Below are positions 1-64,000 of a DNA stretch of 64,000 nt, piece after piece. Numbering within the stretch: the first letter of the stretch is position 1; each line of letters begins with the position of its first letter. The DNA comes from a virus, in the IMG/VR virus record IMGVR_UViG_3300031236_000003, positions 1 to 64,000 of that record; one strand, written 5' to 3'. The position numbers and the translations under genes are program-made. The notes under the pieces are model-generated. The model was given only the letters and a program-made list of their open reading frames with translations. It did no database searches and was not told the origin of the DNA.

Positions 1-130
1 CAAGCGGCGTCCCGAGCGGCCCAAGCGGCGTCCCGAGCGGCCCAAGCGGCGTCCCGAGCGGCGGCCCGAGCGGCCCAAGCGGCGGCCCGAGCGGCCCAAG
101 CGGCGTCCCGAGCGGCGGCCCGAGCGGCGG
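1..130. repeat. GC-rich tandem repeat of 21-nt and 12-nt units
   Basis: Near-perfect copies of a 21-nt unit beginning CAAGCGGCGTCCCGAGCGGC alternate with shorter 12-nt units containing GGCCCGAGCGGC. All unit lengths are multiples of three, so copy number can change without breaking the leftward gene, where the unit reads AARDAAW. The repeat continues past the left edge. Confidence 0.9.
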
Positions 131-560
131 CCGAATCCTTACGAGCAGCATCTAACGGAGCCATGATCGACGGGATTTGAGCCAACGCGGTTATTTCGGG
201 AAACCCGGCCAGCGCGTCAGCGTGAGCGGTTAGTCCGGCCAGGCGCAGCCATGCGGGGGTATGGACGCGGATAAGCCAGTCTGTAGCCATGATTGCGCGG
301 CGGCTCTCAACTTCGGGCGTTGATGCCGTGCCAACCAACCGCGGGATGAAAGGCTTGAGTGTTTGGCGTACTTCGTCGCTCACCGAATCATTGTACGAGC
401 GCAAAAACGCGGAAATGACGGGCGAGGCGCAGGCCGGATGATCGCTCCAGGGTTCGCCTGCGACGTAGGCAACGGCTTCCATGATGCATGCGCCGTCCTC
501 AAATTTGGAGTGAGCGCCCTTTTTGAGTTGAAGTGTTTCGAGGTCGAGGGTAGGTGACAT
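1..560 (-). CDS. Ala-rich repeat protein, truncated by the window edge
   Basis: The frame is open from an ATG at 560 to the left edge, giving 186 codons without a stop, so the C-terminus lies outside the window. The start has GAAAGGA upstream. The globular N-terminal part (about 135 residues) contains CIMEAVAYVAGEPWSDHPAC, a signature I recall from an uncharacterised protein family common in phages and actinobacteria. The last visible part is a repeat of AARDAAW and AARAAAW units that should form an Ala/Arg-rich helix. Function is unknown. It is the most distal visible gene of the leftward operon. Confidence 0.85.
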   Translation of the reverse strand, partial: MSPTLDLETLQLKKGAHSKFEDGACIMEAVAYVAGEPWSDHPACASPVISAFLRSYNDSVSDEVRQTLKPFIPRLVGTASTPEVESRRAIMATDWLIRVHTPAWLRLAGLTAHADALAGFPEITALAQIPSIMAPLDAARKDSAAARAAARDAAWAARAAAWAARAAARDAAWAARDAAWAARDAA

Positions 561-619
561 GGGATTATTCCTTTCGGTTGGTGGCCGGAAGCGCCGGCGC
601 GGTCTATACGTGGACCTGA

Positions 620-856
620 TTAGTCGGCATACGATCCGATAATGTCGCAGCCGTCGGGCGATACGCCAGGGTCTAGGATCATGACGGCGCACTCGCCTAA
701 AGTTGTCTCCTCGGCGTTGAGGTAGCGGTCAGCCTCCTCCGGTGGGAGCCGATCTTTGCAGGCGCGTTTGCGGGCTGCGGCGCGGAATTCGGCCTCGTCG
801 TGGATGCAAATCTCGATTGAAACGGCGGTGATGATGCTGTTGTCTGAGTGGCTCAT
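620..856 (-). CDS. Small hypothetical protein
   Basis: The product is 78 residues, starting MSHSDNS. I chose the internal ATG at 856 because GGAAAGGA lies just upstream; an upstream in-frame ATG would put the ribosome site inside the gene. The protein is acidic with a central helical stretch rich in Ala, Arg and Glu. I recognise no domain. It is in the same orientation and has the same type of ribosome site as its neighbours, so it is probably part of the leftward operon. Confidence 0.7.
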   Translation of the reverse strand: MSHSDNSIITAVSIEICIHDEAEFRAAARKRACKDRLPPEEADRYLNAEETTLGECAVMILDPGVSPDGCDIIGSYAD

Positions 857-933
857 AAAATCCTTTCCTTTCAACGCGTCCGACTTGGAACGGACTGCCA
901 GCGCGTTACGCGGCTGGTTGGCCGCGTCCTCCG

Positions 934-1110
934 CTATGCCTTGTAGTAGGCGTTTACGCCAACAGTGATGCGCTTGCCGTCGATCATTGCATCTGTGACC
1001 ATATTGCCGCGGCTGGATGCGACAACCATAGTTGCGCCGCTCTTGCTGCGTTCGGGCGTCTGCATGGGGATGGTGATAACGAGGTTTCCGTCTTTTATTT
1101 CGGCTTTCAT
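934..1110 (-). CDS. Small conserved phage protein (58 aa)
   Basis: The product starts MKAEIKDGNLVITIPMQTPE and continues with SKSGATMVVASSRG, which resembles short beta-rich hypothetical proteins seen in many phage early regions. AAGGGGAA precedes the ATG. The gene lies between two leftward genes with short gaps. The function is not known. The recognition is from memory of the family pattern. Confidence 0.75.
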   Translation of the reverse strand: MKAEIKDGNLVITIPMQTPERSKSGATMVVASSRGNMVTDAMIDGKRITVGVNAYYKA

Positions 1111-1163
1111 CTGAGAATTCCCCTTCTGTGCGGTTAGTGGTGCGTTGACGGTTGAGCGCGGCT

Positions 1164-1397
1164 CTAGTGCTTGCAGCTCAGGATCACAGGGTTAACGGCG
1201 TCGCCCTGGCTCGCAACCTGAATCGCCTTTTCCTCGCAGACTAGCGCGCGGTCGGAGCCGAACAGGAACACGCGAAAATCCCCGTTGGCGTCGGCCTGGT
1301 AGACGATCTTGATTGAGCCCTTGCGGGCGGTAGTGGCGTCGGAGGCCGCGAAGGTGAGCACGAGGAGCGCGGCGGCGAAGATGAGTTTCTGTTTCAT
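1164..1397 (-). CDS. Small secreted protein with signal peptide
   Basis: The 77-residue product begins with a lysine-bearing N-region, a hydrophobic core (LIFAAALLVLTFAA) and a plausible cleavage site near SDA, so export is likely. The mature part is about 55 residues with two Cys residues (ALVCEE and LSCKH) that could form a disulfide. GAAAGGAAAGCCAGCC precedes the ATG. Function unknown; a periplasmic role is inferred from the signal peptide only. Confidence 0.75.
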   Translation of the reverse strand: MKQKLIFAAALLVLTFAASDATTARKGSIKIVYQADANGDFRVFLFGSDRALVCEEKAIQVASQGDAVNPVILSCKH

Positions 1398-1461
1398 GGC
1401 TGGCTTTCCTTTCCTTTAAGCGCGATACGCTCGCGCCGGGCGGTTGTGGGTGAATGGCTGG

Positions 1462-3531
1462 CTACCCGTTGCAGATTAGCAGCAAGGCGACGTTAACGCC
1501 GGTGCCCTGCTCTTTGAACGTTCCGGCTGGCAAGTCTTCCCACCATCCGCCGGAGTTCTCAGCCATCGGCTTTAGAATCTCCCGCTGGCGTGGACCATTG
1601 GCACAGAGCGCGACCAAGCGGCCACCGTCGGCAAGGAATCCGGCGGCGTGCTTGATGTGCTTTATATCTGAGCCGTTCTCAAAAGGCGGATTCATAACGA
1701 TGCGGTCAAACTTGCCGAGGTTGCCGTTCTGTTCCAGGAAATCGCCGGGTGTTACTCGATCACCGCCAAGGCAATCATGGAAGGCTAAACGGTGGGCCAA
1801 CGTCGGATTGATTTCAACGGCTGTGATAGCAGACCGGCCTGCGTTGCCTGACAGCATGGCTCGGCGGATCGCGTCCACAATTGCCCCGGTGCCTGCGCTC
1901 GGTTCGAGTACCTCCTGGCCGTCTTGTATGTCGGCTTCGCCTACCATGCGGTCGGCAAGCTCGGCAGGCGTCGGGAAGAGTTGAGGCGCGGAGACAACGC
2001 GAACGCCGGTCTTGAGCGCATTCTCTAGCGCCTTGAATGGCGCTGCGGCTGCGTCCTGCTCGGCTCTGGCCGCGTTCTGCGCCTGCAGCCGCTCGGTTCT
2101 TGCCGTCAATTCTTCCAGGTCCGTTTGAGGTTGGAACAGATGCGCATTTGTTGCCGGTGGCGCGATGAGTTCTTTTTGTGGCGGATCTTTGCGCTTGGCG
2201 TCGGCGATGAAAACGCCGTAATAGCTATGACGGCGATTCCATTGCTTTGTTTGATCTTCCGGCGCGGTCGGCTGCGGCAGTTGCAGGTAAACACCGATAG
2301 CGTGCCGGATGCGGTGCGCGCCTGCGGTCTCGGTCTCCTTAACAACCTTGCTGCCCCGGAAGTCGCTCGGAATCTTCTTCCATTCGGCCTCGGTGCAACT
2401 CGCGAAGCCTTCGCCGGAATAGTTGCACATGGGCGGAATTTTCAGAGCTGCGGCTACTTCTGCGGCGCGCTCGTCGGTCGGCGCTTGGTAATCCTTGATT
2501 TCCTCAATCCCGCAAACCTTGCAATATCGCCGGCTGGTGGTAACGCTGATTTGTTTACCGTCCTTCTTGTTGACCTTGAGAATCGTTACCCATTCCTGCC
2601 CGATCAGGACGCGGCCGCCAACCTTCAGATCGTGTTTTTCGGCGATCAACCCGCCGCCCTCGTCGAGCATAGCGCGTTCGTAGGCGATCCGGTTTTCATA
2701 GTGGGTAATCCAGCGCTGCAGGATGGGTATATGCCTCTCTAGGCGAGGCAGCGCTAAATCCCGCGCCTGCTCCGGTGTAATGATGCCGGTGTCCATCGTA
2801 TCTCCCAGCGCGGACCACAAATCCATTTCGCCCTCGTATTTGCTCGCGCCTTCGACTCGTGGGTATTTGTCGAGCGGAAAGCAGAAAGAGGCGTGATGAT
2901 AATTTGTGATGCGTTTGCAGTATGCCCAGGTCAGCGGTTCAAATTTCCATTGCTTGATTTGTTCGCGGACTTCCAGCAGTGTTTTGTCCGACTTGCGATA
3001 ATCAGCCTCGATTCCCTTGATGCGGCGCGCTCGAACGTCTGGCCGTTCCTTGTACTTGGCATTGCGGAGAGCTCCGGCGGCGCGATAGGTCCAATATTCG
3101 GAAGCCTTCCAGCAGTCAACGGCCTTTCTCATACCGTTCTGGATTCGCTCCGCGTCTTTGCGTGCGTGCTTCTCGGAGTGATGTCCGACGAGAATAGGCT
3201 GGCCTAGCGGGATTCCATCGCAGATGCGTGACACTTGATCGTGGGCGCGGCTGGCCTCGGCTGCTTTCCGCTCGCTCAGATTCTCCAGCCGTTCGGCTTT
3301 CGCCTCGGCGCGGTCTACTAAGCTGGTGTCTTCGTCGCCGATCTCGCCGCACATCTCCAGGAGGAAATCCTCACGCGACGGCGACCAGGCGGGAGCAACA
3401 AACAATTCTTGCTTTGGTGCCCAGATGAAACCGTTGGCCTTAACGCGGTCGTATTCGTCTTTCGGCAGACGGTACGCCGGATAAAGCCTCAGCTTGTTGT
3501 CTTCGGGTGAATAGGTTGCGCTGTGTTCCAT
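1462..3531 (-). CDS. DUF3560 protein fused to an N6-adenine-type DNA methyltransferase
   Basis: The product is 689 residues. The N-terminal third (YSPEDNKLRLYPAYRLP, then a charged coiled segment around residues 60-200) matches the DUF3560 type found on plasmids and phages. The C-terminal 170 residues are a class I methyltransferase: motif I LEPSAGTGAIVDAI near 543, an acidic AVEINP strand, and catalytic NPPF near 614. The NPPF motif indicates amino-methylation of DNA, most likely adenine. In phages such enzymes can protect viral DNA from restriction. It is the largest gene of the leftward operon; AGGAGATTAAAGAGAA precedes the ATG. Confidence 0.88.
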   Translation of the reverse strand: MEHSATYSPEDNKLRLYPAYRLPKDEYDRVKANGFIWAPKQELFVAPAWSPSREDFLLEMCGEIGDEDTSLVDRAEAKAERLENLSERKAAEASRAHDQVSRICDGIPLGQPILVGHHSEKHARKDAERIQNGMRKAVDCWKASEYWTYRAAGALRNAKYKERPDVRARRIKGIEADYRKSDKTLLEVREQIKQWKFEPLTWAYCKRITNYHHASFCFPLDKYPRVEGASKYEGEMDLWSALGDTMDTGIITPEQARDLALPRLERHIPILQRWITHYENRIAYERAMLDEGGGLIAEKHDLKVGGRVLIGQEWVTILKVNKKDGKQISVTTSRRYCKVCGIEEIKDYQAPTDERAAEVAAALKIPPMCNYSGEGFASCTEAEWKKIPSDFRGSKVVKETETAGAHRIRHAIGVYLQLPQPTAPEDQTKQWNRRHSYYGVFIADAKRKDPPQKELIAPPATNAHLFQPQTDLEELTARTERLQAQNAARAEQDAAAAPFKALENALKTGVRVVSAPQLFPTPAELADRMVGEADIQDGQEVLEPSAGTGAIVDAIRRAMLSGNAGRSAITAVEINPTLAHRLAFHDCLGGDRVTPGDFLEQNGNLGKFDRIVMNPPFENGSDIKHIKHAAGFLADGGRLVALCANGPRQREILKPMAENSGGWWEDLPAGTFKEQGTGVNVALLLICNG

Positions 3532-3595
3532 TTCTCTTTAATCTCCTGACGCTGGTTGCGTCTGTTAGATTCTTGTTAGATTCGGCTCCGATAGC

Positions 3596-3766
3596 CTAAA
3601 CGTGGCGTCCTTCGTTGACGAGCGAAACAACCTTGACGAGGTTGCGCGCCCACTTGGGACGGCTGCGGAGGTCATCTGCGTAGCTTTCGGCCTCGCCTTT
3701 ATCGCGAGTCTTGAGCATGATGGCCGCCGTTTTCCCGTCCAGCATTTCAATCCAGACTTCATACAT
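3596..3766 (-). CDS. Small hypothetical protein (56 aa)
   Basis: The product starts MYEVWIEMLDGKTAAIMLKT. The start at 3766 was chosen over an upstream ATG because CAAGGAG lies 8-12 bases before it. The sequence suggests one alpha/beta fold with a basic C-terminal half. No family recognised. It is followed by a 60-bp gap, containing two tandem copies of TGTTAGATTC (3563-3583), before the methyltransferase gene. Confidence 0.65.
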   Translation of the reverse strand: MYEVWIEMLDGKTAAIMLKTRDKGEAESYADDLRSRPKWARNLVKVVSLVNEGRHV

Positions 3767-3844
3767 GGTGTGTGCTCCTTGCCCCGTTTCGATCTTGGAA
3801 CGGTAAAGACTCCGCGATCTCATCGGCCCCGGCTCTACCGGAGG

Positions 3845-3862
3845 ACGGGCAGCGCCCGGTTA
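3845..3862 (-). repeat. 18-bp hairpin repeat, copy A
   Basis: On the minus strand this reads TAACCGGGCGCTGCCCGT. The first three bases are the stop codon of the preceding gene and CGGGC-GCT-GCCCG can fold into a tight hairpin. An identical copy sits in the same position at the next stop codon (4095-4112). Confidence 0.8.
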
Positions 3863-4051
3863 TGCGCGGCGGCGAATGTGGATGGTGCTGGGCGTCGCCC
3901 GCCATACGCTGTAGCTGCGGTTGGGTAGTTCGGCCTCCAGCGCCAGCACAAAGTCCATGACGCTGTAGCTGTAGTTCTCGGCGATGGCGAGTTCGCCCAC
4001 CGCCATCGTGCGGACCTTGGTGTAGAGCTGAACGTAGTCAGAGAGTCGCAT
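3860..4051 (-). CDS. Small hypothetical protein (63 aa)
   Basis: The product starts MRLSDYVQLYTKVRTMAVGE and ends with a basic RRRA tail. GGAGGAACC precedes the ATG. No domain recognised. Its TAA stop is part of an 18-bp hairpin repeat that recurs at the stop of the next gene upstream in the operon. Confidence 0.65.
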   Translation of the reverse strand: MRLSDYVQLYTKVRTMAVGELAIAENYSYSVMDFVLALEAELPNRSYSVWRATPSTIHIRRRA

Positions 4052-4094
4052 GGTTCCTCCGGCGTGTTAGGCCGACGCGTGAGCGCCGGGGGTT

Positions 4095-4112
4095 ACGGGC
4101 AGCGCCCGGTTA
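4095..4112 (-). repeat. 18-bp hairpin repeat, copy B
   Basis: Second identical copy of the stop-codon hairpin TAACCGGGCGCTGCCCGT. It again begins with the TAA stop of the gene whose coding sequence it ends. It could act as an mRNA 3' barrier or a weak terminator inside the leftward operon. Confidence 0.8.
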
Positions 4113-4547
4113 GGATTCCCGGTCCCGTTTAACTCCCTCGCACGGATCGGAGCTGCAAACGCTCTCCTCGCGTCCGCATCCTTGGCAGTGGTAAACCGTG
4201 GCAATGGTTTCGTCTTCAAAAAATCCAAGATAAATCCCGGCTACTTTAGCGATCAGCTCGTCGGCCAGATCGCCGATCCAGTCGCAATGGCCCGCCCACT
4301 CTGTAGGATCGTCGCCTTTGGCGCAAGCATCGCAATTGCACTCACAAGAGCCGTTGCCGGTACGGTAGATGCTCGTCAGAGTACCGTCGTAGCGATGCAG
4401 CCAAGTGCTATCGCTAGGCTGGTAATCCCAAAACACCTCCCCGCCGGATGTAACGTATAGCGTCTCGATGCCTTGCTCGTGTTGCTTGATGGATGCAGCG
4501 GACACTTGCTCGTTTACTGCTGTCTCGACTTGTTCGCGTATCGTCAT
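4110..4547 (-). CDS. Cys-rich hypothetical protein
   Basis: The product is 145 residues starting MTIREQVETAV. The ATG at 4547 follows CCGGAGATAACGCA; a longer reading from 4613 lacks a good ribosome site. The middle holds CECNCDACAK and the C-terminal part HCQGCGREESVC, so two zinc-binding sites are plausible. A stretch GDLADELIAKVAGIYLGFF is helical. No family recognised. Confidence 0.7.
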   Translation of the reverse strand: MTIREQVETAVNEQVSAASIKQHEQGIETLYVTSGGEVFWDYQPSDSTWLHRYDGTLTSIYRTGNGSCECNCDACAKGDDPTEWAGHCDWIGDLADELIAKVAGIYLGFFEDETIATVYHCQGCGREESVCSSDPCEGVKRDRES

Positions 4548-4594
4548 TGCGTTATCTCCGGCTGGTGGTTCCAGCCCGTTATGTTGCGGTGAAA

Positions 4595-4675
4595 CTACTT
4601 GACCCGGTTCCAAGCAAGGCGAAGCGCCAGAGCCAGAAACGCGAAGCCGACAGCGTAAAACAGAGAAATCTGCAT
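4595..4675 (-). CDS. Single-pass membrane micropeptide (26 aa)
   Basis: GGAAAGGAAAGGACTCCC leads straight into ATG of MQISLFYAVGFAFLALALRL, followed by AWNRVK and a TAG stop. Residues 4-20 form one hydrophobic segment with a positive C-terminal tail. The strong ribosome site, identical in type to those of neighbouring genes, is the main evidence that it is translated. Function unknown. Confidence 0.6.
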   Translation of the reverse strand: MQISLFYAVGFAFLALALRLAWNRVK

Positions 4676-4703
4676 GGGAGTCCTTTCCTTTCCTTCCACC
4701 AGC

Positions 4704-4916
4704 CTAAAACAGCGTCAACTGCGCAATCGGATCGTAAGCCGGAGCGTTAACCTTGCTCTCGTCGACCGGCAAATCAAACAAAACCGGCTGGTTCTCCGGC
4801 ATCTCAACACGCTCGCAATCCAGACACAACGGGCGAAACGTTGCCTCACCCGGGTTGAATGCCGTATACGCAACCTCGCGCCGACGCCCACACCGCGCAC
4901 AGGACGGGCGGCTCAT
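4704..4916 (-). CDS. Zinc-ribbon protein (70 aa)
   Basis: The product starts MSRPSCARCGRRREVAYTAF. It carries CARC and, 28 residues later, CLDC, a classic treble pair for a zinc ribbon. The start at 4916 overlaps the stop of the upstream gene as ATGA, which supports translational coupling. Function unknown, probably nucleic-acid or protein binding. Confidence 0.7.
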   Translation of the reverse strand: MSRPSCARCGRRREVAYTAFNPGEATFRPLCLDCERVEMPENQPVLFDLPVDESKVNAPAYDPIAQLTLF

Positions 4917-5092
4917 AGCATCCACCGTTGCGCCAGCGAGCAACCCGCCGGTATCGCCCCACAATAAACATTCCACGTCATACGCGCCGAGCGCCCGTAG
5001 ACGCCACGCGAATCGTAAAGGTAGGAGAATGCACCATGCGTCAAGCCGGAGCGGACGTAGGCTATCAGCGTCGCTTGCGTCAGCGGCTCCAT
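4913..5092 (-). CDS. Small hypothetical protein (59 aa)
   Basis: The product starts MEPLTQATLIAYVRSGLTHG. Its ATG overlaps the TAA of the upstream gene (TAATG) and its own stop overlaps the next ATG (ATGA), so it is the middle of a three-gene coupled set. GAGAGGTGCAG lies upstream. No recognised domain. Confidence 0.65.
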   Translation of the reverse strand: MEPLTQATLIAYVRSGLTHGAFSYLYDSRGVYGRSARMTWNVYCGAIPAGCSLAQRWML

Positions 5093-5523
5093 TACTGCAC
5101 CTCTCCAGACGAAGCTACAACCCGGCCAGACTGCCACACTTCCCAGCCAATATTGCGTAGCCGGTCAAACGCCGCCGCGCCTCGCGCCTCTTCCAGCGTC
5201 TCAAATGTGCCGTGGGCCGTGCCATCGTCGGCCAGAAGCAGGAACGGCGTAAGCAACTCGCCGACGCGATTGCACGTCTCGCACTCGCCCTCATCGTAGC
5301 TACCACACGCGCACACTGCCACGTCCGCCGCCGCCTTATCCGCGCAATACCGGCAATTGCCTGCTTCGTGCTCGTCGTGAGTCTCGCAGATCACGCCAAC
5401 GTGCACCGGGCCATACTCCGCCACCCAATCCGTAGCGTCCTGGAATGCCTGAGCTTGCGCCGAGGTCTCAAACGTCTCACCCTCTACGCCCTCGCCGACT
5501 TGATTAAAGATGCTGTATCTCAT
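5092..5523 (-). CDS. Cys-rich hypothetical protein, first gene of the leftward operon
   Basis: The product is 143 residues starting MRYSIFNQVGEGVEG. GGGAGAAGGAAAGCG precedes the ATG at 5523. The centre has HEAGNCRYCADK and CACGSYDEGECETC, which look like two zinc knuckles; an N-terminal FETSAQAQAFQDATDWV and a C-terminal FETLEEARGAAAFDRL may be a duplicated motif. It is followed directly by two coupled small genes. Confidence 0.72.
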   Translation of the reverse strand: MRYSIFNQVGEGVEGETFETSAQAQAFQDATDWVAEYGPVHVGVICETHDEHEAGNCRYCADKAAADVAVCACGSYDEGECETCNRVGELLTPFLLLADDGTAHGTFETLEEARGAAAFDRLRNIGWEVWQSGRVVASSGEVQ

Positions 5524-5553
5524 CGCTTTCCTTCTCCCGCCGCTGGTTGCGGC

Positions 5554-5566
5554 CTGCAAGCGTTAT
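5554..5566 (-). promoter_or_regulatory. CGCTTGCAG motif downstream of the left promoter
   Basis: On the minus strand this reads ATAACGCTTGCAG, the same motif found at other promoters of the window. Here it lies just downstream of the predicted transcription start instead of forming a -35, so it behaves like an operator position. A related forward copy, TACGCTTGCAG, is at 5761-5771 with no -10 at a suitable distance. Confidence 0.5.
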
Positions 5567-5582
5567 CCGCCTACAGTTGCCA

Positions 5583-5611
5583 TTTCTACGCTACTATTCA
5601 CGTCGCGTCAA
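5583..5611 (-). promoter_or_regulatory. Leftward promoter for the left operon
   Basis: On the minus strand TTGACG (5611-5606) is followed after exactly 17 bp by TAGAAA (5588-5583), a reasonable sigma-70 promoter. Transcription would start near 5576, about 50 bases before the first leftward gene. An imperfect palindrome beginning GTGTGGACATATAGACACAC lies at 5623-5642, just upstream of the -35. Confidence 0.55.
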
Positions 5612-5847
5612 GAAGAAAATTTGTGTGGACATATAGACACACCGCGCAACTAAGAGAATCGACCTGCAACTCATTGATTCCATTGACGAACACCCCATCG
5701 AACACCTTGCCAGCTAGGAATTACCAATTAGTCAATAGGCAGAAGCCGTGTTTCGCGCTGTACGCTTGCAGACGGCCGAATAGTGCGCAGGTTGACCGGC
5801 TGGAATCGCAGCTTAGACCGACCCATTCGTACCTGGTAGTAGCAGGA

Positions 5848-6084
5848 TCAGGCAGCTTTGGCCCTCTGTTGCTGCGGCTGCGGCAGGTTGGCGAGGATAG
5901 GCGCAGCCAGTCTCCCGGCAATGCCCGGCGGCGCGGCTCTCATCGGCTCGACCTGCACCGCGTTGGCGCTACTGTTCCCGGCATTGTTCCCAGATTGGCT
6001 GCGCTGCTGGTGTTTTAGCGCAACCTTTGTGTATGGCCACAACACAATGATTAACGATTTTAGTATCAAGCCTAATGTAATCAT
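5848..6084 (-). CDS. Possible small membrane-anchored protein
   Basis: A possible 78-residue product starts MITLGLILKSLIIVLWPY, one hydrophobic segment, followed by a disordered Gln/Ala/Pro-rich tail. GGAGG lies about 16 bases before the ATG, too far to be convincing, and an upstream ATG at 6126 is an alternative. The interval 5524-5847 holds only regulatory signals. Reported as tentative. Confidence 0.35.
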   Translation of the reverse strand: MITLGLILKSLIIVLWPYTKVALKHQQRSQSGNNAGNSSANAVQVEPMRAAPPGIAGRLAAPILANLPQPQQQRAKAA

Positions 6085-6336
6085 AGATATACGATACGGT
6101 CCTCCGGGAACAATGCGTATCGGCATCGACGCCGGACGCAGCCCCCATTTTCGGCGGTCGGACCCCTAGACTGACGATGCATCCCCGGACGACTTGCCCC
6201 GCCGCGCGCCGGACTCCGATCCGCCCCGAGCGCGCGCAAGGGTACCCCCTCGACCTCGCGCCGTCGCTCCGCGACCAACCATTCCCACATAAATTTTCCG
6301 CAGCCTCGTTGCCCTGTTCTGTTGTCCCAAAAAATC

Positions 6337-6388
6337 TTGTGACGTTTTCACAAAACGCTTGATTTGGGAAATTGGAACGTGCTATTGT
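6337..6388 (+). promoter_or_regulatory. Rightward promoter with inverted-repeat operator
   Basis: TTGTGA-CGTTT-TCACAA (6337-6353) is a perfect 6-bp inverted repeat. It abuts ACGCTTGATT, whose TTGATT (6359-6364) is 18 bp from TATTGT (6383-6388). The first ATG follows 7 bases later at 6396, so the transcript would be nearly leaderless. The stretch 6130-6336 upstream holds no gene that I can support. Confidence 0.5.
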
Positions 6389-6395
6389 CTCGGTT

Positions 6396-6662
6396 ATGGA
6401 AATGAAGTTGCGAGGCTGGTTTGCGAGGTTCCGGTGGCCGAGGTGGGGAATGCTGTCGTATCGTGATGACGATAAGCTTCCGTATGCAGCGGAAGAAATT
6501 GGCTACAGGGTCGTCAAGTGTCTGGAGCGTGGATCGACTCGTATCGTGGTGACGCATAGGTATGGGCGGTACAGATTAGACGCGGACCAGCCTCTGCCAA
6601 ACCGAATTCCGTTCTGGATTGGACTGTCGCACTGGTGGTTTCGTGTGAGGAATGGCGAATGA
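6396..6662 (+). CDS. Small basic hypothetical protein
   Basis: The product is 88 residues starting MEMKLRGWFARFRWPRWG. It is very rich in Arg and Trp at the N-terminus and has YRVVKCLERGSTRIVVTHR in the middle. The start is placed at the ATG 7 bases after a predicted -10, and no Shine-Dalgarno is visible. Its stop overlaps the next ATG (ATGA). It opens a rightward chain of coupled small genes. Confidence 0.6.
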   Translation: MEMKLRGWFARFRWPRWGMLSYRDDDKLPYAAEEIGYRVVKCLERGSTRIVVTHRYGRYRLDADQPLPNRIPFWIGLSHWWFRVRNGE

Positions 6663-7024
6663 GAGTATCGCGGGATTGCTGGCAATGCGAACTCGAAGGA
6701 TGCGGCCACGTCTGGATTGCGGCGGGCGAGGAACCGCCGGAGCAGTGCGCGCGGTGCAAGAAGCGGAAGTGGCATACTGAGGGCCGGTTTGAGTTGGCGC
6801 CGGGGGCAATTGCGCCGCAGAGGGAATTGCGAACAGACGCAGTTGCGACGACTGGCGGCAAGGTGACGATCTCGACGGATGTACCGCGGCCTAACTTTGC
6901 GGACCTGGCGCGGACGGTACCTGGGATTAAAGTGGCTATCCAGTTGGATCGGCCGGCGCATGACGTGGCGGGATGTAGGATTTACGGATGCGGGATGTGT
7001 GCTGTGCTTAAAGGTGGAAAGTGA
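6659..7024 (+). CDS. Zinc-ribbon protein
   Basis: The product is 121 residues starting MRVSRDCWQCELEGCGHVW. CWQC, CGHVW and CARCKKRKW form a zinc ribbon in the first 45 residues; a second pair, CRIYGCGMC, is near the C-terminus. Start chosen because ATGA overlaps the stop of the preceding gene. Function unknown, likely nucleic-acid binding. Confidence 0.68.
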   Translation: MRVSRDCWQCELEGCGHVWIAAGEEPPEQCARCKKRKWHTEGRFELAPGAIAPQRELRTDAVATTGGKVTISTDVPRPNFADLARTVPGIKVAIQLDRPAHDVAGCRIYGCGMCAVLKGGK

Positions 7025-7170
7025 TGCGTCGGCTAAATGTGTACTGGTGCTCTGCGACTGTTCCGTTTAGGAACAATTATATTGGGGTGAATCCGGATGA
7101 CTTTGATAAATTGCTGATGGCCTCGTTTGCGGAAAATTCCAGAAATATAGCGAAAGGTGGCTCGAAGTGA
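7024..7170 (+). CDS. Small hypothetical protein (48 aa)
   Basis: The product starts MRRLNVYWCSATVPFRNNYI. The ATG overlaps the previous stop (TGATG) and its own TGA overlaps the next ATG in the same way. No family recognised. Evidence is the coupling pattern and a continuous frame with no competing gene. Confidence 0.55.
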   Translation: MRRLNVYWCSATVPFRNNYIGVNPDDFDKLLMASFAENSRNIAKGGSK

Positions 7171-7313
7171 TGCGTCGATTCCAATCCTGGCTATGGCGTG
7201 TACTTCGGGTTCAGGTTCCGTGCGAGGTTTGCTCTGGGCGTGGCCGGTTGCCGATTTGGGATGAATGCGGTCAGATTGCCTGTCCGGTGTGCCAAGGAGA
7301 GGGGCGGCGATGA
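7170..7313 (+). CDS. DnaJ-like zinc-knuckle micropeptide (47 aa)
   Basis: The product contains CEVCSGRGR and CPVCQGEGR, two CxxCxGxG knuckles like the central zinc finger of DnaJ. This spacing would bind a single zinc ion. Starts MRRFQSWLWRVLRVQV after a TGATG overlap and ends with ATGA. A second DnaJ-like protein occurs at 24951-25244. Confidence 0.6.
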   Translation: MRRFQSWLWRVLRVQVPCEVCSGRGRLPIWDECGQIACPVCQGEGRR

Positions 7314-7429
7314 TTCACTGGTGGTGGGTATCGGAATCGGTCGGGCCGGTGGTGCTGCGAGTACCGGTCGCATGTGCGAACGTTTGATACTTGGCGGCAA
7401 GCGATTGAGGAGGCGTTAAGGCGATGAAA
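7310..7429 (+). pseudogene. Frameshifted copy of the gene at 49839
   Basis: From the ATG at 7310 the frame reads MIHWWWVSESVGPVV and stops at 25 residues. One base over, the frame beginning at 7314 reads GRWCCEYRSHVRTFDTW then RQAIEEALRR to a stop at 7429, which matches GRWRCEYRSHVKSFDTW and HEAIGEALKRE of the 49839 gene. The second frame has no start codon of its own. A +1 shift near 7327 would join the two parts. It is either a decayed copy or a site of programmed frameshifting. Confidence 0.6.
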
Positions 7430-7729
7430 CTTAACGTGTGCGGCAGGTGCGGTAACGAAGTTTACCCCGGAGGCACGATTACCATCCATCGACTCACGGG
7501 TGGAACGCCAGATTTCATGCACGGTCGTATGTTTTCCGGAGACATCGTTTGCGATGGATGTTTGGCGATCTGCCGCGAGATATTCGGAAAGGACTGGAAG
7601 TACGAGGACGTAATTCAAAAGGTGGAGCATGTAGAGAAACCTAAGCGAACGATATTCACTTTCCCTCTGATGGTGATTACGGAGCGTGGATGGCGAAATA
7701 AGCCTAGCGTGCGTCCATCGGAGGTATAG
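7424..7729 (+). CDS. Zinc-ribbon hypothetical protein
   Basis: The product is 101 residues starting MKLNVCGRCGNEVYPGG. CGRC and CDGCLAIC, about 37 residues apart, suggest a zinc ribbon. GAGGAGGCG lies upstream of the ATG and overlaps the end of the frameshifted copy. No function assigned. Confidence 0.68.
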   Translation: MKLNVCGRCGNEVYPGGTITIHRLTGGTPDFMHGRMFSGDIVCDGCLAICREIFGKDWKYEDVIQKVEHVEKPKRTIFTFPLMVITERGWRNKPSVRPSEV

Positions 7730-7734
7730 AGGCA

Positions 7735-7770
7735 ATGAACGTCAAATATGGAGAGTTGATAGACCTATGA
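7735..7770 (+). CDS. Eleven-codon minigene coupled to the next gene
   Basis: GGAGGTATAGAGGCA leads into ATG of MNVKYGELIDL, whose TGA overlaps the next ATG (ATGA at 7767). The next gene has no good ribosome site of its own, so this minigene may serve to deliver ribosomes to it. Too short to be called by size; support is the strong ribosome site and exact overlap. Confidence 0.45.
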   Translation: MNVKYGELIDL

Positions 7771-7979
7771 ATCACGAGCAGATCGACAAGGTAGTGGACC
7801 TGGCAGCAAACTTGGCCGGCAAGGCGGACGACATCGACGAGGTGCTGGTCATCTACATTCGGAAGTCGGACGGCAAGGGGTTCTCGCTCGACAACGGGCT
7901 GACCGTGGCGCAGGCCAACTTTCTCGTGGATAAGTTCAAGACGTGGATGTTCTCGTGCATGGCGAAGGAGGATGATTGA
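7767..7979 (+). CDS. Small hypothetical protein (70 aa)
   Basis: The product starts MNHEQIDKVVDLAANLAGK, with DEVLVIYIRKSDGKGFSLDN and a C-terminal helix. Its start is the ATG overlapping the stop of an 11-codon minigene; GGAGAG lies 12 bases upstream. No family recognised. It is linked at its 3' end to a second minigene by TGATG. Confidence 0.62.
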   Translation: MNHEQIDKVVDLAANLAGKADDIDEVLVIYIRKSDGKGFSLDNGLTVAQANFLVDKFKTWMFSCMAKEDD

Positions 7980-8029
7980 TGCTAAATGTGGCTTGGGATG
8001 GTATTGCCGTGTGGGTGAGTGTGCCATGA
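7979..8029 (+). CDS. Sixteen-codon hydrophobic minigene
   Basis: The frame MLNVAWDGIAVWVSVP begins in TGATG at the stop of the preceding gene and ends in ATGA at the start of the next. It bridges a gap that would otherwise be untranslated. It may be only a coupling device; whether the peptide does anything cannot be told. Confidence 0.4.
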   Translation: MLNVAWDGIAVWVSVP

Positions 8030-8328
8030 GCAACTGGGGTGTAATCGAAGAGCGCGAAGATTCAGGAAGGTTTGTGTCCTTCCATGTTGTGCCGCTAGTC
8101 CGCATCGGAGACGAAGATGAGATGTCCGCCGCGCACCAGTTATCGGACGCTTGCCCATGCCACCCGTTCTACACGGAGAACGACCATGGCTACATCGTGT
8201 GGCAGCACTTCGATCCGACCCATAAGGGAGCGCGAACTCACGAAGACTGGATCGCCGATATACAGACCAGGCGTGAATACTTGGCGCGTACTGCTAAGTC
8301 TCGGCCTCTGGAAAGCAAGGTGAACTAA
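8026..8328 (+). CDS. Hypothetical protein (100 aa)
   Basis: The product starts MSNWGVIEEREDSGRFVSFH and contains CPCHPFYTENDHGYIVWQHF and a charged C-terminus. The start is the ATG overlapping the preceding minigene stop. Ends with TAATG overlapping the next gene. No family recognised. Confidence 0.65.
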   Translation: MSNWGVIEEREDSGRFVSFHVVPLVRIGDEDEMSAAHQLSDACPCHPFYTENDHGYIVWQHFDPTHKGARTHEDWIADIQTRREYLARTAKSRPLESKVN

Positions 8329-8603
8329 TGGGACACAGGCTAGTCCAACGCTCCATAGAATCGCTCCGCGCCGAGGCCTACGAAGACCTGAAGGCGTTCG
8401 AGCGGTACGATCCAACTCCGGAGGAAAAGGCCAAGGGCCGCTGGGCTGTCGTATTTGAGGCGCTGCTTGATGGAGAGCCAGATGAAGAGTCAATCGTCCA
8501 CATCATCCCAATCTTCGGCGCGCTGCACTACATCACAGATCGCTGCTGGTGCTGCCCCACTGTCGACGAGGACGGAACCGTGTGTCACAAGGCCAGCCAA
8601 TGA
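8328..8603 (+). CDS. Hypothetical protein (91 aa)
   Basis: The product starts MGHRLVQRSIESLRAEAYED and ends with DRCWCCPTVDEDGTVCHKAS, a Cys-rich tail. The start overlaps the previous stop (TAATG) and the stop overlaps the next ATG (ATGA). No family recognised. Confidence 0.65.
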   Translation: MGHRLVQRSIESLRAEAYEDLKAFERYDPTPEEKAKGRWAVVFEALLDGEPDEESIVHIIPIFGALHYITDRCWCCPTVDEDGTVCHKASQ

Positions 8604-8962
8604 AGGACAAGAACAGGGCAGAGTGGACGGCGTTCGTCGAAGGCACGGAAACTCCAAAGGCCAACAAGTACGGAGCGGAGCGCAAGGGAAAGTATGCGTC
8701 CACCAAGGAAGCCGACTACGCCATGCGCCTAGAGGCGCTGCACTCGCGCGACTTAATCCAACACTTACAGGAGCAGGTATCCTTCACCTTAGTCGAAGGA
8801 CAGGGAAAGATACGTCCGATTAAGTACATCGCGGACTTCGTTTATTACGAGAATGGCAAGCGCCACGTTGTCGACGTGAAGGGTTACACGAAGAACCAGG
8901 TTTATAGGTTGAAGAAGAAACTTATGTTCCTTCTACTCGGTATTGAGGTTGAGGAGTTATGA
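8600..8962 (+). CDS. DUF1064 protein, endonuclease-like
   Basis: The product is 120 residues. KANKYGAERKGKYASTKEAD, followed by IQHLQEQVSFTLVEG, KYIADFVYYENGKRHVVDVK and a final KKKLMFLLLGIEVEE, is the full pattern of the DUF1064 family of phage proteins. The D-x(n)-VDVKG arrangement is like a PD-(D/E)xK nuclease core. In other phages members sit in replication or recombination regions; a resolvase-like role is inferred, not shown. The start overlaps the upstream stop (ATGA). Confidence 0.85.
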   Translation: MKDKNRAEWTAFVEGTETPKANKYGAERKGKYASTKEADYAMRLEALHSRDLIQHLQEQVSFTLVEGQGKIRPIKYIADFVYYENGKRHVVDVKGYTKNQVYRLKKKLMFLLLGIEVEEL

Positions 8963-9369
8963 CAAAACCTGCAAGGAAAACAGCCGCGCTAAAGGCCCTG
9001 GCAAGGCAGTGGACGCCCTTCGCGCGCATTGAGATAACCCCCGATATGCGAGCGCAATACGCCTTACTCCGCCACTGCCACTCGCTCTACTCGAACAGCC
9101 GTATGGAAGTGCAGTGCTTCGCCATAGAGTCGTCCATCGGCGGCGTAATGCAGGTCACGCTCAAGCGTCACGGCAACGTTGAGGAGGTCACGGAAGACGA
9201 CATGCGGCGGACTCTGCTGGAACTGTTTGGTCCGGCGGCCACGGCGGTTGAAATCTATCGAGCGATAGAGGAGAAGTGGAAGATTCGTATTTTGTGGATA
9301 TTGCCGGCAACCTGGAAGCTGCCCTTCGGTATGCACCTGTCCACGGCGTTCGGTCGGCCGCCGCAGTAG
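8959..9369 (+). CDS. Hypothetical protein (136 aa), last gene of the rightward early run
   Basis: The product starts MTKPARKTAALKALARQWTP; the ATG overlaps the preceding stop (ATGA). Residues 40-75 (MEVQCFAIESSIGGVMQVTL) look like a beta-rich core. The C-terminal 35 residues are Trp/Pro-rich and less protein-like; an alternative frame over the same DNA reads VEDSYFVDIAGNLEAALRYA, so the true C-terminus is uncertain. The next 108 bp up to the convergent gene show nothing I can support. Confidence 0.55.
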   Translation: MTKPARKTAALKALARQWTPFARIEITPDMRAQYALLRHCHSLYSNSRMEVQCFAIESSIGGVMQVTLKRHGNVEEVTEDDMRRTLLELFGPAATAVEIYRAIEEKWKIRILWILPATWKLPFGMHLSTAFGRPPQ

Positions 9370-9477
9370 CGCCCATGTGACGGTCGTAGATTGCGTTCGT
9401 GATCTCGCAGATCGCTCGGAAGGTCATGCCCCATAGTGCGACATGGCCTTCCTGTTACGCCACACATCTTTGGTGAG

Positions 9478-10149
9478 TTACTGACCACCGTGGATCACGA
9501 TAATGGCTGCTTGCTGGAGAGACCCTTGAAGCGTCAGGGAATCTAGGTTTGAGTAAACATCCTTCACCCGCCCATCCTTCGTCACGCGCACCACGGCGAC
9601 GCCGGAGAGTTCGTCCGCCGACTCCAAACTGCGAATCAGGACATCACTCACCGAGGGCCGGCCGCCGAATCGCGTGTTGGCGATGTCGTCGAGGGTGGGA
9701 GCAGCCTCCGTTTCTTCCACCGGATTAGCGCCTGGAGGGGTGCTGGCGGCCTCGTTGGCTTGCTGGTGACCCTCACCTATATCCGCGTACCCCGATAAGT
9801 CCCTGTCGGCCCCCGCCTGATCCTCTGACGCCTTCTGCAAAGTCTGCGCCAGCGCCTGCCCCGCCTCCGGGTTCGACGTTTGCAGGTATATCCCGCCGTC
9901 AGGCAGATGCGCCACCAGAGTCACCAGAACTCCGTGGAGGGTCGTCAGTTTGTCGTGGCCTCGCTTGCCAGTCATTCGGCGCCAGAACTTCTCGAGCGCG
10001 GACCTCCGCCGGTCGAGCGCGGACTCAAGATCATCGGCGATCCGGTTGGCGGTGGCTTCGTTCATCAGGAACGTGATCGGCACCTGGCCGCGCTGCAGGG
10101 TGACGTTGAGCATCGTCCGGGCTACTTCGATGTGCGGGGTGGGTTGCAT
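9478..10149 (-). CDS. Hypothetical protein (223 aa)
   Basis: The product starts MQPTPHIEVARTMLNVTLQR with GAAAGGAAAACCCG upstream. The N-terminal 100 residues appear globular, with helices around LESALDRRRSALEKF. A disordered Glu/Ala/Pro linker spans about 115-150, and a C-terminal 70-residue part follows (RFGGRPSVSDVLIRSLESAD). No family recognised. It is transcribed convergently with the upstream rightward run. Confidence 0.7.
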   Translation of the reverse strand: MQPTPHIEVARTMLNVTLQRGQVPITFLMNEATANRIADDLESALDRRRSALEKFWRRMTGKRGHDKLTTLHGVLVTLVAHLPDGGIYLQTSNPEAGQALAQTLQKASEDQAGADRDLSGYADIGEGHQQANEAASTPPGANPVEETEAAPTLDDIANTRFGGRPSVSDVLIRSLESADELSGVAVVRVTKDGRVKDVYSNLDSLTLQGSLQQAAIIVIHGGQ

Positions 10150-10433
10150 CGGGTTTTCCTTTCACTGGTTGAAGTCTAGTACGTCTTGACGCAATCTGCG
10201 CTTGGCAATTTCGATTCGGGTTGTGTAACGGTTTCGTCACGGCATGTAACGCTGAGTATCGACGTGTATCGCCAGATTTCGCATGAAATCGACGAAAGGA
10301 TAGAAGGGAGATACTGCTAGCTGGACCGACAAAAGCTTCTGTATTTGCTTCTGTGTATGCTTCTGCTTCTGTATGGGCACACACTGTACACAAATCAATC
10401 ACCGTCAATCATTGTCAATGACATTGTTTAACG
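10150..10433. other. Intergenic region with iteron-like repeats
   Basis: This 284-bp gap beside a replication-type gene is enriched in short repeats. GCTTCTG occurs four times at 10335, 10347, 10359 and 10365, with spacings of 12, 12 and 6. TCAATCA/TCAATGA repeats and the palindrome GTCAATGAC lie at about 10396-10425. TGTAACG occurs twice near 10224 and 10246. Such arrays are typical of replication origins or initiator-binding regions, but this is inference from pattern alone. Confidence 0.45.
10335..10371. repeat. GCTTCTG direct repeats
   Basis: Four copies of GCTTCTG, the last two sharing one base, spaced at 12-12-6 bp. The regular spacing near one helical turn places them on one face of the DNA, as expected for an initiator-binding array. 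Confidence 0.7.
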
Positions 10434-10805
10434 TTACGCTTGACTCTTTCGGCGCTCCCGCGACTCGCGCATCTTCACGCGGTTGTACTCGCGGCGCTCT
10501 TCCTCATTGCGAATGTCGCGGTAGTGTTGGTGGCTGACGACATGGAATTGGTACGGGCCTTGCCTGATAAGCCGGCGGCCGTCCCTGTCTGGATTTCGAC
10601 TGCGAGGATCTGGGGCGCAAAGATACTCAAGTGCCATGTCGACGCGTTCCGGAGTTGATCCGAGGATTGAGGCAAGGAGCTGCGGATTGATTTCGATACT
10701 TGAATTCACCGTGTTTGCTATCACATATCCCCACACCGCAAACACATCAGCCCCGGCCCCAAACATCGAACCCGTGAAAGTGGAAGAGAAAAATTTACCG
10801 TACAT
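10434..10805 (-). CDS. Phage replication-type winged-helix protein
   Basis: The product is 123 residues starting MYGKFFSSTFTGSMFGAGAD. VFAVWGYVIAN, then EINPQLLASILGSTPERVDM, ALEYLCAPDPRSRNPDRDGR and RLIRQG form the pattern of a family of phage early proteins with a winged-helix-like N-terminal domain, often beside replication genes. The C-terminal tail is highly charged (RNEEERREYNRVKMRESRER). The ATG at 10805 overlaps the end of the upstream gene by 11 bp; a longer frame to 11012 is not supported by content. Confidence 0.75.
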   Translation of the reverse strand: MYGKFFSSTFTGSMFGAGADVFAVWGYVIANTVNSSIEINPQLLASILGSTPERVDMALEYLCAPDPRSRNPDRDGRRLIRQGPYQFHVVSHQHYRDIRNEEERREYNRVKMRESRERRKSQA

Positions 10806-11055
10806 CGCCGTCCTCCTGCTCGAACCGTCTTCGGCAAAAACGGCATTGGATGATTTTGGGGATAACCTGCTTGCCTGGCTCAAAGATGAGTCCGCCGCTG
10901 GATGTCTGAGCAATGACGATTCCCACGACGGGAAGCGCAGCGTCTTGACCGCATCGTGGGCAGGAGAACATAATCGTTCCGGTCCAACGTGGAACGTCCT
11001 CGCGCGGTTCAAGAATGCGCCAAGTTGCTGGTGGAGAAGTTGTAGGTTTATTCAT
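10795..11055 (-). CDS. Zinc-ribbon protein (86 aa)
   Basis: The product starts MNKPTTSPPATWRILEPRED. CPRCGQ and CRFCRRRFEQ, about 40 residues apart, make a zinc ribbon. It is the first gene of a two- or three-gene leftward unit that includes the replication-type protein. The ATG is 9 bases from a predicted -10, and no Shine-Dalgarno is seen. Confidence 0.68.
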   Translation of the reverse strand: MNKPTTSPPATWRILEPREDVPRWTGTIMFSCPRCGQDAALPVVGIVIAQTSSGGLIFEPGKQVIPKIIQCRFCRRRFEQEDGDVR

Positions 11056-11064
11056 ACCGCGTCA

Positions 11065-11092
11065 AGCATAACATTCGTGTTAACAAAGTCAA
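11065..11092 (-). promoter_or_regulatory. Leftward promoter for the replication-type unit
   Basis: On the minus strand TTGACT (11092-11087) is 16 bp from TATGCT (11070-11065). The ATG at 11055 follows 9 bases later, so the leader would be at most a few bases. The -35 is preceded by CCGC as part of CCGCTTGACT, close to the window's recurring CGCTTG motif. Confidence 0.55.
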
Positions 11093-11111
11093 GCGGTTGC
11101 GAATATTTATT

Positions 11112-11140
11112 TTGCAACCAGAGCCAGCGGCGCATACACT
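11112..11140 (+). promoter_or_regulatory. Rightward promoter for the packaging operon
   Basis: TTGCAA (11112-11117) and TACACT (11135-11140) are separated by 17 bp. The ATG at 11148 follows 7 bases after the -10, which predicts a leaderless transcript. The -10 merges into TACACTTGCAG, the same string found before the portal gene. It lies back to back with the leftward promoter at 11065-11092. Confidence 0.55.
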
Positions 11141-11147
11141 TGCAGAC

Positions 11148-11762
11148 ATGAGCGTCATAGGCATCGTAGCCATCTCCATCCTCGCGGCCCTCTTCCTCTT
11201 CTCGCTCCTCGCCTGCGCCGCGCTCGCCGCATGGCAGGGATGGCAGAATAAGCGCCTCCTCTCCGCAGCCCAACGGGAAACCGAGCAGGTCTACGCAGAG
11301 ACCAAATCCCTCCTGGTGGCGAACCAAGCGGAGACGAAGGCGACAATCGAGTCCGCTAAGGGAGCCTTCGGCGCGATCCGCACAGATGTTCGTGCACTCC
11401 TCGAAGATCACCGGAAGGAAATTCGGGTTACGATAGAGGAATTCCGCAAGGAACTAGCGGCGACGCTCGACGGCCACCGGCAGCAGACGCAGACGGCAAT
11501 CGACAAGATCAACGCCGAAGCCCTTGTCTCCGTCGCGGCCCGGCTGACCCAGGTATGCTTGAGAGCAGAAAAGGCAGTCGTCCTACTGCAAAGTTTAGTG
11601 TTGGATACGGAAGCGAGAGTGACAAACGAGTATGGCCCAAACGACTTCGCGCCAGAAGACAGCCCCTTCGGGACGCCGCCGTCCGGGTACAGCGTTAGCC
11701 AAACGGCAGCCCTCGACGAACAAAGCGGTCGAGAGGAAGTTGGCGCGGGGCAAGCCATCTGA
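11148..11762 (+). CDS. Membrane-anchored coiled-coil protein
   Basis: The product is 204 residues starting MSVIGIVAISILAALFLFSL, one transmembrane helix of about 25 residues. Residues 35-155 are almost entirely amphipathic helix rich in Ala, Glu, Lys and Gln (ESAKGAFGAIRTDVRALLED), an elongated coiled coil. A longer reading from a TTG at 11097 is rejected because it would include the promoter. It overlaps the next gene by 131 bp in another frame. Function unknown. Confidence 0.72.
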   Translation: MSVIGIVAISILAALFLFSLLACAALAAWQGWQNKRLLSAAQRETEQVYAETKSLLVANQAETKATIESAKGAFGAIRTDVRALLEDHRKEIRVTIEEFRKELAATLDGHRQQTQTAIDKINAEALVSVAARLTQVCLRAEKAVVLLQSLVLDTEARVTNEYGPNDFAPEDSPFGTPPSGYSVSQTAALDEQSGREEVGAGQAI

Positions 11763-12336
11763 CACTGATCTTCAAATCTGGTTTCGGTACGAGATTCTTC
11801 ACGAATCACTGGAACAGATCGCGGCGCAAAAGAACAAGCCTATCACCCAAATACAAAATTCCATAGACTTTATCCAAGAGTGGAAGTTCCGGAACCGCCT
11901 GTCGGTCGTCGAGTCCTACGCCATGTCGACGATCATCAAGAACATGGATGGGGTGGACAAGGCATGGCAGCGCGGGCTGGTCGCCGAGAAAGTGATTCAC
12001 GTCGACCGGGATACCGGCGAGGTCACAAAGATGCCAGATGTAGGGATGCAGCTCAAGGCGGTCGAGAGCATTAAGGGATTTGCCGAGACGTTTCAGCCGA
12101 AGGCGCCGGGGCTCCAACTCAACCAGCAGTTCAACGGGCAGAGCGGCGGGGTGAGCATGTCGTCCGGCATGAGCTTCGAGGCGGTCCTACGCAAGAAGCG
12201 CGAGCAGCGCGGCCTGGCCAACGAGCAGGAAATCGAGATGGAAGCCGAGGTCACGCCGGAAGACGATCTTGCCGACGAGTTTGAGGATTTTGGCGGGACG
12301 GATGGCGATGATGAAGAGGACGGGGAAGAGGTATAG
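11632..12336 (+). CDS. Putative terminase small subunit
   Basis: The product is 234 residues, ending three bases before the large terminase start. The basic N-terminus (QKTAPSGRRRPGTALAKRQP) is followed by a helical region, LQIWFRYEILHESLEQIAAQ, that resembles a helix-turn-helix DNA-recognition unit. A very acidic C-terminal tail (ADEFEDFGGTDGDDEEDGEE) follows. Position and the DNA-binding-then-acidic layout fit a small terminase that recognises packaging sites. I see no signature residues, so the call is by context. Confidence 0.6.
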   Translation: MAQTTSRQKTAPSGRRRPGTALAKRQPSTNKAVERKLARGKPSDTDLQIWFRYEILHESLEQIAAQKNKPITQIQNSIDFIQEWKFRNRLSVVESYAMSTIIKNMDGVDKAWQRGLVAEKVIHVDRDTGEVTKMPDVGMQLKAVESIKGFAETFQPKAPGLQLNQQFNGQSGGVSMSSGMSFEAVLRKKREQRGLANEQEIEMEAEVTPEDDLADEFEDFGGTDGDDEEDGEEV

Positions 12337-12338
12337 CC

Positions 12339-14477
12339 ATGCGCGTCTCCCGCAAAGACCCGACCCTCAACGACGCCATCGAAGTTCTGCAGGAGCATTA
12401 CCTCAACTGTGAGCAGGACATTCAGCGCGCCTGGGCGACATTGCCGGCGGACGGCATAAAGTTCATCGAAACCGAAGTCGAGCGCGCCCTGGACGTGCGC
12501 TACTACCTCGAAAACTACCACTTCATCACTACAGAAGACGGTATCCAAAAAACACTATACCCATTCTGGGACCATCAGGAGATGGTTTACGAGGCGATGC
12601 AGGAGGAGTGGGAAGCCAAGGGCTACTGCAAGATTATCGTCCTGAAGCCACGGCAGGCCGGTATCTCAGTGTGGACGGCCGCCGCCATGTTCCATCGGAC
12701 CATTACCACGCCGCACTGCTTCACGATGATCGTCGCGCAGAACGACACCACTTCGACCCACTTGTACAACATGAGCCTCAAGGCATACGACCATCTTCCG
12801 TGGTGGATGCGTCCGGAGTATATGTACAAGACGAAGACTGGGGCCATCGAATTCCAGCGCGCCAATGAAAAAGATAGAATGACCAATCCTGGGCTCGGGT
12901 CCATGCTTCAGGTATCTGCCGCCACTCAGATGTCGGGAGTAGCGATCGGCAGAACCCTCAGATGTTTGCACGCAAGTGAGGTCTCAAGATGGCCCGGAAG
13001 CGAACTATACGAAGGTGACATCAAGCCGTCAATGAACGCCAAAGACACGTTCGCCGTTATGGAGTCCACGGCGCAGGGTAGAAATGGGCTTTTTTATGAG
13101 CAGTGGGGAGGCGCGGTAGATGGGGACACGGAATTTCGCCCAGTTTTCATCCCTGTTTACAAAGTCAAAAAATACTACCTGACAATCAAACACGCCGCAT
13201 CATTCGACTTATCGGACGATGAGCAGGCATTCAACGAGCGCGTAAAAAAAGAAGACCACTTCGATATTCCCAATGAATTTTGGAATTTTCGCCGCATCCG
13301 TATGCGAGCTGCAAAACGATCGGGGACCAAGGCTGCATTCCTAGAGTCGTACCCGCTCACCCCGACAGAAGCTTTCCAGTCGTCTGGCCTCTGTGCTTTT
13401 GACCGCGATTCTCTCGAATGGCAGGAGATGAACAAGGTCTGCAAGGCGCAATACGCCGGCGAGATAACGCTGGTTTCTATGGAGCCACCCAGGATCAACA
13501 CCGACGACATCATGCCTGTGGCCGACGACGAGATTCTGCCTAAGCGAAAATCAGGGCGCGGCGGCAAGCGTTTCCAAATCTGGGAGATGCCCGATCCAAA
13601 CCACACCTACTACGTTTCGGCGGACGTGGCGCTGGGAAACGGCGGCGACTATTCGGTCGCCCAGGTCTACCGCGCCGGCATTGGCATGGAGCCTGATTCG
13701 CAGGTGGCGAACTGGTGGGGATGGATTCCGCCAAAGAAGTTCGCGCACGCCGTCGCGGCCATCGGACTTTTCTACAACGGAGCCGAAGTTTCCGTCGAGT
13801 ACATGAAGGACGGCATCACCACCGGAAATGAGTTGCGGGACATGGACTACCCCAATCTCTACCGGCCTCAATTTAAAGATCGGATCAGCCAGCAGGCGGC
13901 CAACTATCTCCACTTCGTCACCAACTCGAAGACACGCGACGAGATCATCGGCTGCATGAACGAGGCGCTGCTAGACCACAGCGTCGTCATTCGCTGCGCC
14001 GACACGCTCGACGAAATGATCGACTTCGCGGCGATGGAAACCGGCGGCCGCTCTGAAGGCCAGGGCAACAATGACGACGGCGTTATCAGCGTAATGATTG
14101 GCCTTTACTGTATGCGGGAGACGACGAAGCACCTGAAAACGTCGGTTGGCACAGAGCACGTACGCGATTCCGGAGATATCCAAATTTTCGGCGTTTACGA
14201 CCCGATACAGCGGCAGCGCGGCCAGTACAACACGAAGGCGGAAGCCGAGAATATGATCACCGGCAGGGCCGGCTGGAGCGTGCGGCCAATTCTGGTTTGC
14301 AACGCGAATACGATTTTTTCGCCAATTTTCGACCAGATGAGCCCGGAACGTGAGCTATATTCGAGACACGGGCTGCATAGTACCGAGATCACGCCGGATT
14401 TGGTGTGGGCATACAAGCAGGCGATGCAAACTGTTGGAACGGCCAGTGGGTCGGATTATTCAGACGAGTGGGGTTAA
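12339..14477 (+). CDS. terL: Terminase large subunit (packaging ATPase and nuclease)
   Basis: The product is 712 residues. The ATPase domain has a Walker A variant, LKPRQAGIS, at about 102-110, Walker B-type RCLHASE near 208-214, and ESTAQG near 242-247. The nuclease domain begins near 425 with SADVALGNGGDYS, with another acidic cluster at NNDDGVISV. It drives DNA into the capsid through the portal and cuts the concatemer. It is followed by a small gene and then the portal, the usual order. Confidence 0.93.
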   Translation: MRVSRKDPTLNDAIEVLQEHYLNCEQDIQRAWATLPADGIKFIETEVERALDVRYYLENYHFITTEDGIQKTLYPFWDHQEMVYEAMQEEWEAKGYCKIIVLKPRQAGISVWTAAAMFHRTITTPHCFTMIVAQNDTTSTHLYNMSLKAYDHLPWWMRPEYMYKTKTGAIEFQRANEKDRMTNPGLGSMLQVSAATQMSGVAIGRTLRCLHASEVSRWPGSELYEGDIKPSMNAKDTFAVMESTAQGRNGLFYEQWGGAVDGDTEFRPVFIPVYKVKKYYLTIKHAASFDLSDDEQAFNERVKKEDHFDIPNEFWNFRRIRMRAAKRSGTKAAFLESYPLTPTEAFQSSGLCAFDRDSLEWQEMNKVCKAQYAGEITLVSMEPPRINTDDIMPVADDEILPKRKSGRGGKRFQIWEMPDPNHTYYVSADVALGNGGDYSVAQVYRAGIGMEPDSQVANWWGWIPPKKFAHAVAAIGLFYNGAEVSVEYMKDGITTGNELRDMDYPNLYRPQFKDRISQQAANYLHFVTNSKTRDEIIGCMNEALLDHSVVIRCADTLDEMIDFAAMETGGRSEGQGNNDDGVISVMIGLYCMRETTKHLKTSVGTEHVRDSGDIQIFGVYDPIQRQRGQYNTKAEAENMITGRAGWSVRPILVCNANTIFSPIFDQMSPERELYSRHGLHSTEITPDLVWAYKQAMQTVGTASGSDYSDEWG

Positions 14478-14480
14478 GAA

Positions 14481-14981
14481 ATGGCTTTACCGAACGTAGC
14501 AGGACCGAATGTGACCGGGGCATACTGCCCGATGTGCCGCAACCAAGGTAGCCCGCGAGTCGTGGCGCTGCGCGACAACGTGGACTGCTATTGCATGATG
14601 GGGCACCGAATGCCGCACTCGACATTCAACGCGATGAACCCGGAAATGATCAAGCCCGACGTGATTTTCCAGCCCGGTCCAGGCGACGTGAAGATCGAAG
14701 TCTGGTGCAACCAAGAGGCCTACATGAAGGCCAAGGAATCGCTCGGCGGCCGCTTTCACCCGACAATCGCCTCGATTATCCGGTGTTGCATGGCCGGAGA
14801 TCCAGTCATCGTCGACGGCCAGCAGGCGGCGGAACTCCGCAAGCTCGGCATCCGTAACGGCCAGGAGATGCTGGTCGCGGCGAAGGAAAACAAGGAATTG
14901 GCCGGCCAACTGCAAAACATGACCGACAAGGTGATTGAGTGGGAGAACCGGGTAGCTGGGGCGCTGGCGCACTCGCTCTAA
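14481..14981 (+). CDS. Cys-rich protein between terminase and portal
   Basis: The product is 166 residues. CPMCRNQGSP and CYCMMGHRMPH in the first 45 residues suggest a zinc-binding head. The centre (KIEVWCNQEAYMKAKESLGG) and a C-terminal helix follow, with GQLQNMTDKVIEWENRVAGA near the end. TTAAGAA precedes the ATG. It lies in the packaging operon but I recognise no family. Confidence 0.7.
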   Translation: MALPNVAGPNVTGAYCPMCRNQGSPRVVALRDNVDCYCMMGHRMPHSTFNAMNPEMIKPDVIFQPGPGDVKIEVWCNQEAYMKAKESLGGRFHPTIASIIRCCMAGDPVIVDGQQAAELRKLGIRNGQEMLVAAKENKELAGQLQNMTDKVIEWENRVAGALAHSL

Positions 14982-15002
14982 CCCCATCCGCAAATTTACC
15001 CA

Positions 15003-15041
15003 CCGCAAACCCATTCCAAAACCCGTAGAATCGCGTACACT
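15003..15041 (+). promoter_or_regulatory. Candidate late promoter before the portal gene
   Basis: CCGCAAACCCA (15003-15013) lies exactly 33 bp before a -10-like TACACT (15036-15041). The same 11-mer lies 33 bp before TATAAT at 35379. TTCCAA lies 16 bp before the -10 as a weak -35. The portal ATG follows 8 bases after the -10. A second, partial copy of the element, CCGCAAATTTA, is just upstream. Confidence 0.5.
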
Positions 15042-15049
15042 TGCAGCCG

Positions 15050-16852
15050 ATGGCCGACTTGGGAGAGACACCGGAGCAGCGACTTGAGGCAGAAGTTGTC
15101 TCCTGGTCCGATGCTGTGTACGACGAAGCGGAGCGCGATCTGGCGGATTCCCGCGAGATTCGACTCGTCTCCAAACTCATCGACTACATCTCCGGGAATC
15201 AATGGAATGCCAAGGCGCGCTACGGACGCTCCCGGCCGACCGTCAACCGGATATTCCGGTTTTTCACCGAAATGACCGGGTTGCTCACCGACATTGAGCC
15301 GGACTTCCAAGTAAAATTCCACAACGAAGACGAGCAGTGGCAGGCGCTGCAAACCCTCTTGAACGAGATGATTACGATGTGGGCTCAGGTCTCGGACTTC
15401 GAGATGGAGCTTACCCAGACGGTCATGTGGGCGCTGCTCAACACCGGCTACGGCAAGGTCCAATGGAACTCCGCGCTCAATGGCGGCCTGGGCGACAACG
15501 AGTTCATGCCGCTCGGCCCGCTAAACGTGATGAGCATTGGATCCGGCAACAAGTTTCAGGACGAGGAATGCGTCATTGGCCGCTGGCCGACGACTATCGA
15601 GTCCCTGGTCCGCACCTTCGGCGAGGTAGCGCGCGGCGTGATTCCCGACATCGAGACGGACGGACCGGCTTCCGAGGCAACGCGCCCTGGGAAAATCTCC
15701 GAGGCGAAGTGGGCGGCACTCAACCCGCAACTCAAGCGGCTGCTCGGAAAAGCAAACCCGTCATCCATGCAGAGCAAGAAGACGCGCTACCCCCGCGCTA
15801 TGCTCAAGCAGTTCTGGTTCAAGGACAGCACGATTCACCGCGGCAGCAAAAGCCTTCTGGTCGGCGACGAAAAGTACAACTGGTCGTATTGGGTCGAGCC
15901 GGGGATGCCGATCTACCCGCGCGGCCGGTTCCTGATTATTGCCGGCGGCAAGGTGCTGCAGGACGGTCCCAACCCCTATTGGCACAGCATGTTTCCATTT
16001 GCCAAGCTCCGGCTGATCCGGGTGCCGTGGTCTTCGCACGGAATCAGCGCCCTTGACCCGATTGCCGCGATGAGCGACATCACGAACCGCATCAACGGTG
16101 GAATCATGGACATGATCCGCGCCGCGATCGAGCCGCGCATTGTGGCGCCGAAGGCGGCGTTTGCCCAATCGGTATGGGATTCCATGGACCCCGGAGCGCC
16201 AGGTTCGAAGATGATGTACAACAACAATTCGCCGAAATCGCCAGAATTCCCAAAGCCCCCCGAGTTGCCGGCCTACGTCCTCCAAATGAAGGAGGGCATC
16301 GACAAAGAGCAGGACATGAGTTCCGGCGCGTCCGCCATCAACCAGGCGGCGCAGAAGAAGCAGGTCCCCGGAGGTGATTCACTCGAAATGATTATGAACT
16401 CGAGGTCGATCCCGATCCGGTTCATGGGCCGCGGCCTCTCCAGTTTCCTCACGGAAGTCGGAACGATGGTCGCCGCGAACAATATGCAGTTCTCAACTTC
16501 GAAGTCGCGTATTGCCAAGTTTGGCACAAAAGGTCTGACCGATTCTGATTTCGAGCCGATGTACGGGCAGTTCCTCAGCCACGGCATGACCGGCGAAGAG
16601 CTCGTCCGCCAGATGCTCTTCAATATCCGCAAGGGCAGCCTGCTGGGGATCGAGAAGCAGGACGAGGTTAATGTGGCCTTTGCAATGGTCAAGATGGGCG
16701 TATTGAGCCGCAAAGCTCTCTACAGAAAAATGGGAATTCCAAAGAGCGAGCAGGACCGAATCGAGGCGGAACTCAAAGAGGAAGCGATCGAGAAGATTAA
16801 ACTGGCGCAGGCAGCGGGAGCTGGTCAACAGCACGGCCATGGCCATAAATAA
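15050..16852 (+). CDS. Portal protein
   Basis: The product is 600 residues. LIDYISGNQWNAKARYGRSR, VNRIFRFFTEMTGLLTDIEP, then GPLNVMSIGSGNKFQDEECV and a long C-terminal helical region fit the portal fold, and the gene follows the terminase. The portal forms the dodecameric ring through which DNA enters. I start it at the ATG at 15050, 8 bases after a -10; a TTG at 15041 would begin inside the promoter. The C-terminus is Gln/His-rich (AGAGQQHGHGHK). Confidence 0.88.
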   Translation: MADLGETPEQRLEAEVVSWSDAVYDEAERDLADSREIRLVSKLIDYISGNQWNAKARYGRSRPTVNRIFRFFTEMTGLLTDIEPDFQVKFHNEDEQWQALQTLLNEMITMWAQVSDFEMELTQTVMWALLNTGYGKVQWNSALNGGLGDNEFMPLGPLNVMSIGSGNKFQDEECVIGRWPTTIESLVRTFGEVARGVIPDIETDGPASEATRPGKISEAKWAALNPQLKRLLGKANPSSMQSKKTRYPRAMLKQFWFKDSTIHRGSKSLLVGDEKYNWSYWVEPGMPIYPRGRFLIIAGGKVLQDGPNPYWHSMFPFAKLRLIRVPWSSHGISALDPIAAMSDITNRINGGIMDMIRAAIEPRIVAPKAAFAQSVWDSMDPGAPGSKMMYNNNSPKSPEFPKPPELPAYVLQMKEGIDKEQDMSSGASAINQAAQKKQVPGGDSLEMIMNSRSIPIRFMGRGLSSFLTEVGTMVAANNMQFSTSKSRIAKFGTKGLTDSDFEPMYGQFLSHGMTGEELVRQMLFNIRKGSLLGIEKQDEVNVAFAMVKMGVLSRKALYRKMGIPKSEQDRIEAELKEEAIEKIKLAQAAGAGQQHGHGHK

Positions 16853-16995
16853 AATATTTTCTGTATTTTGCGTTGCAAACCTACCAAATTTCCAGATTTA
16901 TGGTAGATGATTCTTTTCGAGGCAAGGCGAAAGCCAAGTCTGACGAAGGTGAAGGCCTTCTAAAAAAACCGACCTTTCTCGAAAGGAGATTCCTC
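16853..16995 (+). promoter_or_regulatory. Leader region before the scaffold-capsid genes
   Basis: The 143 bp start AT-rich (AAATAAAATATTTTCTGTAT). TTGCAAACCTACC is present, similar to the late-promoter element CGCAAACCCACC; 17 bp after TTGCAA comes ATTTATGGTAGATG, a poor -10. The later half has inverted repeats, for example GAAGGCCTTC near 16951, and ends in AAAGGAGATTCCTC before a micropeptide gene. A promoter is likely but not precisely placed. Confidence 0.4.
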
Positions 16996-17064
16996 ATGCG
17001 CAAGAAGCACCGCGGAGGCAAGAAACGTCACGGCGGTCGTCGTGGCTCGAAGCGCGAGAAGTAG
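16996..17064 (+). CDS. Highly basic micropeptide (22 aa)
   Basis: AAAGGAGATTCCTC leads into MRKKHRGGKKRHGGRRGS, then KREK and a stop. Sixteen of the 22 residues are Lys, Arg or His, so it must bind nucleic acid or an acidic partner if made. It is first in the run that leads to scaffold and capsid. By position it could condense packaged DNA, as small basic peptides do in some other phages; this is only inference. Confidence 0.55.
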   Translation: MRKKHRGGKKRHGGRRGSKREK

Positions 17065-17143
17065 ATTCTCGCGTAGTCAGATCCTCACCATCTAACCGGG
17101 GCCGGGCAACTGGCCCCCCTCACAACTCTCAGGAGCCGCTACC

Positions 17144-17314
17144 ATGGCGAAAAATGAGCGCGTAAGCGAAGAGACGTTTGGCCCGCCGATCGTACAGGTG
17201 CCGGTGAGCAAGGGCCGCATTGCCCTGTTCGGCAACACCATCAACGACAAGGCGATCCCGAGCCGGGGAACCAGCGTCAACGTCAAAACCGGATACCCGG
17301 ACACAAAGCGATAA
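17144..17314 (+). CDS. Small hypothetical protein (56 aa)
   Basis: The product starts MAKNERVSEETFGPPIVQVP and ends GYPDTKR. CAGGAGCCGCTACC precedes the ATG. It has the look of a small beta-rich virion-associated protein, without Cys or a hydrophobic segment. The 79 bp before it hold an inverted repeat (GGGGCC/GGCCCC) without a T-run. Confidence 0.62.
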   Translation: MAKNERVSEETFGPPIVQVPVSKGRIALFGNTINDKAIPSRGTSVNVKTGYPDTKR

Positions 17315-17317
17315 CCT

Positions 17318-17704
17318 ATGCCGATGCCCCCCCCCACTGCCGCGCCTCCGTCCTTCTACGACAACCTGCCTCCGGGCGGAGATGCCTCTGGCGGAGGCCC
17401 TCAAGGCGGCAAGAAGCCGGGTGGCGAGTCGGATGCGGACGAAGAATTGATGAAGGGCTTCACTGGCGTATTCCGAGTTCTCTCGAAGATGGCCAAGTTG
17501 AAGAAGGAACTGAAGCCCGGCATCGACAAGCTCAAGGACGGGATCAAAGAGATCGTCGTCCAGGGTCTGAAGAAAGACCCGAAGGATTTGGATTCAGGCG
17601 ATGACTCCAAGCCCGCAGATGCAGACGCCGCTCCTCCAGCACCACCGGCGGGCGGACCTCCAGCACCACCACCATCCCAATCAGACGAGAGCCACGCGGC
17701 TTAG
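17318..17704 (+). CDS. Low-complexity Pro/Gly-rich protein
   Basis: The product is 128 residues. Both ends are disordered, with runs of Pro, Gly and Ala. The middle (GFTGVFRVLSKMAKLKKELK) is a charged helix of about 50 residues. The start is 3 bases after the previous stop. It precedes the putative scaffold and may be an assembly factor, but nothing specific supports that. Confidence 0.6.
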   Translation: MPMPPPTAAPPSFYDNLPPGGDASGGGPQGGKKPGGESDADEELMKGFTGVFRVLSKMAKLKKELKPGIDKLKDGIKEIVVQGLKKDPKDLDSGDDSKPADADAAPPAPPAGGPPAPPPSQSDESHAA

Positions 17705-17715
17705 GGAGATGATTT

Positions 17716-18453
17716 ATGGCACTGCTTGACGATTTGAAGGGTATTCTCAGCCAAGCCGATTACGACAAGATCACAGCCAACCCGGCTGTCGCCGCCCGCA
17801 TTGCGAAGGGAGATGAGTTGTATGGGTACTACGTGGGAGAAGACACACCAGTAACGCCGCCCGCCGCCGTTACTCCTCCGGCCGCAGTAGCGGCTCCTCC
17901 CGCCGGCCAGTTTGATTTGGGCGCGATCGAGCGCATGTTTGATTCTCGGCTCGGCAAGATCAGCGAGACGATCGACGCGAAGGTTGCCGACATCGTGAAG
18001 CAGCGCGGCGACGAGCTCTATAACAATGTTCGCACTGGCGTTCGCAACGATGCTCTCCAGTTGGTGAAGATTTACACCCGCCACCAGGAAGCAACCGGCA
18101 AGACCTGGGACGACGCCGAAGAGTTGAAGTTCAACGACTACCTCAAGGCGAACACCGAGTCCCTGAAGTCCGGCACCGGTGGCAAGCCGTACAAGAATTT
18201 GACCGAGGCGTACAACGACTACATCGCGCCGACCGTTACCGAGCGCACCATCGAGAGCGAAGTGACGAAGCGCGTGAAAGCGACTTCCGGTCAGCATGTT
18301 CCTGGCACGACTCCGGCACCGGTTGCGAACCGCAATATCCGGCATCTCCAACATATGAACAAGACCGCAGACGGCGCGGGCCAGACAATCGCGCAGCGCG
18401 CCGCCGCCGCCCTCGATGCGCGCATTGCGAATCGGGAAGCTCTGGCAAGTTAG
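17716..18453 (+). CDS. Putative scaffolding protein
   Basis: The product is 245 residues directly before the major capsid gene. A Pro/Ala linker follows the N-terminal 45 residues, then a long helix (LGAIERMFDSRLGKISETID and onward), a Tyr/Lys-rich segment and a basic C-terminal part with HLQHMNK. Length, helical content, position and the absence of catalytic motifs fit a scaffold that guides shell assembly. GGGAGATGATTT precedes the ATG. Confidence 0.6.
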   Translation: MALLDDLKGILSQADYDKITANPAVAARIAKGDELYGYYVGEDTPVTPPAAVTPPAAVAAPPAGQFDLGAIERMFDSRLGKISETIDAKVADIVKQRGDELYNNVRTGVRNDALQLVKIYTRHQEATGKTWDDAEELKFNDYLKANTESLKSGTGGKPYKNLTEAYNDYIAPTVTERTIESEVTKRVKATSGQHVPGTTPAPVANRNIRHLQHMNKTADGAGQTIAQRAAAALDARIANREALAS

Positions 18454-18499
18454 GCTTTTGCAGTAGGAGTAGCAGCAAAATTTCACGGAGGCCAAGAAC

Positions 18500-19474
18500 A
18501 TGGCTTTGACGATCAACGACATCAGCGCAGTAACCACCCAATTGATCGTTCCCGATCTGGTGGACGAATACTACAAGGTCTCGCCGGTATTCACGATCAT
18601 CTTCAAGGGTGATGCCGTGAAGGACTTTCCAGGTGGCCTGTACATCCAGCAGCCCATTCAGTACGCGCCGCTGAAGGCTGGTCCGTTTGCGCCAGGTTCG
18701 ACCTTCGACATCTCCTACGTCCAGACGGACACGGCGATGACTTTCGCGGTCAAATACTACTACGCCAATGTGACCCTTCAGGGAACCCAACTCCCCTTGA
18801 ATCGCGGCGCGGAAGCGGCCATGAACTTCGTCGAAGAGAAGATGATCAACGGCTCCCAGGCTCTGGCCCAGGCGCTAGCGATCGACATCTACAACGACGG
18901 CCAAGGCACGGTCTCCTCGCAGATTGCCCTCGACGGGTTGCTTGCCGGGTACGACGACGGCACCAACTACCCGACCTACGGAGGCCTGCCGCGCGCCGCA
19001 ATCGGTTCCGGCGCATCGACGGGCATCAACGGCTACTACGCCAACATCGCCGGCCCTCTCTCGGTCACCGCGCTCCAGAAGGCTTACGGCCAGGCCACCT
19101 TCGGCAACCGTCAGCCCAACCTCATGGCCACCACGCAGTCGATCTACAACCAACTCTACAACAAGTTGGTTCCGGCGCAGCGCGTCAACGACAACGTGAT
19201 GGTGGATCAGGCGCAGAACATCGGGTTCACGGCCATCCGCTTCAACAATCAGCGGCTGGTGGTCGACCAGTATGTTCCGACCGGCTACGTCTTCGGCATG
19301 AACACCGACTTCCTAAACGTGTGGATCTCGGATCACGAACTCTTCGGCTTCGGCTTCACCGGGTTCAAGGAACTGCCGAACTCGGTCGACTCCGCCGGCC
19401 AGCTTTGCTTCGGTGGCGACATCGTGGTCAGCGCGCCGCGGCTTGGCTTCATACTTTCCGGGATTACAGGGTAG
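18500..19474 (+). CDS. Major capsid protein
   Basis: The product is 324 residues. It begins MALTINDISAVTTQLIVPDL, continues with an arm-like segment (FPGGLYIQQPIQYAPLKAGP), a helix (AEAAMNFVEEKMINGSQALA) and a C-terminal beta-rich part ending RLGFILSGITG. The pattern is that of HK97-fold capsids, and the gene follows the putative scaffold. CACGGAGG upstream is a strong ribosome site, as expected for an abundant protein. Confidence 0.85.
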   Translation: MALTINDISAVTTQLIVPDLVDEYYKVSPVFTIIFKGDAVKDFPGGLYIQQPIQYAPLKAGPFAPGSTFDISYVQTDTAMTFAVKYYYANVTLQGTQLPLNRGAEAAMNFVEEKMINGSQALAQALAIDIYNDGQGTVSSQIALDGLLAGYDDGTNYPTYGGLPRAAIGSGASTGINGYYANIAGPLSVTALQKAYGQATFGNRQPNLMATTQSIYNQLYNKLVPAQRVNDNVMVDQAQNIGFTAIRFNNQRLVVDQYVPTGYVFGMNTDFLNVWISDHELFGFGFTGFKELPNSVDSAGQLCFGGDIVVSAPRLGFILSGITG

Positions 19475-19532
19475 CAAGTAGTTGTAAACAAACGACTTAT
19501 GCAGTAGGCGCAACTGGCGCCGGGAGCTTCAA

Positions 19533-20177
19533 ATGAGCGCAGGTTTGGATTTCGGGTATTTCAGCACAGGCAACCCGTTCACCAGCATCGACACCTACGT
19601 CGCGACTTCGACGGTGAACCAGACTACGCCTCCGTCGCAGTCCGCGATCCCGAACGGGGCTTACAACTTCCCCGGCCAGGCTTATCTGGCTCCGGTTAGC
19701 ACCTTCGGCTTGCTGAACCAGAAGGGCCAGGGAGCTCCGCTCGTGCTGCGGTATGTTCGATACAACTCGACTGCCAATCCCGCTCTGGTCGCGGCTCCGG
19801 CTCCCGTGTACTGGACCGACGAGACCTTCACGACCGTATCTGGAGTTTTCTCCGAAGGCAACTTCGGCGGCGGCACGGGAAGCGCAAATTCTCTCGCAGG
19901 CCTGCTTCTTCCGAACACCACAGCGTTGCCGAGCTTGACGGCCGCGACGTTGAATGGAAACTGGGTGTGGATTGCGGTGTCGGGGTTTGTGCCTGGCGCT
20001 ACCTCCATCGCGGCAGCCGCAGCCGGCGGAACTCTCATCGGCGGTGCGGGAAACTTCACATGGGCTGCGGCCATCGGCTTGAACGCTGCTCCGACCTCCG
20101 GATCGTTTGCTCGTGTTCTGACTCCGGTAACAGCCGGCTTGTCTGACTTGCTTCTCCAGTGCGACTGGACCTACTAA
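19533..20177 (+). CDS. Putative capsid decoration or head protein
   Basis: The product is 214 residues, rich in Gly, Ala, Thr and Pro, with few charged residues. Segments such as NFPGQAYLAPVSTFGLLNQK and GNWVWIAVSGFVPGATSIAA suggest a beta-rich surface protein. Position right after the major capsid supports a decoration role. No family recognised. Confidence 0.7.
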   Translation: MSAGLDFGYFSTGNPFTSIDTYVATSTVNQTTPPSQSAIPNGAYNFPGQAYLAPVSTFGLLNQKGQGAPLVLRYVRYNSTANPALVAAPAPVYWTDETFTTVSGVFSEGNFGGGTGSANSLAGLLLPNTTALPSLTAATLNGNWVWIAVSGFVPGATSIAAAAAGGTLIGGAGNFTWAAAIGLNAAPTSGSFARVLTPVTAGLSDLLLQCDWTY

Positions 20178-20186
20178 GGAGCTGAC

Positions 20187-20537
20187 ATGGCATTGACGCA
20201 ATCAGGTATTCCGGACAATCGCGCCGAACTCGGCCTGTCCAACCAGCTCCGCACCTATCAAGAGGCGGCCGGCGTTAGCGACTACCCTACCGGTGGCTAC
20301 CAGATCAATGCCAGTGCGGTTGACCTCAGCCAGATTTTCAACTGCTGGCTGGTCGGCCAGAATGCGGCGGCATCCGCATTCATCGCGCAGATCGTATTTC
20401 CGGCCTCGTCGTTCACGAGCCCCGGACCGGCGACTCAGGTGCTGCTCAAACTGCTGGTCTCCACGACCGGCGTTGAGGTTGCGGCTGCGACGAACCTGAC
20501 CGGCTGCATCTGGAATCTTGCTTTTATCGGCTACTAG
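20187..20537 (+). CDS. Small head-associated structural protein (116 aa)
   Basis: The product starts MALTQSGIPDNRAELGLSNQ. It is beta-rich and low in charge, similar in style to its upstream neighbour. AAGGAGCTGAC precedes the ATG. It lies between the decoration-like protein and the first neck protein; a virion role is inferred from context. Confidence 0.68.
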   Translation: MALTQSGIPDNRAELGLSNQLRTYQEAAGVSDYPTGGYQINASAVDLSQIFNCWLVGQNAAASAFIAQIVFPASSFTSPGPATQVLLKLLVSTTGVEVAAATNLTGCIWNLAFIGY

Positions 20538-20634
20538 CTGACATCGGCGGAAAGGGAGGTGTGTCATTCCAGTTCCGCCGATTGTAATACCGCAACAGGT
20601 CCAGCCATCCGGAGCCCAACCATTTGTCCAGCAG

Positions 20635-21588
20635 ATGAATTTTGGGCAGATGATTGGTACGTGCTCAGCCTATAATCCCAATGCTCTCGCCCAAATTCCC
20701 ACCTGGATCAACGAACAGGTCAGGGAAGTCTACGACAAAAAGACCTGGTATGGACTGTTCACGAAGGGCCAGATCATATGCCCGGCTTCGGTGAGCGGCG
20801 GCACGGCGATGGTGACGTTCAACTCTCCGATCGTTCAGGGCATCAACACCACATGGGATCAGACGCTTATCGGCCGCCAGTTCCGCGCCGGCCTGAATAC
20901 GCCCGTCTACACGATCATCAATGTCGATCCGTTTGCTCAAGTCATAACACTGGAGTTGCCGTGGGGCGGTCCTTTTGCGCCGAACCAACTCACGCAGACG
21001 ACCGGCTACTATATCGTTCAGATGTACTACTCGCTTGGACCTAACATCAAGTACATCAAGACGATGGTGAATATGCAGATGGGATTCAGGATGCGGCTGA
21101 ATCTAACACAGGAATACTTCAACACCTTTGATCCGTGGCGCATCCAGGTGAACTTCCCTTGGGCGATTGCGCCGATGCCGACTGACCCGAACGGCAATTA
21201 CCTAGTGGAAATGTGGCCCGCGCCCTTCACTCAGCAGGCGCTCCCGTTTATGGTCTACTGTCAGCCCGGAAATTTACAGTACGATCAGGACACGCTGCCG
21301 CCGTACATCCGCTGCGATGTCATCAATAGCGCTGTGATTGCGCGCGCGCTGCGCTTTAAGCCGAAGGACAACCCCGGCTACGATCCGCAGACGGCAATCG
21401 CCGTGGCCAGCGACTTTGATCGTAAGTATGAGGCTAAGCTTCTTGATATGGCGAACGCCGACGAGAACCTGTACCGGACCTCGGCAACCATCCAGGGCGA
21501 GGACTTGCCGTACTACACGCCGGGGGGAGCTTTCTTTGAGGCGCAGCATGCCGTAATGAGTGGCGGCGGCGGGGACTTTTGGGGGTAG
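20635..21588 (+). CDS. Neck / head-to-tail adaptor protein
   Basis: The product is at least 317 residues. PTWINEQVREVYDKKTWYGL near the N-terminus, then a beta-rich core and a C-terminal helical part (VINSAVIARALRFKP) fit P22-gp4-like adaptors that bridge portal and tail. The annotated ATG has no ribosome site. AAAGGGAGGT at 20551-20560 instead points to an ATT codon at 20566, in frame 23 codons upstream, so the true N-terminus may be longer. Confidence 0.75.
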   Translation: MNFGQMIGTCSAYNPNALAQIPTWINEQVREVYDKKTWYGLFTKGQIICPASVSGGTAMVTFNSPIVQGINTTWDQTLIGRQFRAGLNTPVYTIINVDPFAQVITLELPWGGPFAPNQLTQTTGYYIVQMYYSLGPNIKYIKTMVNMQMGFRMRLNLTQEYFNTFDPWRIQVNFPWAIAPMPTDPNGNYLVEMWPAPFTQQALPFMVYCQPGNLQYDQDTLPPYIRCDVINSAVIARALRFKPKDNPGYDPQTAIAVASDFDRKYEAKLLDMANADENLYRTSATIQGEDLPYYTPGGAFFEAQHAVMSGGGGDFWG

Positions 21589-21597
21589 AATAGGGCC

Positions 21598-21951
21598 ATG
21601 AGTCAGCAATGCGACGTTTGCGAAGTAGTTGTCTACCGGAAGGTGTGGAGCATCGACCGGGAGACGAAGAAGATGGTGGGCAAGGGAGTGGAGTGCGGCT
21701 GCACGCGGAAGCCGAAGGCCCCGGTGACGACGGTAAATCCGTACGATATTACCTTCGATCATGTAGCAGACCGCTTTGGGCAAAAGCTCCATGTCTCGAA
21801 TTTGCGAGAGCTATCCGCCGCAGAGAAGATGTACGGATTTCAGAGCGTCGTCATGAATTCCGACCACCAGAACTTCGACGATCCGCCGCAGCAGAAAAAG
21901 TATGAAGTAGGGGATTTCTACAAACGCAAGTTTGGAGGACCACGAAAATGA
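21598..21951 (+). CDS. Cys-containing hypothetical protein
   Basis: The product is 117 residues starting MSQQCDVCEVVVYRKVWSID. CDVC and CGC suggest one zinc site. The middle, FDHVADRFGQKLHVSNLREL, is helical. The ATG lies 6 bases after TAGAAT, which includes the stop codon of the upstream gene and could be a -10, although no -35 is visible. It ends in ATGA with the next gene. Confidence 0.65.
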   Translation: MSQQCDVCEVVVYRKVWSIDRETKKMVGKGVECGCTRKPKAPVTTVNPYDITFDHVADRFGQKLHVSNLRELSAAEKMYGFQSVVMNSDHQNFDDPPQQKKYEVGDFYKRKFGGPRK

Positions 21952-22325
21952 AGGTTGGAGATTTGGAAATTATCAAGACGAGCCAGATTGGATACAACGA
22001 GTGCTACAGAATACTTCGGGACCAGTCTAAGTCTTTTACTGTTCCATTTTTAAACAACGGTGAACCATTTAAAGAATCTCCGCATACCATCAGTATTATG
22101 GGAGATGACCTGTGCGCTCTGTTTCCAGACGACTTTAGTCAAGAGTATCTTGCGGAATTTAAAGACAAAAATGGGCGAGATGCCTCTATTGCATGCTTGC
22201 CGATAATATCCGGTTTTGCGGTCGTGGCAGATATGGCGCTATCGGATAAGCAAAAGAGGCAATCTTATAGATATATCAAGAGCTTACTGGCTGAATTTTC
22301 TTGGGGTGTGGAGGATGCAGAATGA
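21948..22325 (+). CDS. Hypothetical protein (125 aa), AT-richer than neighbours
   Basis: The product starts MKVGDLEIIKTSQIGYNECY and contains FPDDFSQEYLAEFKDKNGRD and a Lys-rich C-terminus. Codons end in A or T far more often than in flanking structural genes, suggesting recent acquisition together with the next gene. Coupled by ATGA on both sides. No family recognised. Confidence 0.65.
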   Translation: MKVGDLEIIKTSQIGYNECYRILRDQSKSFTVPFLNNGEPFKESPHTISIMGDDLCALFPDDFSQEYLAEFKDKNGRDASIACLPIISGFAVVADMALSDKQKRQSYRYIKSLLAEFSWGVEDAE

Positions 22326-22570
22326 GCGATATGAAAGAGTACTGGAAAAAGCACAGGATCAAATGCGATGCGTATGAAGCGGACGCGGTTTCGCTCGCTA
22401 TCAAGATCACGCGCATGTGTCGCGACGAAAACACATCTCTGGCAATAGTTTCCGCAGCACTCTCTATTTCGAAGATTTTGTTGAGTGGAGATCAGTCTGT
22501 ACCTCATGAAATATATGAAGATGGCGACATGCCGGAAAGTGAAGGAGACGATGAGCGACCCAACGGATAA
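22322..22570 (+). CDS. Small hypothetical protein (82 aa)
   Basis: The product starts MSDMKEYWKKHRIKCDAYEA and ends in an acidic tail. The start overlaps the previous stop (ATGA). It shares the AT-richer codon use of the previous gene. It overlaps the next gene by 20 bp. No family recognised. Confidence 0.6.
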   Translation: MSDMKEYWKKHRIKCDAYEADAVSLAIKITRMCRDENTSLAIVSAALSISKILLSGDQSVPHEIYEDGDMPESEGDDERPNG

Positions 22571-22898
22571 GGTTCACGACGAGTTTCGGTCGCGCAGCAT
22601 CGGCAGCCGCATCGCGCCGTTCAACTCGAAGCCGGCGACGGACAACTTCCACATCGACCGCTCGAGGCTGGGCGTGCATGACGAGTGGGATGAGACCGTC
22701 AAGAACGAGTGGGGTGGCATGGGCAAGATCGTCACGAAGCCGAACTCGATCATGGACAACGTGCGCGCCGGGATGGGCGACCTGCACCACTGCTCCAGCA
22801 GCAAGAATAAGGATGCGCCGGCGGAGCCGACAAACGGCGGGCCTGGTTGCTGCCCGTCGCCGTACTTCAGCAACAGCAGATTGCGCAAGGGGGATTAG
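22551..22898 (+). CDS. Hypothetical protein (115 aa)
   Basis: The product starts MSDPTDKVHDEFRSRSIGSR. AAGGAGACG precedes the ATG at 22551, chosen over an upstream in-frame ATG at 22485 that lies within the previous gene. The C-terminal half has a CSSSKNK and GGPGCCPSPYF cluster. No family recognised. Confidence 0.6.
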   Translation: MSDPTDKVHDEFRSRSIGSRIAPFNSKPATDNFHIDRSRLGVHDEWDETVKNEWGGMGKIVTKPNSIMDNVRAGMGDLHHCSSSKNKDAPAEPTNGGPGCCPSPYFSNSRLRKGD

Positions 22899-22900
22899 TC

Positions 22901-23497
22901 ATGGCAATGCGCCCGTTTTTTGGCACTCAGACTATTGGCGGCACCAACCCACAGCCAGTCTTCGGGACTTCGGTGACCACTGCCTTTGCGCCGCCGCCTG
23001 ATCCCTACAGTGGCAATCTCGCGCCTGGGAGCAATGAAACTTTGGTGACCATCGTCGTCGCGTCTACCAAAGGATTCTGGCAGGGTGACAATGTGCTCAT
23101 CGGGCCTGCGGCGTCCTTCAAGCCCGGCATTGTGGCTCCGGGATCAATCGCAGACTTCGGAACAGTTAAGAGCGTGGTTGATGCCACTCACCTCATCGTC
23201 CAAGGCTTAAAGAAGGCGCATGCGGCTGCCGATTGGGTTGTGCTCGATCAGCCAGCCGGCAACATTCACATCCGGCCTGTCGTGACAGCCTCTACAGTTT
23301 ATATCGGCAACGCATCCACGCTGAGCGCGACCGATCTATCCCTGATGGACGAATTGCCAATCACTGCCGCCGGAGCTGCGCCAGGTTACGTCTTTGACGC
23401 TGAATCGATCGGGATGAGCCAGCCGTTTTCTACGGCCGACTTCTGGATTTTTGGGACTGCGGCAGATACGTTTTTAGCGCGATACACGACGATCTAA
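22901..23497 (+). CDS. Putative virion structural protein
   Basis: The product is 198 residues starting MAMRPFFGTQTIGGTNPQPV. It is beta-rich with SNETLVTIVVASTKGFWQGD and DAESIGMSQPFSTADFWIFG. AAGGGGGATTAGTC precedes the ATG. Composition is like the decoration-type protein at 19533, and the gene lies in the neck region. A virion role is inferred. Confidence 0.68.
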   Translation: MAMRPFFGTQTIGGTNPQPVFGTSVTTAFAPPPDPYSGNLAPGSNETLVTIVVASTKGFWQGDNVLIGPAASFKPGIVAPGSIADFGTVKSVVDATHLIVQGLKKAHAAADWVVLDQPAGNIHIRPVVTASTVYIGNASTLSATDLSLMDELPITAAGAAPGYVFDAESIGMSQPFSTADFWIFGTAADTFLARYTTI

Positions 23498-23513
23498 TGT
23501 AAAATGGGGGTGT

Positions 23514-23532
23514 CGAGTGCTTGCAACACTCG
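23514..23532 (+). promoter_or_regulatory. Stem-loop containing the TTGCAA motif
   Basis: CGAGTG-CTTGCAA-CACTCG forms a perfect 6-bp stem with a 7-base loop in the leader of the endonuclease gene. An extended -10-like TGTAAAAT lies at 23498-23505 but no good -35 is present. There is no T-run, so it is not a typical terminator. Confidence 0.4.
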
Positions 23533-23562
23533 GCTCACGCCACATCGTCTCAGGAGGACGAC

Positions 23563-24246
23563 ATGCCACCCCTTGAAATCACTATACCCTATGGATTCTG
23601 CCACTGTGGATGCGGGCAAAAAACCATCATGTCCATCCATCAATACAAGGCCACCAAGCGCGGCGAACCGAGGCGATACCTCCAGGGGCACAATAAATTC
23701 ATTCGCGTGCCGCGAGAAGATGCCGCTCCATTCAGAATCAATGGAGAATATTGCCGCTTGATCCCGCTTACGAAGGGGCTGTGGGCGATTGTCAGCGCAC
23801 ATCGCTACGAATACCTGATGCAGTGGAAGTGGTTCGTGTGGTGGTGGGCTAAGACGCAGAGATACTATGCGGTGCGCAGCGGTCCGAGGGTTAACGGAAA
23901 TCCGACTAGAATTTTCATGCACCGCTTTATCTTGGGGCTTACGGCTGGCGATAAGCGGCGGGGAGATCACGTTATTTCCGAGCAAACCCTCAACAACTCC
24001 GACAAAAATATTCGCATTGGAACTGCCTCACAGAACAACCAAAATAGTCGGAAGCGATCTGATAACACGACTGGATTTAAGGGCGTGTACTTTTACAAGG
24101 ACGGTCGCCCTAAACCGTACTGGGCGTACATTACGGTCAATCGCAAGCGAATCGGACTTGGATACTACGAAAAGGCAGAGGAGGCGCACGAAGCCTATTG
24201 CGAGGCTGCCAAGAAATACTTTGGCGAGTTCGCTCGCTTTGAGTAG
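23563..24246 (+). CDS. HNH homing endonuclease with AP2 DNA-binding domain
   Basis: The product is 227 residues. An N-terminal zinc knuckle (CHCGCGQK) is followed by the HNH core MHRFILGLTAGDKRRGDHVI and the tail NIRIGTASQNNQN. The last 60 residues are an AP2 domain (TGFKGVYFYKDGRPKPYWAY, IGLGYYEKAEEAHEAYCEAA). This is the domain order of phage homing endonucleases, which copy themselves into cognate sites. AGGAGGACGAC precedes the ATG. It sits between neck genes, as a mobile insertion would. Confidence 0.88.
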   Translation: MPPLEITIPYGFCHCGCGQKTIMSIHQYKATKRGEPRRYLQGHNKFIRVPREDAAPFRINGEYCRLIPLTKGLWAIVSAHRYEYLMQWKWFVWWWAKTQRYYAVRSGPRVNGNPTRIFMHRFILGLTAGDKRRGDHVISEQTLNNSDKNIRIGTASQNNQNSRKRSDNTTGFKGVYFYKDGRPKPYWAYITVNRKRIGLGYYEKAEEAHEAYCEAAKKYFGEFARFE

Positions 24247-24249
24247 AAT
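24221..24249 (+). promoter_or_regulatory. Candidate promoter inside the end of the endonuclease gene
   Basis: TTGGCG (24221-24226) is 17 bp from TAGAAT (24244-24249). The -10 begins with the stop codon of the endonuclease gene, and the next ATG is 6 bases later, so the neck gene could be transcribed as a leaderless message. Confidence 0.4.
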
Positions 24250-24255
24250 GAGGCG

Positions 24256-24948
24256 ATGGGCACCACGCCAATTTCGGTTCTCGCAACGAACGTCCAAAAT
24301 CGCTTAGAAGAAACGCCTGGGCCTGGGGCATGGTGGAGTCTGCTTTTTGAAATCAACTCTGCTTTGATTGAAGCGGAAAATGATTTGCTGCTTCTTGTCG
24401 GGCGACCCACTCAAGTGGTCAACGTGCCGTTGACGCTTATCCCCAACACCGCATGGCAGCAACTTCCGCAGGGGTACTTTCAGATCACGGATATTCAGGG
24501 GTTTGCCTCGCCGCTGTACCGCGTGAGCCTTAAGGATCTAGATTTTTTACTTTCCAGTTGGGGGCCAAACTGGACCCAGGATGTTCAAGATGTCGCTTAT
24601 CGTTGGGCTCCCATCGGGTTCAATATGTTTGCCATTCATCCGGTCGTTAACGTCGCCCAGACCGTTCATGTGACCGCCATCCAATATCCGACAAACAGTG
24701 TTTGGCCCTATAACGGGAGCCAAAACGTCATTTTCTCCGACGAATTTTTTGTGGCACTTGAGACCTATGCCAGCCATTATTGCCGGATAAAAGAGTTGGG
24801 CGGGGAACATGCCGAGGGGCTAAAACTGCTAGACTCTTATATGCTTCTTGCAAAGCGAATGAGCGCCATTCAAGACCTTCGCGACCCGCTTCTCTTTAGT
24901 TCCGGCTACGGAGCTGCGAACAACATCAACCCAACGACGAGGAGATAA
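24256..24948 (+). CDS. Second neck / tail-adaptor protein
   Basis: The product is 230 residues. LATNVQNRLEETPGPGAWWS opens it, then WSLLFEINSALIEAENDLLL. A beta-rich centre follows (NVPLTLIPNTAWQQLPQGYF), and a C-terminal helix around YASHYCRIKELGGEHAEGLK. This resembles short phage adaptor proteins that stack below the portal. It starts 6 bases after a TAGAAT and has no Shine-Dalgarno. Confidence 0.7.
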   Translation: MGTTPISVLATNVQNRLEETPGPGAWWSLLFEINSALIEAENDLLLLVGRPTQVVNVPLTLIPNTAWQQLPQGYFQITDIQGFASPLYRVSLKDLDFLLSSWGPNWTQDVQDVAYRWAPIGFNMFAIHPVVNVAQTVHVTAIQYPTNSVWPYNGSQNVIFSDEFFVALETYASHYCRIKELGGEHAEGLKLLDSYMLLAKRMSAIQDLRDPLLFSSGYGAANNINPTTRR

Positions 24949-24950
24949 CC

Positions 24951-25244
24951 ATGGCGAACACCTCAATTTCCCGATTCCACGGCCCAGTCAGCCCTTGCGG
25001 CTGCGGCATGTACGAGCACCCCGAAAAGCAAAGCGAACGAGCGTGCAGGCTGTGTATGGGCAGAGCCTTCGTAGCCGAGTGCCTATCATGCGAAGGAAAA
25101 GGCTCAGTCATGCAGAATATGGCGGGCGGCCCCGGAACGCACACGGCGACCTGCAGCGCGTGCGGAGGGCAAGGCAGCTACGGCGTTAACAAGCCGGATG
25201 ACTGGTCGGACGCACCCAAAGCAGAGCAACTTGCGGTAGCATAG
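24951..25244 (+). CDS. DnaJ-like zinc-finger protein (97 aa)
   Basis: Three Cys pairs are present: CGCGMYEH and CRLCMGRAF, then CLSCEGKGS, and CSACGGQGS. The last two are CxxCxGxG knuckles like those of DnaJ. It starts 3 bases after the previous stop. In the neck region such a protein may be a folding or assembly factor; there is no J domain. A smaller relative lies at 7170-7313. Confidence 0.7.
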   Translation: MANTSISRFHGPVSPCGCGMYEHPEKQSERACRLCMGRAFVAECLSCEGKGSVMQNMAGGPGTHTATCSACGGQGSYGVNKPDDWSDAPKAEQLAVA

Positions 25245-25260
25245 GAGCGAGACTCCTATG
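25240..25260 (+). promoter_or_regulatory. Hairpin that hides the ribosome site and start codon of the next gene
   Basis: CATAGGAG (25240-25247) and CTCCTATG (25253-25260) form a perfect 8-bp stem around the loop CGAGA. The stem contains the stop codon of the upstream gene, the AGGAG ribosome site and the ATG of the downstream gene. Translation of the downstream gene should need ribosomes to arrive at the upstream stop and melt the stem. Confidence 0.65.
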
Positions 25261-26355
25261 GCATCTCCGGGAATCGGATATCGGACGGCAGGCGACGTGT
25301 TAATGGAGATAGCGGCCCACCTCGCCCAGCCGGCGGTCTACACCCTTGCCACGAATGTCATCTTTCAAGGCCTCCACCAAGCCGTGATTGTGCCATCAAC
25401 GTACGCGATGTACCCCGGAGCCCTGCTGGTCATAGGTCTTCCGGGAGATCCGGCGCAGGAAGTCGTCCAGATCACTGCGGTTTCGGGTCCCAGAACATTC
25501 GTCGCGACGTTTTCCAACGATCATACGTTTATGACTCCGGTCTGGGGAGCCACGTTCCCAACGCAGCAGGCCACGGATCCGATATTCACTCAGGCGGAGA
25601 TGCTGCAATACCTCTCCCGCGCGCAGAACGAATTCCTCACCGCGGTGCCGAGCTTCTACCAGCGTTTCTTCCAGACGGTCACTTACGGGCAGGTATACCA
25701 GGACACTCCGCCGACAGCAATTATCATCGACCGGGTTGCGGCATCTCCGATCAATATCCCGATCGCGTCGCTGGCGCGCACTGGGAACATCGTCACACTG
25801 ACGGCCAGCAGCCCAACGACACTCTCTCAGTACAGCACGTTCTCCGTGGTCGGCTCGTCCGACGCGAGCTTCGCCGGGTCGTTTGCCGTCATCAGCGCGC
25901 CGGCGCCGAACGTCATCACCTATCGCCAGATTGGCTCGGACACGTCGACGACCGGAGGATTCATCCAGTCCATGTATAGACTGTACGAGGTCACGCAGGA
26001 AGAGTTGGTGCAGCAGAACCGAAGTTGGCAGGTAAACTATGTTGGTCCGCTACAAAGTTGGTTTGAGGACCGGGCCGGGTTGTATCGCTGGGGCGTGGGA
26101 GGAATTCCGCAGAGCACGTTCCCGGTCGAGATTTTGGCAAGTATCAGAGATACCGACAATCTCAACATGCTTAGCGGCTTCCTTGTGCCAGACGTGGCGT
26201 TGCACGCGGTAAAATATCTCGCTCTTTCCTACGCCTGGTCGAAGGACGGCATAGCGAGCCAGCCGCAGATGGCCGAATTCTGCATGAAGCGGTATGCTCA
26301 AATTGTAATGGCCACCCAACGCTACATCCAAGCCATGAAGATGGGGACTAAGTAG
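25258..26355 (+). CDS. Neck or tail-hub structural protein
   Basis: The product is 365 residues. The first 100 residues are beta-rich with a ligand-like strand run (GLPGDPAQEVVQITAVSGPR). FTQAEMLQYLSRAQNEFLTA is a helix followed by further adaptor-like sequence, and the C-terminus is helical (MAEFCMKRYAQIVMATQRYI). The arrangement recalls an adaptor fold with an inserted domain at 165-235. Its ribosome site and ATG lie in a hairpin. Confidence 0.7.
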   Translation: MASPGIGYRTAGDVLMEIAAHLAQPAVYTLATNVIFQGLHQAVIVPSTYAMYPGALLVIGLPGDPAQEVVQITAVSGPRTFVATFSNDHTFMTPVWGATFPTQQATDPIFTQAEMLQYLSRAQNEFLTAVPSFYQRFFQTVTYGQVYQDTPPTAIIIDRVAASPINIPIASLARTGNIVTLTASSPTTLSQYSTFSVVGSSDASFAGSFAVISAPAPNVITYRQIGSDTSTTGGFIQSMYRLYEVTQEELVQQNRSWQVNYVGPLQSWFEDRAGLYRWGVGGIPQSTFPVEILASIRDTDNLNMLSGFLVPDVALHAVKYLALSYAWSKDGIASQPQMAEFCMKRYAQIVMATQRYIQAMKMGTK

Positions 26356-27021
26356 ATGCCAGCCACACCGCGCACGACCTCAAGCCGTCCCAGTCCGCCA
26401 GCGCAGCGCCCGCTGCCAATCCAGAACTTCCAGTTGAGTAAGGAGCACTTCACGACGGACGAAGGTGTGCGCCAGGTCAACGTGCTCATGCAGCAGATCA
26501 TCACGTCGCTCCAGGCGGTGCAAGGAACGGCCGGGCCTAGCGTGCTGCCATCGGGAATCGACGTAGCCGGCGCCAAGATATCGGGACTCGCTGCGCCAGA
26601 GAACCCATCGGACGCGGTATCATTAGGGCACGCGCAGACCAACTATTCGTCTACGACGCAGCAGCAGAACCTCGATATTGGAGGTCCTAACGCACTCAAG
26701 GGGCTAACGGGTCTCTGGCTCATGCAGCAGCAGTCGGCGGCGGCAAACTTCAACGGAACAAACAACTTCTTCACGATTAACGGTCTCATGTTTCAGTGGG
26801 GAGTGACTGGGAATCTTGGCGCGGGGAATACGCCGGTCACGATCTCCTTCAACATCCCGTTTCCGAATGCGAGTTTCGGGGTTGTGGCGATGGACAACAG
26901 TGCTCGCGTAACTGCCGGAAACGTGTCTGCGATTGGCGCTAAAGTGATTAGCAAAACTCAATTTGATATCAACGCAGCAGACTCAAACGTGACTGCATTC
27001 TGGATCAGTATCGGTTGGTGA
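26356..27021 (+). CDS. Tail fibre protein with gp53-like C-terminal domain
   Basis: The product is 221 residues. The N-terminal 60 residues are Pro/Ser-rich and anchor-like. The region LPSGIDVAGAKISGLAAPEN is the usual connector of fibre repeats. The C-terminal domain, with NGLMFQWGVTGNLGAGNTPV and NIPFPNASFGVVAMDNSARV and ending FWISIGW, matches the gp53-like fibre-tip fold. It starts at the base after the previous stop. A receptor-binding role is likely. Confidence 0.78.
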   Translation: MPATPRTTSSRPSPPAQRPLPIQNFQLSKEHFTTDEGVRQVNVLMQQIITSLQAVQGTAGPSVLPSGIDVAGAKISGLAAPENPSDAVSLGHAQTNYSSTTQQQNLDIGGPNALKGLTGLWLMQQQSAAANFNGTNNFFTINGLMFQWGVTGNLGAGNTPVTISFNIPFPNASFGVVAMDNSARVTAGNVSAIGAKVISKTQFDINAADSNVTAFWISIGW

Positions 27022-27155
27022 AACTAGGCGGATTTTCGGAGTAGCGATATTTACGCTTTCCGCAATGGCAGTTTTTCTTGCCTGCTGGATCAAATTTCCA
27101 CTTTTTGGGTTTTGGCGTAGACTGAATCTGCGACTCAGCCACCTGCATCAACAGG

Positions 27156-30100
27156 GTGCTCATCGGTTACCTCCGGTGGGTGCAGGCTGGGCCGCACCGA
27201 GGACAGTATAACGTGTCCGTAGATAATGCTTACAGCCCGGTACCCTATGTCTATATTGATCGCGGCCTAGTTGCGCGAAATATTGAAGATCAAGTCCCAG
27301 ACCACTGCTACTTACAGGCCATGAACACGCTGGCTAGGGCCGAAAATTCTCTCAGCAGCCGCTATGGATGCCAGATCATCAACCGGGACCCGGCTGGTAC
27401 TGGCGTGACCAACCATTTATTCACTTCCCCGGTAACTTCGCTGTCGAAGCTTGCCTACCAGGGTGGAGCCTATCGCTACGCAGGCCTTGCCGATGGCCAA
27501 CTATGGCGCCGACCGAGCAATACGCAGGGCGCGTACACGCAAATCTACTCAGGACTATCAGGGCAGCCCTTCGACTCGCTGGTCACTAATTGCTTTGAGA
27601 CGAGCCAGGCTTACAATTTCATTGCTGACCAGGCGGTCTCGCTCAAGGATAACGGCACGCTTGCCGCGCCGCAGTTGTGGGGCATTGACCCACCGGCGTG
27701 GACGGCTAACGCGCAACCATTTTCGCCACTGCTGACGCTGATCGACAACTTCGCCAGTGGGAACACGTACAGCGGAGGTTCTGGTTCTCTTCCGAGTGGC
27801 TGGGGATATTCGCTGATCACGACGCTCACGGCAACATCTGCGCTCGAAGTGACCGACTTCTTCGAGTTTCTTGGAGGAACGTCTTTCACGATCGAAGGCG
27901 GAACTGCAACGAGTACGCAGTCGTCTGTCGGGTCCAACTCTTCCACGTCAACTTCTTCCGGATTCAGTTCACTGGCGATCAGTCCAGTGGACACTGTAAC
28001 TTTAACCTTGACGGCCTCCGGCAGTTTTGCCTTCACGTCGTTTTTAGATCCAGAGGGCAATGCAACCGCATCTTTCTCGTACAGCACGGACGGCGGAGCG
28101 ACGTTCACAAACATCTTCTCCCCCTCAAGCGTAACCCCCGGATCTTTCGGTCCAGCACCGCTTACTGTCACAGTCGTAGGCCTCAGCAATCTAAACCAGC
28201 TACAGGTAAGAGTTACCGCTACGGCAGTGTTTTCTTCCGGAACTGGATCGGTAGGAGCAACTGGAACGGCGGCTTCGATCATGGCGTCGGTCGTCGATCC
28301 TGGTTACTTTGGCGACATCTGTAACGGGATACTGTCGAACCTCAATACCAACTCGACAATCAACGTGCCGATCGTCTCCATTGAATCTTCAGGATTAACG
28401 AACGGCGTTTACACCACGCTTATCATCACCTGCGGCGCGGCGCATGGTCTGACCGGCACCCCGCTGGTTGCCGTTTACGGATCGTCGAATGATCTCGCCG
28501 ACGGGTTCTATACCGGCACCGTGACCGGCGCAACGACGCTCACCGTGACATTCGTAAGCGTGAACGCGATTGGTGCAACCGGCGGTATCCTCTATGGCGG
28601 AGCAGCGGCGCCGGTTGAGTGCGTGCTGACTAATGAGTACGCTGCACCATATCCAGTACAGTTTTCCGCGTGGGGATTCTATCAGCAGGTTCCCGATACG
28701 ACGACGGCGTTTCCCGTTGGATGCTTCTCCGGGTCCGTGGCTACCAACTCCAATGCCTATGTTGGGAATACGGTTGCGCTCAATCTCAGTATCAACAACC
28801 AGGCGACAGATGACGATCTGATTGTGCTAACGCTGAAAGTCGGAACGCCAGCCAACATCGAAAACATTAGGCTGGAGTTTGACGTGAACGGCTCCGGCTA
28901 TACGTCGTCCTACTACTACAAGGATATTTCCCCAGCCTTCTATCAGGGCGGCGTGGATCAGAGCTCGGATGCTTATTCGGTGACGCAGAGCCAGATTTTG
29001 GCGGACACTCTAGGGCTGATTACCGGGCAGACTCCCAACACGACGGCGGCCCAGGTACAGCCCGGAAACTTCTCGACTGGTTCCGATGCGTGGACGGCGG
29101 TGTATCTGCGGCGCGGGGACTTTGTTCCCGTGGGCCAGGCCGGACAATCGGGCCTCGACTGGACAAATATCACTGGCTGGCAGGTAGACATCACCACGAC
29201 GGTGACTCCAGCGACCGGCACTGATGGCAGTTCTACGGTTGCCATGAATGGTCTCTACTTCCAGTGGGGATACGGGCCATCATCCTTCGGTGGCGTGGGG
29301 TACGACTATCGCTACACATACTACAACGTCAACACCGGAACGGAATCCAGTCCGAGTCCGGAGATGTTTTTCGGTGGCATCCAGTTCGGCTACCTTTCCA
29401 GCCAGTCAGCGCCCTTCTATTTGCGGCAAGCAGTGCAGGTCAACGGCCAATACTCATTCGATACTCAGGTGACGCATGTGCGCATCTATCGGCGCGGCGG
29501 CACGCTAAATTCCAACTGGGCGCAGATAGATCAGATCCCGAACGTCACGACGCTCGAAGATGCTTTCTTCTATAAGGACGTGATCCCCGATGCGTTTATC
29601 GAGCAGTCGCCGCTCTTAGTGTTGGATAACGATCCGCCGGTTACGAGCTCCCTGCTGAATCCTATCCAGACGACATTGAGCGCGGCCACGACAGGTCCAG
29701 GCAATCTTTACTACCAAGAGTTCTCGCCTCAGTTGATTACGGTTGCGCAATCGGACGCGGTGTTTGTTCCGAACCAACTCGTCGAAATCGGCACCGCGGC
29801 AAACCTCGAGATCACGGCCGTCGTCACAGGTGGCACCGGGCAGTTCACGGCGATCGTCCGTCTGCAGCACAATCAAGGCGAGCCGGTAAACGTCTTTGCC
29901 GTACCGCGGCAGCCGTGCAACCTCTGCGCGCTGGCATACGATCAGGTGTGGCTGGCTGGCGACAAGAACAATCCACACTACCTCTATTTCTCGAAGAAGG
30001 GGTTGCCTGAGAACTTTGGACCCGAGGACTATATCCCGGTGGGTTCGCCTAATTTCCCAATCAACGCCGTCATCAACTGGCGCGGGACGCTGATTGTAGG

Positions 30101-31292
30101 AACGCTGGAGACGTGGTGGATCATTGTGGGCGGCGCTTCGCCTTATCCGCAGCCAACAGGTTCAGAGCATGGCGTTGTGGCGCAGCAGGGCTGGTGTCAG
30201 GTGGAGGGTGCGATATGGTACCGATCGTCTGACGGGATTCGCGAATTTACTGGCGCCGACGGCAAGTATATGACGCTGCCGGTTGAGTGGATTTTCCGCG
30301 GCAACCCGATGTGCCTTCCTCCGCAGGCGGACACAACTCAAGCTTCGCAGGACATTCTGGCGTTCTACAATAACACCGTCTTCGACTCCTACGTCAGCCT
30401 CAACAACGACGGCCAGCGCTACCGACTCATCTGGGATACGCAATATCAGCGATTCAGGAACGACGATCAGCCGGCGACGGCTATGCTCTGGGAGAAGGAC
30501 ACAAACCAGTTCCTGATAGGCAAGCAGGTCTCGCCCGGAAACTACGCTGTGGTCTTCGACCAAGTGGGAGACTACGACGATGGCGGATGGAATGTTGGCG
30601 CGCTAGTGCAGACTCCGATCAATCTAACCATCCAGAGTCCATACAGAGACCTCGGCAAGCCGCACCAGCAGAAAAACTGGAATGGTCTCGAAACCGACGT
30701 GAATACACAGGGCCAGGTGCTTAACACAACCCTGTTGTTCGAAGATGGATCCATATCGGTTCCGCTGGCGACGATCAATACCGGCACTACGCGGCAGAAG
30801 GCGGAGTCCGTGGTGAATGCAGGCGATGGCCAAGAGGCGTATCGCGCGTCGATCTTGCACACGATGGCCGTGACGGTAGCGCCGACTTTGTATCAGGAGT
30901 CGATCGATGCGACTATACTGCCGCCGGCGATAGCGAGCTGGGACTCCTATGATTTGAAATTCGGGACCGACGACTCCAAGTTCGCGAAGGAAAGTTACTG
31001 GGACTACACTTCTTCGGTTCCGATCAACGTGTCTCTTTATGCTGATGACAGCTACCCGGTTCCATATTTCACATTCCAGTTGCCAGCGCTACCGAATCGC
31101 GCAGTTGTTCGCGTGCGCCACGGCAACCTCAACTCTGGGACTACTGCTTTCACTTTAAGGGCCTGGAGAGCAATTGCTCTGGCCGTGACCGAAACTGACC
31201 CGTTGCAGACGTTCATGTTCTGGAATAACCCGAAAGTTCTCTGGAAGCCAGTGGGACAACACTCATATCAAATCAAGGAGTTGGTGGTCTGA
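27156..31292 (+). CDS. Large tail nozzle / hub-type protein (1378 aa)
   Basis: The product starts at a GTG; no strong ribosome site is visible and the first 15 residues are uncertain. Residues 190-500 contain beta-sandwich-like Ser/Thr/Gly-rich stretches. Residues about 900-1050 (AYDQVWLAGDKNNPHYLYFS, NFPINAVINWRGTLIVGTLE) have the repeating blade-like pattern of short-tail nozzle proteins such as P22 gp10. The C-terminus is beta-rich. By size and position it is the main tail structure. The 134-bp gap before it has a hydrophobic open frame without a usable start. Confidence 0.72.
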   Translation: MLIGYLRWVQAGPHRGQYNVSVDNAYSPVPYVYIDRGLVARNIEDQVPDHCYLQAMNTLARAENSLSSRYGCQIINRDPAGTGVTNHLFTSPVTSLSKLAYQGGAYRYAGLADGQLWRRPSNTQGAYTQIYSGLSGQPFDSLVTNCFETSQAYNFIADQAVSLKDNGTLAAPQLWGIDPPAWTANAQPFSPLLTLIDNFASGNTYSGGSGSLPSGWGYSLITTLTATSALEVTDFFEFLGGTSFTIEGGTATSTQSSVGSNSSTSTSSGFSSLAISPVDTVTLTLTASGSFAFTSFLDPEGNATASFSYSTDGGATFTNIFSPSSVTPGSFGPAPLTVTVVGLSNLNQLQVRVTATAVFSSGTGSVGATGTAASIMASVVDPGYFGDICNGILSNLNTNSTINVPIVSIESSGLTNGVYTTLIITCGAAHGLTGTPLVAVYGSSNDLADGFYTGTVTGATTLTVTFVSVNAIGATGGILYGGAAAPVECVLTNEYAAPYPVQFSAWGFYQQVPDTTTAFPVGCFSGSVATNSNAYVGNTVALNLSINNQATDDDLIVLTLKVGTPANIENIRLEFDVNGSGYTSSYYYKDISPAFYQGGVDQSSDAYSVTQSQILADTLGLITGQTPNTTAAQVQPGNFSTGSDAWTAVYLRRGDFVPVGQAGQSGLDWTNITGWQVDITTTVTPATGTDGSSTVAMNGLYFQWGYGPSSFGGVGYDYRYTYYNVNTGTESSPSPEMFFGGIQFGYLSSQSAPFYLRQAVQVNGQYSFDTQVTHVRIYRRGGTLNSNWAQIDQIPNVTTLEDAFFYKDVIPDAFIEQSPLLVLDNDPPVTSSLLNPIQTTLSAATTGPGNLYYQEFSPQLITVAQSDAVFVPNQLVEIGTAANLEITAVVTGGTGQFTAIVRLQHNQGEPVNVFAVPRQPCNLCALAYDQVWLAGDKNNPHYLYFSKKGLPENFGPEDYIPVGSPNFPINAVINWRGTLIVGTLETWWIIVGGASPYPQPTGSEHGVVAQQGWCQVEGAIWYRSSDGIREFTGADGKYMTLPVEWIFRGNPMCLPPQADTTQASQDILAFYNNTVFDSYVSLNNDGQRYRLIWDTQYQRFRNDDQPATAMLWEKDTNQFLIGKQVSPGNYAVVFDQVGDYDDGGWNVGALVQTPINLTIQSPYRDLGKPHQQKNWNGLETDVNTQGQVLNTTLLFEDGSISVPLATINTGTTRQKAESVVNAGDGQEAYRASILHTMAVTVAPTLYQESIDATILPPAIASWDSYDLKFGTDDSKFAKESYWDYTSSVPINVSLYADDSYPVPYFTFQLPALPNRAVVRVRHGNLNSGTTAFTLRAWRAIALAVTETDPLQTFMFWNNPKVLWKPVGQHSYQIKELVV

Positions 31293-31507
31293 TGCCATTA
31301 AAGAAATGTCAGAGGCAGGGATGCAAGGCGAGGAACAATGCCGGGGTTTGGCTGGTGGACGGTAAGGCGATGTGTGCTAATTGCTTCGAGCAGTTGTTAT
31401 CGGTCAGCGCCGTGGATGAGCATCGGATAGTCCGCGTATCGGACAGAGACGACGATTTCTCTCAGTGGGGGCGAGCTGCAACCGGGGCGCGCGCGGCGAA
31501 GGCGTAA
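31292..31507 (+). CDS. Zinc-binding small protein (71 aa)
   Basis: The product starts MPLKKCQRQGCKARNNAGVW. CQRQGC and CANC about 20 residues apart suggest a zinc ribbon. The start overlaps the nozzle stop (TGATG), so it belongs to the end of the structural operon. The C-terminus is Ala-rich. Function unknown. Confidence 0.66.
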   Translation: MPLKKCQRQGCKARNNAGVWLVDGKAMCANCFEQLLSVSAVDEHRIVRVSDRDDDFSQWGRAATGARAAKA

Positions 31508-31514
31508 ATAACGC

Positions 31515-31543
31515 TTGCACTGGAAGGGGTGATAGGTTTACTC
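31515..31543 (+). promoter_or_regulatory. Promoter of the accessory cassette with flanking inverted motif
   Basis: TTGCAC (31515-31520) is 17 bp from TTACTC (31538-31543). The -35 is within AACGCTTGCAC and the -10 runs into TCTGCAAGCG (31542-31551), an inverted copy of CGCTTGCAGA. The same arrangement occurs at 62194-62229, so an operator spanning the promoter is likely. Confidence 0.6.
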
Positions 31544-31582
31544 TGCAAGCGTGGCGAAACCACCAGACGAGAGGAAAATCAC

Positions 31583-31861
31583 ATGAACTTACCCGACTTG
31601 AAGTTGGAGGCTATCCACTTCACCACAGCTCCCACCAAGAGCCAAATCACCAATACGCTCCGCTCAATCCACGATTTTCTTGGAAAACTCGGCGGTGCGC
31701 TCATCCTCGACGGCAGCTACTCGATTGCCGATCCGCCGATGGGCGCCCTCTTCAATGGCTCGATCCAGTTGAGGCAGGCGCTGGACGGGTTCGATAATGG
31801 CCCGAACGCGCAAGGCCTATCCGTCCCGCAGATGGCTCCGCAGGTGATGAGGCCGCGCTAG
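31583..31861 (+). CDS. Hypothetical protein (92 aa)
   Basis: The product starts MNLPDLKLEAIHFTTAPTKS and ends with a flexible Pro/Gln/Met-rich tail. GAGGAAAATCAC precedes the ATG. It contains GALILDGSYSIADPPMGALF. It is the first gene of a cassette whose members overlap by start and stop codons. No family recognised. Confidence 0.62.
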   Translation: MNLPDLKLEAIHFTTAPTKSQITNTLRSIHDFLGKLGGALILDGSYSIADPPMGALFNGSIQLRQALDGFDNGPNAQGLSVPQMAPQVMRPR

Positions 31862-32037
31862 TGGATGCAGCACTCCACCGGCAGTTCCACGCGAATCCCC
31901 CGTCTCCTCATTGGTGGGCCAAGATCGCACGCGCGGCGATTGAGGTCCACCGGGAGATTGACCGCCAACTGATGCTGGCCACGGGCGACGACCTGGTGGC
32001 TTGGAAGGAAAGGAAATCTTGCCAATATTTCAAATAA
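31861..32037 (+). CDS. Small hypothetical protein with GTG start (58 aa)
   Basis: The product starts (GTG)DAALHRQFHANPPSPHWW and contains IARAAIEVHREIDRQLMLAT. The GTG overlaps the preceding TAG (TAGTG). Its last 19 bases overlap the next gene in another frame. A Trp-pair and helix are visible but no family is recognised. Confidence 0.55.
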   Translation: MDAALHRQFHANPPSPHWWAKIARAAIEVHREIDRQLMLATGDDLVAWKERKSCQYFK

Positions 32038-32474
32038 GACGAGGCATACGGCTCGGAGGATTTCATGGCGAGGGCTGGCAGAAGCCGAAAACGCATGGCT
32101 GGTTTGCGAAGATTTTCTGCTTTGTCGGGAAGTGGAAGCACCCAGAATCTACGGTGTGGTTCGAGACGAGCTTTGCTTTATCGGCGTTCGGCTTTAAGCG
32201 TGTACTGTGGAGTAAGCGGTTCATGCCGGTCGTGCCCAAGCCCACCGTCGAAGATTGCAGCCCGCTGTCGGAAGATCAACTCCAATTGCTTAGAAAAGCG
32301 GTGGCCGAGGATAGGCTGTTATACGGATCTTCCTCTCGATGCGGCGAATGCGTGCCTGAAAAATCCCCACTCGCTGCATGGCGGAAGCGCGGCAAGAGGC
32401 TGACGACGCCAGACGAAATACGCGACCGCCACGAGCGCATCCTTGCTGTGATTCGAGAAAGGAAAGACCGATGA
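32019..32474 (+). CDS. Hypothetical protein with TTG start
   Basis: The product is 151 residues, (TTG)PIFQIRRGIRLGGFHGEG. GGAAAGGAAATC lies directly before the TTG at 32019, which fixes the start. The N-terminal half is rich in Trp, Phe and Lys; SSSRCGECVPEKS lies near the centre of the C-terminal half, and the end is basic and helical. No family recognised. Confidence 0.6.
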   Translation: MPIFQIRRGIRLGGFHGEGWQKPKTHGWFAKIFCFVGKWKHPESTVWFETSFALSAFGFKRVLWSKRFMPVVPKPTVEDCSPLSEDQLQLLRKAVAEDRLLYGSSSRCGECVPEKSPLAAWRKRGKRLTTPDEIRDRHERILAVIRERKDR

Positions 32475-32914
32475 TCTACCTCGCAGGAACTCTACCCGCC
32501 ATCATTTGGCTGATCCTCCGCTTAACCATGCCCCCCGGCCCGTATGAGATGGACCAGGGCGGCCGGCAAGGCACGTTCTTCCCTATCCTGATCCTCTACA
32601 GCGTGGCCGCGTATGCGATTGCGATATTCAGCGCGGTGCTGGCCTACGTCGGATGGACGCATCGCGCTGGCGTCGGAGTGGTGCTGCTGCTGACGGCTGC
32701 GGTCGATGCGATTATCTTCTGCTTCTGGCTGGTGTGGTGTTTTGAGATGTACATGCAGCAAAGATACCCCGTGGGCAATCAGGCGCTGGCCGCCAAGATT
32801 GGTGTCTCCACCTACACCCTTGGCCGGTACGCGCTGACGCTGGCGCTCGGGTTCTCTGCGCTGGCGCTGTTTTTGGCTGGCGTGGTGCTGACGGCTGCGG
32901 GGTTGGCGCGATGA
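32471..32914 (+). CDS. Four-helix membrane protein
   Basis: The product is 147 residues. Hydrophobic segments lie at about 3-17, 37-60, 70-95 and 122-146, so four membrane passes are likely. The start overlaps the previous stop (ATGA), with GAAAGGAAAGACCG upstream. In this position a holin is possible, but there is no neighbouring endolysin and no holin signature, so I leave the function open. Confidence 0.65.
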   Translation: MIYLAGTLPAIIWLILRLTMPPGPYEMDQGGRQGTFFPILILYSVAAYAIAIFSAVLAYVGWTHRAGVGVVLLLTAAVDAIIFCFWLVWCFEMYMQQRYPVGNQALAAKIGVSTYTLGRYALTLALGFSALALFLAGVVLTAAGLAR

Positions 32915-33072
32915 GAAAACTATGGTGCCTTTTGTTTGGCCATAACCTCAAGAATACCGGCGCCCCGCTATTTTTCTCTGTGAAAATGAAAGCGCTGGGC
33001 CAGCCCCCGCAGGAGCACTTTCGATGCCTCCGATGTGAGGAATGCTTCCTTGTTCCGGTGGCGAAGTCATGA
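32911..33072 (+). CDS. Small Cys-containing phage protein (53 aa)
   Basis: The product starts MRKLWCLLFGHNLKNTG and has FRCLRCEECFLVP near the end, a pattern seen in small phage proteins that begin with MRKLWCLLFGH and carry one zinc knuckle. It overlaps both neighbours by ATGA. Function unknown. Confidence 0.62.
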   Translation: MRKLWCLLFGHNLKNTGAPLFFSVKMKALGQPPQEHFRCLRCEECFLVPVAKS

Positions 33073-33443
33073 GCTACTTCCGCGGCGACATCTACATCTG
33101 GGCATCCGACGAAGCTCTGCACATCTGGGCGCAGCCGAACGCCAAAGGCGAGTACAAGCACAAGATCGCCATCCCGACAGACATGGCCGATCAGCTCGCT
33201 GCGATGCGGTTTTGCGAGATGATTGAGCGCGGCGAGGTGGAGAAGGCTATTCACGACGCATCCAAGAGCGGCAATGGCGGCGGCTTGTCCGTCAAGCAAA
33301 ACGGCCAGCAATTGCTGAATAGGCTGCGTTCCATGCCCACCGTCAAGACCGATGCCTACGTTTTCGAAGAGGCAATATCGCTGGAGTATTGCGATAAGAT
33401 GGAAGTCAACAAGGCCGACAGGTCGATCAGGAAAAGCAAATGA
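33069..33443 (+). CDS. Hypothetical protein (124 aa)
   Basis: The product starts MSYFRGDIYIWASDEALHIW and has a beta-rich first half, a helix (DQLAAMRFCEMIERGEVEKA) and a basic end. The start overlaps the previous stop (ATGA) and the stop overlaps the next ATG. No family recognised. Confidence 0.65.
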   Translation: MSYFRGDIYIWASDEALHIWAQPNAKGEYKHKIAIPTDMADQLAAMRFCEMIERGEVEKAIHDASKSGNGGGLSVKQNGQQLLNRLRSMPTVKTDAYVFEEAISLEYCDKMEVNKADRSIRKSK

Positions 33444-33700
33444 GTGGATGCTTTGTATCCATGACGACGTACCAGCGCATACTCCAAATGCGGGAGCAAA
33501 TGGCCGACATAGAAGAGCGCGCTGCGGCCGACGAGCGTCTGCGCCATTATCGGCGCGATGAACTATACCGGAATTTGCGGAGATGCGGATTGTCGCTTGG
33601 AACGGCAGAGCAGATTTCTGAAGCGGTGTGGGAGGTTCCTACGCCGTGGATCATGAAGAGTAGTCACCGCAACCCGTTTCAACTGGTGGGAGTCAAATGA
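33440..33700 (+). CDS. Small helical hypothetical protein (86 aa)
   Basis: The product starts MSGCFVSMTTYQRILQMREQ and continues as a charged helix (ADIEERAAADERLRHYRRDE). Coupled at both ends by ATGA overlaps. No family recognised. Confidence 0.6.
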   Translation: MSGCFVSMTTYQRILQMREQMADIEERAAADERLRHYRRDELYRNLRRCGLSLGTAEQISEAVWEVPTPWIMKSSHRNPFQLVGVK

Positions 33701-34152
33701 AGCATACATTCAAAACGATTGACGCTTTCCATAATGGCGTAATGTGGGCGCCGCTTCAGGCCGGCGTGTCTTTGCCGGAATACAACGTAACCGAGGACGC
33801 GATTCCAGGTTTCACCGTCCAGTATTTCGAGCGCTACAACAGCGACCCGCCGCTTACGGGCGCGACAGAACTCTACAACGAATGCACATACGGAAATGTG
33901 CATCCCGACCTCGTTCTATCTTCAGAGAAGATGATGAAGCGCATGGTAGCAGTCATGGAGGATCGCCATCGAGTTCCTGCCATGTACGGCTGCAACTTTG
34001 GATTTTACTTCTTGAGGACAGTGTGGTCGCATCCAGAAAATACAGGCGTCGAAATCGATGACGGGTGGGTATTTATGCTCAACCGAAAACATCCGCTGAA
34101 TCCGAGACTCAATGGATGCATAAAAGCCACATGGATGGATGCGCAAGCATGA
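33697..34152 (+). CDS. Hypothetical protein (151 aa)
   Basis: The product starts MKHTFKTIDAFHNGVMWAPL. NVTEDAIPGFTVQYFERYNS and VAVMEDRHRVPAMYGCNFGF are typical of a compact globular protein. Both ends overlap neighbours by ATGA. I recognise no family, but it is always translated together with the acetyltransferase-like gene that follows. Confidence 0.62.
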   Translation: MKHTFKTIDAFHNGVMWAPLQAGVSLPEYNVTEDAIPGFTVQYFERYNSDPPLTGATELYNECTYGNVHPDLVLSSEKMMKRMVAVMEDRHRVPAMYGCNFGFYFLRTVWSHPENTGVEIDDGWVFMLNRKHPLNPRLNGCIKATWMDAQA

Positions 34153-35339
34153 GCATCGCCCTAGAAGCGCTTCGCGAAGACGGCTATCGCCTCGGCGACC
34201 TCCAGGTGCTGCGCTACGACAAGAACAACCGCGACATCTTTCCCGACGACTTCCTCGGCCAGCTATACTGGCGCTGCCGCGAATCCAAGCGGCGCTCCGG
34301 AGACGGCATCCTGACCGCGACGTTTGGCGGCAATCCATCCTCCGACTTCGGCTCGATCGTCAGCTACCTGCACAACCGCCCGGCGCTGATCCTTATGGGA
34401 GTCTGGGAGGGCGACAAGTTCCGCTATCTCGGCTTCGCGTTCCCAACAGTGTCCTGCGGCTGGAGCGGGACCGAGAAGAGCCTTATAGCCGGATACGCCT
34501 TCTTCCGAGACGCATGGGGTACGCAGGAGCAGGAAGTGCTGACGATGCTGGGCCTTGCCTACCTCTTCAACGAGTTCCAGCTAGTCGCGATCCACGGAAA
34601 CCGTTTCAAGGACAACGTGCTGACCGCGAAGTTCATGGCGAAATTCGGCTTCCGCGACGTGGGCGAAGTTCCCCGATTCCAAGTGAGCGGCAAAGAACTG
34701 GTGCCGATGGTGCTGTCGACGCTGCTGCGCGAGGACTTCGAGGCCTATGTCGAGGGATGGCTTGTCTCGCAACTCCACACCGAAGTAGCTCCCGTAATCG
34801 GCACGCCAGAGCATCCGGCAGTCGAGGAATCCCGCGAGACGATCGATGCCCAGATAGCGCGGCTGGCTGCCCGGCAGATTCCGGTCGTCTTCTTCCCGCT
34901 GAATTCGACGTATGTGCCGGCGCTTCCCGACGGCATCGAGATTCAGTTTGTTTCGAGCGGGAACCCCGGCGCCGGCATCTACTTCTTTGATCCACGGCAG
35001 ACGAGCGCGGAGCAGATTACCTCGGCGGCGAATGAGGGAACGCATGGCGCGCTACTCGGCCACGCGCAGAACAAGATGGACATTGCGCGGACTGAGCCCA
35101 CGGTGGTGGTCCAGGCGATCGATACCGACGGCGTGGTGCTTCAGGATTCCGTGGTGTCGAAGACGGCGGAGGCGATTGCGGTGCAGATCGCTATATTCGA
35201 GCGGAAGTACCCCGACTGCAGGTGCGAGATTCGAGATCCCATGGACGTGGTGCGGGAGCGGGTAGCTGAGACTGAGCCGGTTTCCGAACCGATCGCTGTC
35301 GCCGATGACGAGTACCAGTTGGATTTGAACTGGATGTAA
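34149..35339 (+). CDS. GNAT-like N-terminal domain with unknown C-terminal domain
   Basis: The product is 396 residues. Residues about 60-190 look like a GNAT acetyltransferase, with GFAFPTVSCGWSGTEKSLIA, LAYLFNEFQLVAIHGNRFKD and MAKFGFRDVGEVPRFQVSGK. GNAT-like proteins without clear substrate are found beside virion genes in other short-tailed phages. The C-terminal 170 residues (PVVFFPLNSTYVPALPDGIE, PGAGIYFFDPRQTSAEQITS) match nothing I know. The start at 34149 overlaps the previous stop (ATGA). It ends the accessory cassette. Confidence 0.65.
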   Translation: MSIALEALREDGYRLGDLQVLRYDKNNRDIFPDDFLGQLYWRCRESKRRSGDGILTATFGGNPSSDFGSIVSYLHNRPALILMGVWEGDKFRYLGFAFPTVSCGWSGTEKSLIAGYAFFRDAWGTQEQEVLTMLGLAYLFNEFQLVAIHGNRFKDNVLTAKFMAKFGFRDVGEVPRFQVSGKELVPMVLSTLLREDFEAYVEGWLVSQLHTEVAPVIGTPEHPAVEESRETIDAQIARLAARQIPVVFFPLNSTYVPALPDGIEIQFVSSGNPGAGIYFFDPRQTSAEQITSAANEGTHGALLGHAQNKMDIARTEPTVVVQAIDTDGVVLQDSVVSKTAEAIAVQIAIFERKYPDCRCEIRDPMDVVRERVAETEPVSEPIAVADDEYQLDLNWM

Positions 35340-35345
35340 TTTTCT

Positions 35346-35384
35346 CCGCAAACCCACCCCGGTCTTGACGGTTGACGCTATAAT
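35346..35384 (+). promoter_or_regulatory. Candidate late promoter before the internal virion genes
   Basis: A perfect TATAAT (35379-35384) lies 33 bp downstream of CCGCAAACCCA (35346-35356), as at the portal promoter. Two tandem TTGACG copies (35365-35370 and 35372-35377) are too close to serve as -35, so the promoter may depend on an activator binding the upstream element. Confidence 0.6.
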
Positions 35385-35405
35385 TCGCGCGTAGGAGTAT
35401 GCGCG

Positions 35406-36011
35406 ATGGGCAAAAGTACAGGCGTTAGTCCACAGGTCTCTCAATCTGAAGTTTCGAATAGCAATGCGCTGACGGCAATTGCGCAGCAGCAAAATCAAAA
35501 TTCGCAAACTCTTTTTAATGAAGTAAATCCGGGCATGCAAACCGCCGAGAATTTTTATTCGTCTTTGGCAACTGGCGACCCCGGGAAGATTGAACAGGCG
35601 ATTAGCCCAGCCGTGCAACAAATAGGGCAAGCGACGGCTGGCGCAAAAACGAACATCATGAACAATGCTCCGGCTGGGGGAGAAAAGAGCCTTGCATTAG
35701 AGCAAGCAGACGTGTCTCAGGGCGCGCAAGTAGGTCAAGCCGCAACAGGCTCATTTTTGGGGTCGTTCAACGCCCTCGGCGCCCTCGCGGGTCAAGGCAC
35801 AGGAGAGTCTATTAGTGCGGCCGGTACCGGAATCTCCGGTCTAAGCGCTTCCAATCAAGGATGGGGGCAACTCGGCAATCAGCAACTGGAGTCGCAGCAG
35901 ATTCAGGCTCAAGAGTTGGGCAGTACGCTTGGCGCTCTGGGCAGCCTCGGCGGAGGAATCGCAGAAGGAGCGGGTGCAGCCGGAAGCTTAGCCGCACTGT
36001 TCGCTATATAG
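35406..36011 (+). CDS. Internal virion protein candidate 1
   Basis: The product is 201 residues, very rich in Ala, Gly, Gln and Ser, with small-residue helices (AGAKTNIMNNAPAGGEKSLA) and a hydrophobic C-terminus (GSLGGGIAEGAGAAGSLAAL). First of three consecutive genes in the order small, medium, giant, as with ejection proteins of short-tailed phages. The ribosome site GTAGGAGTAT is displayed in the loop of a TCGCGC/GCGCGA hairpin. Confidence 0.65.
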   Translation: MGKSTGVSPQVSQSEVSNSNALTAIAQQQNQNSQTLFNEVNPGMQTAENFYSSLATGDPGKIEQAISPAVQQIGQATAGAKTNIMNNAPAGGEKSLALEQADVSQGAQVGQAATGSFLGSFNALGALAGQGTGESISAAGTGISGLSASNQGWGQLGNQQLESQQIQAQELGSTLGALGSLGGGIAEGAGAAGSLAALFAI

Positions 36012-36020
36012 GAGACGAGA

Positions 36021-37835
36021 TTGCCATCGAATCAATACAGCCCGACCGCAGAGCAGCCGTATCAGGCGTATGTCCCTCCTGAGCCGCTTCCTGCTGCGCC
36101 GCCGATTGCCGCCACGCAGACCGAGCCGTACAAGTTTACGGGCGCTCCAATTACAGGTCTGGGCGCGGCGGCTGGCCTATTAGACAACATCTTCCGCGGT
36201 TATATGCGAGGCAAGCAGGAGGGTGAAGCCAAGAAGGTGATGCAGTTGAAGGCGAAGTCTGACAACCTTCGCAACTCTTATGACCAGGATGCCAGATTGC
36301 TGATGTCCATTGCGGCATCCGGAGCTTCTCCGGACTCCGAGGAATACAAGCAGGCCGTTTCAGCGGTCAACGGTTCATGGGGAGCGATGACGGATTGGCA
36401 GAAGTCGCATATTGATCCAGACGACGACAAGACGAAGAAAAAGCCGAAGTCGAAGAGCAGCCAGCCGCAGCAGCCGAGCGACCCGCTGACGGATTTGCGC
36501 AGCCAAGACCCGCAGGTCAAGGCGAAGGCGTTGTTCCAGTTGCAGCAGAAGATGGGGGCTCCGGTTCTGTGGCAGGTGAAGCAGTTCCAGACGCCGCAGG
36601 CGAAGGCGCAGCGCGAGGCGCAGAACATCAATGCGCAGACCGGGGTGCAGGCAGCGCAGAATCAGCAGACGGCGGTAAACCAGGAAGCTAAAGACCAGCA
36701 GCATACGGCGACAATCCAGGCCGCGCGAGCCAAAGTCGACGAGTTGAACAAGACTCCGCAGTCCCAGTGGACGCAAGCGCAATGGACTGAATACAACCAG
36801 GCGCAGCAGCAGATCGAGCCGCGCAAGCCGGGGGACGAGGTAAAGGTCTCCGCCGACGCGATTATCCGCAAACAGGAAGCCGATCCGAAGTATCAGTTCA
36901 CGGATCAGGACAAGGAAGTGCTGCGCGGGGCCGGGTACAAGATCGACGCCAACCTCAAGCATCAAGTGACGAAGACCGGCGAAATCATCGAGTGGGACGA
37001 AAACGGGCAGCCGAATATCCTGCGTGGCAACCAGTCGGCATACGAGCCGCACGGCAGGAGCGGCGGCGCTGGTAGCACAGACAAGACCTACGCGAAGTGG
37101 GACTCCTACTATAAACAGCACTACCCGGATATGGATCAGACTGAGCGCGATGCGTTGGTGCGGCACAAGGTTGAGGGAGCGTCTCAGCAGCAATCCGGAG
37201 ATATTGCGCACGACGCCATCGCGGAGCCGAAGAAGTTCGACAACGACGTACTCTCGGCGGCGATCGACAGGCTGCGCAACTTGCCGCAGTACAAAGACCC
37301 TACCCTCTTAAAGAAGCTCGCTAATGGCACAAAAGAGCCGAGCTTGGACGACATGCTTTCAAATATCGTAGGACAGGGAGACGACGGCTATCAGTACCAT
37401 GATCGCGGATGGATGGACCAGTCCGAGCACAAACCGACGGGTGGGGAATATGCAGGCGACATCAGTGAAGATGGACTCAAGAATTTGGAGCGAGACCTCC
37501 AAACACAGATTCGAGCCGTGATGAGCGGGTCCAAGGAAACGGCACTGCCCCCGGCCGCACGGCGCGCTGCGATGGGCCGGATGCAGCCGTTATTTGGCCC
37601 AGCGGCATCACCAAGAAGCGGCACCACGGCTGCATCGCCACAGCCGGCCGCGCAACCGGCGGCGTCGCCCTCGTCTGCGACGCCGGCCGCTGCTCCAGAT
37701 TCTGGAGACAAGCCGCGCAAGTACACCGTTTACCAGCATGGCAAGCCTCACGGTACTGTAGAGTTGTCGGCAGCGGAAGCAAAACAATTGGCTGACGATC
37801 CGGATTTCAAGGCGCAAGGCGGTAGTATCAAATAA
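36021..37835 (+). CDS. Internal virion protein candidate 2
   Basis: The product is 604 residues, starting at TTG with TAGGAGACGAGA upstream. The first 60 residues are Pro-rich. A helical part (LIGGYMRGKQEGEAKK-like segment near residues 55-75) is followed by a long Gln/Lys/Ala coiled region and a Ser/Pro/Ala-rich C-terminus. No enzymatic motif was found. Size and position fit an ejected channel component; its stop overlaps the next ATG (TAATG). Confidence 0.65.
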   Translation: MPSNQYSPTAEQPYQAYVPPEPLPAAPPIAATQTEPYKFTGAPITGLGAAAGLLDNIFRGYMRGKQEGEAKKVMQLKAKSDNLRNSYDQDARLLMSIAASGASPDSEEYKQAVSAVNGSWGAMTDWQKSHIDPDDDKTKKKPKSKSSQPQQPSDPLTDLRSQDPQVKAKALFQLQQKMGAPVLWQVKQFQTPQAKAQREAQNINAQTGVQAAQNQQTAVNQEAKDQQHTATIQAARAKVDELNKTPQSQWTQAQWTEYNQAQQQIEPRKPGDEVKVSADAIIRKQEADPKYQFTDQDKEVLRGAGYKIDANLKHQVTKTGEIIEWDENGQPNILRGNQSAYEPHGRSGGAGSTDKTYAKWDSYYKQHYPDMDQTERDALVRHKVEGASQQQSGDIAHDAIAEPKKFDNDVLSAAIDRLRNLPQYKDPTLLKKLANGTKEPSLDDMLSNIVGQGDDGYQYHDRGWMDQSEHKPTGGEYAGDISEDGLKNLERDLQTQIRAVMSGSKETALPPAARRAAMGRMQPLFGPAASPRSGTTAASPQPAAQPAASPSSATPAAAPDSGDKPRKYTVYQHGKPHGTVELSAAEAKQLADDPDFKAQGGSIK

Positions 37836-40800
37836 TGGCTGACCAAGCCACCGTTCCGGCACCCACGACGAACCCTGCTACTCCTCCCACGAGCGGCGGC
37901 GGAAGTGATGCGTTCGCTAATCTGGTCAATTCCAAGCTCAAGAAGATCGAGGGCGGGCGCAAGGACAAGTTCGCCGACTTGGTGAACTCGAAGCTGTCGA
38001 AGATTCAGACGGCAAAGCCTGCTTCTACCGCTTCAACTCCTCCTCCAGAAAAACCAGCCGAACCAATCCACTCGCCGAGTTGGTGGGAGACAACCAAGGC
38101 TGTCGCGGGATGGGCAGCGAGCGGAACTGCCGATATCCTGTTCGGATCTGGCGGTGGTGTTGCTTCTATCCCCGGCGTCGAGTCTACCTATAAGGGTACC
38201 GACCTTGATCCAGATAAAATCGTCAAGCAAGGCGTAGCGAAGGGAGATCCGACCGCAATCAAGACGGCCAAACTCCAGCAGGAGATTCACGAAACCTTCG
38301 AGGCTCCGCTTCTCAACGTAAGCGGCAGCAAGCCGTTCCAGTCCGTCTTCGATCCTAACAGCAAGAACGCGGTTTCCAGATTCGCAACCGGAGCAACGAA
38401 GTCCGTCGAAGGTATGACGAGCATCGAAAACTTGTACTCGCTTGGCTCAATCTACGCCATGCCGGAAAGCATAGCTAAGCCGATGGGACTCCGATTTCAG
38501 GCGGACCTCGCGACCAGCGGCGTGCAGGGAATCACTCAGGCGACGGAAGCGACGGCGACTGGCGACGAAGGATCGGGCGCGGAAGCCTGGGGCGGGATGT
38601 TCGGCAATCTCGCCGTAATTGTTGGAATGCACTACGGCGAGAAGGGCATCCATGCTGGCGTCGACGCGATCAAGAACCGCGACACGACGGCCACGCTCAA
38701 CGAGAAAGCCCAGACCGAGTACAAGAAGAAGTTCGCGGACCTTGACGACAACCAGAAGGCTGCGGTTCTCTATGGAGCAGTTGAGGACGCCAACCCGAAG
38801 TTCCGCAAGCGCATCGACGAGGAAGTCGATCGGATGCGAGAGCGCCGTGCCAAGAAGAAGCAGGATGCTCCGGCAGTTGATGCCAACATGGTACCGGGCG
38901 CGGCGGCGATGGTTGAGGCCAATGCCGGCACGGAGCAGGAGCGGCAAGATAGGCTGGATGCAGCCAAGAAATTCGCGCGGCAGATCGTCGCGCGGCGCAC
39001 GCGAGAGGAAGCCTATAAGCAGCAGACGGCGCAGCGGGAGCACGAAACTCGGCAAGCGGCGGCAGCGGCGGCGAATACGGCGGCGGAATCCAGCCGCGTC
39101 CAGGGCGAGAAGGATCGCGCCGCGGAGGAAGCTAAGTCTCTGGAGGCGCAACGCGGATTCGGCGTGACCGAAGGGCGTGTTGCGGAGTTACTGCCCAACC
39201 GCGGTGTCGGTATGACCACGGAGCGGGAGTCTGGTCAGCGGTACGACCCTGAGCATCCGGAGGCAGGCGGAGTTCCAATCGTTGATCGCCGTGCCACTGC
39301 CGGGCAGGAGATTCCGGAGAAGACCGCGCAGATGACGGCGGCCGAGTTCCGGCTCAACGAGATTTCCGAGCGCGAAACCGGCACATCGTTCTCGTCGAAG
39401 TCCGTCGCCGAGCAGCGCAACACGGCATCGCTACTCGAAAAGAATCATCCGGAGGCGTGGGAAGCGTTCAAGAAGACGCCAGCCTACGATCAGTATGTCG
39501 CCGACGTGAAGCACGCGGACATGGCCGACGCGACGATTAAGGGATTCCTGGAGCGTAATCCAGAGGGCGAACCGGAATCGCTGCACCCCGGCGCGGACAT
39601 GAGCATGGGCCTTTCGCAGCTTATTCTCAATCGCATCGACGTGGATTCCGTTTTCAAGTCAGACCCGGCCACGCACCGCGATCTGAATGAGCACGCCGAG
39701 AGGACAATCGGGAAGTCGTTCGATTCGATGGACTCCAGCGGCAAGGTAGCGGCACTGGCCTCCTACCTCAAAGAGAAGCCGACCAAGGTTCTCGCGTTCA
39801 TGACCGACGACCTGAAGAGTCGCATCGGGTCCGGCCAGCACATCGACCTCGCGAACATGGATGCGGAATCCAGGGCGCAACTCCAGCAGCAGACATTGAT
39901 GGCTACCCGCGACGATATTCGCCGGACGATGGACGCGGGAATTGCCGAGCAGATGGTGGCCGAGGAGCGGAAAGCGCAGCAGCAGGAGTTGACCGACGCG
40001 ATGTACGCCTCGCTCAACAGCCGTACCCCATCGCTCGAAGCGGTCTACGCGACGAGCAAGGACATGACGGCGCAGGCCGCGAGCCTTGGACTGGGCCAGG
40101 TCAACTCGCTCGACGACCTTTTCAAGATCGAGAAGGACGCGCTCAGTCTGCCGGCGCGAATCCGGACTCCGGCAACGAATGAGTTCCTGATGCGGATGCG
40201 CCAGGTGCGCGCGGCGGCCGAGGATCACGTTCTGCGGGAACTGGCGGAGGCGACTGCGCAGCGTGTGCGCGACAATCCGACTGCGGCGTGGGAGTACAAC
40301 GCGAAGCAGGTGCTTCACTTCTCCGGGCAGGCGGCGGATCTGCGGCAGGCGGCGGACGACTTGCGCGCGCAGGGACGGAAGCAGGAAGCGGATACCGCGC
40401 AGCACGCGGCGGATGTGGCGAAGGCCAAGGCTGAAGCGATTGTTACCGGAGCGCAGATTGCCAGCACTCCACCACCGGCCCCGGCAGCACGCAAACCGCT
40501 GCGAGTCTCAGTTGGGCGCGAAACCCGGATTGTGACGCCAAGGAACCCGGAAGGCTACAAGGCTCACTATGCCGTAGGCGAACTCACAGACCTCCAGACC
40601 TCGCACATGCCGCACACCTTCGAGAAGCGGCCCGGCGTGAATCAAATTGTCCAGCCTCGCGACTACTCGACGGACACGGACGCTCAGGTTGAAGCGCATC
40701 GCCGGACGATGAACCCGGACAACGACGTGTTTCTGGCTAACGGCGTCACCTCGCAGGACGGCCCGGCGGTCGTCGACCACGACTTGCATGTTGTCTCTGC

Positions 40801-43800
40801 GAATGGCCGGTCAATCTCTCTGGCGATGATGCTCCGGGACAACCCGACCGGCTACGCGAAGTACGTCGAAGACTTCCACGCGCGCGCGGCATCATTCGGT
40901 ATCGACCCGGCGGAAATTCTCAAGTACGAACACCCTGTCTTGCTCAAAGTGCTGGACGAGCCAGTAGACCGGAATAGCGCGCAGTGGGCGCTCATGGGCA
41001 TCGACATGAACGATTCCCAGTCCAGGGGGATCGGCGAAGTCGATATGGGAGCGGCGACGGCCAACCTGCTGACGCCGGAGTTTACCGACCGCCTAAGTGG
41101 GATTATCGACTCACTCGACATCTTCGACCGCAAGGGGACGGCTACGACGGTGCGCGAGGCCATGAGCGCGCGGTCTGCGGAGATAGCGAAACTGCTAACA
41201 GATGCCGGCGTGATTTCTCCGAATCGGCGCGTCGAATTCATCGACAAAGAGACTGGAGCACTCAAGGAGAAGGCGAAAGATTTATTCGAGAACCTTCTGA
41301 TGGGGCTGACTGTCACCGACTCCTCCGTCATCAAGGATGCCAAGCCGGCCATCAAAGACAAGCTGACTCGCGCCGGGATGTCGTTCGTAAAAATGAAGAG
41401 CGCCGGCGAGAACTGGAACCTCGCATCGTTCAACACGGACGCGATCCGGCTATTGAATCGGGCACAAGATGCGGAGGCCAGGTTACTAAGACTGGCCACG
41501 CCCGAAGCTCAGGCGCGCGGCGAAGGCTCAGAGTCGCTGATCGAGCGCTATCTCCATCCCACGAACTATCAGGACAAAAATGGCTTTGGTCCACAGGTCG
41601 ATCTTCTTTTGGATGGCCAGGCGCACGTTGCTCCGCCACATCCGGCAGTTGAAGCGCTGGCTCGGGCGATAGAAGAGTCGCCGCGGGATTACGCGACCAT
41701 GATCGCGGAGTATGCGAAATCGGCCACGGGCACCCAGTTGAGTATGTACGGCGCGGAGCACCCCGCCGTTGCATTCACCAACAAAATCGCCAGCCGGTAC
41801 AGCGACGGCAATGGTGGCAAACTCAGTGTGGCCCCCGAAGAGTGGGGCACAGTCGCTGGTCTGTCCGACAAGGCGAAGGCGGAAATCGAACTCGGCCACG
41901 GCCCGCTGCCAGTTGAACCCGAGGTCCACGCAGAGACTGCCATTGCGGATGTGACGCCGGATTCATCGAGCGTGACGGAGGCGATTCCCGAAGGACCGCG
42001 CACAGTGCAGGATTTGCGCAAGGCGATCGAGAACTTTCCTGGCCTCACTCCTGAATTAGCGGAAGCGGCGTCGCAAATGATCGAGCAGTTTCTTCCGAAC
42101 GCTCTTGGTATGAGCGTGGAGGAATTACTTGGCAATCGGCGGCTTAATTTCGCAATCGGCGGCAAAGATCTCGATAATCGCGGCTACATGCAGATGATTG
42201 GTGAAACTTCGGCTGTCATCGGGATTTGCGACTCTGCGGACATTTCCACCTTTGTCGAGGAGGTTGGGCACTACATCCGGCAATTTATGAAACCGGAGCA
42301 CCAATCTACTGCAAATAGATTCGTTGACTTTAAGCCGGAAGCCCCGAAGAATTTCAAGGATAGGTCTGGGGCGGTGGAGTTCGTTGAGTCGGCTAACAGG
42401 AAAATTGCGGAGACGGCGGAAAATAAAAAGAGTGTCGAAGCTGGGCAATGGGAGGTTGTCTCTTCGGGAGATGGCTTCGCTGCCCGTAAAGGGTGGTCTG
42501 AAGGCCAAGAAGAGATGTTTACAGGCGCGCTAAAGAGATATCACTTCGACGGAGGCATCCGGCGCGGCAATATGGAGAAGGTATTTTCGACGATATCGAA
42601 GGCTATGCAGTCGATATATTCCTTCGTGACGGCGCGGAAATGGGCGCAAGGTTCGAAAGAACTCAATGCCATGTTCGATAACTGGTACGACTGGGATAGG
42701 GCAGAGCGCAAGCCACTTACAACGCGACTCGACCCGGATGTACTGGCGGATGCAGCTAAGGGCGAGTGGCCGAAGAATCTCAAGTCTGTCGATTTCAGCG
42801 AACGGCAGGTGAGCGCCAAGGGAAGTAAGTTCACTTTCCTCGACGAAGAGGAGGCTCGCAACTTCATAAAGGATAAGAGGAACGCGGTCAAGGCCTACCG
42901 GATATACAAGGAACCTGGCAAGGACATGATCTACGTCATCGCCGATTCTAATACTAAGACACTCCATCAGCCCGGACTTAGTGAAACGTTCGATCTTGCC
43001 CGCAAGGCAAAAGACCTAGAAGCGCAACTCAAGAAGGAAAATGATCCCAGGCGGCAGGCGTGGCTGCGTGGACAGTTGAACGATGTCGAGAATAAGTTGC
43101 GAGGGTCTACATTCGTGGCTGGAGGAACGCCGGAGCCGAAAGACACCAGCGTCATCCAGTTGGTGCATGGTCTGAGCGAAAAGCCGACGATGAATGAGCC
43201 GACGACCCCGGCGCAGGCTGTGACCGTGCAGCAGGCCCAAGGCGACCCAACCGCAATTTCACTGGGAGGTGACCGTGGCAAACCGCGAGGAGTACCTGAT
43301 GGACCTGCTGGGGTTCGAGAAGAGAAGCCAGTTGATCGAGTTCCTGAACAAGCCAAGCCAGCCGACGGGGAACCTGCACCCGCAAAGGGTCGAAGAGGCG
43401 ACGGCGACATCGCCAAGCCAGCAAAGTCCCCCCTCAACGAAGTAAAGGCTGCGAAGCTCAAGGCACCCGACCGGCAGCGCGGGACGCCAGTGGCCGATCC
43501 CGATGTGTGGCGTGGGCATGTCGAGGCGCTAGGACTGCCGACCGGGACTCCGCCGCCGACCGTGCGCATTGATCCCGACATCCGAGACCTGATGATCTAC
43601 CCCGGCCAGGCGGAAGCAATCGAAGGCGCGTTGTCTGCGCTTCAGCAGCATGACGCGACAATCCTTGCAGCTCCGACCGGAGCCGGCAAGTCCTGGATGC
43701 TGTCTGCTATTGCCAATCACCTACTCGGCACCGGCGGCGACACGGTTGGCTTACTGGTAACTCGTAGCCAAAACCTAATCCATGAGGCCGACGGCTTCGT

Positions 43801-46800
43801 CGATACAGCCCGGAAGTTTGGCGTCGACGTGGACGAGTTGCCAACAAAGATGGCCGACCTCCAGACCGGCATGTACGCGGCGACTTACGCCGGAATCCGA
43901 GGCAATCGCGACCTGCTCACTGTTCCGTGGGACTTTGTGCTCTTTGACGAGTCAGCCGAGGCTCGGAACTGGACGGACTCCGAACAGGGCAAGGCCGTAA
44001 CCCTATTGGGACATGCGGCGAAGAAAGTAGTCTATTCGAGCGCCACGCCCTATTCGACGGTCATGGAACTCGGGTACATGCACAAGCTCGGCCTCTGGCC
44101 AAAGGGAGGGTTCACCGAATGGGCAAGGCAGTTTGGTTTGACGGAAGTTGGGCCAAATACCTACAGCGGTGGCACGAGCGCCAAAAAGCTCGAGAAGTTG
44201 CGGCAGCAGATCATCGAGCGAGGGCAGTGGCAAACGCTACACAAGGACATGGATGGCGTCGAGGCGCACGTCGCTCTGGTTCCGCAGACTCCTGAAGTCA
44301 GGGCTGGCGTGCGCAGTATCCGCCAGGCGTTCGCTATGGCCATGGAAGGCTTCAAGAGCGCCGGCATGAGCCGCTATCTGACGCCGACGGCTGGCCACGA
44401 AGCGATTTACCTCAAGCGGTACATCGAAAGCCAGCGGCTGCCGAACGCGATCGAGTTGGGCAAGAAGGCGATTGCCGACGGATGGAAGCCAATCTTCTTT
44501 TCGGAGTACCGTTCCGGCGCCGAGATGGGCATGGACTTCTTCCACAACCTACCGGGCGACATGGGCGCGCAAATCAACAAGCTCCTGCCGCCGCTGCCGG
44601 ATGTGGTGGCGAAGATGCGCGAGGCCTTCGGCGATAAGGTTGGAATCTTTGCCGGCGAGGCGAACGACCTGCGCGCGGACGAACTCTCGCAGTTCATGAC
44701 CGGCGACAAGGACGCTCTCTATATGACGTATGCTGCCGGAGGCGTTGGCGCGAACCCCCAGGATAAGGTGGGCGACAAGCCGCGCATGGGCATCTTCCTT
44801 GGTTTGCCCTGGTCTGGAATCATGTTCGAGCAGAGCACTGGACGCCCATGGCGCTACGGCACAATGTCGAATGTGGCAAACGTGTTTATCACATCTGACA
44901 CTCTGCCCGAGATGAAGGTGCTGGCGACGAAGATACTGCCGAGGATGCGTGCGCTGAAAGCGGCCGTCTACGGCGAGAAGATGGAATCGAAGCTCTCGAA
45001 GAACCTGCGCGAGTCGGTCGGTATTCCAGAGGAGATGCTGCAGTACGAACAGGGCGAGGAAGTTCAGACGCAGGCTGCCGAGTGGGAAAAGGATGGCGAG
45101 GGAGCCAACTACACCCATCTGAAAGACTTCGAGATGCCGAAGGCGAAGGATGCCAAGAACAAGGGCATGAAGTACAAGGGGCAAGGGAAGCGGCTCTACC
45201 AGGGGCCGAAGGAAGAAGACCCATGGGCGCGCGCGGCTAACGATGCTTGGGCCGATGTTCTGAAGCGGAGCAGCGGTCTACCGGCTCCGACGGCGCGCGC
45301 TATCACCGCCAACGAGGCCATTATTAAGTCGGAAGCGGCGCAGGCTGGGCGTAAGGCCATGGGTAGCGGAGAATCCGTGCCAGATGCGACGAAGCGGAAA
45401 TCGCTGGACATGATGAACGATATGCTGCTCTCCGACGCTAAACTCGTGAGGATGCACGGGGCGCAGGGCGGCGTACGCAATATTGGCCGCTTTGTGCAGG
45501 AGAATGGCTGGCTGCTTGCGACCTCCGGCGACAAGGTGGTAGAGAAGGCTTTCAAGCGCGCCGGGATGCCGGAGTTGGGCGAGGAAGTCAAGCGGCGCAT
45601 GATCGACTGGGATTTGCGCAAGGGGCTGTATCAGGGACGGCTGCAGGGCATGTTGCGCGAGATCATCAAGGGCAACAAAATCACGCCGAAGGAATTGGGG
45701 TTGGTATCGAAGATCGTCGAAAACAAAGGCTCATCTGATGAACCGCGCATCAACAAGGCCGTCGCCGAATTCCGCAAGTTCACCGCGCACGTCCGCAAAC
45801 TAATGGCTGACGCCGGATCCGTCGTCGTCGTCTACGAAGACGGCAAGCGCAAAGAGGTTCCGTACAAGGCCATCGAAGAGGATCCCAATTACTGGCCGCG
45901 CATGTATGACTGGGACCAGCCCTTCGTTATCAAAGAAAAGGACACCGGGAATCGCGTAGTTAAGACGTTGGCCGAGATCATGAATATGCCGACTGGCGAC
46001 GAGCGTCGCGAGCGGCTTATCAACGTATTTGCCGAGAGCAAGGGGATTCCCAAGCTTCAGGCGCAGGCATTCTTTGAGCGCAACGACCGCGGCATCCGCT
46101 TAGCTGGCAACGTGGAGCGCGCACGCCAGTTCGACATTCCGATGTATGGCCGTGATCGGCAGGCGCTGGAGCGGTACATCGACCAAGTATCGACGACACT
46201 GGCGACCACGGAGGTACACGGCCAGTTCCGGCAGAAGTTGGATCCGCTCATCGCAAAACTGCCAGATTACGAGAGCAAACTGGTGAACCACATCATCACG
46301 TCCGATCTTGACCCGGCACATCTGCCGAAATCCGATCGGCAGGCCATGTCCGCATTCAACACCGCCGTCATTACGGGAAAGATGTTCTACAGCCCGCTCA
46401 AGGTGGGGCTCCATCTTTGGAAGGCCGGCCTGTCCACCAACACACGCAGCCTCGTCTGGGCGATGTTTGAGGGCGTGACTCACCCGCAAGAGATGATGAC
46501 GCGGGCGAGAGATGCGAATGCGCTCATGGAGTACAGCAAGGCGGCGTGGCTGCACGATTACGGCGCAAAGTCAGGAGGCATCGCCCAGCTATTCCTCGAT
46601 TACACCGGGTTCACTTCGCTAATCAATTTTAGCCGCGTGATTTCTGCCGGCGCGGGGCGGCTGTGGTTCGAGAAGTATGCCTATCCCGAGCTAAAGAAAG
46701 ACCCGGAAAACAAGGACTTGCGCCGTAAGTTATCCGACCTCTATGGAATGTCGGATGAGCAACTGGACAACATCGTCAAGAATGGCTACGGGCCGGATGA

Positions 46801-47572
46801 CGTGCGCAGGATGGAGTTGGGAGCAGCTAACTGGACCACTGGCAGCAACCGGCCGTCAGAGATGCCACCTGCATTCCGTCCCGGCAAGAATGCGAGTCCG
46901 GTCGAGCATCGCCTGGCGACCATCCTTCGCATGACGCAATCGCTTCACGGCTTCATGTTCAAGACGGCGAATCTGGTGAACCGGGCAGTCTTCGAGCAAC
47001 TTTACAAGTCTGATTGGAAGAGCCCCGCGCCCTACCACTTGATCGGCCGCTTTGCTTTCAATGCTGGGTTGGCTGGATTTGCGCTTGAGCAGATTCAAGC
47101 TCTGCGTCACCGGATGTCGGGATCGTCGGAGGCGGACATTGAGAAGCGCCGGCACGAGTGGCTGGAGCAGCACCCGGCTTCGGCGGAGTCCCTGTGGTGG
47201 TCGATGGCAAACATCTCGATGGCGGTCGGCATCCAGCCGATGACGGAACTCTTTAATGAGATGGCTACGCGTGATCCGAAAGACAAGCAGAAACTCAATC
47301 AGCAGCACCGAGTTACACGGTCTGCGATGGGCATGATTCTCGGTATTCCCGGCGAGGACGTGACGGCAATTCTCACTGCGGTCGAGGATTACCATGCGAC
47401 GTTCGAGGACACCGGCCACCACAAGCAGGACGCGGAGACCCGCCGCGCGAACATCCGCGACCGGCTGCTCAATGAATTGGTTACCGCTACGGCGTCGATT
47501 TCAGTCCTGAAGCCGAAAAAGGTCGAACCCGCCTACGGTGGTCGCCACAAGCGCGTTTCCAGCCGCATGTAA
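37835..47572 (+). CDS. Giant polyvalent virion protein with ParB-like and SF2 helicase domains (3245 aa)
   Basis: A repeat of FANLVNSKLKKIEGG/FADLVNSKLSKIQ opens the protein (residues 26-58). A long helical part follows. A DdrB-like ParB-superfamily domain lies at about 890-1040 (HYAVGELTDLQTSHMP, VVDHDLHVVSANGRS). A metallopeptidase-like site near 1473 reads VEEVGHY and lacks the first His of HExxH. A superfamily 2 helicase follows: Walker A APTGAGKS near 1945, LFDESAE near 2035, SSATP near 2067 and QSTGRPWRYG near 2332. The C-terminal 700 residues are helical and typical of phage polyvalent proteins. Such proteins are packaged and injected with the genome; here it could act on DNA during entry. 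Confidence 0.85.
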   Translation: MADQATVPAPTTNPATPPTSGGGSDAFANLVNSKLKKIEGGRKDKFADLVNSKLSKIQTAKPASTASTPPPEKPAEPIHSPSWWETTKAVAGWAASGTADILFGSGGGVASIPGVESTYKGTDLDPDKIVKQGVAKGDPTAIKTAKLQQEIHETFEAPLLNVSGSKPFQSVFDPNSKNAVSRFATGATKSVEGMTSIENLYSLGSIYAMPESIAKPMGLRFQADLATSGVQGITQATEATATGDEGSGAEAWGGMFGNLAVIVGMHYGEKGIHAGVDAIKNRDTTATLNEKAQTEYKKKFADLDDNQKAAVLYGAVEDANPKFRKRIDEEVDRMRERRAKKKQDAPAVDANMVPGAAAMVEANAGTEQERQDRLDAAKKFARQIVARRTREEAYKQQTAQREHETRQAAAAAANTAAESSRVQGEKDRAAEEAKSLEAQRGFGVTEGRVAELLPNRGVGMTTERESGQRYDPEHPEAGGVPIVDRRATAGQEIPEKTAQMTAAEFRLNEISERETGTSFSSKSVAEQRNTASLLEKNHPEAWEAFKKTPAYDQYVADVKHADMADATIKGFLERNPEGEPESLHPGADMSMGLSQLILNRIDVDSVFKSDPATHRDLNEHAERTIGKSFDSMDSSGKVAALASYLKEKPTKVLAFMTDDLKSRIGSGQHIDLANMDAESRAQLQQQTLMATRDDIRRTMDAGIAEQMVAEERKAQQQELTDAMYASLNSRTPSLEAVYATSKDMTAQAASLGLGQVNSLDDLFKIEKDALSLPARIRTPATNEFLMRMRQVRAAAEDHVLRELAEATAQRVRDNPTAAWEYNAKQVLHFSGQAADLRQAADDLRAQGRKQEADTAQHAADVAKAKAEAIVTGAQIASTPPPAPAARKPLRVSVGRETRIVTPRNPEGYKAHYAVGELTDLQTSHMPHTFEKRPGVNQIVQPRDYSTDTDAQVEAHRRTMNPDNDVFLANGVTSQDGPAVVDHDLHVVSANGRSISLAMMLRDNPTGYAKYVEDFHARAASFGIDPAEILKYEHPVLLKVLDEPVDRNSAQWALMGIDMNDSQSRGIGEVDMGAATANLLTPEFTDRLSGIIDSLDIFDRKGTATTVREAMSARSAEIAKLLTDAGVISPNRRVEFIDKETGALKEKAKDLFENLLMGLTVTDSSVIKDAKPAIKDKLTRAGMSFVKMKSAGENWNLASFNTDAIRLLNRAQDAEARLLRLATPEAQARGEGSESLIERYLHPTNYQDKNGFGPQVDLLLDGQAHVAPPHPAVEALARAIEESPRDYATMIAEYAKSATGTQLSMYGAEHPAVAFTNKIASRYSDGNGGKLSVAPEEWGTVAGLSDKAKAEIELGHGPLPVEPEVHAETAIADVTPDSSSVTEAIPEGPRTVQDLRKAIENFPGLTPELAEAASQMIEQFLPNALGMSVEELLGNRRLNFAIGGKDLDNRGYMQMIGETSAVIGICDSADISTFVEEVGHYIRQFMKPEHQSTANRFVDFKPEAPKNFKDRSGAVEFVESANRKIAETAENKKSVEAGQWEVVSSGDGFAARKGWSEGQEEMFTGALKRYHFDGGIRRGNMEKVFSTISKAMQSIYSFVTARKWAQGSKELNAMFDNWYDWDRAERKPLTTRLDPDVLADAAKGEWPKNLKSVDFSERQVSAKGSKFTFLDEEEARNFIKDKRNAVKAYRIYKEPGKDMIYVIADSNTKTLHQPGLSETFDLARKAKDLEAQLKKENDPRRQAWLRGQLNDVENKLRGSTFVAGGTPEPKDTSVIQLVHGLSEKPTMNEPTTPAQAVTVQQAQGDPTAISLGGDRGKPRGVPDGPAGVREEKPVDRVPEQAKPADGEPAPAKGRRGDGDIAKPAKSPLNEVKAAKLKAPDRQRGTPVADPDVWRGHVEALGLPTGTPPPTVRIDPDIRDLMIYPGQAEAIEGALSALQQHDATILAAPTGAGKSWMLSAIANHLLGTGGDTVGLLVTRSQNLIHEADGFVDTARKFGVDVDELPTKMADLQTGMYAATYAGIRGNRDLLTVPWDFVLFDESAEARNWTDSEQGKAVTLLGHAAKKVVYSSATPYSTVMELGYMHKLGLWPKGGFTEWARQFGLTEVGPNTYSGGTSAKKLEKLRQQIIERGQWQTLHKDMDGVEAHVALVPQTPEVRAGVRSIRQAFAMAMEGFKSAGMSRYLTPTAGHEAIYLKRYIESQRLPNAIELGKKAIADGWKPIFFSEYRSGAEMGMDFFHNLPGDMGAQINKLLPPLPDVVAKMREAFGDKVGIFAGEANDLRADELSQFMTGDKDALYMTYAAGGVGANPQDKVGDKPRMGIFLGLPWSGIMFEQSTGRPWRYGTMSNVANVFITSDTLPEMKVLATKILPRMRALKAAVYGEKMESKLSKNLRESVGIPEEMLQYEQGEEVQTQAAEWEKDGEGANYTHLKDFEMPKAKDAKNKGMKYKGQGKRLYQGPKEEDPWARAANDAWADVLKRSSGLPAPTARAITANEAIIKSEAAQAGRKAMGSGESVPDATKRKSLDMMNDMLLSDAKLVRMHGAQGGVRNIGRFVQENGWLLATSGDKVVEKAFKRAGMPELGEEVKRRMIDWDLRKGLYQGRLQGMLREIIKGNKITPKELGLVSKIVENKGSSDEPRINKAVAEFRKFTAHVRKLMADAGSVVVVYEDGKRKEVPYKAIEEDPNYWPRMYDWDQPFVIKEKDTGNRVVKTLAEIMNMPTGDERRERLINVFAESKGIPKLQAQAFFERNDRGIRLAGNVERARQFDIPMYGRDRQALERYIDQVSTTLATTEVHGQFRQKLDPLIAKLPDYESKLVNHIITSDLDPAHLPKSDRQAMSAFNTAVITGKMFYSPLKVGLHLWKAGLSTNTRSLVWAMFEGVTHPQEMMTRARDANALMEYSKAAWLHDYGAKSGGIAQLFLDYTGFTSLINFSRVISAGAGRLWFEKYAYPELKKDPENKDLRRKLSDLYGMSDEQLDNIVKNGYGPDDVRRMELGAANWTTGSNRPSEMPPAFRPGKNASPVEHRLATILRMTQSLHGFMFKTANLVNRAVFEQLYKSDWKSPAPYHLIGRFAFNAGLAGFALEQIQALRHRMSGSSEADIEKRRHEWLEQHPASAESLWWSMANISMAVGIQPMTELFNEMATRDPKDKQKLNQQHRVTRSAMGMILGIPGEDVTAILTAVEDYHATFEDTGHHKQDAETRRANIRDRLLNELVTATASISVLKPKKVEPAYGGRHKRVSSRM

Positions 47573-47578
47573 AAACGC

Positions 47579-47607
47579 TTGCAGAAAACCTCCGCGTGTA
47601 GCAGAAT
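47579..47607 (+). promoter_or_regulatory. Promoter after the giant gene
   Basis: TTGCAG (47579-47584) is 17 bp from CAGAAT (47602-47607) and lies in AAAACGCTTGCAGAA. Transcription from it would begin near 47614, only a few bases before a terminator hairpin and then a tRNA. Confidence 0.5.
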
Positions 47608-47622
47608 CGTCGTAGGTCTTTC

Positions 47623-47658
47623 CGGGGTTCCTGCACGCGAACGGAACCCCGATTTTTT
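47623..47658 (+). terminator. Rho-independent terminator
   Basis: CGGGGTTCC (47623-47631) and GGAACCCCG (47643-47651) form a perfect 9-bp stem with an 11-base loop, followed by ATTTTTT (47652-47658). It closes the giant-protein operon. The first tRNA base follows immediately after the T-run. Confidence 0.9.
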
Positions 47659-47735
47659 GCCATCGTCGTATAGTGGCCCATTACACTCGGCCCTTACCCG
47701 AGTTGACCTCAGTTCGAATCTGAGCGATGGCACCA
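47659..47735 (+). tRNA. tRNA, anticodon CTT by position (Lys), with encoded CCA
   Basis: A complete cloverleaf is present: acceptor GCCATCG/CGATGGC, D-stem GTA/TAC, anticodon stem CTCGG/CCGAG with loop CCCTTAC, and T-arm CTCAG-TTCGAAT-CTGAG, ending ACCA. Counting places the anticodon as CTT (lysine, codon AAG). Position 33 is C instead of the nearly universal T, so the charge identity is not certain. Confidence 0.8.
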
Positions 47736-47795
47736 GTTCAAAATTGACCATCTAGCCCCCGCAAAACATGAGACGGTTGCCTTGAGGTACGTCCC

Positions 47796-47957
47796 ATGAT
47801 CTTGATTATTCTCCTGCTCTTGATCTTCGTGATTCCATTCGGCGGCAACTATTGGAACAACGGAGCGTACCGCAGCGCCGGCTTCGGTTTCGGCGGAATC
47901 CTGCTGGTCATCCTGGTACTGTTGCTGCTCACGCACTCGACATATATCCGACTTTAA
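47796..47957 (+). CDS. Small membrane protein of the DUF3309 type (53 aa)
   Basis: The product starts MILIILLLLIFVIPFGGNYW, has a Gly-rich turn (SAGFGFGGI) and a second hydrophobic helix (LLVILVLLLL). Two membrane passes with a Gly/aromatic loop are the pattern of DUF3309 proteins of bacteria. TTGAGG lies upstream. Role unknown; in a phage it might affect the inner membrane. Confidence 0.7.
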   Translation: MILIILLLLIFVIPFGGNYWNNGAYRSAGFGFGGILLVILVLLLLTHSTYIRL

Positions 47958-48048
47958 TAATTCATTTGCCTGCAACCGTCTGGCGAGATTACGATGATAG
48001 GCGAGCGTTAATCGCCCCCAACCCAGCAAAGAAAAAGAGGAAATCTCC

Positions 48049-48729
48049 ATGCCTGACGAAACCGTTGCAAGCACCCCCGCCGAGCCCGCCACCCCAGTAA
48101 CCCCGGTCGCTCCCGTTTCTCCTATTGCGCCTGTTCCGGTTGAAGCCGTGACCGCAGAACCCGGATTTTTCCCGGCCCCTGGCATCTTCAATGCCCCCGT
48201 CGCCGTGACTATGAGCGCGGCCGGCCCCGAAGTGGCCATCAACTACACGACCGACGGCACGGAACCCACCACGAGTTCGCCCGGCTACACCGGCCCGTTT
48301 GTTCTCGGTACGACCACGACCGTGAAGGCAATTGCGACGGCTCCGGATCACCTGCCCAGCCCTGTCGTCTCGGCACAGTACGCGGTGAGCGTGATCCAGT
48401 CGGCACCCGCGCCAGCGGCAAACACCACGACCGCAGAGAAGATCGGCAACGAAGTGGCAGCGGGCGTACAGCGCGCGGAAGTGATGGCCAGCGGCGCTCT
48501 GGATGCTACGGGCGCGTTTGCGCAGACGGTTGAGACGGAAGTGGTCAACGCGAAGGCAGCGCTGGCGCATCTGGAGACCAGTTCTAACGCTGGTGCGGCC
48601 GGGACGATAGTCCAGATCGCGATCAGCCGCTTCGCTGGCGTGATCGCAACGCTGGAGGCTGCACTCGGCATTCATCGGGCGACGACTGCACCTCCGCCGC
48701 CTCCGCCGGCCACGACCGAAACGAAATAA
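48049..48729 (+). CDS. Protein with chitobiase-C-like Ig fold
   Basis: The product is 226 residues. A Pro/Thr-rich N-terminus is followed by PGFFPAPGIFNAPVAVTMSA and INYTTDGTEPTTSSPGYTGP, then VKAIATAPDHLPSPVVSAQY, which is the chitobiase/beta-hexosaminidase C-terminal fold (residues 38-115), often a carbohydrate-binding or spacer domain. The C-terminal 90 residues are helical and resemble the protein at 49269. AAGAGGAAATCTCC precedes the ATG. Confidence 0.75.
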   Translation: MPDETVASTPAEPATPVTPVAPVSPIAPVPVEAVTAEPGFFPAPGIFNAPVAVTMSAAGPEVAINYTTDGTEPTTSSPGYTGPFVLGTTTTVKAIATAPDHLPSPVVSAQYAVSVIQSAPAPAANTTTAEKIGNEVAAGVQRAEVMASGALDATGAFAQTVETEVVNAKAALAHLETSSNAGAAGTIVQIAISRFAGVIATLEAALGIHRATTAPPPPPPATTETK

Positions 48730-48752
48730 GTTTTCCATGGGGAGTTTGGACA

Positions 48753-48785
48753 CGGCTCGGGACTTCGGTTCCGGGCCGCTTTTTT
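48753..48785 (+). terminator. Rho-independent terminator
   Basis: CGGCTCGG and CCGGGCCG form an 8-bp stem with one G-T pair around GACTTCGGTT, followed by CTTTTTT. It ends the tRNA/membrane-protein unit just before a new promoter. Confidence 0.85.
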
Positions 48786-48786
48786 G

Positions 48787-48815
48787 TTGACGCGGGATGC
48801 TGCAAGCGTGATACT
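48787..48815 (+). promoter_or_regulatory. Promoter of the 48822 gene
   Basis: TTGACG (48787-48792) is 17 bp from GATACT (48810-48815). The ATG follows 6 bases later, predicting a leaderless message. The spacer contains CTGCAAGCG (48800-48808), an inverted copy of the recurring CGCTTGCAG motif, so repression at the spacer is plausible. Confidence 0.6.
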
Positions 48816-48821
48816 GGAAAA

Positions 48822-49259
48822 ATGAAGAAGCGCGCGGGACTTGAACAAGGGCTACCGTTCATGCTTGGGACGGATGAGATTCCACCGCCGTTGCGCCGTC
48901 CGTGGCAAATGTGGAGTACCAGCAGCGACCCTTATCAGAATGGTTTGATTCAATTCGAGTTCACGGAAGAAGGTCTCGCGGTTGGATGGTTTCCAGATGC
49001 GAAGCAACTCATTCCGTGGCACGAATTGGCATGGGGGGCCGGGACTAAATCTCCCGATCTAAACGGCGAAGTGGAATGGGTCAGAGAGCAAGCCCAGGCG
49101 GAAGGCTATCGACTCGCCAAGAAGCAGTTTATCGAAGACATGCGCGGCAAGGTCACAAAGATAGGCTTGATGTTGATCGAAACCGACAATCCATTCCTCG
49201 CGAAGTACGCGGAAAAACTCAAGGAACTAATTGTAGAGACCGAAGCCTCCCTGGTTTGA
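48822..49259 (+). CDS. Hypothetical protein (145 aa)
   Basis: The product starts MKKRAGLEQGLPFMLGTDEI. The middle, QNGLIQFEFTEEGLAVGWFP, is beta-rich and the last 60 residues are helical (RLAKKQFIEDMRGKVTKIGL). The predicted leaderless start is 6 bases after the -10, with no Shine-Dalgarno. No family recognised. Confidence 0.68.
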   Translation: MKKRAGLEQGLPFMLGTDEIPPPLRRPWQMWSTSSDPYQNGLIQFEFTEEGLAVGWFPDAKQLIPWHELAWGAGTKSPDLNGEVEWVREQAQAEGYRLAKKQFIEDMRGKVTKIGLMLIETDNPFLAKYAEKLKELIVETEASLV

Positions 49260-49268
49260 AAGGAATCC

Positions 49269-49538
49269 ATGACCACCCCAACAGCAGCATCGATCGCCGC
49301 CGAAGTCCAGTCCGAAGTAGAGCAAGCCCTCGCGGCCCAACAGCAGCCGTCGGCAAGCGGCGACACCCTGGCAACCCAGGTCGAAGCGGAGACGGCAAGC
49401 ATCCAAGCGGCGCTGGCCCTGCTCAAGACGAGTTCCAACGTCTTCGCGCCGGAGACGATTGACGCGCGGGTTGCGTCAGCGCTGGAGTTGCATGTTGGGA
49501 ATCTTGCGGCGGCGACTGCGGCTTATCGGGAGGGGTAG
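49269..49538 (+). CDS. Ala-rich helical protein (89 aa)
   Basis: The product starts MTTPTAASIAAEVQSEVEQA and ends LKTSSNVFAPETIDARVASA then LELHVGNLAAATAAYREG. This tail parallels LETSSNAGAAGTIVQIAISR in the protein at 48049, so the two probably share a helical domain by duplication. AAAGGAATCC precedes the ATG. Confidence 0.65.
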   Translation: MTTPTAASIAAEVQSEVEQALAAQQQPSASGDTLATQVEAETASIQAALALLKTSSNVFAPETIDARVASALELHVGNLAAATAAYREG

Positions 49539-49560
49539 CGTGCGAAGGAGGCAGGGGACA

Positions 49561-49686
49561 ATGATTCATCGTTATCGGCGGGGGCATAGTTCTCCTCCTT
49601 GGTGGATTTGGGCGTTTCCAGTATCCGGCCTCTTGATGTGGGTTTGGGCCATCGTGATTGTTGTGACTGGGGAATCACCTTTTTGA
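49561..49686 (+). CDS. Single-pass membrane micropeptide (41 aa)
   Basis: The product starts MIHRYRRGHSSPPWWIWAFP with a hydrophobic segment of about 22 residues (VSGLLMWVWAIVIVV). GAAGGAGGCAGGGGACA precedes the ATG, and the longer in-frame reading from 49459 overlaps the previous gene. Positive-inside charge suggests the N-terminus stays in the cytoplasm. Confidence 0.62.
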   Translation: MIHRYRRGHSSPPWWIWAFPVSGLLMWVWAIVIVVTGESPF

Positions 49687-49687
49687 C

Positions 49688-49735
49688 TTCCGCGAAAGCG
49701 GAATGCGCGGGTGTGCATTGGCCAGTACACCACCC
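49688..49735 (+). other. Structured intergenic segment
   Basis: TTCCGC-GAAA-GCGGAA (49688-49703) is a perfect stem closed by a GNRA tetraloop. GGTGT (49710-49714) and ACACC (49727-49731) pair around a second loop just after it. The gap up to 49838 also has several -10-like strings (TAGAAT, CATAAT) without -35 partners. It may be an mRNA end structure or a small RNA. Confidence 0.4.
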
Positions 49736-49838
49736 AACGGAACATGCCTGATTAGTTTGGCGACCCTGTCGCAGAACACCGCGCTATTGTAGAATGCCCC
49801 GGTAGAACCCGGCCCGCGCATAATTTGAGAGGAGGCGA

Positions 49839-50156
49839 ATGAGACACGCGAGCGAGCGGATGGCGAATGCGGTACCGGGTGAAGCTCCTACGGATGAACT
49901 GTGGTGGTGGGGTTCGCAGTTGACCGGGGCAAAGCCAGTTGTGTACCGGGGGCGGAACCAGGAGAATCGCACTGGATACGGTCGCTGGAGATGCGAGTAC
50001 CGTTCTCACGTGAAGTCGTTCGACACATGGCATGAAGCGATTGGGGAAGCGTTAAAGAGAGAGGAAGCGAATGGCTCGCACCAAGAATCGCTGGACCTAT
50101 GCGGCTTATCGATCTGGAGGGAAGTAGATGCGTCTCTGGCTAGACGACATTCGTGA
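49839..50156 (+). CDS. Hypothetical protein with FDTW motif
   Basis: The product is 105 residues with GRWRCEYRSHVKSFDTW as its core, shared with the broken copy at 7310-7429. AGAGGAGGCGA precedes the ATG. The C-terminal 25 residues overlap a micropeptide gene and the start of the next gene in other frames. Since the copy at 7429 ends just after EALRR, the true end of this protein may be earlier in evolution and the tail recent. Confidence 0.62.
   Translation: MRHASERMANAVPGEAPTDELWWWGSQLTGAKPVVYRGRNQENRTGYGRWRCEYRSHVKSFDTWHEAIGEALKREEANGSHQESLDLCGLSIWREVDASLARRHS
50071..50127 (+). CDS. Basic micropeptide, MARTK family copy 1 (18 aa)
   Basis: AGAGAGAGGAAGCGA leads into MARTKNRWTYAAYRSGGK and a TAG, and the next gene starts at the following base. 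The sequence is inside the 49839 gene in another frame, but the first ten residues recur in the micropeptide at 50732. The recurrence and the strong ribosome site argue that it is translated. Confidence 0.5.
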   Translation: MARTKNRWTYAAYRSGGK

Positions 50157-50442
50157 ACCGTGGAAACACGGGTTTATCGCTTGCGAGTGGGCGAAGACCG
50201 CCGACGAAGCTATTCGACGATTGGCCACAGGCGAGGTCACGTTCGCTTCACTCGACCACGACTTGACAATGGATGACACGCTTGGTACTCCAAAGGGAGA
50301 AAAGACCGGGTACGACGTAGTTTGCTGGATGGAAGAGAACAACGTGTGGCCAGCGGAAGGCGTTGTAGTCCACTCAATGAATCCAGTTGGTCGGGCAAGG
50401 ATGCATTCGGTAATTGACCGCCATTATAAGGGAGCAAAGTAG
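50128..50442 (+). CDS. Cyclic-phosphate processing receiver-domain protein
   Basis: The product is 104 residues. MRLWLDDIREP with the paired Asp, then FASLDHDLTMDD, GYDVVCWMEENN and VVVHSMNPVGRARM, matches the small receiver-like domain predicted to process cyclic phosphates and found in phages and conflict systems. It could degrade a signalling nucleotide or repair RNA ends; neither is shown. GGAGGGAAGTAG precedes the ATG. Confidence 0.8.
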   Translation: MRLWLDDIREPWKHGFIACEWAKTADEAIRRLATGEVTFASLDHDLTMDDTLGTPKGEKTGYDVVCWMEENNVWPAEGVVVHSMNPVGRARMHSVIDRHYKGAK

Positions 50443-50745
50443 ATGAAATCCCACTTGCTGATAGCGGCGGTAGTCATAGGGCATTTCGGCCCCATCGGCG
50501 AGTGGTTCCCGAAGTCAACCGTTATCCTGGAGATTAGGTCCTGCGAGGGAGGACTTGAGAGCATCTATTCCGACAAAGACCTTACGATGGCCATGGCCAA
50601 CCCATTTTTCGTAGGCCAGAACGGCGACTACTTCTATTTCTCTTCTGATGCGCGAGACAACATTCGCGTGACCGTGGACGGAAAATACCGCGGCACAATC
50701 GAAAACTGCCCGTACGAAAAGATGGAGCGTCATGGCAAGAACTAA
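50443..50745 (+). CDS. Hypothetical protein with possible signal peptide (100 aa)
   Basis: The product starts MKSHLLIAAVVIGHFGPIGE; the first 17 residues are a short signal-like segment. The rest (STVILEIRSCEGGLESIYSD and NIRVTVDGKYRGTIENCPYE) is beta-rich with two Cys residues. It starts directly after the previous stop. Function unknown. Confidence 0.62.
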   Translation: MKSHLLIAAVVIGHFGPIGEWFPKSTVILEIRSCEGGLESIYSDKDLTMAMANPFFVGQNGDYFYFSSDARDNIRVTVDGKYRGTIENCPYEKMERHGKN

Positions 50746-50818
50746 GACGAGATGGACCTACAAGCGCGGAGTCAAGACCCGGAAGAAGAAGGTCCGCCGG
50801 CTGCCGCCTCGCCGGTAG
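50732..50818 (+). CDS. Basic micropeptide, MARTK family copy 2 (28 aa)
   Basis: The product begins MARTKTRWTYKRGVKTRKKK and ends VRRLPPRR. It shares MARTK-RWTY with the micropeptide at 50071. GATGGAGCGTC precedes the ATG. It overlaps the preceding gene by 14 bp and the end of the convergent regulator gene by 47 bp. Half of its residues are Lys or Arg, so nucleic-acid binding is likely. Confidence 0.5.
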   Translation: MARTKTRWTYKRGVKTRKKKVRRLPPRR

Positions 50819-51854
50819 CCTTGCTCCGATTCTTGCTTCCCAGCGGCCGCCCGAGTTTCTTCGGAGCCTTAGCCGCCTGATCCGCACGATACTTGTCCCA
50901 CCGTTCGCGCGCCCTCCGCTTGAACATCGCCGTTTGTTTCGCGCGCCACTCTGGATCTCGCCACAATTTTCTGAGATGCGCTCCTTTCGGTCCTCGGTGG
51001 CGCTGCTTTGGTCCCGGCGTCATGCGCCCGGCGGCAATATCTCGCATCTCCTCGAATAGTTCGCGTATCTTCTTGCTGGCGTCGCTCATCTTCGCTCTGG
51101 GAGAGGTCTCGATGGTCTTGATGCAGTCCGCAATCGTCTCGGCATCCTTGTACGCTTTCCAAAACTCGGCTGATAGCATTGTGCGCCGCGGCTCCGGCAT
51201 GACGACGATCTGCTTGATGAGTTCTTCGAGTTCCTGACTATAGGATTTCTTGATGACAGACTTCGGAAACTCGCACCGCATATTCACCATCAGCACCATC
51301 AGCGCCTGGCGATCGGTGCGCGTGGGCGACCGCAGCCGGTTCTGCGCGTGGACAAACGCTCGGTAGCCGGCCAAGCTCAGGAGCTCGCCGAACACCTCGT
51401 CTGAATAGATTGGGATTTCGTAGTAGAGGCACAGGTCGCGAATCTCGTCGATTTTCATGCCGAGGAATTCGGCCAGTTCGGGTAATGGCAGCAGAGGCCG
51501 CTTGCGGAGCGGCGCAAGCATCGTTCGCAGCCAGTTGAGTGCATCCGGGGATGGTCGGGCCACGACAGTCTCATGCAGTGCCTGGGACGGGCGCATGACG
51601 CGCAGGTAGCCGTTTTGGATCAGGGTCTCGATGCGTTGCCAGCGAACGTTGCCGAGTTCTACGGCCAGTTGCTTGACCGTGATCTGGTCACTCGCCGGGA
51701 CCGGACTCTTTCGCACCAGCAGCCCCGGCAGCTCGTTCTCGGGCGTATTTGTGTCGAAGCTTCGCAATGTCTGAGAAATAGGTAGGCGATTGATTTCGTT
51801 TGGTTGCATTGCCACCGATCCGCCCGATTTCTGGAAAAAATTCCTCATCATCAA
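50772..51854 (-). CDS. Putative DNA-binding regulator (360 aa)
   Basis: ITVKQLAVELGNVRWQRIET (about 59-78) and LLPLPELAEFLGMKIDEIRD (about 121-140) look like two helix-turn-helix units. A helical middle part follows. The C-terminus is strongly basic, with the AT-hook-like GRPLGSKNRSK near 340. The start is uncertain: ATG at 51854 has GGGAGAAG 12 bases upstream, and 51809 is an alternative. It is divergent from recT across a palindrome, the position expected for a lysogeny regulator. A shorter frame overlaps its first 167 bp. Confidence 0.65.
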   Translation of the reverse strand: MMMRNFFQKSGGSVAMQPNEINRLPISQTLRSFDTNTPENELPGLLVRKSPVPASDQITVKQLAVELGNVRWQRIETLIQNGYLRVMRPSQALHETVVARPSPDALNWLRTMLAPLRKRPLLPLPELAEFLGMKIDEIRDLCLYYEIPIYSDEVFGELLSLAGYRAFVHAQNRLRSPTRTDRQALMVLMVNMRCEFPKSVIKKSYSQELEELIKQIVVMPEPRRTMLSAEFWKAYKDAETIADCIKTIETSPRAKMSDASKKIRELFEEMRDIAAGRMTPGPKQRHRGPKGAHLRKLWRDPEWRAKQTAMFKRRARERWDKYRADQAAKAPKKLGRPLGSKNRSKATGEAAAGGPSSSGS

Positions 51855-51924
51855 TCGGAATCAACATCTTCTCCCGCTGTTTCTTGGCTGGCTTCGGTGA
51901 TTCGGTCTTCTCGCTAGTAGCCAT
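51688..51924 (-). CDS. Leaderless first gene of the regulator unit (78 aa)
   Basis: The product starts MATSEKTESPKPAKKQREKM and has EIGRIGGNATKRNQSPTYFS. The ATG lies 6 bases after a -10. It overlaps the 360-residue regulator in another frame over 167 bp, which is unusual. Either two proteins are made, or the two frames are parts of one regulator joined by a frameshift near 51690-51850. Confidence 0.55.
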   Translation of the reverse strand: MATSEKTESPKPAKKQREKMLIPIDDEEFFPEIGRIGGNATKRNQSPTYFSDIAKLRHKYARERAAGAAGAKESGPGE

Positions 51925-51930
51925 GGGCGG

Positions 51931-51959
51931 ATTTTACCGCTTTGATGAAGATTCTGCAA
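51931..51959 (-). promoter_or_regulatory. Leftward promoter of the regulator
   Basis: On the minus strand TTGCAG (51959-51954) is 17 bp from TAAAAT (51936-51931). The ATG at 51924 follows 6 bases later, so the message should be leaderless. The -35 is inside the left arm of the palindrome. Confidence 0.7.
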
Positions 51960-51981
51960 GCGTTAAATAACGCTTGCAGAA
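51952..51981. promoter_or_regulatory. 30-bp palindromic operator between regulator and recT
   Basis: Two perfect 14-bp arms, TTCTGCAAGCGTTA (51952-51965) and TAACGCTTGCAGAA (51968-51981), are separated by AA. Each arm supplies the -35 hexamer of one of two divergent promoters, so a dimer bound here would control both. Confidence 0.85.
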
Positions 51982-52002
51982 GGTGGGCAACAGTGATAAC
52001 GT
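51974..52002 (+). promoter_or_regulatory. Rightward promoter of recT
   Basis: TTGCAG (51974-51979) is 17 bp from TAACGT (51997-52002). The -35 is inside the right arm of the palindrome. recT begins 37 bases downstream after GAAAGGAAAGCTAA. Confidence 0.65.
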
Positions 52003-52039
52003 TTGGAGTGTCGGAACTAGACATTGAAAGGAAAGCTAA

Positions 52040-53002
52040 ATGGCCGCAGAACTTGCCGTAGTCCAGACCTCCCCGCAACTCACCAGACCTGAAACCTTTG
52101 CGCCGCGAACCATTGCGGAGGCGATGGAGTTCGCCAAGATGTTGATCGAGTCCGGCTTCCTCCCGAAAGCGTATGTCGGGAAACCGCCGTCGGCAATAGT
52201 CGTCGCGCTTCAGCTAGGGCTTGAGCTGAATCTTCAGCCAATGCAGGCTCTCCAGTCAATTGCCCTTATCAATAACACCCCCGCTGTTTTTGGAGACACA
52301 GCCCTCGCGCTTATTAAGGCGCACCCCGCCTTCGAGTATGTTCGCGAAACCATAGACGAAGCCAGCATGACGGCGACGTGCGAAGTCAAACGGCGCGGCG
52401 AACCTACCGTGATACGCACCTTCTCTCAGAAGGATGCGGCGACTGCCGGGCTGTGGGGAAAGGCTGGACCCTGGACAAATTATCCGAAGCGAATGCTTCA
52501 GATGCGCGCGCGCGGCTTCGCTATTCGCGACCAATTCCCTGATGCGCTCAAGGGTATCGTGACCGCAGAGGAAGCGCAGGACTATCCCGGCCAGACCGTC
52601 GAGGGTGACCGGCCTACCGAGTCCGCTCCCGCGCAGACCACCGCGAAGTCAGCAGAAGAACCCACCATCGGCCAACCCGGCGGCAGCGAATTCTTCAAGC
52701 TCTACAAGCTCTCCGGATGGACCAGCGATGACGCGAAAGCATGGCTCCGCGACAATCTCAAGATCGGCCAGCCTCACAACGACAAGAACTCGAAGGACAT
52801 CCTCGTTGGCGACAAGGATAAGGCCTTCACCTGGGCGAAGACACATGCCCCGGTTCGTGTTGCGGCACACGAGAAGTTCGCGGCACTCGGCTTCAGCGAT
52901 GATGAGCGGCGGAAGTTCGTCGAGGACCGCAAGATCAACTGGGTTGAGATCGACAGAGAGCTTGGCGCGGAGATCGACAAGCGTAACTCCCAAGAGCAGT
53001 AA
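52040..53002 (+). CDS. recT: RecT-family single-strand annealing protein
   Basis: The product is 320 residues. TIAEAMEFAKMLIESGFLPK, KPPSAIVVALQLGLELNLQP, MQALQSIALINNTPAVFGD, LWGKAGPWTNYPKRMLQMRA and RGFAIRDQFPDALKG form the RecT core. It anneals complementary single strands for phage recombination and DNA ends repair. After residue 190 there is a Pro/Thr linker and a C-terminal helical domain not typical of RecT. It opens the rightward recombination-replication operon. Confidence 0.92.
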   Translation: MAAELAVVQTSPQLTRPETFAPRTIAEAMEFAKMLIESGFLPKAYVGKPPSAIVVALQLGLELNLQPMQALQSIALINNTPAVFGDTALALIKAHPAFEYVRETIDEASMTATCEVKRRGEPTVIRTFSQKDAATAGLWGKAGPWTNYPKRMLQMRARGFAIRDQFPDALKGIVTAEEAQDYPGQTVEGDRPTESAPAQTTAKSAEEPTIGQPGGSEFFKLYKLSGWTSDDAKAWLRDNLKIGQPHNDKNSKDILVGDKDKAFTWAKTHAPVRVAAHEKFAALGFSDDERRKFVEDRKINWVEIDRELGAEIDKRNSQEQ

Positions 53003-53007
53003 TTGAG

Positions 53008-53055
53008 TTTCCCCTTCGGGGGAAAATGTGCGGCGGCGACCGGAGCGCACTCCGG
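53008..53055 (+). other. Two stem-loops downstream of recT
   Basis: TTTCCCC-TTCG-GGGGAAA (53008-53025) is a 7-bp stem with an extra-stable TTCG loop. CCGGAG-CGCA-CTCCGG (53040-53055) is a second 6-bp stem. Neither has a T-run. The rest of the 206-bp gap (to 53208) holds no gene I can support. They may protect the recT message or terminate weakly. Confidence 0.5.
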
Positions 53056-53208
53056 TGTTGAAGCGCTAGTGACGCCTATATGCAGCGTGAACCGTTGCTC
53101 AGTGTCCATGGCATCTGAGGTTCCGGTGAAGAAATGGTAGGAAGGCTGGCCTAAGTTTCACGCATGTGAGTCAGCCCGCCGCACAGTAAATTTCAAGGAG
53201 AGACGAGA

Positions 53209-53523
53209 ATGGCGACACCGAAAGATTTCCCCATCGTTGACGACTACGGCTTGAGTGGAACGTATGTCTATACGACGTGGCTGCGCATTGAGGTTTACAG
53301 TAAACTGCTTTTCCGGTTATGCCACGGCTACAACGTGACAGGAGATAACAACGTCGATCTCTACCGCGTGAACTCGCATGGCAAGATGGAGCGCTTCGCG
53401 TACTTCAATTCTGTCAGTTCCGTCGAGGAGGTTGATGGTCCTCCCGAACCTGATCCGGTGCCTTCCCCGGCAGCAGTCGAAGCTCCGGAAACCGCAACGA
53501 AAAACGACGACTACCCCTTTTAG
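53209..53523 (+). CDS. Small protein with an SSB-type C-terminal tip
   Basis: The product is 104 residues. The body (YVYTTWLRIEVYSKLLFRLC) is beta-rich and short for an OB fold. The C-terminus is a Pro/Glu-rich linker ending NDDYPF, just like the DD-x-PF tip by which single-strand binding proteins recruit partners. Location beside recT and a RecB-like nuclease agrees. It may be a reduced SSB or a mimic of the tip. AAGGAGAGACGAGA precedes the ATG. Confidence 0.68.
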   Translation: MATPKDFPIVDDYGLSGTYVYTTWLRIEVYSKLLFRLCHGYNVTGDNNVDLYRVNSHGKMERFAYFNSVSSVEEVDGPPEPDPVPSPAAVEAPETATKNDDYPF

Positions 53524-53532
53524 GAGCAATCA

Positions 53533-53868
53533 ATGAAGAACGCCGCAGCAATCCTCGCGCTGGCCCTGGCAATCCCAGCGTTCGCGCAGACCCCTAAGCC
53601 CGCAGCCCCGGTGCCAGCAGCCAAGGCGGCGCCGACCGTCCCAGTCGAGATCAAGGAGCGATTTCACAAGGCGCGCGCCGACGCCGCAGAGTCTCAGTTG
53701 CGATTCCAGGCAGCGCAGCAGGACGCGCAGGCGAAGTCTCTGGCGTACCAGAAGGAGATCGCGGCCGCGCAGGGCGCTTGCGGCGCGGACTACGCGGTGA
53801 ATCTGGATAAGTCTGGCGAGTTGGTGTGCCAGGAGAAGCCGAAGGCTGCGGAGCCGGGGAAGAAGTAA
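53533..53868 (+). CDS. Secreted coiled-coil protein (111 aa)
   Basis: MKNAAAILALALAIPAFAQ is a clear signal peptide with cleavage after AFA. The mature part has a Pro/Ala stretch and then a helix (ERFHKARADAAESQLRFQAA), and two Cys residues (GACGAD, LVCQEK). It is a likely periplasmic protein with unknown role. An export function within the replication operon is unusual. Confidence 0.72.
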   Translation: MKNAAAILALALAIPAFAQTPKPAAPVPAAKAAPTVPVEIKERFHKARADAAESQLRFQAAQQDAQAKSLAYQKEIAAAQGACGADYAVNLDKSGELVCQEKPKAAEPGKK

Positions 53869-53871
53869 GGA

Positions 53872-54084
53872 ATGAGATTCCCCGCTAACTGCCTCATTGT
53901 TTCCTTGGCGATGGCCGCTTTTCCCGGCAATAGGCTGCGGACGAAGCGGAATCGCATGGGGCGGTTGCACTTATACTGGTCGGACGCGCGAGGTCGGTCG
54001 TGGGAGTTCTATAAGCGCGGCGCGTCGAGTCGGACGTATCTTCATAACGCGCTATATGTTGGCGAAATCAAACGGGTCGAGTGA
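53872..54084 (+). CDS. Small basic hypothetical protein (70 aa)
   Basis: The product starts MRFPANCLIVSLAMAAFPGN, continues RLRTKRNRMGRLHLYWSDAR and ends GEIKRVE. The ATG is 3 bases after the previous stop with AAGGA upstream. The first 17 residues may be a weak signal segment. No family recognised. Confidence 0.58.
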   Translation: MRFPANCLIVSLAMAAFPGNRLRTKRNRMGRLHLYWSDARGRSWEFYKRGASSRTYLHNALYVGEIKRVE

Positions 54085-54099
54085 AGAAAGGAAAGCGGC

Positions 54100-54369
54100 A
54101 TGACAGTCACAGACGAAGAACTTAATGAACTGGAAAAACTCGCGGGAGGGGCCGCCAGTGGAGAATGGTGCCGGGATTGGACCTACAGCGCAATTCGGCA
54201 TGTGCAGCGCAACTGCGACATTGAATGCGGAAGGCATTCAAGCGGGGAAGACGACGAATGCCAGTCCTTCGACCGTTACGACGGGCCATACATCGCTTAC
54301 GCCAACCCTGACCGCATCAGGCGATTGATCGCTGACTTACGTGAGGCTAAGGCGCCGGCGAAGAAGTAG
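54100..54369 (+). CDS. Ead/Ea22-type or similar small phage protein (89 aa)
   Basis: The product starts MTVTDEELNELEKLAGGAAS and has EWCRDWTYSAIRHVQRNCDI and a C-terminal YIAYANPDRIRRLIADLREA. The opening helix, Trp-rich centre and PDRIRRLIADL end recall Ead/Ea22-like phage proteins. GAAAGGAAAGCGGC precedes the ATG. Function unknown. Confidence 0.62.
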   Translation: MTVTDEELNELEKLAGGAASGEWCRDWTYSAIRHVQRNCDIECGRHSSGEDDECQSFDRYDGPYIAYANPDRIRRLIADLREAKAPAKK

Positions 54370-54387
54370 GGGAAGGAAAGGAAAGCG

Positions 54388-54597
54388 ATGCCTGACGAAA
54401 AAGAGTTGCGAGTCCTACTGTACCGTGCGGTGCGGGAACTAAACTACATCGAAGAGATGGCGGTCGAGCTAGTAGAAGCGAGACATAGGCCGCTCATCGC
54501 TTCCGCCGAAGGCCACGAAATCGTGGAAGATGGCATGAAGGCTCTCGACGTGAAAGACCTTGGACTTGAAACGCATGAGTATGCGAGGTCGATTTGA
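54388..54597 (+). CDS. Small helical hypothetical protein (69 aa)
   Basis: The product starts MPDEKELRVLLYRAVRELNY and is predicted mostly helical. GGAAAGGAAAGCG precedes the ATG. Its stop overlaps the TTG start of the nuclease gene (TTGA), so translation may be coupled. No family recognised. Confidence 0.6.
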   Translation: MPDEKELRVLLYRAVRELNYIEEMAVELVEARHRPLIASAEGHEIVEDGMKALDVKDLGLETHEYARSI

Positions 54598-55241
54598 TTC
54601 AGATACCCGGTGGCACATACAGCGACGATCCTCATGAATACCGTGACGAGCAGGGCAAGTGGATACCCGGCCTGACGAACACATTCAAACTCTGCAGCAT
54701 GAGCGATTTCAGCGGTGCCGATCCAGACGATATGGCGAATGCGGCGAGGCGCGGAACTGCCTTGCATGAACTGGTCGAAGTCTGGAACCGCGAGGGAGAC
54801 TGCGATCCGTCTTGGATCACGCCAGAACTAGACGGATATTTTACTGGCTACCGGAAGTTTTTGATCGACACTGGCTTTGTCTGCGATCCGGAGTGGACGG
54901 AGAGGCCTCTGATTGCGACCATCAGGGGCATGCGTCTAGGAATGAAGCCGGACGTGTTTGGCAAACTGCGGCGAGACAAGGCTATCGTTGAAATCAAGGC
55001 GGCCAGCAGCGTCCAGGCAACGTGGAGCGTGCAGACGGGGATGCAGGAACTTGGCATCCACGCTTCAAATAATGTAGGCCGGGTGCGGAGATTTGCACTG
55101 CAACTCTTCAGGGATGGCCGGTATAAGTTGCACGAGCACGTCAATCATCAGCAGGATGAAGCGATTGGAATTGCGGCGCTGCGGCTTGTTTGGTGGCGGC
55201 TTGAGCAGGGCCAGAAATTGTGGCTCGCCGCTAAACTTTAA
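54594..55241 (+). CDS. RecB-like PD-(D/E)xK nuclease
   Basis: The product is 215 residues starting at TTG (TTGA overlap). GMKPDVFGKL gives the acidic residue, KAIVEIKAAS supplies the E-x-K pair near residue 130, and VQTGMQELG the following Q motif. This is the RecB nuclease pattern. NAARRGTALHELVEVW near the N-terminus is the typical upstream helix with its His. With recT nearby it is a good candidate for the partner exonuclease that makes single strands. Confidence 0.85.
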   Translation: MIQIPGGTYSDDPHEYRDEQGKWIPGLTNTFKLCSMSDFSGADPDDMANAARRGTALHELVEVWNREGDCDPSWITPELDGYFTGYRKFLIDTGFVCDPEWTERPLIATIRGMRLGMKPDVFGKLRRDKAIVEIKAASSVQATWSVQTGMQELGIHASNNVGRVRRFALQLFRDGRYKLHEHVNHQQDEAIGIAALRLVWWRLEQGQKLWLAAKL

Positions 55242-55244
55242 CGG

Positions 55245-55273
55245 TTGCACAACGTGCCCTCGCGTAGTAATCT
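55245..55273 (+). promoter_or_regulatory. Promoter before the KTSC protein gene
   Basis: TTGCAC (55245-55250) is 17 bp from TAATCT (55268-55273), the same -10 as at 62217. The -35 lies in TTAACGGTTGCAC, a variant of the recurring motif. AAGGAAAGGAAAGC and ATG follow at 55282-55298. Confidence 0.6.
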
Positions 55274-55295
55274 GCGAGTGCAAGGAAAGGAAAGC

Positions 55296-56846
55296 ATGGC
55301 GAACATTTACGATTCCCTCCAACCAGTCAAAAGCAGTATGTTCTCACGCGCCGGTTACTCGGACGCAACGTGGGAATTGCTCTTCGAGTTCAAGTCTAGC
55401 GGCGAGATTCGCTCTTACGCTCAAGTGTCGCCCGAAGTGGCCGATGAAGCCTTGTCTGCGGAGTCATTAGGTAAATGGTTCAACGCTAACATCAAAGGCA
55501 ACTCCTCGTGGGAGTTCGAAGTCCTCGGTGCCGATCCCAACGCGCCACCTCTAGTCAATGTCGAGAAGAAGGCCGACAAGCCGAAGGCCGCGAAGAAGCC
55601 TCCGGTGGCCGACATGGGCATATCGGTGGCCGATATTCAGAACGTCGATCCGAGCTATCAGCCTGACGAGCGCGGTATCAATGGCCTCGACGCCTGTATC
55701 GGAGATGAAGATCATCCGTTGACGACGTGGCCGACCTATGGTGGGATTGATCGCAGCCAGACCACGATACCGCTTAACAAGGTTGAAGTGCTTGGCTCCG
55801 GCAAGATCGAGTGGGATGACAAGCACAACATCGCTGGCATCTCGCCATTCACCGAAGAGGACGTGTTTACTGGCGACGTGAAGGTTTCCGCTCCAACGAT
55901 GCGTGATCTACAGAATGCCCACGCGAAGGTCGAGAAACAGCCGGATGTGCTCCTCTTCACGACTCCTCCAACCGATCCTGAATCCTTCGATATGAAGGAA
56001 CTCGCCGTCCAGTCTACCGCCGAGATCATGCCGAAGTGGACCGCGCCCGAGTCCGCAGCCGAAGCTCTGGAACTGCTCTCCGAGCGCGAAACCGAAATCA
56101 ATGCGCTGATCGAGTCCTGCAAGCAGGCCGGGAAGGCCGCGCTCGCGGTGAAGGTTACAGATGCGGATAGCCGGTTGAAGGCGAGCGATACGCTTACGGG
56201 TCTGGTGGAGCAGAAGGACCGCGCCAAAGAGTTATTGGAGCCATTCCGCGTCCAACTTTACGAGGCTTACACCTACGCGCAGCAGAAGGGCAAGGCCGCC
56301 GTCGATCCCATTGAATCCGCTGTTACGCACGTCAAGAAGCAGATGGTCGCGTGGGATCAGGAGCAGGAGCGGCAGCGGCAAGCGGCTATCCGCAAGGCGC
56401 GGGACGAGGCGGCAGCGGAAGAGAAGCGCCGGCAGGAGGCCGAATCGCAAAGATTGACCTTGCTTGAGTTGGAGGACAAGTTGGATCAGGGCGACGAAGC
56501 AGGAGCGCAGGCCCTATTCGAGCAGCCCATTCAAGCTCCGCGCCAGTATGTCCAGCCGGTCTACACGCCGTCCGCAGCGCCCACTATTGAGGGCCAGAGC
56601 AGCAGTACGCGCTGGAAGGTAGACGAGACCCCGCTGGAGTCAGAGGAGGGCTACCTGGATTCCGTAATGGCGCTGCTCCGAGCGGTCAAGGACGACAAAA
56701 TCGAGATGCGGATGGCGGCAAGCTACCTCAAGTGGGATCTCGTCAGCCTCAACAAACTGGCTGGGGCGCTGCGCGGCGCATTCTCTGTGCCGGGGCTCAC
56801 GGCTGCTCCGGTTGGCAATATCTCGGTACGCCGCAGCAAACGCTAA
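55296..56846 (+). CDS. KTSC-domain protein with coiled-coil region (516 aa)
   Basis: The N-terminal 80 residues (SLQPVKSSMFSRAGYSDATW, ELLFEFKSSGEIRSYAQVSP) form a KTSC domain. Residues about 255-400 (AESAAEALELLSERETEINA and onward) are a charged coiled coil, a phage-specific region seen beside recombination genes. The C-terminal 90 residues are globular, with EGYLDSVMALLRAVKDDKIE. The function of KTSC is not known. A strong ribosome site (GGAAAGGAAAGC) fixes the start at 55296. Confidence 0.78.
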   Translation: MANIYDSLQPVKSSMFSRAGYSDATWELLFEFKSSGEIRSYAQVSPEVADEALSAESLGKWFNANIKGNSSWEFEVLGADPNAPPLVNVEKKADKPKAAKKPPVADMGISVADIQNVDPSYQPDERGINGLDACIGDEDHPLTTWPTYGGIDRSQTTIPLNKVEVLGSGKIEWDDKHNIAGISPFTEEDVFTGDVKVSAPTMRDLQNAHAKVEKQPDVLLFTTPPTDPESFDMKELAVQSTAEIMPKWTAPESAAEALELLSERETEINALIESCKQAGKAALAVKVTDADSRLKASDTLTGLVEQKDRAKELLEPFRVQLYEAYTYAQQKGKAAVDPIESAVTHVKKQMVAWDQEQERQRQAAIRKARDEAAAEEKRRQEAESQRLTLLELEDKLDQGDEAGAQALFEQPIQAPRQYVQPVYTPSAAPTIEGQSSSTRWKVDETPLESEEGYLDSVMALLRAVKDDKIEMRMAASYLKWDLVSLNKLAGALRGAFSVPGLTAAPVGNISVRRSKR

Positions 56847-56864
56847 ATCTACAAGGGGAAGTCT

Positions 56865-57095
56865 ATGCCAACAGGCAGGGTAATCAGTTTCAAAAACGCA
56901 GACGGCTTTGGCTTCATTGAGCGCAGTGATGGCGGCAAAGACCTCTTTGTTCATTGGAAGAATATCCAGTCCGACGAAGCATTCAAAACGCTGGAGGTCG
57001 GTCAGGAAGTTGAATTCGTCATCGGCCTCGGCCCAAAGTCGTTGCCAGAGGCTCAGGAAGTGCGTGTCATCAACAGCGAAGCGAGGAGAGCGTAA
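56865..57095 (+). CDS. Cold-shock domain protein
   Basis: The product is 76 residues. GRVISFKNADGFGFIERSDG contains the first RNA-binding motif (GFGFIE) and DLFVHWKNIQ the second. A complete OB-fold of usual length. It would bind single-stranded RNA or DNA. Its stop overlaps the next ATG (TAATG). CAAGGGGAAGTCT precedes the start. Confidence 0.93.
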   Translation: MPTGRVISFKNADGFGFIERSDGGKDLFVHWKNIQSDEAFKTLEVGQEVEFVIGLGPKSLPEAQEVRVINSEARRA

Positions 57096-57316
57096 TGGCG
57101 CAAAAAGTGTTGAACCTGAAAACATCGTCCAATGTGAAATCCGCAGTTTGGGACGATGAGACCATGGGCTTGGCCGTAATCTTCCACTCCGGGCACGGTG
57201 GGGTTTACGCGCAAGTCCCCGAGGAAGTCGCTTTGGGCATGGAGCAGGCGGACAGCCCCGGCAACTACCTGCACACCTACGTCAAGCCGCAGTACACGTA
57301 CTCGAAGACTAGCTAG
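57095..57316 (+). CDS. KTSC-domain protein, stand-alone (73 aa)
   Basis: LKTSSNVKSAVWDDETMGLA, VIFHSGHGGVYAQVPEEVAL and NYLHTYVKPQYTYSKTS match the KTSC pattern and are related to the N-terminus of the 55296 product. GAGGAGAGCG precedes the ATG, which overlaps the cold-shock gene stop. Role unknown. Confidence 0.78.
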   Translation: MAQKVLNLKTSSNVKSAVWDDETMGLAVIFHSGHGGVYAQVPEEVALGMEQADSPGNYLHTYVKPQYTYSKTS

Positions 57317-57330
57317 GAAAGGAAAACGCC

Positions 57331-57654
57331 ATGTTCGAATCACCTACGTCTGATAGCGAGAAGTTTGTCCGCGCGCACTGCTTGTTTGTGTGCGTCTACG
57401 GAAATGCAGGACTCCCCTCCGTTTACTGCCACCAATCCACCCGCAATAGCGATATTGCCGTAAGCGGATCGGGAGAGACGATAGACATAGCGTGGGATGA
57501 CGTTGCAAACAAGACGCGCCAGCGCCTCGCGTACCTCGCAACCGTCGCCGAGTCTATCTCGGAGGTTGATAACTCTAGCCTGCCCAACAAGAACTTCATC
57601 GCGGCTATCCTGCGCGATCTGTATGAAGAATCAGGCCGGGGAATCAGACTCTAG
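57331..57654 (+). CDS. Hypothetical protein (107 aa)
   Basis: The product starts MFESPTSDSEKFVRAHCLFV and has VYGNAGLPSVYCHQSTRNSD. The C-terminal half is helical. GGAAAGGAAAACGCC precedes the ATG. No family recognised. Confidence 0.65.
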   Translation: MFESPTSDSEKFVRAHCLFVCVYGNAGLPSVYCHQSTRNSDIAVSGSGETIDIAWDDVANKTRQRLAYLATVAESISEVDNSSLPNKNFIAAILRDLYEESGRGIRL

Positions 57655-57720
57655 TGGGCGACCTCGAAAGCTACACGCTCCCCAGTAATCGTATTCGAAG
57701 ATCGGATAAGGAAGGAAAGC

Positions 57721-58551
57721 ATGGACATCGTTTATCGCAAGGCTGAGCTATCAGCGGGCGAGGCCTTCAGTATTGAGAAGTTCTGGCACCCGACCATCGA
57801 TTCATGGAATCCGCTGTACAAGGACATCCTTGAGCCGTTCGATTTTCACAAGTACACCTGCCCGCGTCTGCCTATTTCGATGGGCGCGCAGTCGTCGGAT
57901 GCGATGCGGCAGTGTCCCTCGGTTCTGCGTGTGCCGATCAAGTACGCCAACACCGATATTCGTCTCCCGGCGGAGATGGCTCCGATAAAGCCTTTGCTCG
58001 TGAAGCTATTGCAGTATGACAAATTCATCAACCCTTTCTTCGAAGAATTGTTTGCACATGTAACGATCGATAACTCGACCGTTGAACCTGGAACAACCCA
58101 CAGATTTGGCGGCTTTCACGGCGACGGTCTGCAGGGCGGCAAGTTTAAGAAAAAACTGGTTGTCGAACACTCCTACGTCTTTGTCAGCAATCACCCGACG
58201 CTATTTTCCCTCCAGCCGTTTTTTGTGGCGCATCTAAATGAAGACCGACACAACATCTTCAAGGAGTTTGACCGACAGGTTCAGTCGCAGAGCATCTACA
58301 CCGGCATGGACCAGCACCTTTACCTCATTGATCCATACGTGGTTCACGCCAGCCCTTTGATTCAGAAGAGGACCGAGCGCACCTTCTTTCGCTTGACGAT
58401 CACGCCGACCGAGCTTCTGATGCCCAACAATACAGTCAACCCAATGTTCAATGGGCAGAAGTATCCCGCAAGGATTGATGTGCGAGAATTTGTTTCGGAG
58501 CCGGACGTGAAGATTCCTTACGATTTATACGGACTCAGGGGTAATCGGTGA
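57721..58551 (+). CDS. 2-oxoglutarate/Fe(II) dioxygenase-like protein
   Basis: The product is 276 residues. GGFHGDG supplies His133 and Asp135, YVVHAS supplies His209, and RTFFRLT supplies an Arg at 220 or 224, which is the HxD...H...R metal and cosubstrate layout of this superfamily. The substrate is not indicated; in phages such enzymes oxidise nucleobases, proteins or small molecules. It directly precedes and overlaps the helicase gene (GTGA), with GGAAGGAAAGC at its own start. Confidence 0.7.
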   Translation: MDIVYRKAELSAGEAFSIEKFWHPTIDSWNPLYKDILEPFDFHKYTCPRLPISMGAQSSDAMRQCPSVLRVPIKYANTDIRLPAEMAPIKPLLVKLLQYDKFINPFFEELFAHVTIDNSTVEPGTTHRFGGFHGDGLQGGKFKKKLVVEHSYVFVSNHPTLFSLQPFFVAHLNEDRHNIFKEFDRQVQSQSIYTGMDQHLYLIDPYVVHASPLIQKRTERTFFRLTITPTELLMPNNTVNPMFNGQKYPARIDVREFVSEPDVKIPYDLYGLRGNR

Positions 58552-59957
58552 CCGGTCCAGACACCACGCAAGTCCCAGACCACATCTACGACGAGATGGC
58601 CGGCGGAGCGAATAAGGCCCTGCCGGTTGAGACCGGACTGCCGGCGAATATCTCTGCCGAAAAGATGATCCTCGGGGCTATTTTGCTCGAGAACCAAGCC
58701 TTTAACGAAGCTGCGGAGCGTTTAGTCCCAGAAGACTTCTCTCTCGAGAGCCACCAGCGCATCTACCAGCGAATGACCGAACTCGTGGACGCTAGCCATG
58801 CGATCGAACTCACGACGCTGGCGGAGGAGCTTGCTCGCCACAAGGAGATTGAGTCTGTTGGCGGTGTCGCATACCTCTCTGACTTGACAGAAGGCCTGCC
58901 GCGGCGTCCCGTGATCGACGAGTACATCCGCATCGTCAAGGACAAGAGCCAACTCCGCCAACTCATACTCATTTGCCAAGACACGCTGGCGCGCGCCGCA
59001 GACCAGAGCGAGACGGCGTTGGATGTGCTGGAAATTGCTGAATCGCAACTGCTGCAGATCGCGCAGGAGGCGAACACTGGGCGGCTGCGGACGATTGCGG
59101 ACTCCGTGGAAGACGCGGGCGGCCCAGACGCCTATCTCAAGGCGTACACCGAGCCATCGACGAAGGTTGGGCTTCAGACGGGCTTTGTGGACCTCGACCG
59201 GATGACTGGCGGATTGCAGCAGTCGGAATTGATCATAATCGCGGCGCGGCCGAGTATGGGCAAGACGGCGCTCGCCGTCAACCTAATGGAAAACGTGTGT
59301 TGCGGCTCAGACCGGGTTGTCGCATTCTTCTCGCTGGAAATGTCTCGGGCTGCGATCGAGCACCGATTCATGGCGTCGAGAGCGCGCGTGGACGTAAAGC
59401 GAGCGATGGAAGGCTTCTACCTGTCGGAGCGCGAGAAAGAGAAGTTGGGTGGCGCGCTGATCGACTTGGCCGACGCCAGAATCTTCGTTGACGACTCCGC
59501 GCTGCTCACGCCGATCCAGTTGAGAGCGAAGGCTCGCCGGCTGAAGCAGCGAGAGAAGCGGCTGGATCTGATCTGCGTGGATTACGTCCAGCTAATGACT
59601 GCTGGCAGCAAGACCGGCAACCGGCAGGAAGAAGTTGCCGCAGTATCCCGTTCCCTGAAGGCATGCGCGAAAGAATTGGAAGTTCCGGTAGTCGCCCTGG
59701 CGCAGTTGAGCCGTAACAGCGAGCAGCGGACGGACAAGCGGCCCGTGCTGTCGGATTTGCGCGAGAGCGGACAGATAGAGCAAGATGCGGATTTGTGCTG
59801 CTTTATCCATCGCGATGCGTATTACAGGCCGGACGATCCAGATGTCCAAGGGCTGGCCGACTTAATTGTGGCGAAGAGCCGCAATGGACCAACCGGTCTG
59901 GTTAAATTGGCATTCGAGGCGTCTCTGACGCGCTTCGAAAACTTGGCGAGGAGGTAG
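58548..59957 (+). CDS. dnaB: Replicative DNA helicase (DnaB family)
   Basis: The product is 469 residues starting at GTG. The N-terminal primase-binding domain (PANISAEKMILGAILLENQA) is followed by the RecA-like core: LQTGFVDLDRMTGGLQQSEL, Walker A ARPSMGKTAL near 232-241, FFSLEMS, Walker B LDLICVDYVQLM, and LAQLSRNSEQR with SDLRESGQIEQDAD. It is full length and complete. It unwinds the phage DNA at the fork. The start overlaps the dioxygenase stop. Confidence 0.96.
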   Translation: MTGPDTTQVPDHIYDEMAGGANKALPVETGLPANISAEKMILGAILLENQAFNEAAERLVPEDFSLESHQRIYQRMTELVDASHAIELTTLAEELARHKEIESVGGVAYLSDLTEGLPRRPVIDEYIRIVKDKSQLRQLILICQDTLARAADQSETALDVLEIAESQLLQIAQEANTGRLRTIADSVEDAGGPDAYLKAYTEPSTKVGLQTGFVDLDRMTGGLQQSELIIIAARPSMGKTALAVNLMENVCCGSDRVVAFFSLEMSRAAIEHRFMASRARVDVKRAMEGFYLSEREKEKLGGALIDLADARIFVDDSALLTPIQLRAKARRLKQREKRLDLICVDYVQLMTAGSKTGNRQEEVAAVSRSLKACAKELEVPVVALAQLSRNSEQRTDKRPVLSDLRESGQIEQDADLCCFIHRDAYYRPDDPDVQGLADLIVAKSRNGPTGLVKLAFEASLTRFENLARR

Positions 59958-59959
59958 CA

Positions 59960-60196
59960 ATGCAAGACGAAGTGGTATCTGGAGTCTACGATATTCTGGC
60001 GAGCAATTATCTGGTTGACGCGAACACTCTGCAAGCGTCACAATTAGTACGCGACCTTGATTTGGACAGCATTGAACTCGTTCAACTCGGCATGGATCTC
60101 GAAGATAAGTTTGGCGTGGAGATTCAGGACGGCGATATCCGCGCAACATCCACAATCGAAGACGTGATCGGCCTGATTCGCAGGCTGCTACCCTAA
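59960..60196 (+). CDS. Acyl carrier protein
   Basis: The product is 78 residues with the four-helix ACP pattern. RDLDLDSIELVQL provides Ser37 in a D-S-x-E/L context as the phosphopantetheine site, and GVEIQDGDIRATSTIEDVIG the third helix. It begins three bases after the helicase stop, with GGAGGTAGCA upstream. No acyltransferase or synthase lies nearby, so it would have to use host enzymes. An ACP in a phage replication operon is unusual. Confidence 0.88.
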   Translation: MQDEVVSGVYDILASNYLVDANTLQASQLVRDLDLDSIELVQLGMDLEDKFGVEIQDGDIRATSTIEDVIGLIRRLLP

Positions 60197-60222
60197 ACCC
60201 GGAAACAGATTGGAGCATCACA

Positions 60223-60756
60223 ATGAAGTTCACGAACAGGTTCCTGAGCGGCATCGCTGCAATTGCAGTCATGCTTGTGGGCATGATCCCGACGACGGGC
60301 TGCTCTTCCGCCACCATCGCTGACCTGGCGCAGACGCTGGGCAACGCAGGGGCTCAGATCGCGACGCTGGAGAACAACCCGACTCTGGCAGCGAAGCTCA
60401 AAGCGGATACCGCGGCGGCCGTCTCGGCGATTGCCAGTTGGAAGTCGGGTTCGCCGGCTACGGAGGCAATCGAGGCGCTGAATATCGTTGAGGACGACCT
60501 CGACCTGATTCCCGGAACATCGACTTACGCTCCGCTGATTGATCTGGCTATTGGCACCGTAGAGAGCATCCTGGCGCTACTGCCAACTTCGGCAGCGGTT
60601 GTGGCTCCCGCGACGCTGTCGGCACATACGGCGACGTTGAAGGCGAAGCGGCCGGGGATTGCGATCACGAATCCTCCGAAGACGAAGGGTGACTTCAAGA
60701 AGCAGTGGAATGCTATCGTGGCCGAGAGTCCAGTATTGGCGAAGGCAAAGATTTAA
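60223..60756 (+). CDS. Predicted lipoprotein (177 aa)
   Basis: MKFTNRFLSGIAAIAVMLVG then MIPTTGC is a type II signal with a lipobox-like TTGC; Cys27 would be acylated. The mature part is helical and Ala-rich (TLGNAGAQIATLENNPTLAA). Function unknown; superinfection exclusion or envelope modification are possibilities only. A strong hairpin follows the stop. Confidence 0.75.
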   Translation: MKFTNRFLSGIAAIAVMLVGMIPTTGCSSATIADLAQTLGNAGAQIATLENNPTLAAKLKADTAAAVSAIASWKSGSPATEAIEALNIVEDDLDLIPGTSTYAPLIDLAIGTVESILALLPTSAAVVAPATLSAHTATLKAKRPGIAITNPPKTKGDFKKQWNAIVAESPVLAKAKI

Positions 60757-60784
60757 GTTTCCGGCATACCACTTGCCGGGAAAC
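60757..60784 (+). other. Hairpin after the lipoprotein gene
   Basis: GTTTCCGGC (60757-60765) pairs with GCCGGGAAAC (60775-60784) with one bulged G and a 9-base loop. There is no T-run, so it may protect the 3' end or separate the message from the tRNA-like element that begins two bases later. Confidence 0.6.
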
Positions 60785-60785
60785 T

Positions 60786-60860
60786 GCGCGGGGATAGCTC
60801 AGTGGTAGAGCGGCTCCGGTAACGGAGAGGGTCCTCGGTTCGAATTCCTGGGCCCCGCGC
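60786..60860 (+). ncRNA. tRNA-like element without an anticodon loop
   Basis: Acceptor-like ends GCGCGGGG (60786-60793) and CCCCGCGC (60853-60860) pair over 8 bp. TAGCTCAGTGGTAGAGC is a perfect D-arm, and GGTTCGAATTCC a T-arm core with a 6-bp stem holding one mismatch and an 8-base loop. The anticodon arm is CTCCG-GTAA-CGGAG, a 5-bp stem closed by a GNRA tetraloop. No CCA is encoded. It cannot decode as drawn, so it is a tRNA-derived RNA or a decayed tRNA-Thr-like gene. Confidence 0.65.
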
Positions 60861-60881
60861 AGAAATTAGAGACGAGGTTCC

Positions 60882-61019
60882 GTGGAACTGCTGATACTGA
60901 AAGCGCGCAATGTAGGCTGGACGACGATGATGCTTGCGCATAGGCAGTTTTTGGAGCAGGTCGATATAGAAGCTCTGCCATGGTGGATGAAGGCGGAGAT
61001 TCCAATTGAGAGGAGCAAC
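60882..61019 (+). pseudogene. Possible terminase-like remnant in frame with the next gene
   Basis: From a GTG at 60882 the frame reads LLILKARNVGWTTMML then LPWWMKAEIPIER. The window's large terminase has IIVLKPRQAGISVWTA and, 40 residues later, LPWWMRPEY. The match of two motifs in the same order suggests a shortened, degenerate terminase fragment, but it is brief. The frame continues into the anti-CBASS gene, so an N-terminal extension of that protein is the alternative. Confidence 0.3.
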
Positions 61020-61283
61020 ATGGCAATCCCACAGAAGGACATTGATAACTGGTTCTCCTACCACGCCCCGAACGCAGAGCAACTGGTGGCGTACAACGAC
61101 ATTCGGCAAGCGGCAAAGATTTACGCCGAGACATGCAATAAGCACATCCCGGACAGCGCCGACAAGACGGCGGCAATGCGCAAGATTCGGGAATCGGTCA
61201 TGGCTGCCAATCTGGCTGTGGCTTGCAACTGGCCCGAGCCGATACCCACCGAGACGCCTGAGTCCGTATCGCCGGCAGGGTAG
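61020..61283 (+). CDS. acb2: Acb2/Tad1-type anti-CBASS hairpin protein
   Basis: The product is 87 residues. IDNWFSYHAPNAEQLVAYND followed by IRQAAKIYAETC and MRKIRESVMAANLAVACN is the two-helix pattern of Acb2-type proteins (F-x-YHxP...Q...Y..IR...A and AAM..IRE.VM.ANLA). In other phages these form hexamers that bind cyclic di- and trinucleotides, shutting off CBASS and related defences. GAGAGGAGCAAC fixes the start at 61020. Binding residues have not been checked. Confidence 0.82.
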   Translation: MAIPQKDIDNWFSYHAPNAEQLVAYNDIRQAAKIYAETCNKHIPDSADKTAAMRKIRESVMAANLAVACNWPEPIPTETPESVSPAG

Positions 61284-61382
61284 TCTGTAAGCCGGTTTAC
61301 GCGGATGGCTGGTGCGGCAACCAGCATTTAGGGTCGGAGACCGCACTTCTCTGATCCACCAAATCAAGACGAGAGTACCACC

Positions 61383-61811
61383 ATGCCCACCAAAAACGGT
61401 CCGGCTACCCTAGCGGCCTACCACAAAAAAGTACTCAAAGAAGAAAGGAAATATATCTTGGCGAACACAGAATTTGACATATCGAAGTACCCTCCCAGCG
61501 TAGACCCCGAAGCCGCAGCTCGGGTTGAATCCATCCTGCACCCGCCAGAGGAGAAGAAGCAGCCGGCAACTGCGGCTCCAACCCTGCACGCTCCCCACGG
61601 CAGCCCAACTCCGCCCGAACCCACGAAGAAGACGCGCGTGACGGTCTCGAAGATTCTCCAGAAGTACCAGGATCGCGAGAAGGAGTTCGGCGCCGACATC
61701 GCGAAGATCGACGGCATCATTGCTTCCTACGAAAAGCGGCGCGAGGAGTTGAAGTTCAAGCTCTCCGTGTTGCAGGAGCTGATCGCGGAGATCAACTCGG
61801 ACTCGGAGTAG
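61383..61811 (+). CDS. Hypothetical coiled-coil protein (142 aa)
   Basis: The product starts MPTKNGPATLAAYHKKVLKE. A Pro/Thr linker near 50-75 is followed by a long coiled coil (VTVSKILQKYQDREKEFGAD, IASYEKRREELKFKLSVLQE). No family recognised. The 99 bp upstream show no gene. The stop TAG is followed by AAT (TAGAAT). Confidence 0.66.
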   Translation: MPTKNGPATLAAYHKKVLKEERKYILANTEFDISKYPPSVDPEAAARVESILHPPEEKKQPATAAPTLHAPHGSPTPPEPTKKTRVTVSKILQKYQDREKEFGADIAKIDGIIASYEKRREELKFKLSVLQELIAEINSDSE

Positions 61812-61898
61812 AATTTCATCCGCGACAATGCTCTGGCGAGGATGAAACATGCGGCGGCAGGCACTGGGGAGCGCGGCCGCCGCATTGAAAGGATCGGG

Positions 61899-62186
61899 AT
61901 GTATTGGATTAAGCAACGAGCGTTCGAGTGCGACATTCCGTGCAGGATTAAGGGCGATGGCGTAGAGCGCATGATTTTGGTAGCGTCCCTGCGGGATGAC
62001 GGGGCTGTGTTTGATAAGGCGGATCGCGCGGTTTTTGCCGGCGACCGGCTATTTTCGCATATGATCGACGATGCACTGAGGTGCCCGCGTGGCAGCATGT
62101 TCGCGGAGCCAGAGTTTGATGCCATGTTTGAGGCGTCTCGCAAGCAGTACGACGGCACTGAAATCAAGTGGCCTATGACTCGATAA
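61899..62186 (+). CDS. Hypothetical protein (95 aa)
   Basis: The product starts MYWIKQRAFECDIPCRIKGD. I prefer the ATG at 61899, preceded by AAAGGATCGGG, to the in-frame ATG at 61842 without a ribosome site. VERMILVASLRDDGAVFDKA and DDALRCPRGSMFAEPEFDAM are seen. No family recognised. Confidence 0.6.
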   Translation: MYWIKQRAFECDIPCRIKGDGVERMILVASLRDDGAVFDKADRAVFAGDRLFSHMIDDALRCPRGSMFAEPEFDAMFEASRKQYDGTEIKWPMTR

Positions 62187-62193
62187 ATAACGC

Positions 62194-62229
62194 TTGCAGA
62201 AGTCGCTCCCCCGGTGTAATCTGCAAGCG
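62194..62229 (+). promoter_or_regulatory. Promoter flanked by an inverted CGCTTGCAGA pair
   Basis: TTGCAG (62194-62199) is 17 bp from TAATCT (62217-62222). CGCTTGCAGA (62191-62200) and its exact inverse TCTGCAAGCG (62220-62229) flank the spacer, placing the two halves at the -35 and just at the -10. It drives the Cys-rich protein and integrase. Confidence 0.65.
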
Positions 62230-62246
62230 TATCTGAAAGGTGATTC

Positions 62247-62426
62247 ATGCGGCGAATTTGCGAAGATTGCCAGCGTAGTTACGACGATGAGTTTTGCAGC
62301 ACGCTTTGTCCTCATAAGGGCATCGGCTTCTGCATAGTGTGTGATTGCGTGAACTGCCTCTGCGACGAGCGGACTGCGGGAAAGCGCTGGGAGCGGAGTT
62401 CTAACAACAGAACCACGACGCTCTAA
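62247..62426 (+). CDS. Cys-rich zinc-binding protein (59 aa)
   Basis: The product starts MRRICEDCQRSYDDEFCSTL and has CPHKGIGFCIVCDCVNCLC. Ten Cys residues in pairs suggest two zinc sites of ring or ribbon type. GAAAGGTGATTC precedes the ATG. It lies right before the integrase and could be an excisionase-type factor only by position; no helix-turn-helix is seen. Confidence 0.65.
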   Translation: MRRICEDCQRSYDDEFCSTLCPHKGIGFCIVCDCVNCLCDERTAGKRWERSSNNRTTTL

Positions 62427-62450
62427 AGTACCAGTAAGGAAAGGAAAGCG

Positions 62451-63593
62451 ATGCCCAGAACCTCATTTCAGCAAGGCTCCGTAGTCCGCGTATCCCGCAA
62501 GAGCGGCGATGCGTGGAGATTTCGTTGGCGCGAAAACGGCACTCAGCGCAGCGAGTGGATTGGGACGGTGAAGCAGTTACCGTCCCGCGCCCAGGCCGAG
62601 AAAGCCGCGCAGCGATTCCGCCAGCAGGCAAACTCCGGCATCGAAGTCATCACCATGGCCGATCTCATTGCGAAGTTCTGGCAGGAAGCGGCGCCGGAAC
62701 GCGAGACGACCGCGCACTCGTACCGCAGCATCTTCAAGCGGATCGAGGCCGAGTTCGGCAGTCTACGCGTGGACCAGTTCTGCCGCGAGGTAATGCGCGT
62801 CGAGCAGTGGCTGAAGGAATTGACGGTCATTGGACGGCACCCAAAGCCCGGCGTGAAGCCGCTGGTGAGCGACCTGTACCGCTCCCAGGTGAGGAACCTG
62901 CTGCACTTGCTGATCGAGAAGGCGATGCTTTGGGGGAATGTGCAGGTCGACCGGAATCCCATGGATTTAGTTCGCCTGAAGGGCAGCGCACGCGCCAAGG
63001 AAATCCAGACGCTGACCCCTGAGCAGTACGGCCAGCTTGTCAACGACCCAGAACTGCCGGAGATGGTGCGAGTGTTGATCCAGTTGTTGGCTGGGCTCGG
63101 ACTTCGCATCTCTGAGGGCTTGGGACTTCGCTGGTCAGACATCGACTTCGAATCCGGTACGATCCAGATCAACCGTAGCATGGTCCACGGCCAGGCGAAC
63201 GACACGAAGACGGCTAGCTCGAAGACGGCGCTTCCCTTGCATGAGCGCCTAGTGGACGTGCTGCGCTGGTGGCATGCGCGCGCGCCGAAGTCGGCTTGGG
63301 TGTTTTGCTCGGAGCGGACCGGCGCGCCTTATGACCGGGATTATCTTCGCTCGGAGTATCTGGCTCCGGCCGGCAAGCGGATCGGCGTAGAGGGGCTTGG
63401 CTGGCACTGCCTGCGCCACTCGTATCGAGCTATGCTGCGCGAAAGTGGTGCTTCCCTGGAAGACCAGAAGAGTCTGATGCGGCACTCAAAGTTGGCTACG
63501 ACCGTCGATACTTACGGTGGCCGCGACAGCGTTGAGCGGTTGAGACCCATGAACCAGAAAATTGTCGAGATGCTGCCGAGGAGGAGTGCATGA
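62451..63593 (+). CDS. int: Tyrosine recombinase (integrase)
   Basis: The product is 380 residues. An N-terminal SAM-like/arm domain spans about 1-170. The catalytic domain has Arg in LAGLGLRISEGLGLRW (about 218), Lys in DTKTASSKTALPL (about 248), HxxR as HCLRHSYR (about 320), His in LMRHSKLATT (about 344) and the Tyr nucleophile in VDTYGG (about 354). All five catalytic positions are visible. It integrates the phage genome by site-specific recombination; no attachment site could be identified here. GGAAAGGAAAGCG precedes the ATG. Confidence 0.95.
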   Translation: MPRTSFQQGSVVRVSRKSGDAWRFRWRENGTQRSEWIGTVKQLPSRAQAEKAAQRFRQQANSGIEVITMADLIAKFWQEAAPERETTAHSYRSIFKRIEAEFGSLRVDQFCREVMRVEQWLKELTVIGRHPKPGVKPLVSDLYRSQVRNLLHLLIEKAMLWGNVQVDRNPMDLVRLKGSARAKEIQTLTPEQYGQLVNDPELPEMVRVLIQLLAGLGLRISEGLGLRWSDIDFESGTIQINRSMVHGQANDTKTASSKTALPLHERLVDVLRWWHARAPKSAWVFCSERTGAPYDRDYLRSEYLAPAGKRIGVEGLGWHCLRHSYRAMLRESGASLEDQKSLMRHSKLATTVDTYGGRDSVERLRPMNQKIVEMLPRRSA

Positions 63594-63766
63594 CAAGAGG
63601 CGGGAAGGTAATACACGTATTAACTCAGGGAGCATGCGCTGCATGCATGATCGTATCTATGTTTTCACCCTATTGGCTGAATGGTATTTTGTTCCTTGCA
63701 GCCTTTTACTGTGGAGGTGCCAACGCGCTCAATTACAAAAACGAGAAAAACAGAGGAACGCGCTGA
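63590..63766 (+). CDS. Small membrane protein (58 aa)
   Basis: The product starts MTRGGKVIHVLTQGACAACM with one or two hydrophobic segments (MIVSMFSPYWL and ILFLAAFYCGGANAL). The ATG overlaps the integrase stop (ATGA) and its own TGA overlaps the next ATG. Function unknown. Confidence 0.6.
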   Translation: MTRGGKVIHVLTQGACAACMIVSMFSPYWLNGILFLAAFYCGGANALNYKNEKNRGTR

Positions 63767-63909
63767 TGCAACTCTGCGGCGTCCAAGGCATCAAGCAGAC
63801 CGACGGCACCTACTGGTGGCCGTGGGCGAGTTGCTGGGCCATCTACAACACGCGGTACACGCTGTTAAAGTATCGGCTGGCGTTGCCGAGGAAGGAAGGT
63901 GGAGTATGA
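63766..63909 (+). CDS. Small Trp-rich protein (47 aa)
   Basis: The product starts MQLCGVQGIKQTDGTYWWPW and ends in a basic LPRKEGGV. It starts in a TGATG overlap and ends in ATGA. No family recognised; support is the coupling pattern. Confidence 0.55.
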   Translation: MQLCGVQGIKQTDGTYWWPWASCWAIYNTRYTLLKYRLALPRKEGGV

Positions 63910-64000
63910 GCAGAAGACACTCACAACCCACGATGCGCAGCGCGGTCCAGATGGCCAGCGACGACCTGCCCAACGTGAAACTGAAGCCCAAGCCGGGCAC
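63906..64000 (+). CDS. Start of a gene cut by the right edge
   Basis: The frame opens MSRRHSQPTMRSAVQMASDD and is still open at the edge. The ATG overlaps the previous stop (ATGA) and GAAGGAAGGTGG lies upstream. Too short to assign. Confidence 0.6.
   Translation, partial: MSRRHSQPTMRSAVQMASDDLPNVKLKPKPG

Follow-up and report, generated by a model that had tools for sequence, protein, structure and literature searches.

A 30-bp palindrome separates a leftward regulator operon from the rightward recT gene in this phage genome, and the word that forms its arms recurs elsewhere along the DNA. The locus raises the question of what this word is for: whether it marks the binding sites of one factor acting on all modules of the phage, as the initial annotation proposed, or whether, in the alternative offered there, its TTGCAG is simply the phage's favourite -35 box. 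The window analysed here spans positions 1-64000 of a virus record of 92,923 bases, with genes called by a simple script whose calls are approximate, especially past 64 kb. The features around the divide are the following:

50772-51716, minus strand: candidate repressor of about 314 aa, GTG start probably near 51716, in a frame open to 51854
51688-51924, minus strand: small basic protein (78 aa) encoded by the gene that opens the regulator operon, with a conserved F-x-x-I/L-G-x-x-G-G motif
51952-51981: back-to-back site pair at the regulator/recT divide, a 14-bp perfect inverted repeat with a 2-bp centre
51954-51963, minus strand: site ACGCTTGCAG over the regulator -35 (TTGCAG), with -10 TAAAAT at 51931-51936 and ATG at 51924
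51970-51979, plus strand: site ACGCTTGCAG toward recT, in TTGCAG-N17-TAACGT with a weak -10
52040-53002, plus strand: RecT-like single-strand annealing protein (phrog_561, 1.3e-40), first gene of the early rightward block

The palindrome was found as described, reading TTCTGCAAGCGTTA-AA-TAACGCTTGCAGAA with two perfect 14-bp arms, and a -10 does lie exactly 17 bp from each TTGCAG, a good one on the regulator side and a weak one on the recT side. No other perfect inverted repeat of the window combines arms of at least 12 bp with a gap of at most 20, and six Markov-simulated sequences yielded none of that kind; with arms of at least 11, only 62190-62230 joins it. The regulator had been taken for a single 50772-51924 product, but this span holds two overlapping frames that are out of register, one of 78 aa (51924..51688) and one of 360 aa (51854..50772).

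When the counts of all words in the window were compared with an order-3 Markov expectation, ACGCTTGCAG (10 copies vs. 0.2 expected) was the top word apart from ribosome-site words, with only the ribosome-binding-site word AAGGAAAGGAAA reaching comparable enrichment; ACGCTTGCAGA occurs 8 times vs. 0.05 expected. The exact 9-bp core ACGCTTGCA is present in 11 copies, 10 of them intergenic, giving very unequal densities of 10 in 8.2 kb of intergenic DNA vs. 1 in 55.8 kb of coding DNA, and letter-permuted versions of the motif averaged 0.08 intergenic copies with a maximum of 1. On the whole 93-kb record there are 12 core sites (11 intergenic), in mixed orientation (5 plus, 7 minus). The recurrence of the word, and its nearly complete restriction to DNA between genes, are confirmed and are stronger than first claimed. 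No paper linking the word to a phage operator came up in a literature search, the ten listed of 254 papers that contain its letters being unrelated. As to the ribosome-site words, the very strong extended form AAGGAAAGGAAA occurs 6 times vs. 0.009 expected in the whole window and GAAAGGAAA 13 times; the extended word also precedes recT and the integrase gene in the relatives introduced below.

Exact copies of CGCTTGCAG are located at 5554(-), 5763(+), 31543(-), 47576(+) and 48800(-) in the left and middle parts of the window and at 51954(-), 51971(+), 60029(-), 62191(+) and 62221(-) in the right part; a further copy lies outside it at 91310(-), where the core ACGCTTGCA at 91311 is the twelfth. 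Among the sites listed initially, 31511-31520 ends in C (CGCTTGCAC), one mismatch to the 9-mer, while keeping the core intact; the supposed variant at 5761 is itself an exact copy (5763, plus strand), and the list had omitted 60029, an exact copy within a gene. The remaining proposed variants differ by one or two bases (AACGCTTGAT at 6354, CACTTGCAG at 11136 and 15037, ACGGTTGCAC at 55241) and have no individual support, because intergenic one-mismatch sites are only weakly enriched (5 observed vs. 1.8 expected, a level matched by 7% of permuted motifs). Beyond the divide, the sites in the window and the integrase gene are:

5554-5563, minus strand: lone site, some 30 bp before the ATG (5523) of a leftward gene (5092-5523)
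5762-5771, plus strand: single intergenic site, an exact copy
31511-31552: facing pair upstream of a conserved 92-aa gene (31583-31861), with matching sites in relatives
47575-47584, plus strand: single site 3 bp past the stop codon of a 3245-aa gene
48800-48809, minus strand: single site in the spacer of TTGACG-N17-GATACT, just past a terminator, with the gene at 48822 following
60029-60038, minus strand: site internal to the acyl-carrier-protein gene (59960-60196); the related phage G009 keeps it as DNA but in a different frame
62190-62230: facing pair over the integrase operon promoter (TTGCAG-N17-TAATCT)
62451-63593, plus strand: tyrosine integrase of 380 aa, with relatives 61-65% identical

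Related phages were reached through the terminase and through a DNA pattern search for tandem site pairs. The terminase search gave eight contigs, 52-76% identical. One of them, G003 (70 kb), has the same divergent recT/regulator arrangement (recT 52%, regulator 32% identical), and an unbiased word count on it put the same word on top, as CACGCTTGCAA; its top 9-mer is ACGCTTGCA (8 copies vs. 0.5 expected, 8/8 intergenic). Another, G009 (38 kb; integrase 61%, recT 54%, regulator 41% identical), was found by the search for tandem copies and carries 6 sites, 5 of them intergenic. The three sites of G006 and the two of G010 are all intergenic. Conservation thus extends beyond the -35 hexamer into related phages, with one systematic difference: G003 and G009 over-use ACGCTTGCA followed by A, whereas the unit in the analysed phage is ACGCTTGCA followed by G. 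Wider searches were less productive: scanning viral contigs with a 14-mer gave chance-level matches, scans for the analysed phage's own pair geometries gave no clear relative, and tblastn with the regulator of the window or of G009 found no match in 50,697 phage records. Many matches to the tandem pattern proved to be repeats of 27-bp period in coding DNA, unrelated to the sites. A separate 112-kb virus record, G011 (L254), has several TTGCAAGCGTTTA repeats between predicted genes and, in the stretch searched, no relative of the studied proteins; these repeats are possibly a separate regulon with a similar word. Terminase and integrase profile scans of genome contigs found no host, and the only annotated relatives of the portal protein are from phages of the acidobacterium Tunturiibacter, a weak host hint at 23% identity.

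The sites recur at the same places in these genomes, and this set of places is conserved in relatives with regulators that are only 31-41% identical. Site pairs lie at the integrase promoter in the analysed phage, G003, G009 and G010; before the 92-aa gene in the analysed phage, G003 and G006, where G009 has one exact site and a variant; and at the regulator/recT divide in the analysed phage and G003, where G009 has one exact and one near-exact site, those on the recT side lying about 0.4 kb upstream of the recT start with other sequence between. The promoter linked to the terminator has one site in each of three phages (48801, G003 51004 and G009 16146), and the left end of G003 has a site at 6107 that may be compared with 5554 here. 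The acyl-carrier-protein gene carries a site in the analysed phage and in G009 in different reading frames, and this site has therefore been kept as DNA rather than as protein. (That gene, a PF00550 member at 59960-60196, directly follows a DnaB-like helicase gene and is kept in G003, G009 and G010; the 92-aa protein of 31583-31861 belongs to an unknown family, lies between structural genes and has sites preceding its gene in four phages, and is possibly an accessory gene under repressor control.)

The arrangement of paired sites is far less constant than their location. At matching loci the pairs are back-to-back, facing or tandem, with different spacings, and single sites are common, half of the places holding just one. 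The core persists while the geometry changes, which argues that each site is an independent unit, and the recognised unit would therefore be a short asymmetric site and not the palindromic operator originally envisaged. On this comparison of sequences the conserved unit is an asymmetric word of 9-10 bp, and the palindrome at 51952-51981 is one arrangement of two such words. Partition sites also include multiple dispersed inverted or direct pairs, and the repeats could on that ground be read as centromere-like or initiator repeats serving partition or replication instead of as transcription operators. We see only the slightest chance of this, given that no partition gene occurs among the proteins examined, that single sites directly adjoin -10 boxes and lysogeny-controlled genes, and that the integrase indicates chromosomal maintenance.

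Where the sites lie within promoters bears on whether TTGCAG is merely a preferred -35 box, the rest of the word being promoter context. TTGCAG or TTGCAA does make a plausible -35, with a spacer of 16-18 bp, at the regulator, the integrase and a few other sites, and at promoters such as the regulator's own the operator and -35 ideas overlap because the site contains the -35. Nevertheless, we regard this explanation as very improbable. The over-represented word has an invariant ACGC ahead of the -35; at 48801, G003 51004 and G009 16146 the site instead falls within the 17-bp spacer, immediately ahead of or in contact with a GATACT/GATAAT -10, in promoters whose separate -35 is TTGACG or TTGCAA, and the recT promoter of G003 likewise has its site in the spacer; all 8 sites of G003 point one way, opposed to nearly all the genes that they precede; and one site lies inside a gene. 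What we found is not the conservation limited to a hexamer at a fixed distance from the -10 that a sigma-70 -35 box alone would give. Promoter-like scores of at least 10 surround 61% of the sites vs. 18% of copies of the word implanted at random intergenic positions (p = 7e-7), and the promoter signal therefore does not come solely from the TTGC within the word. At 5762 and G003 6107 we found no convincing promoter.

In these promoters a site covers the -35, occupies the spacer next to the -10, or lies at +1; the second site of the 62190-62230 pair spans the -10 to about +1. Such positions suggest that the sites mediate repression rather than activation. At the regulator gene itself, the layout around the 51954 site recurs in G003, G009 and G006, with a -10 box that ends 6-7 bases before the ATG in all four phages (51922-51936 here), which implies a leaderless message, and with TTGCAG or TTGCAA preceding the -10 by 17-18 bases. 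In three of the phages the word lies over this -35, a placement of the autoregulatory type.

Which protein would read these sites? The regulator operon adjoins sites in all three phages with a complete region; at none of 80 other RecT loci is there a regulator relative or a site upstream of recT. The larger product of the operon, the candidate repressor, is predicted to have two tandem MerR/excisionase-like winged helices at its N-terminus and a basic C-terminal tail, and its three family members align across the whole N-terminal half. AlphaFold2 modelled residues 1-132 as two consecutive E-HH-EE-H units with a mean pLDDT of 86.5, and most of the C-terminal half at low confidence. With Foldseek against the PDB, single units resembled MerR-like domains (RacA, BldC) at E-values above 0.01 and the pair of units had TraN among its top matches, weakly (E 0.035-0.08); whole-length superposition with these fold matches is poor because the domain spacing differs. 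Matches of the candidate in a viral library are largely helix-turn-helix and excisionase proteins. The tandem winged-helix fold is a confident prediction. Pfam offers no family for the protein beyond weak helix-turn-helix and excisionase hints, a single-sequence search with the regulator gave no match, and no CI-like repressor was present among 20 small proteins checked. Interferon and transporter matches from a profile search of PDB sequences were judged spurious.

The relatives allow two other readers to be weighed. A host transcription factor whose regulon the phages borrowed would account for a core common to phages with diverged regulators, and for G006, which keeps three exact sites on an incomplete record that yielded no relative of the winged-helix protein. 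We nonetheless consider a host factor rather improbable: the base after the core differs (G vs. A), as expected for co-evolving phage repressors, and a conserved regulator operon of the phages lies next to the sites. The second candidate is the small first-gene protein (51688-51924), which could bind the sites alone or together with the winged-helix protein. It has relatives in G003, G009 and G006, its gene being conserved in 4/4 phages with that region, and in G006 (L228:498-1090) it is kept (59% identical to that of G003) alongside intact sites where a recognisable winged-helix gene is absent; the gene is followed there only by a short C-terminal-like remnant (AAGLSSGS). We hold this to be unlikely, in that the protein has no recognisable DNA-binding domain except a weak AT-hook match and is highly variable in length, and in that the regulator-promoter site of G006 has decayed (ACGC changed to CATC, TTGCAA kept), as expected after loss of the reader protein. 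That decay also fits an operator superimposed on a promoter, but is suggestive only, because the other G006 sites are intact.

Taken together, these comparisons of sequence lead us to conclude that the repeats are probably the dispersed, asymmetric operators through which a repressor of this temperate phage acts, the best candidate for it being the larger protein encoded divergently from recT. The original proposal of one factor for all modules is in that sense probably right for several modules, with the protein corrected from the single 50772-51924 product. Acting as a monomer, the larger product would bind a site with both tandem winged helices, one to each part of the asymmetric sequence, and once bound it would lie over the -35, the spacer by the -10 or the transcription start and thereby block polymerase. 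In a lysogen, the early recombination genes, the integrase and accessory genes would be shut off, and the leaderless promoter of the repressor would be limited by its own product. The isolated sites, one inside a gene (60029) and one just past a gene (47575), may be elongation roadblocks, like stoperators. Counting against this reading are the three exact sites of G006, where no winged-helix relative was found on the incomplete record, the interval of about 0.4 kb between sites and recT in G009, the sites at which no convincing promoter was found, and the weak fold matches.

The closest known parallel is the repressor system of Cluster A mycobacteriophages (L5, TipsytheTRex), which uses many short asymmetric operators/stoperators, more than 20 sites, and in which the L5-type stoperators have been proposed to block elongation (PMC9283540, PMC6550527). 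As in Cluster A, short asymmetric copies are numerous across the genome of the analysed phage, at promoters and in DNA between genes, and one of them lies at the promoter of the candidate repressor; that protein is predicted to have two DNA-binding domains per chain, and related phages have sites that resemble one another without being identical. Unlike Cluster A, its candidate has predicted tandem MerR/excisionase-like winged helices, with no homologue, such as L5 Rep, found by tblastn among 50,697 phage records; there are 12 sites rather than more than 20; and their orientation is mixed. Cluster A sites are predominantly oriented with transcription; one orientation prevails in G003 (8/8) and G009 (5/6), facing against the downstream genes. 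Most of the sites also lie within promoters: where stoperators would mostly lie away from them, we find many in promoter-like sequence and few candidates elsewhere (60029, 47575). The system would be best filed, by analogy, as an operator/stoperator-like immunity system outside the Cluster A family, with a protein that appears unrelated by the searches made and with most sites promoter-bound.

For the protein, the nearest comparison is TraN of plasmid pIP501, a repressor that controls its own gene, is built as a monomer of two winged helices and resembles MerR regulators and excisionases (PMC10877727). The candidate is likewise predicted to have two winged helices of this type per chain, and TraN is among its top structural matches, although a profile search of PDB sequences gave no sequence match to it. 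Unlike the candidate, TraN is a plasmid regulator with two binding places and no dispersed set, and lacks the long C-terminal part. Each predicted domain also resembles BldC and RacA (2.0-3.3 angstrom over 50-59 residues), which are single-domain DNA binders, unlike the two fused domains here. The layout of the divide recalls lambda CI, whose gene is divergent from an early lytic gene and has a leaderless mRNA, with operators overlapping both promoters; here, too, a regulator diverges from an early gene, its mRNA is by implication leaderless, and sites lie over both promoters. The sites differ from those of lambda CI in being singles or variable pairs instead of dyads, so that a palindromic operator with fixed half-site spacing is not what matching loci show across the phages, and the predicted protein has another fold, with no peptidase domain found.

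More tentatively, and with somewhat less confidence than doubt, we propose that the candidate may be a phage immunity repressor of a new class, a monomer with two fused MerR/excisionase-type winged helices. It would be expressed together with a small basic partner on a leaderless, autoregulated transcript, would silence the prophage by way of about a dozen asymmetric operators/stoperators, and would have evolved independently of the actinobacteriophage system. Many short, one-sided immunity sites have so far been described mainly in actinobacteriophages, and if environmental phages have arrived at another, apparently unrelated solution, this would suggest repeated evolution of the design. Such a design would also give a readable signature of lysogeny circuits in uncultured phages, and the G or A after the core, together with the diverged regulators, would constitute a natural test of how repressor specificity and superinfection immunity change.

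Two minor observations concern other parts of the record. The proteins encoded at 48049-48729 and at 79731-83441 of the record have chitobiase C-terminal-like/Fn3-associated domains (CHB_HEX_C_1) and are possibly surface or host-recognition proteins. At 1462-3531 of the window, a leftward protein of 689 aa matches phage DNA methyltransferase families in its C-terminal part.

Follow-up and report, generated by a model that had tools for sequence, protein, structure and literature searches.

A tRNA-like element with a GTAA tetraloop in an intergenic stem of a temperate Acidobacteriota phage is probably a decaying tRNA remnant

Is a cloverleaf whose anticodon loop has become a GNRA tetraloop a new kind of tRNA mimic, or what is left of an ordinary tRNA gene? 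The question was raised by a virus record, IMGVR_UViG_3300031236_000003, of which the window analysed here covers 64,000 nucleotides out of 92,923. The coordinates and letters of the tRNA-derived sequence in the window (60786-60860, + strand) checked out. It is preceded by a 177-aa ORF, for which the protein search returned no relatives, and followed by the next gene downstream. The element and its altered arm are as follows.

60786-60860 (+): probable remnant resembling tRNA-Val(UAC), with a 6-nt anticodon loop folding as a GTAA tetraloop (RF00005, 30.1 bits; 85% identity over 64 nt to an Acidobacteriota tRNA-Val).
60814-60827 (+): hairpin CTCCG-GTAA-CGGAG replacing the anticodon arm; relative to tRNA-Val, C36 is lost and U33 is changed to G.

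Every structural feature listed in the earlier note was found in the sequence, including the D-arm GCTC-AGTGGTA-GAGC, the stem CTCCG/CGGAG closed by GTAA, the 8-nt T-loop TTCGAATT and the absence of an encoded CCA. The 8-bp acceptor was also seen as the outer stem GCGCGGGG/CCCCGCGC, which reached 9 bp with T60785-A60861 and was correctly described as longer than a tRNA acceptor, but it is probably not wholly tRNA. The stems had been called intact, and this was true of the outer stem and the GTAA hairpin, which were perfect, whereas in the tRNA register the canonical pairs 7-66 (A.G), 27-43 (G.A) and 51-63 (C.T) were broken. The anticodon loop contained six nucleotides, GGTAAC, folding as G-GTAA-C, and the fifth pair of the apparent anticodon stem was the former loop pair 32-38. 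The fold z-score was moderate (-2.1, with 6 of 200 shuffles equal or better), and a value of about -2 would also be expected of a recent tRNA remnant.

The tRNA-likeness was borne out by both covariance and BLAST searches. The RF00005 match of 30.1 bits lay barely above the cut-off of 29, with an E-value of 0.03 in the 64-kb scan and 1.9e-4 over a 401-base stretch, far below the 52.8-75.4 bits of intact tRNAs in a similar search, and ARAGORN made no tRNA call at the element. A BLAST search of 396 Acidobacteriota genomes showed that the element was 85% identical over 64 nt to a gene that ARAGORN read as tRNA-Val(UAC) (E = 4.7e-13 for one genome). The blocks GGAGAGGGTC and GAGCGnCTCC were exact between the element and Acidobacteriota tRNA-Val(UAC), and in the alignment the anticodon loop TTTACAC corresponded to GGTAAC. 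On these alignments tRNA-Val(UAC) is likely to be the donor isotype and fits best, although this is not certain because tRNA-Thr shares the CTCGG and GGTAA stretches that occur in the element.

Comparison with a functional tRNA revealed departures in three arms. In place of an anticodon loop of 7 nt that includes U33 and an anticodon triplet, the element has the 6-nt GGTAAC. Instead of a 7-bp acceptor whose 3' NCCA is free, pair 7-66 is broken and bases 73-75 pair with the 5' flank; trimming followed by addition of the CCA absent from the DNA is possible in principle. Instead of a 5-bp T-arm with a 7-nt TTCRANY loop, there is an extra T in the loop and a C51.T63 mismatch. The element cannot decode, as had been proposed, because the loop has lost one base together with U33 and the remaining six nucleotides close to a GTAA tetraloop, which is left because bases 32 and 38, still present, are able to pair. 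Clear tRNA homology is thus combined with lost decoding, as in degenerate phage tRNAs. A sequencing or assembly artefact, in which two single-base indels disfigured an ordinary phage tRNA, could explain the missing anticodon-loop base and the extra T-loop T, but indel errors do not explain the missing CCA or the substitutions at 7/66, 27/43, 51/63, 32 and 33, and the long open frames around the element are intact; such an artefact is barely credible.

The intact stems had been taken to argue for selection on the fold, a claim that was not supported. Canonical pairs were kept at 18 of 21 positions, and the three losses fit random decay by about seven substitutions: when bacterial tRNAs were substituted at random in simulation, at least 18 pairs were kept in about 60% of trials with 7 changes and in about 5% of trials with 15 changes. 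The element differed from the nearest tRNA-Val at 15 positions, a span that includes its time as a working tRNA, and for this reason neither figure shows selection since the loss of function. The one feature that stays somewhat unexpected is the GNRA form; a GNRA loop with its closing pair would arise by chance with a probability of the order of 1%, a rough value from base frequencies for a feature picked after the fact.

The surroundings of the element turned out to be common to related phages. The flanking features in the window and their counterparts in related viral contigs (L numbers) are listed below.

60756-60784 (+): upstream hairpin with the loop TACCACT, common to the window and L097 by flank alignment (hairpin z = -4.1).
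60785-60791 (+): TGCGCGG, 5' strand of the outer stem, following the hairpin also in L097, L003, L008, L009 and L186-L188.
60855-60861 (+): CCGCGCA, 3' strand of the outer stem, present in the same contigs.
60863-60879 (+): conserved leader stretch AAATTAGAGACGAGG before the next gene, a possible ribosome-binding region, like CACAAATCnnAGACGAGG in L003, L008 and L097.
61284-61382 (+): tentative second, shorter site GTGCGG...CCGCAC with CCACCAAATCAAGACGAGAG, occupying, by eye, the position orthologous to that of the element in the relatives; the MFE fold prefers a different pairing.
L003:5660-5790, L008:3755-3950, L009:4890-5000 and L097:9205-9430: recurring hairpin-stem element with differing interiors.

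The 5' flanks of the window and L097 aligned with a score of 34 (shuffles: mean 5.7, sd 3.1, maximum 22), and the hairpin stem, which differed between them by a single G-C/C-G swap and the loss of a pair, was kept. The plan in the related phages consisted of the hairpin, (G/A)ATGCGCGG, an interior of about 60-160 nt, CCGCGCAT and a leader, all preceding the gene before the integrase. The stretch AGACGAGG downstream of CCGCGCA recurred in related phages, and the leaders in most of L003, L008, L009, L097 and L186-L188 ended in it or in a similar ribosome-binding stretch. No tRNA was found in the interiors of the related stems, and an Rfam search of these elements gave nothing above cut-off, the interiors of L003, L008 and L009 matching no known RNA. 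Very short ATG...TAG frames occurred in the interiors, encoding Met-Tyr-Thr in L003 (near 5712) and L009 with a synonymous difference and having about 12 codons in L008 and 19 in L097; these could be leader peptides or chance. A hairpin-pattern scan of viral contigs gave 72 matches, which were judged to be chance, as none among the matches listed had the hairpin plus a following stem. The recurring hairpin-stem is a possible new phage leader RNA, and the outer bases GCGCGG/CCGCGC of the 8-bp acceptor probably also belong to the phage's own stem. This conserved phage stem, TGCGCGG/CCGCGCA, which in the relatives holds no tRNA, accounts for the lack of CCA and for some of the excess stem length.

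The same arrangement bears on whether the tRNA-like fold is kept as a putative structural or processing device of a polycistronic transcript (such as a cleavage site for RNase P or RNase III, or an insulator that separates genes), with the role that other interiors play in the relatives. The relatives retain the outer stem and the hairpin while the interior is swapped, the hairpin folds with a z of about -4, and the D-arm and T-loop consensus bases read by RNase P are mostly kept. However, the 3' end of the element pairs with the 5' flank over 9 bp, which is unusual for an RNase P substrate, and no promoter or terminator pattern was found nearby. A device of this type is unlikely, and the suggestion of a packaging or processing signal gained no evidence. 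It is less likely still that the conserved hairpin and GC-rich stem form a slot for exchangeable RNA cargo, filled here by a GNRA tRNA mimic acting on a tRNA-binding host factor.

The element itself was absent from the related phages (L003-L009, L085-L091, L097 and L186-L188), and neither exact nor gapped patterns of its GTAA form matched any viral contig or bacterial genome contig. Relatives were to be compared for compensatory changes or a 7-base loop, and this comparison had nothing to count, as no recovered relative carries the element. A match in a Salmonella phage (H17) proved to be a normal tRNA whose loop has 7 nt and which reads as Asn(GUU)-like. Weak 16.7-bit tRNA matches in three other phages were 3' tRNA fragments located 4 kb from the shared gene and represent a different thing. 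A 3' tRNA fragment, GGAGGTTCGATTCCTTCCGCTCCGA, was seen at L087:7087-7132 and in the contigs of L085 and L086, phages that share a 133-aa protein; it is a possible attP core.

A tRNA mimic, or a decoy for defence nucleases that target tRNA, had also been suggested. On this reading the element would be under selection, its anticodon loop having been replaced so that a tRNA-cutting host nuclease is withstood or captured. A precedent exists in phage tRNAs whose altered anticodon loops let them escape tRNA nucleases (PMC10264068, PMC11555353), and the loop of the element has no cleavable anticodon. Against this, no relative was found to keep the element, three pairs are broken, CCA is missing and there is no link to a defence system. 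The published nuclease-evading tRNAs are also reportedly functional tRNAs. No positive evidence for the suggestion was found, and a mimic or decoy is very unlikely.

The neighborhood also contains an integrase. The phage DnaB was 70% identical to that of an Acidobacteria MAG contig (L097), and a replication-integration block comprising a 215-aa protein, a 533-aa protein with an exonuclease match, DnaB, an acyl carrier protein and the integrase was common to several soil-type viral contigs. The phage is a temperate soil phage of Acidobacteriota. The acyl carrier protein gene (59960-60196) directly follows dnaB and is kept in most relatives. Elsewhere in the window, a normal tRNA-Lys(CTT) with encoded CCA is located at 47659-47735, preceded by a terminator-like hairpin (GGGGTTCC...GGAACCCC, then T-rich sequence). 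The two ends of the record (window 1-170 and the far end, L084) both consist of one type of GC-rich tandem repeat (AGCGGCGTCCCG with variants), so that the assembly may have broken off within a single array of this repeat.

Integration often targets tRNA genes, fragments of which are widespread (PMC9897764), and the tyrosine integrase lies 1.6 kb downstream of the element at 62451-63593, which would suit a piece of tRNA left by integration into a host tRNA gene. However, the element covers a whole tRNA and not the 3' part alone, and relatives with the same integrase lack it. An attP site beside the integrase would be expected to match the 3' part of a host tRNA gene perfectly, but the 3' half of the element matched no searched host tRNA exactly and the best matches in 396 Acidobacteriota genomes were imperfect. 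An attachment-site remnant is therefore highly improbable. tRNA-dependent lysogeny, which has been described and needs a functional phage tRNA (PMC10865867), was rejected since the element is non-functional.

The element is probably a degenerate tRNA gene in an intergenic stem of this phage, a decaying remnant and not a new tRNA mimic. This reading rests on the RF00005 score barely above cut-off, the 85% identity to tRNA-Val(UAC), the defects and the lack of a relative with the element, on the hairpin and outer stem that L097 shares around a different interior, and on the pair retention that fits random decay, together with the precedent of a degenerate phage tRNA in CBA120 (PMC3184105). The perfect outer stem and GTAA hairpin, the figure of about 5% for 15 changes and the uncertain donor isotype are counterpoints. 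The tRNA may have entered by recombination at GCGG/CCGC, a short stretch that the ends of its acceptor have in common with the phage stem. Such a crossover would turn ...CCGCACCA into ...CCGCGCA, with the ACCA of the tRNA replaced by GCA. After the fusion the copy would have been free to decay, and the GTAA tetraloop would be a by-product of the loss of C36 and the changes at positions 32 and 33. If transcribed, the element would be a stable, folded spacer within a polycistronic mRNA rather than a working tRNA.

As a degenerate tRNA in an unusual placement, the element is chiefly an example of the gain and loss of tRNA genes by phages. The hairpin-stem with a variable interior in Acidobacteriota phages may be a better lead than the tRNA remnant; if it is a functional leader RNA, it would represent a phage RNA family, so far undescribed, whose interior can be exchanged.

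Bacterial Y RNA (YrlA) has a tRNA-like domain within a larger stem, and the element is similar in this respect. The Rfam scan found no family besides tRNA above the cut-off, hence no Y RNA match, and no Ro/TROVE protein was found in this phage record; identity with Y RNA was rejected on both counts. With RF00005 and Acidobacteriota tRNA-Val(UAC) the element shares the D-arm, T-loop consensus, variable loop and acceptor sequence, whereas it differs from tRNA-Val(UAC) in the 6-nt loop without U33, the 8-nt T-loop, the three broken pairs, the missing CCA and the outer stem lengthened by phage flanks. The nuclease-evading phage tRNAs are likewise phage-encoded with an altered anticodon loop, but they retain an anticodon and the element has none (PMC10264068). 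In its fate the element resembles the degenerate tRNA carried by phage CBA120 (PMC3184105), also a tRNA-derived phage sequence whose function is apparently lost; unlike degenerate tRNAs of that type, the element lies outside a tRNA cluster and inside a common intergenic stem, and its loop forms a GNRA tetraloop.
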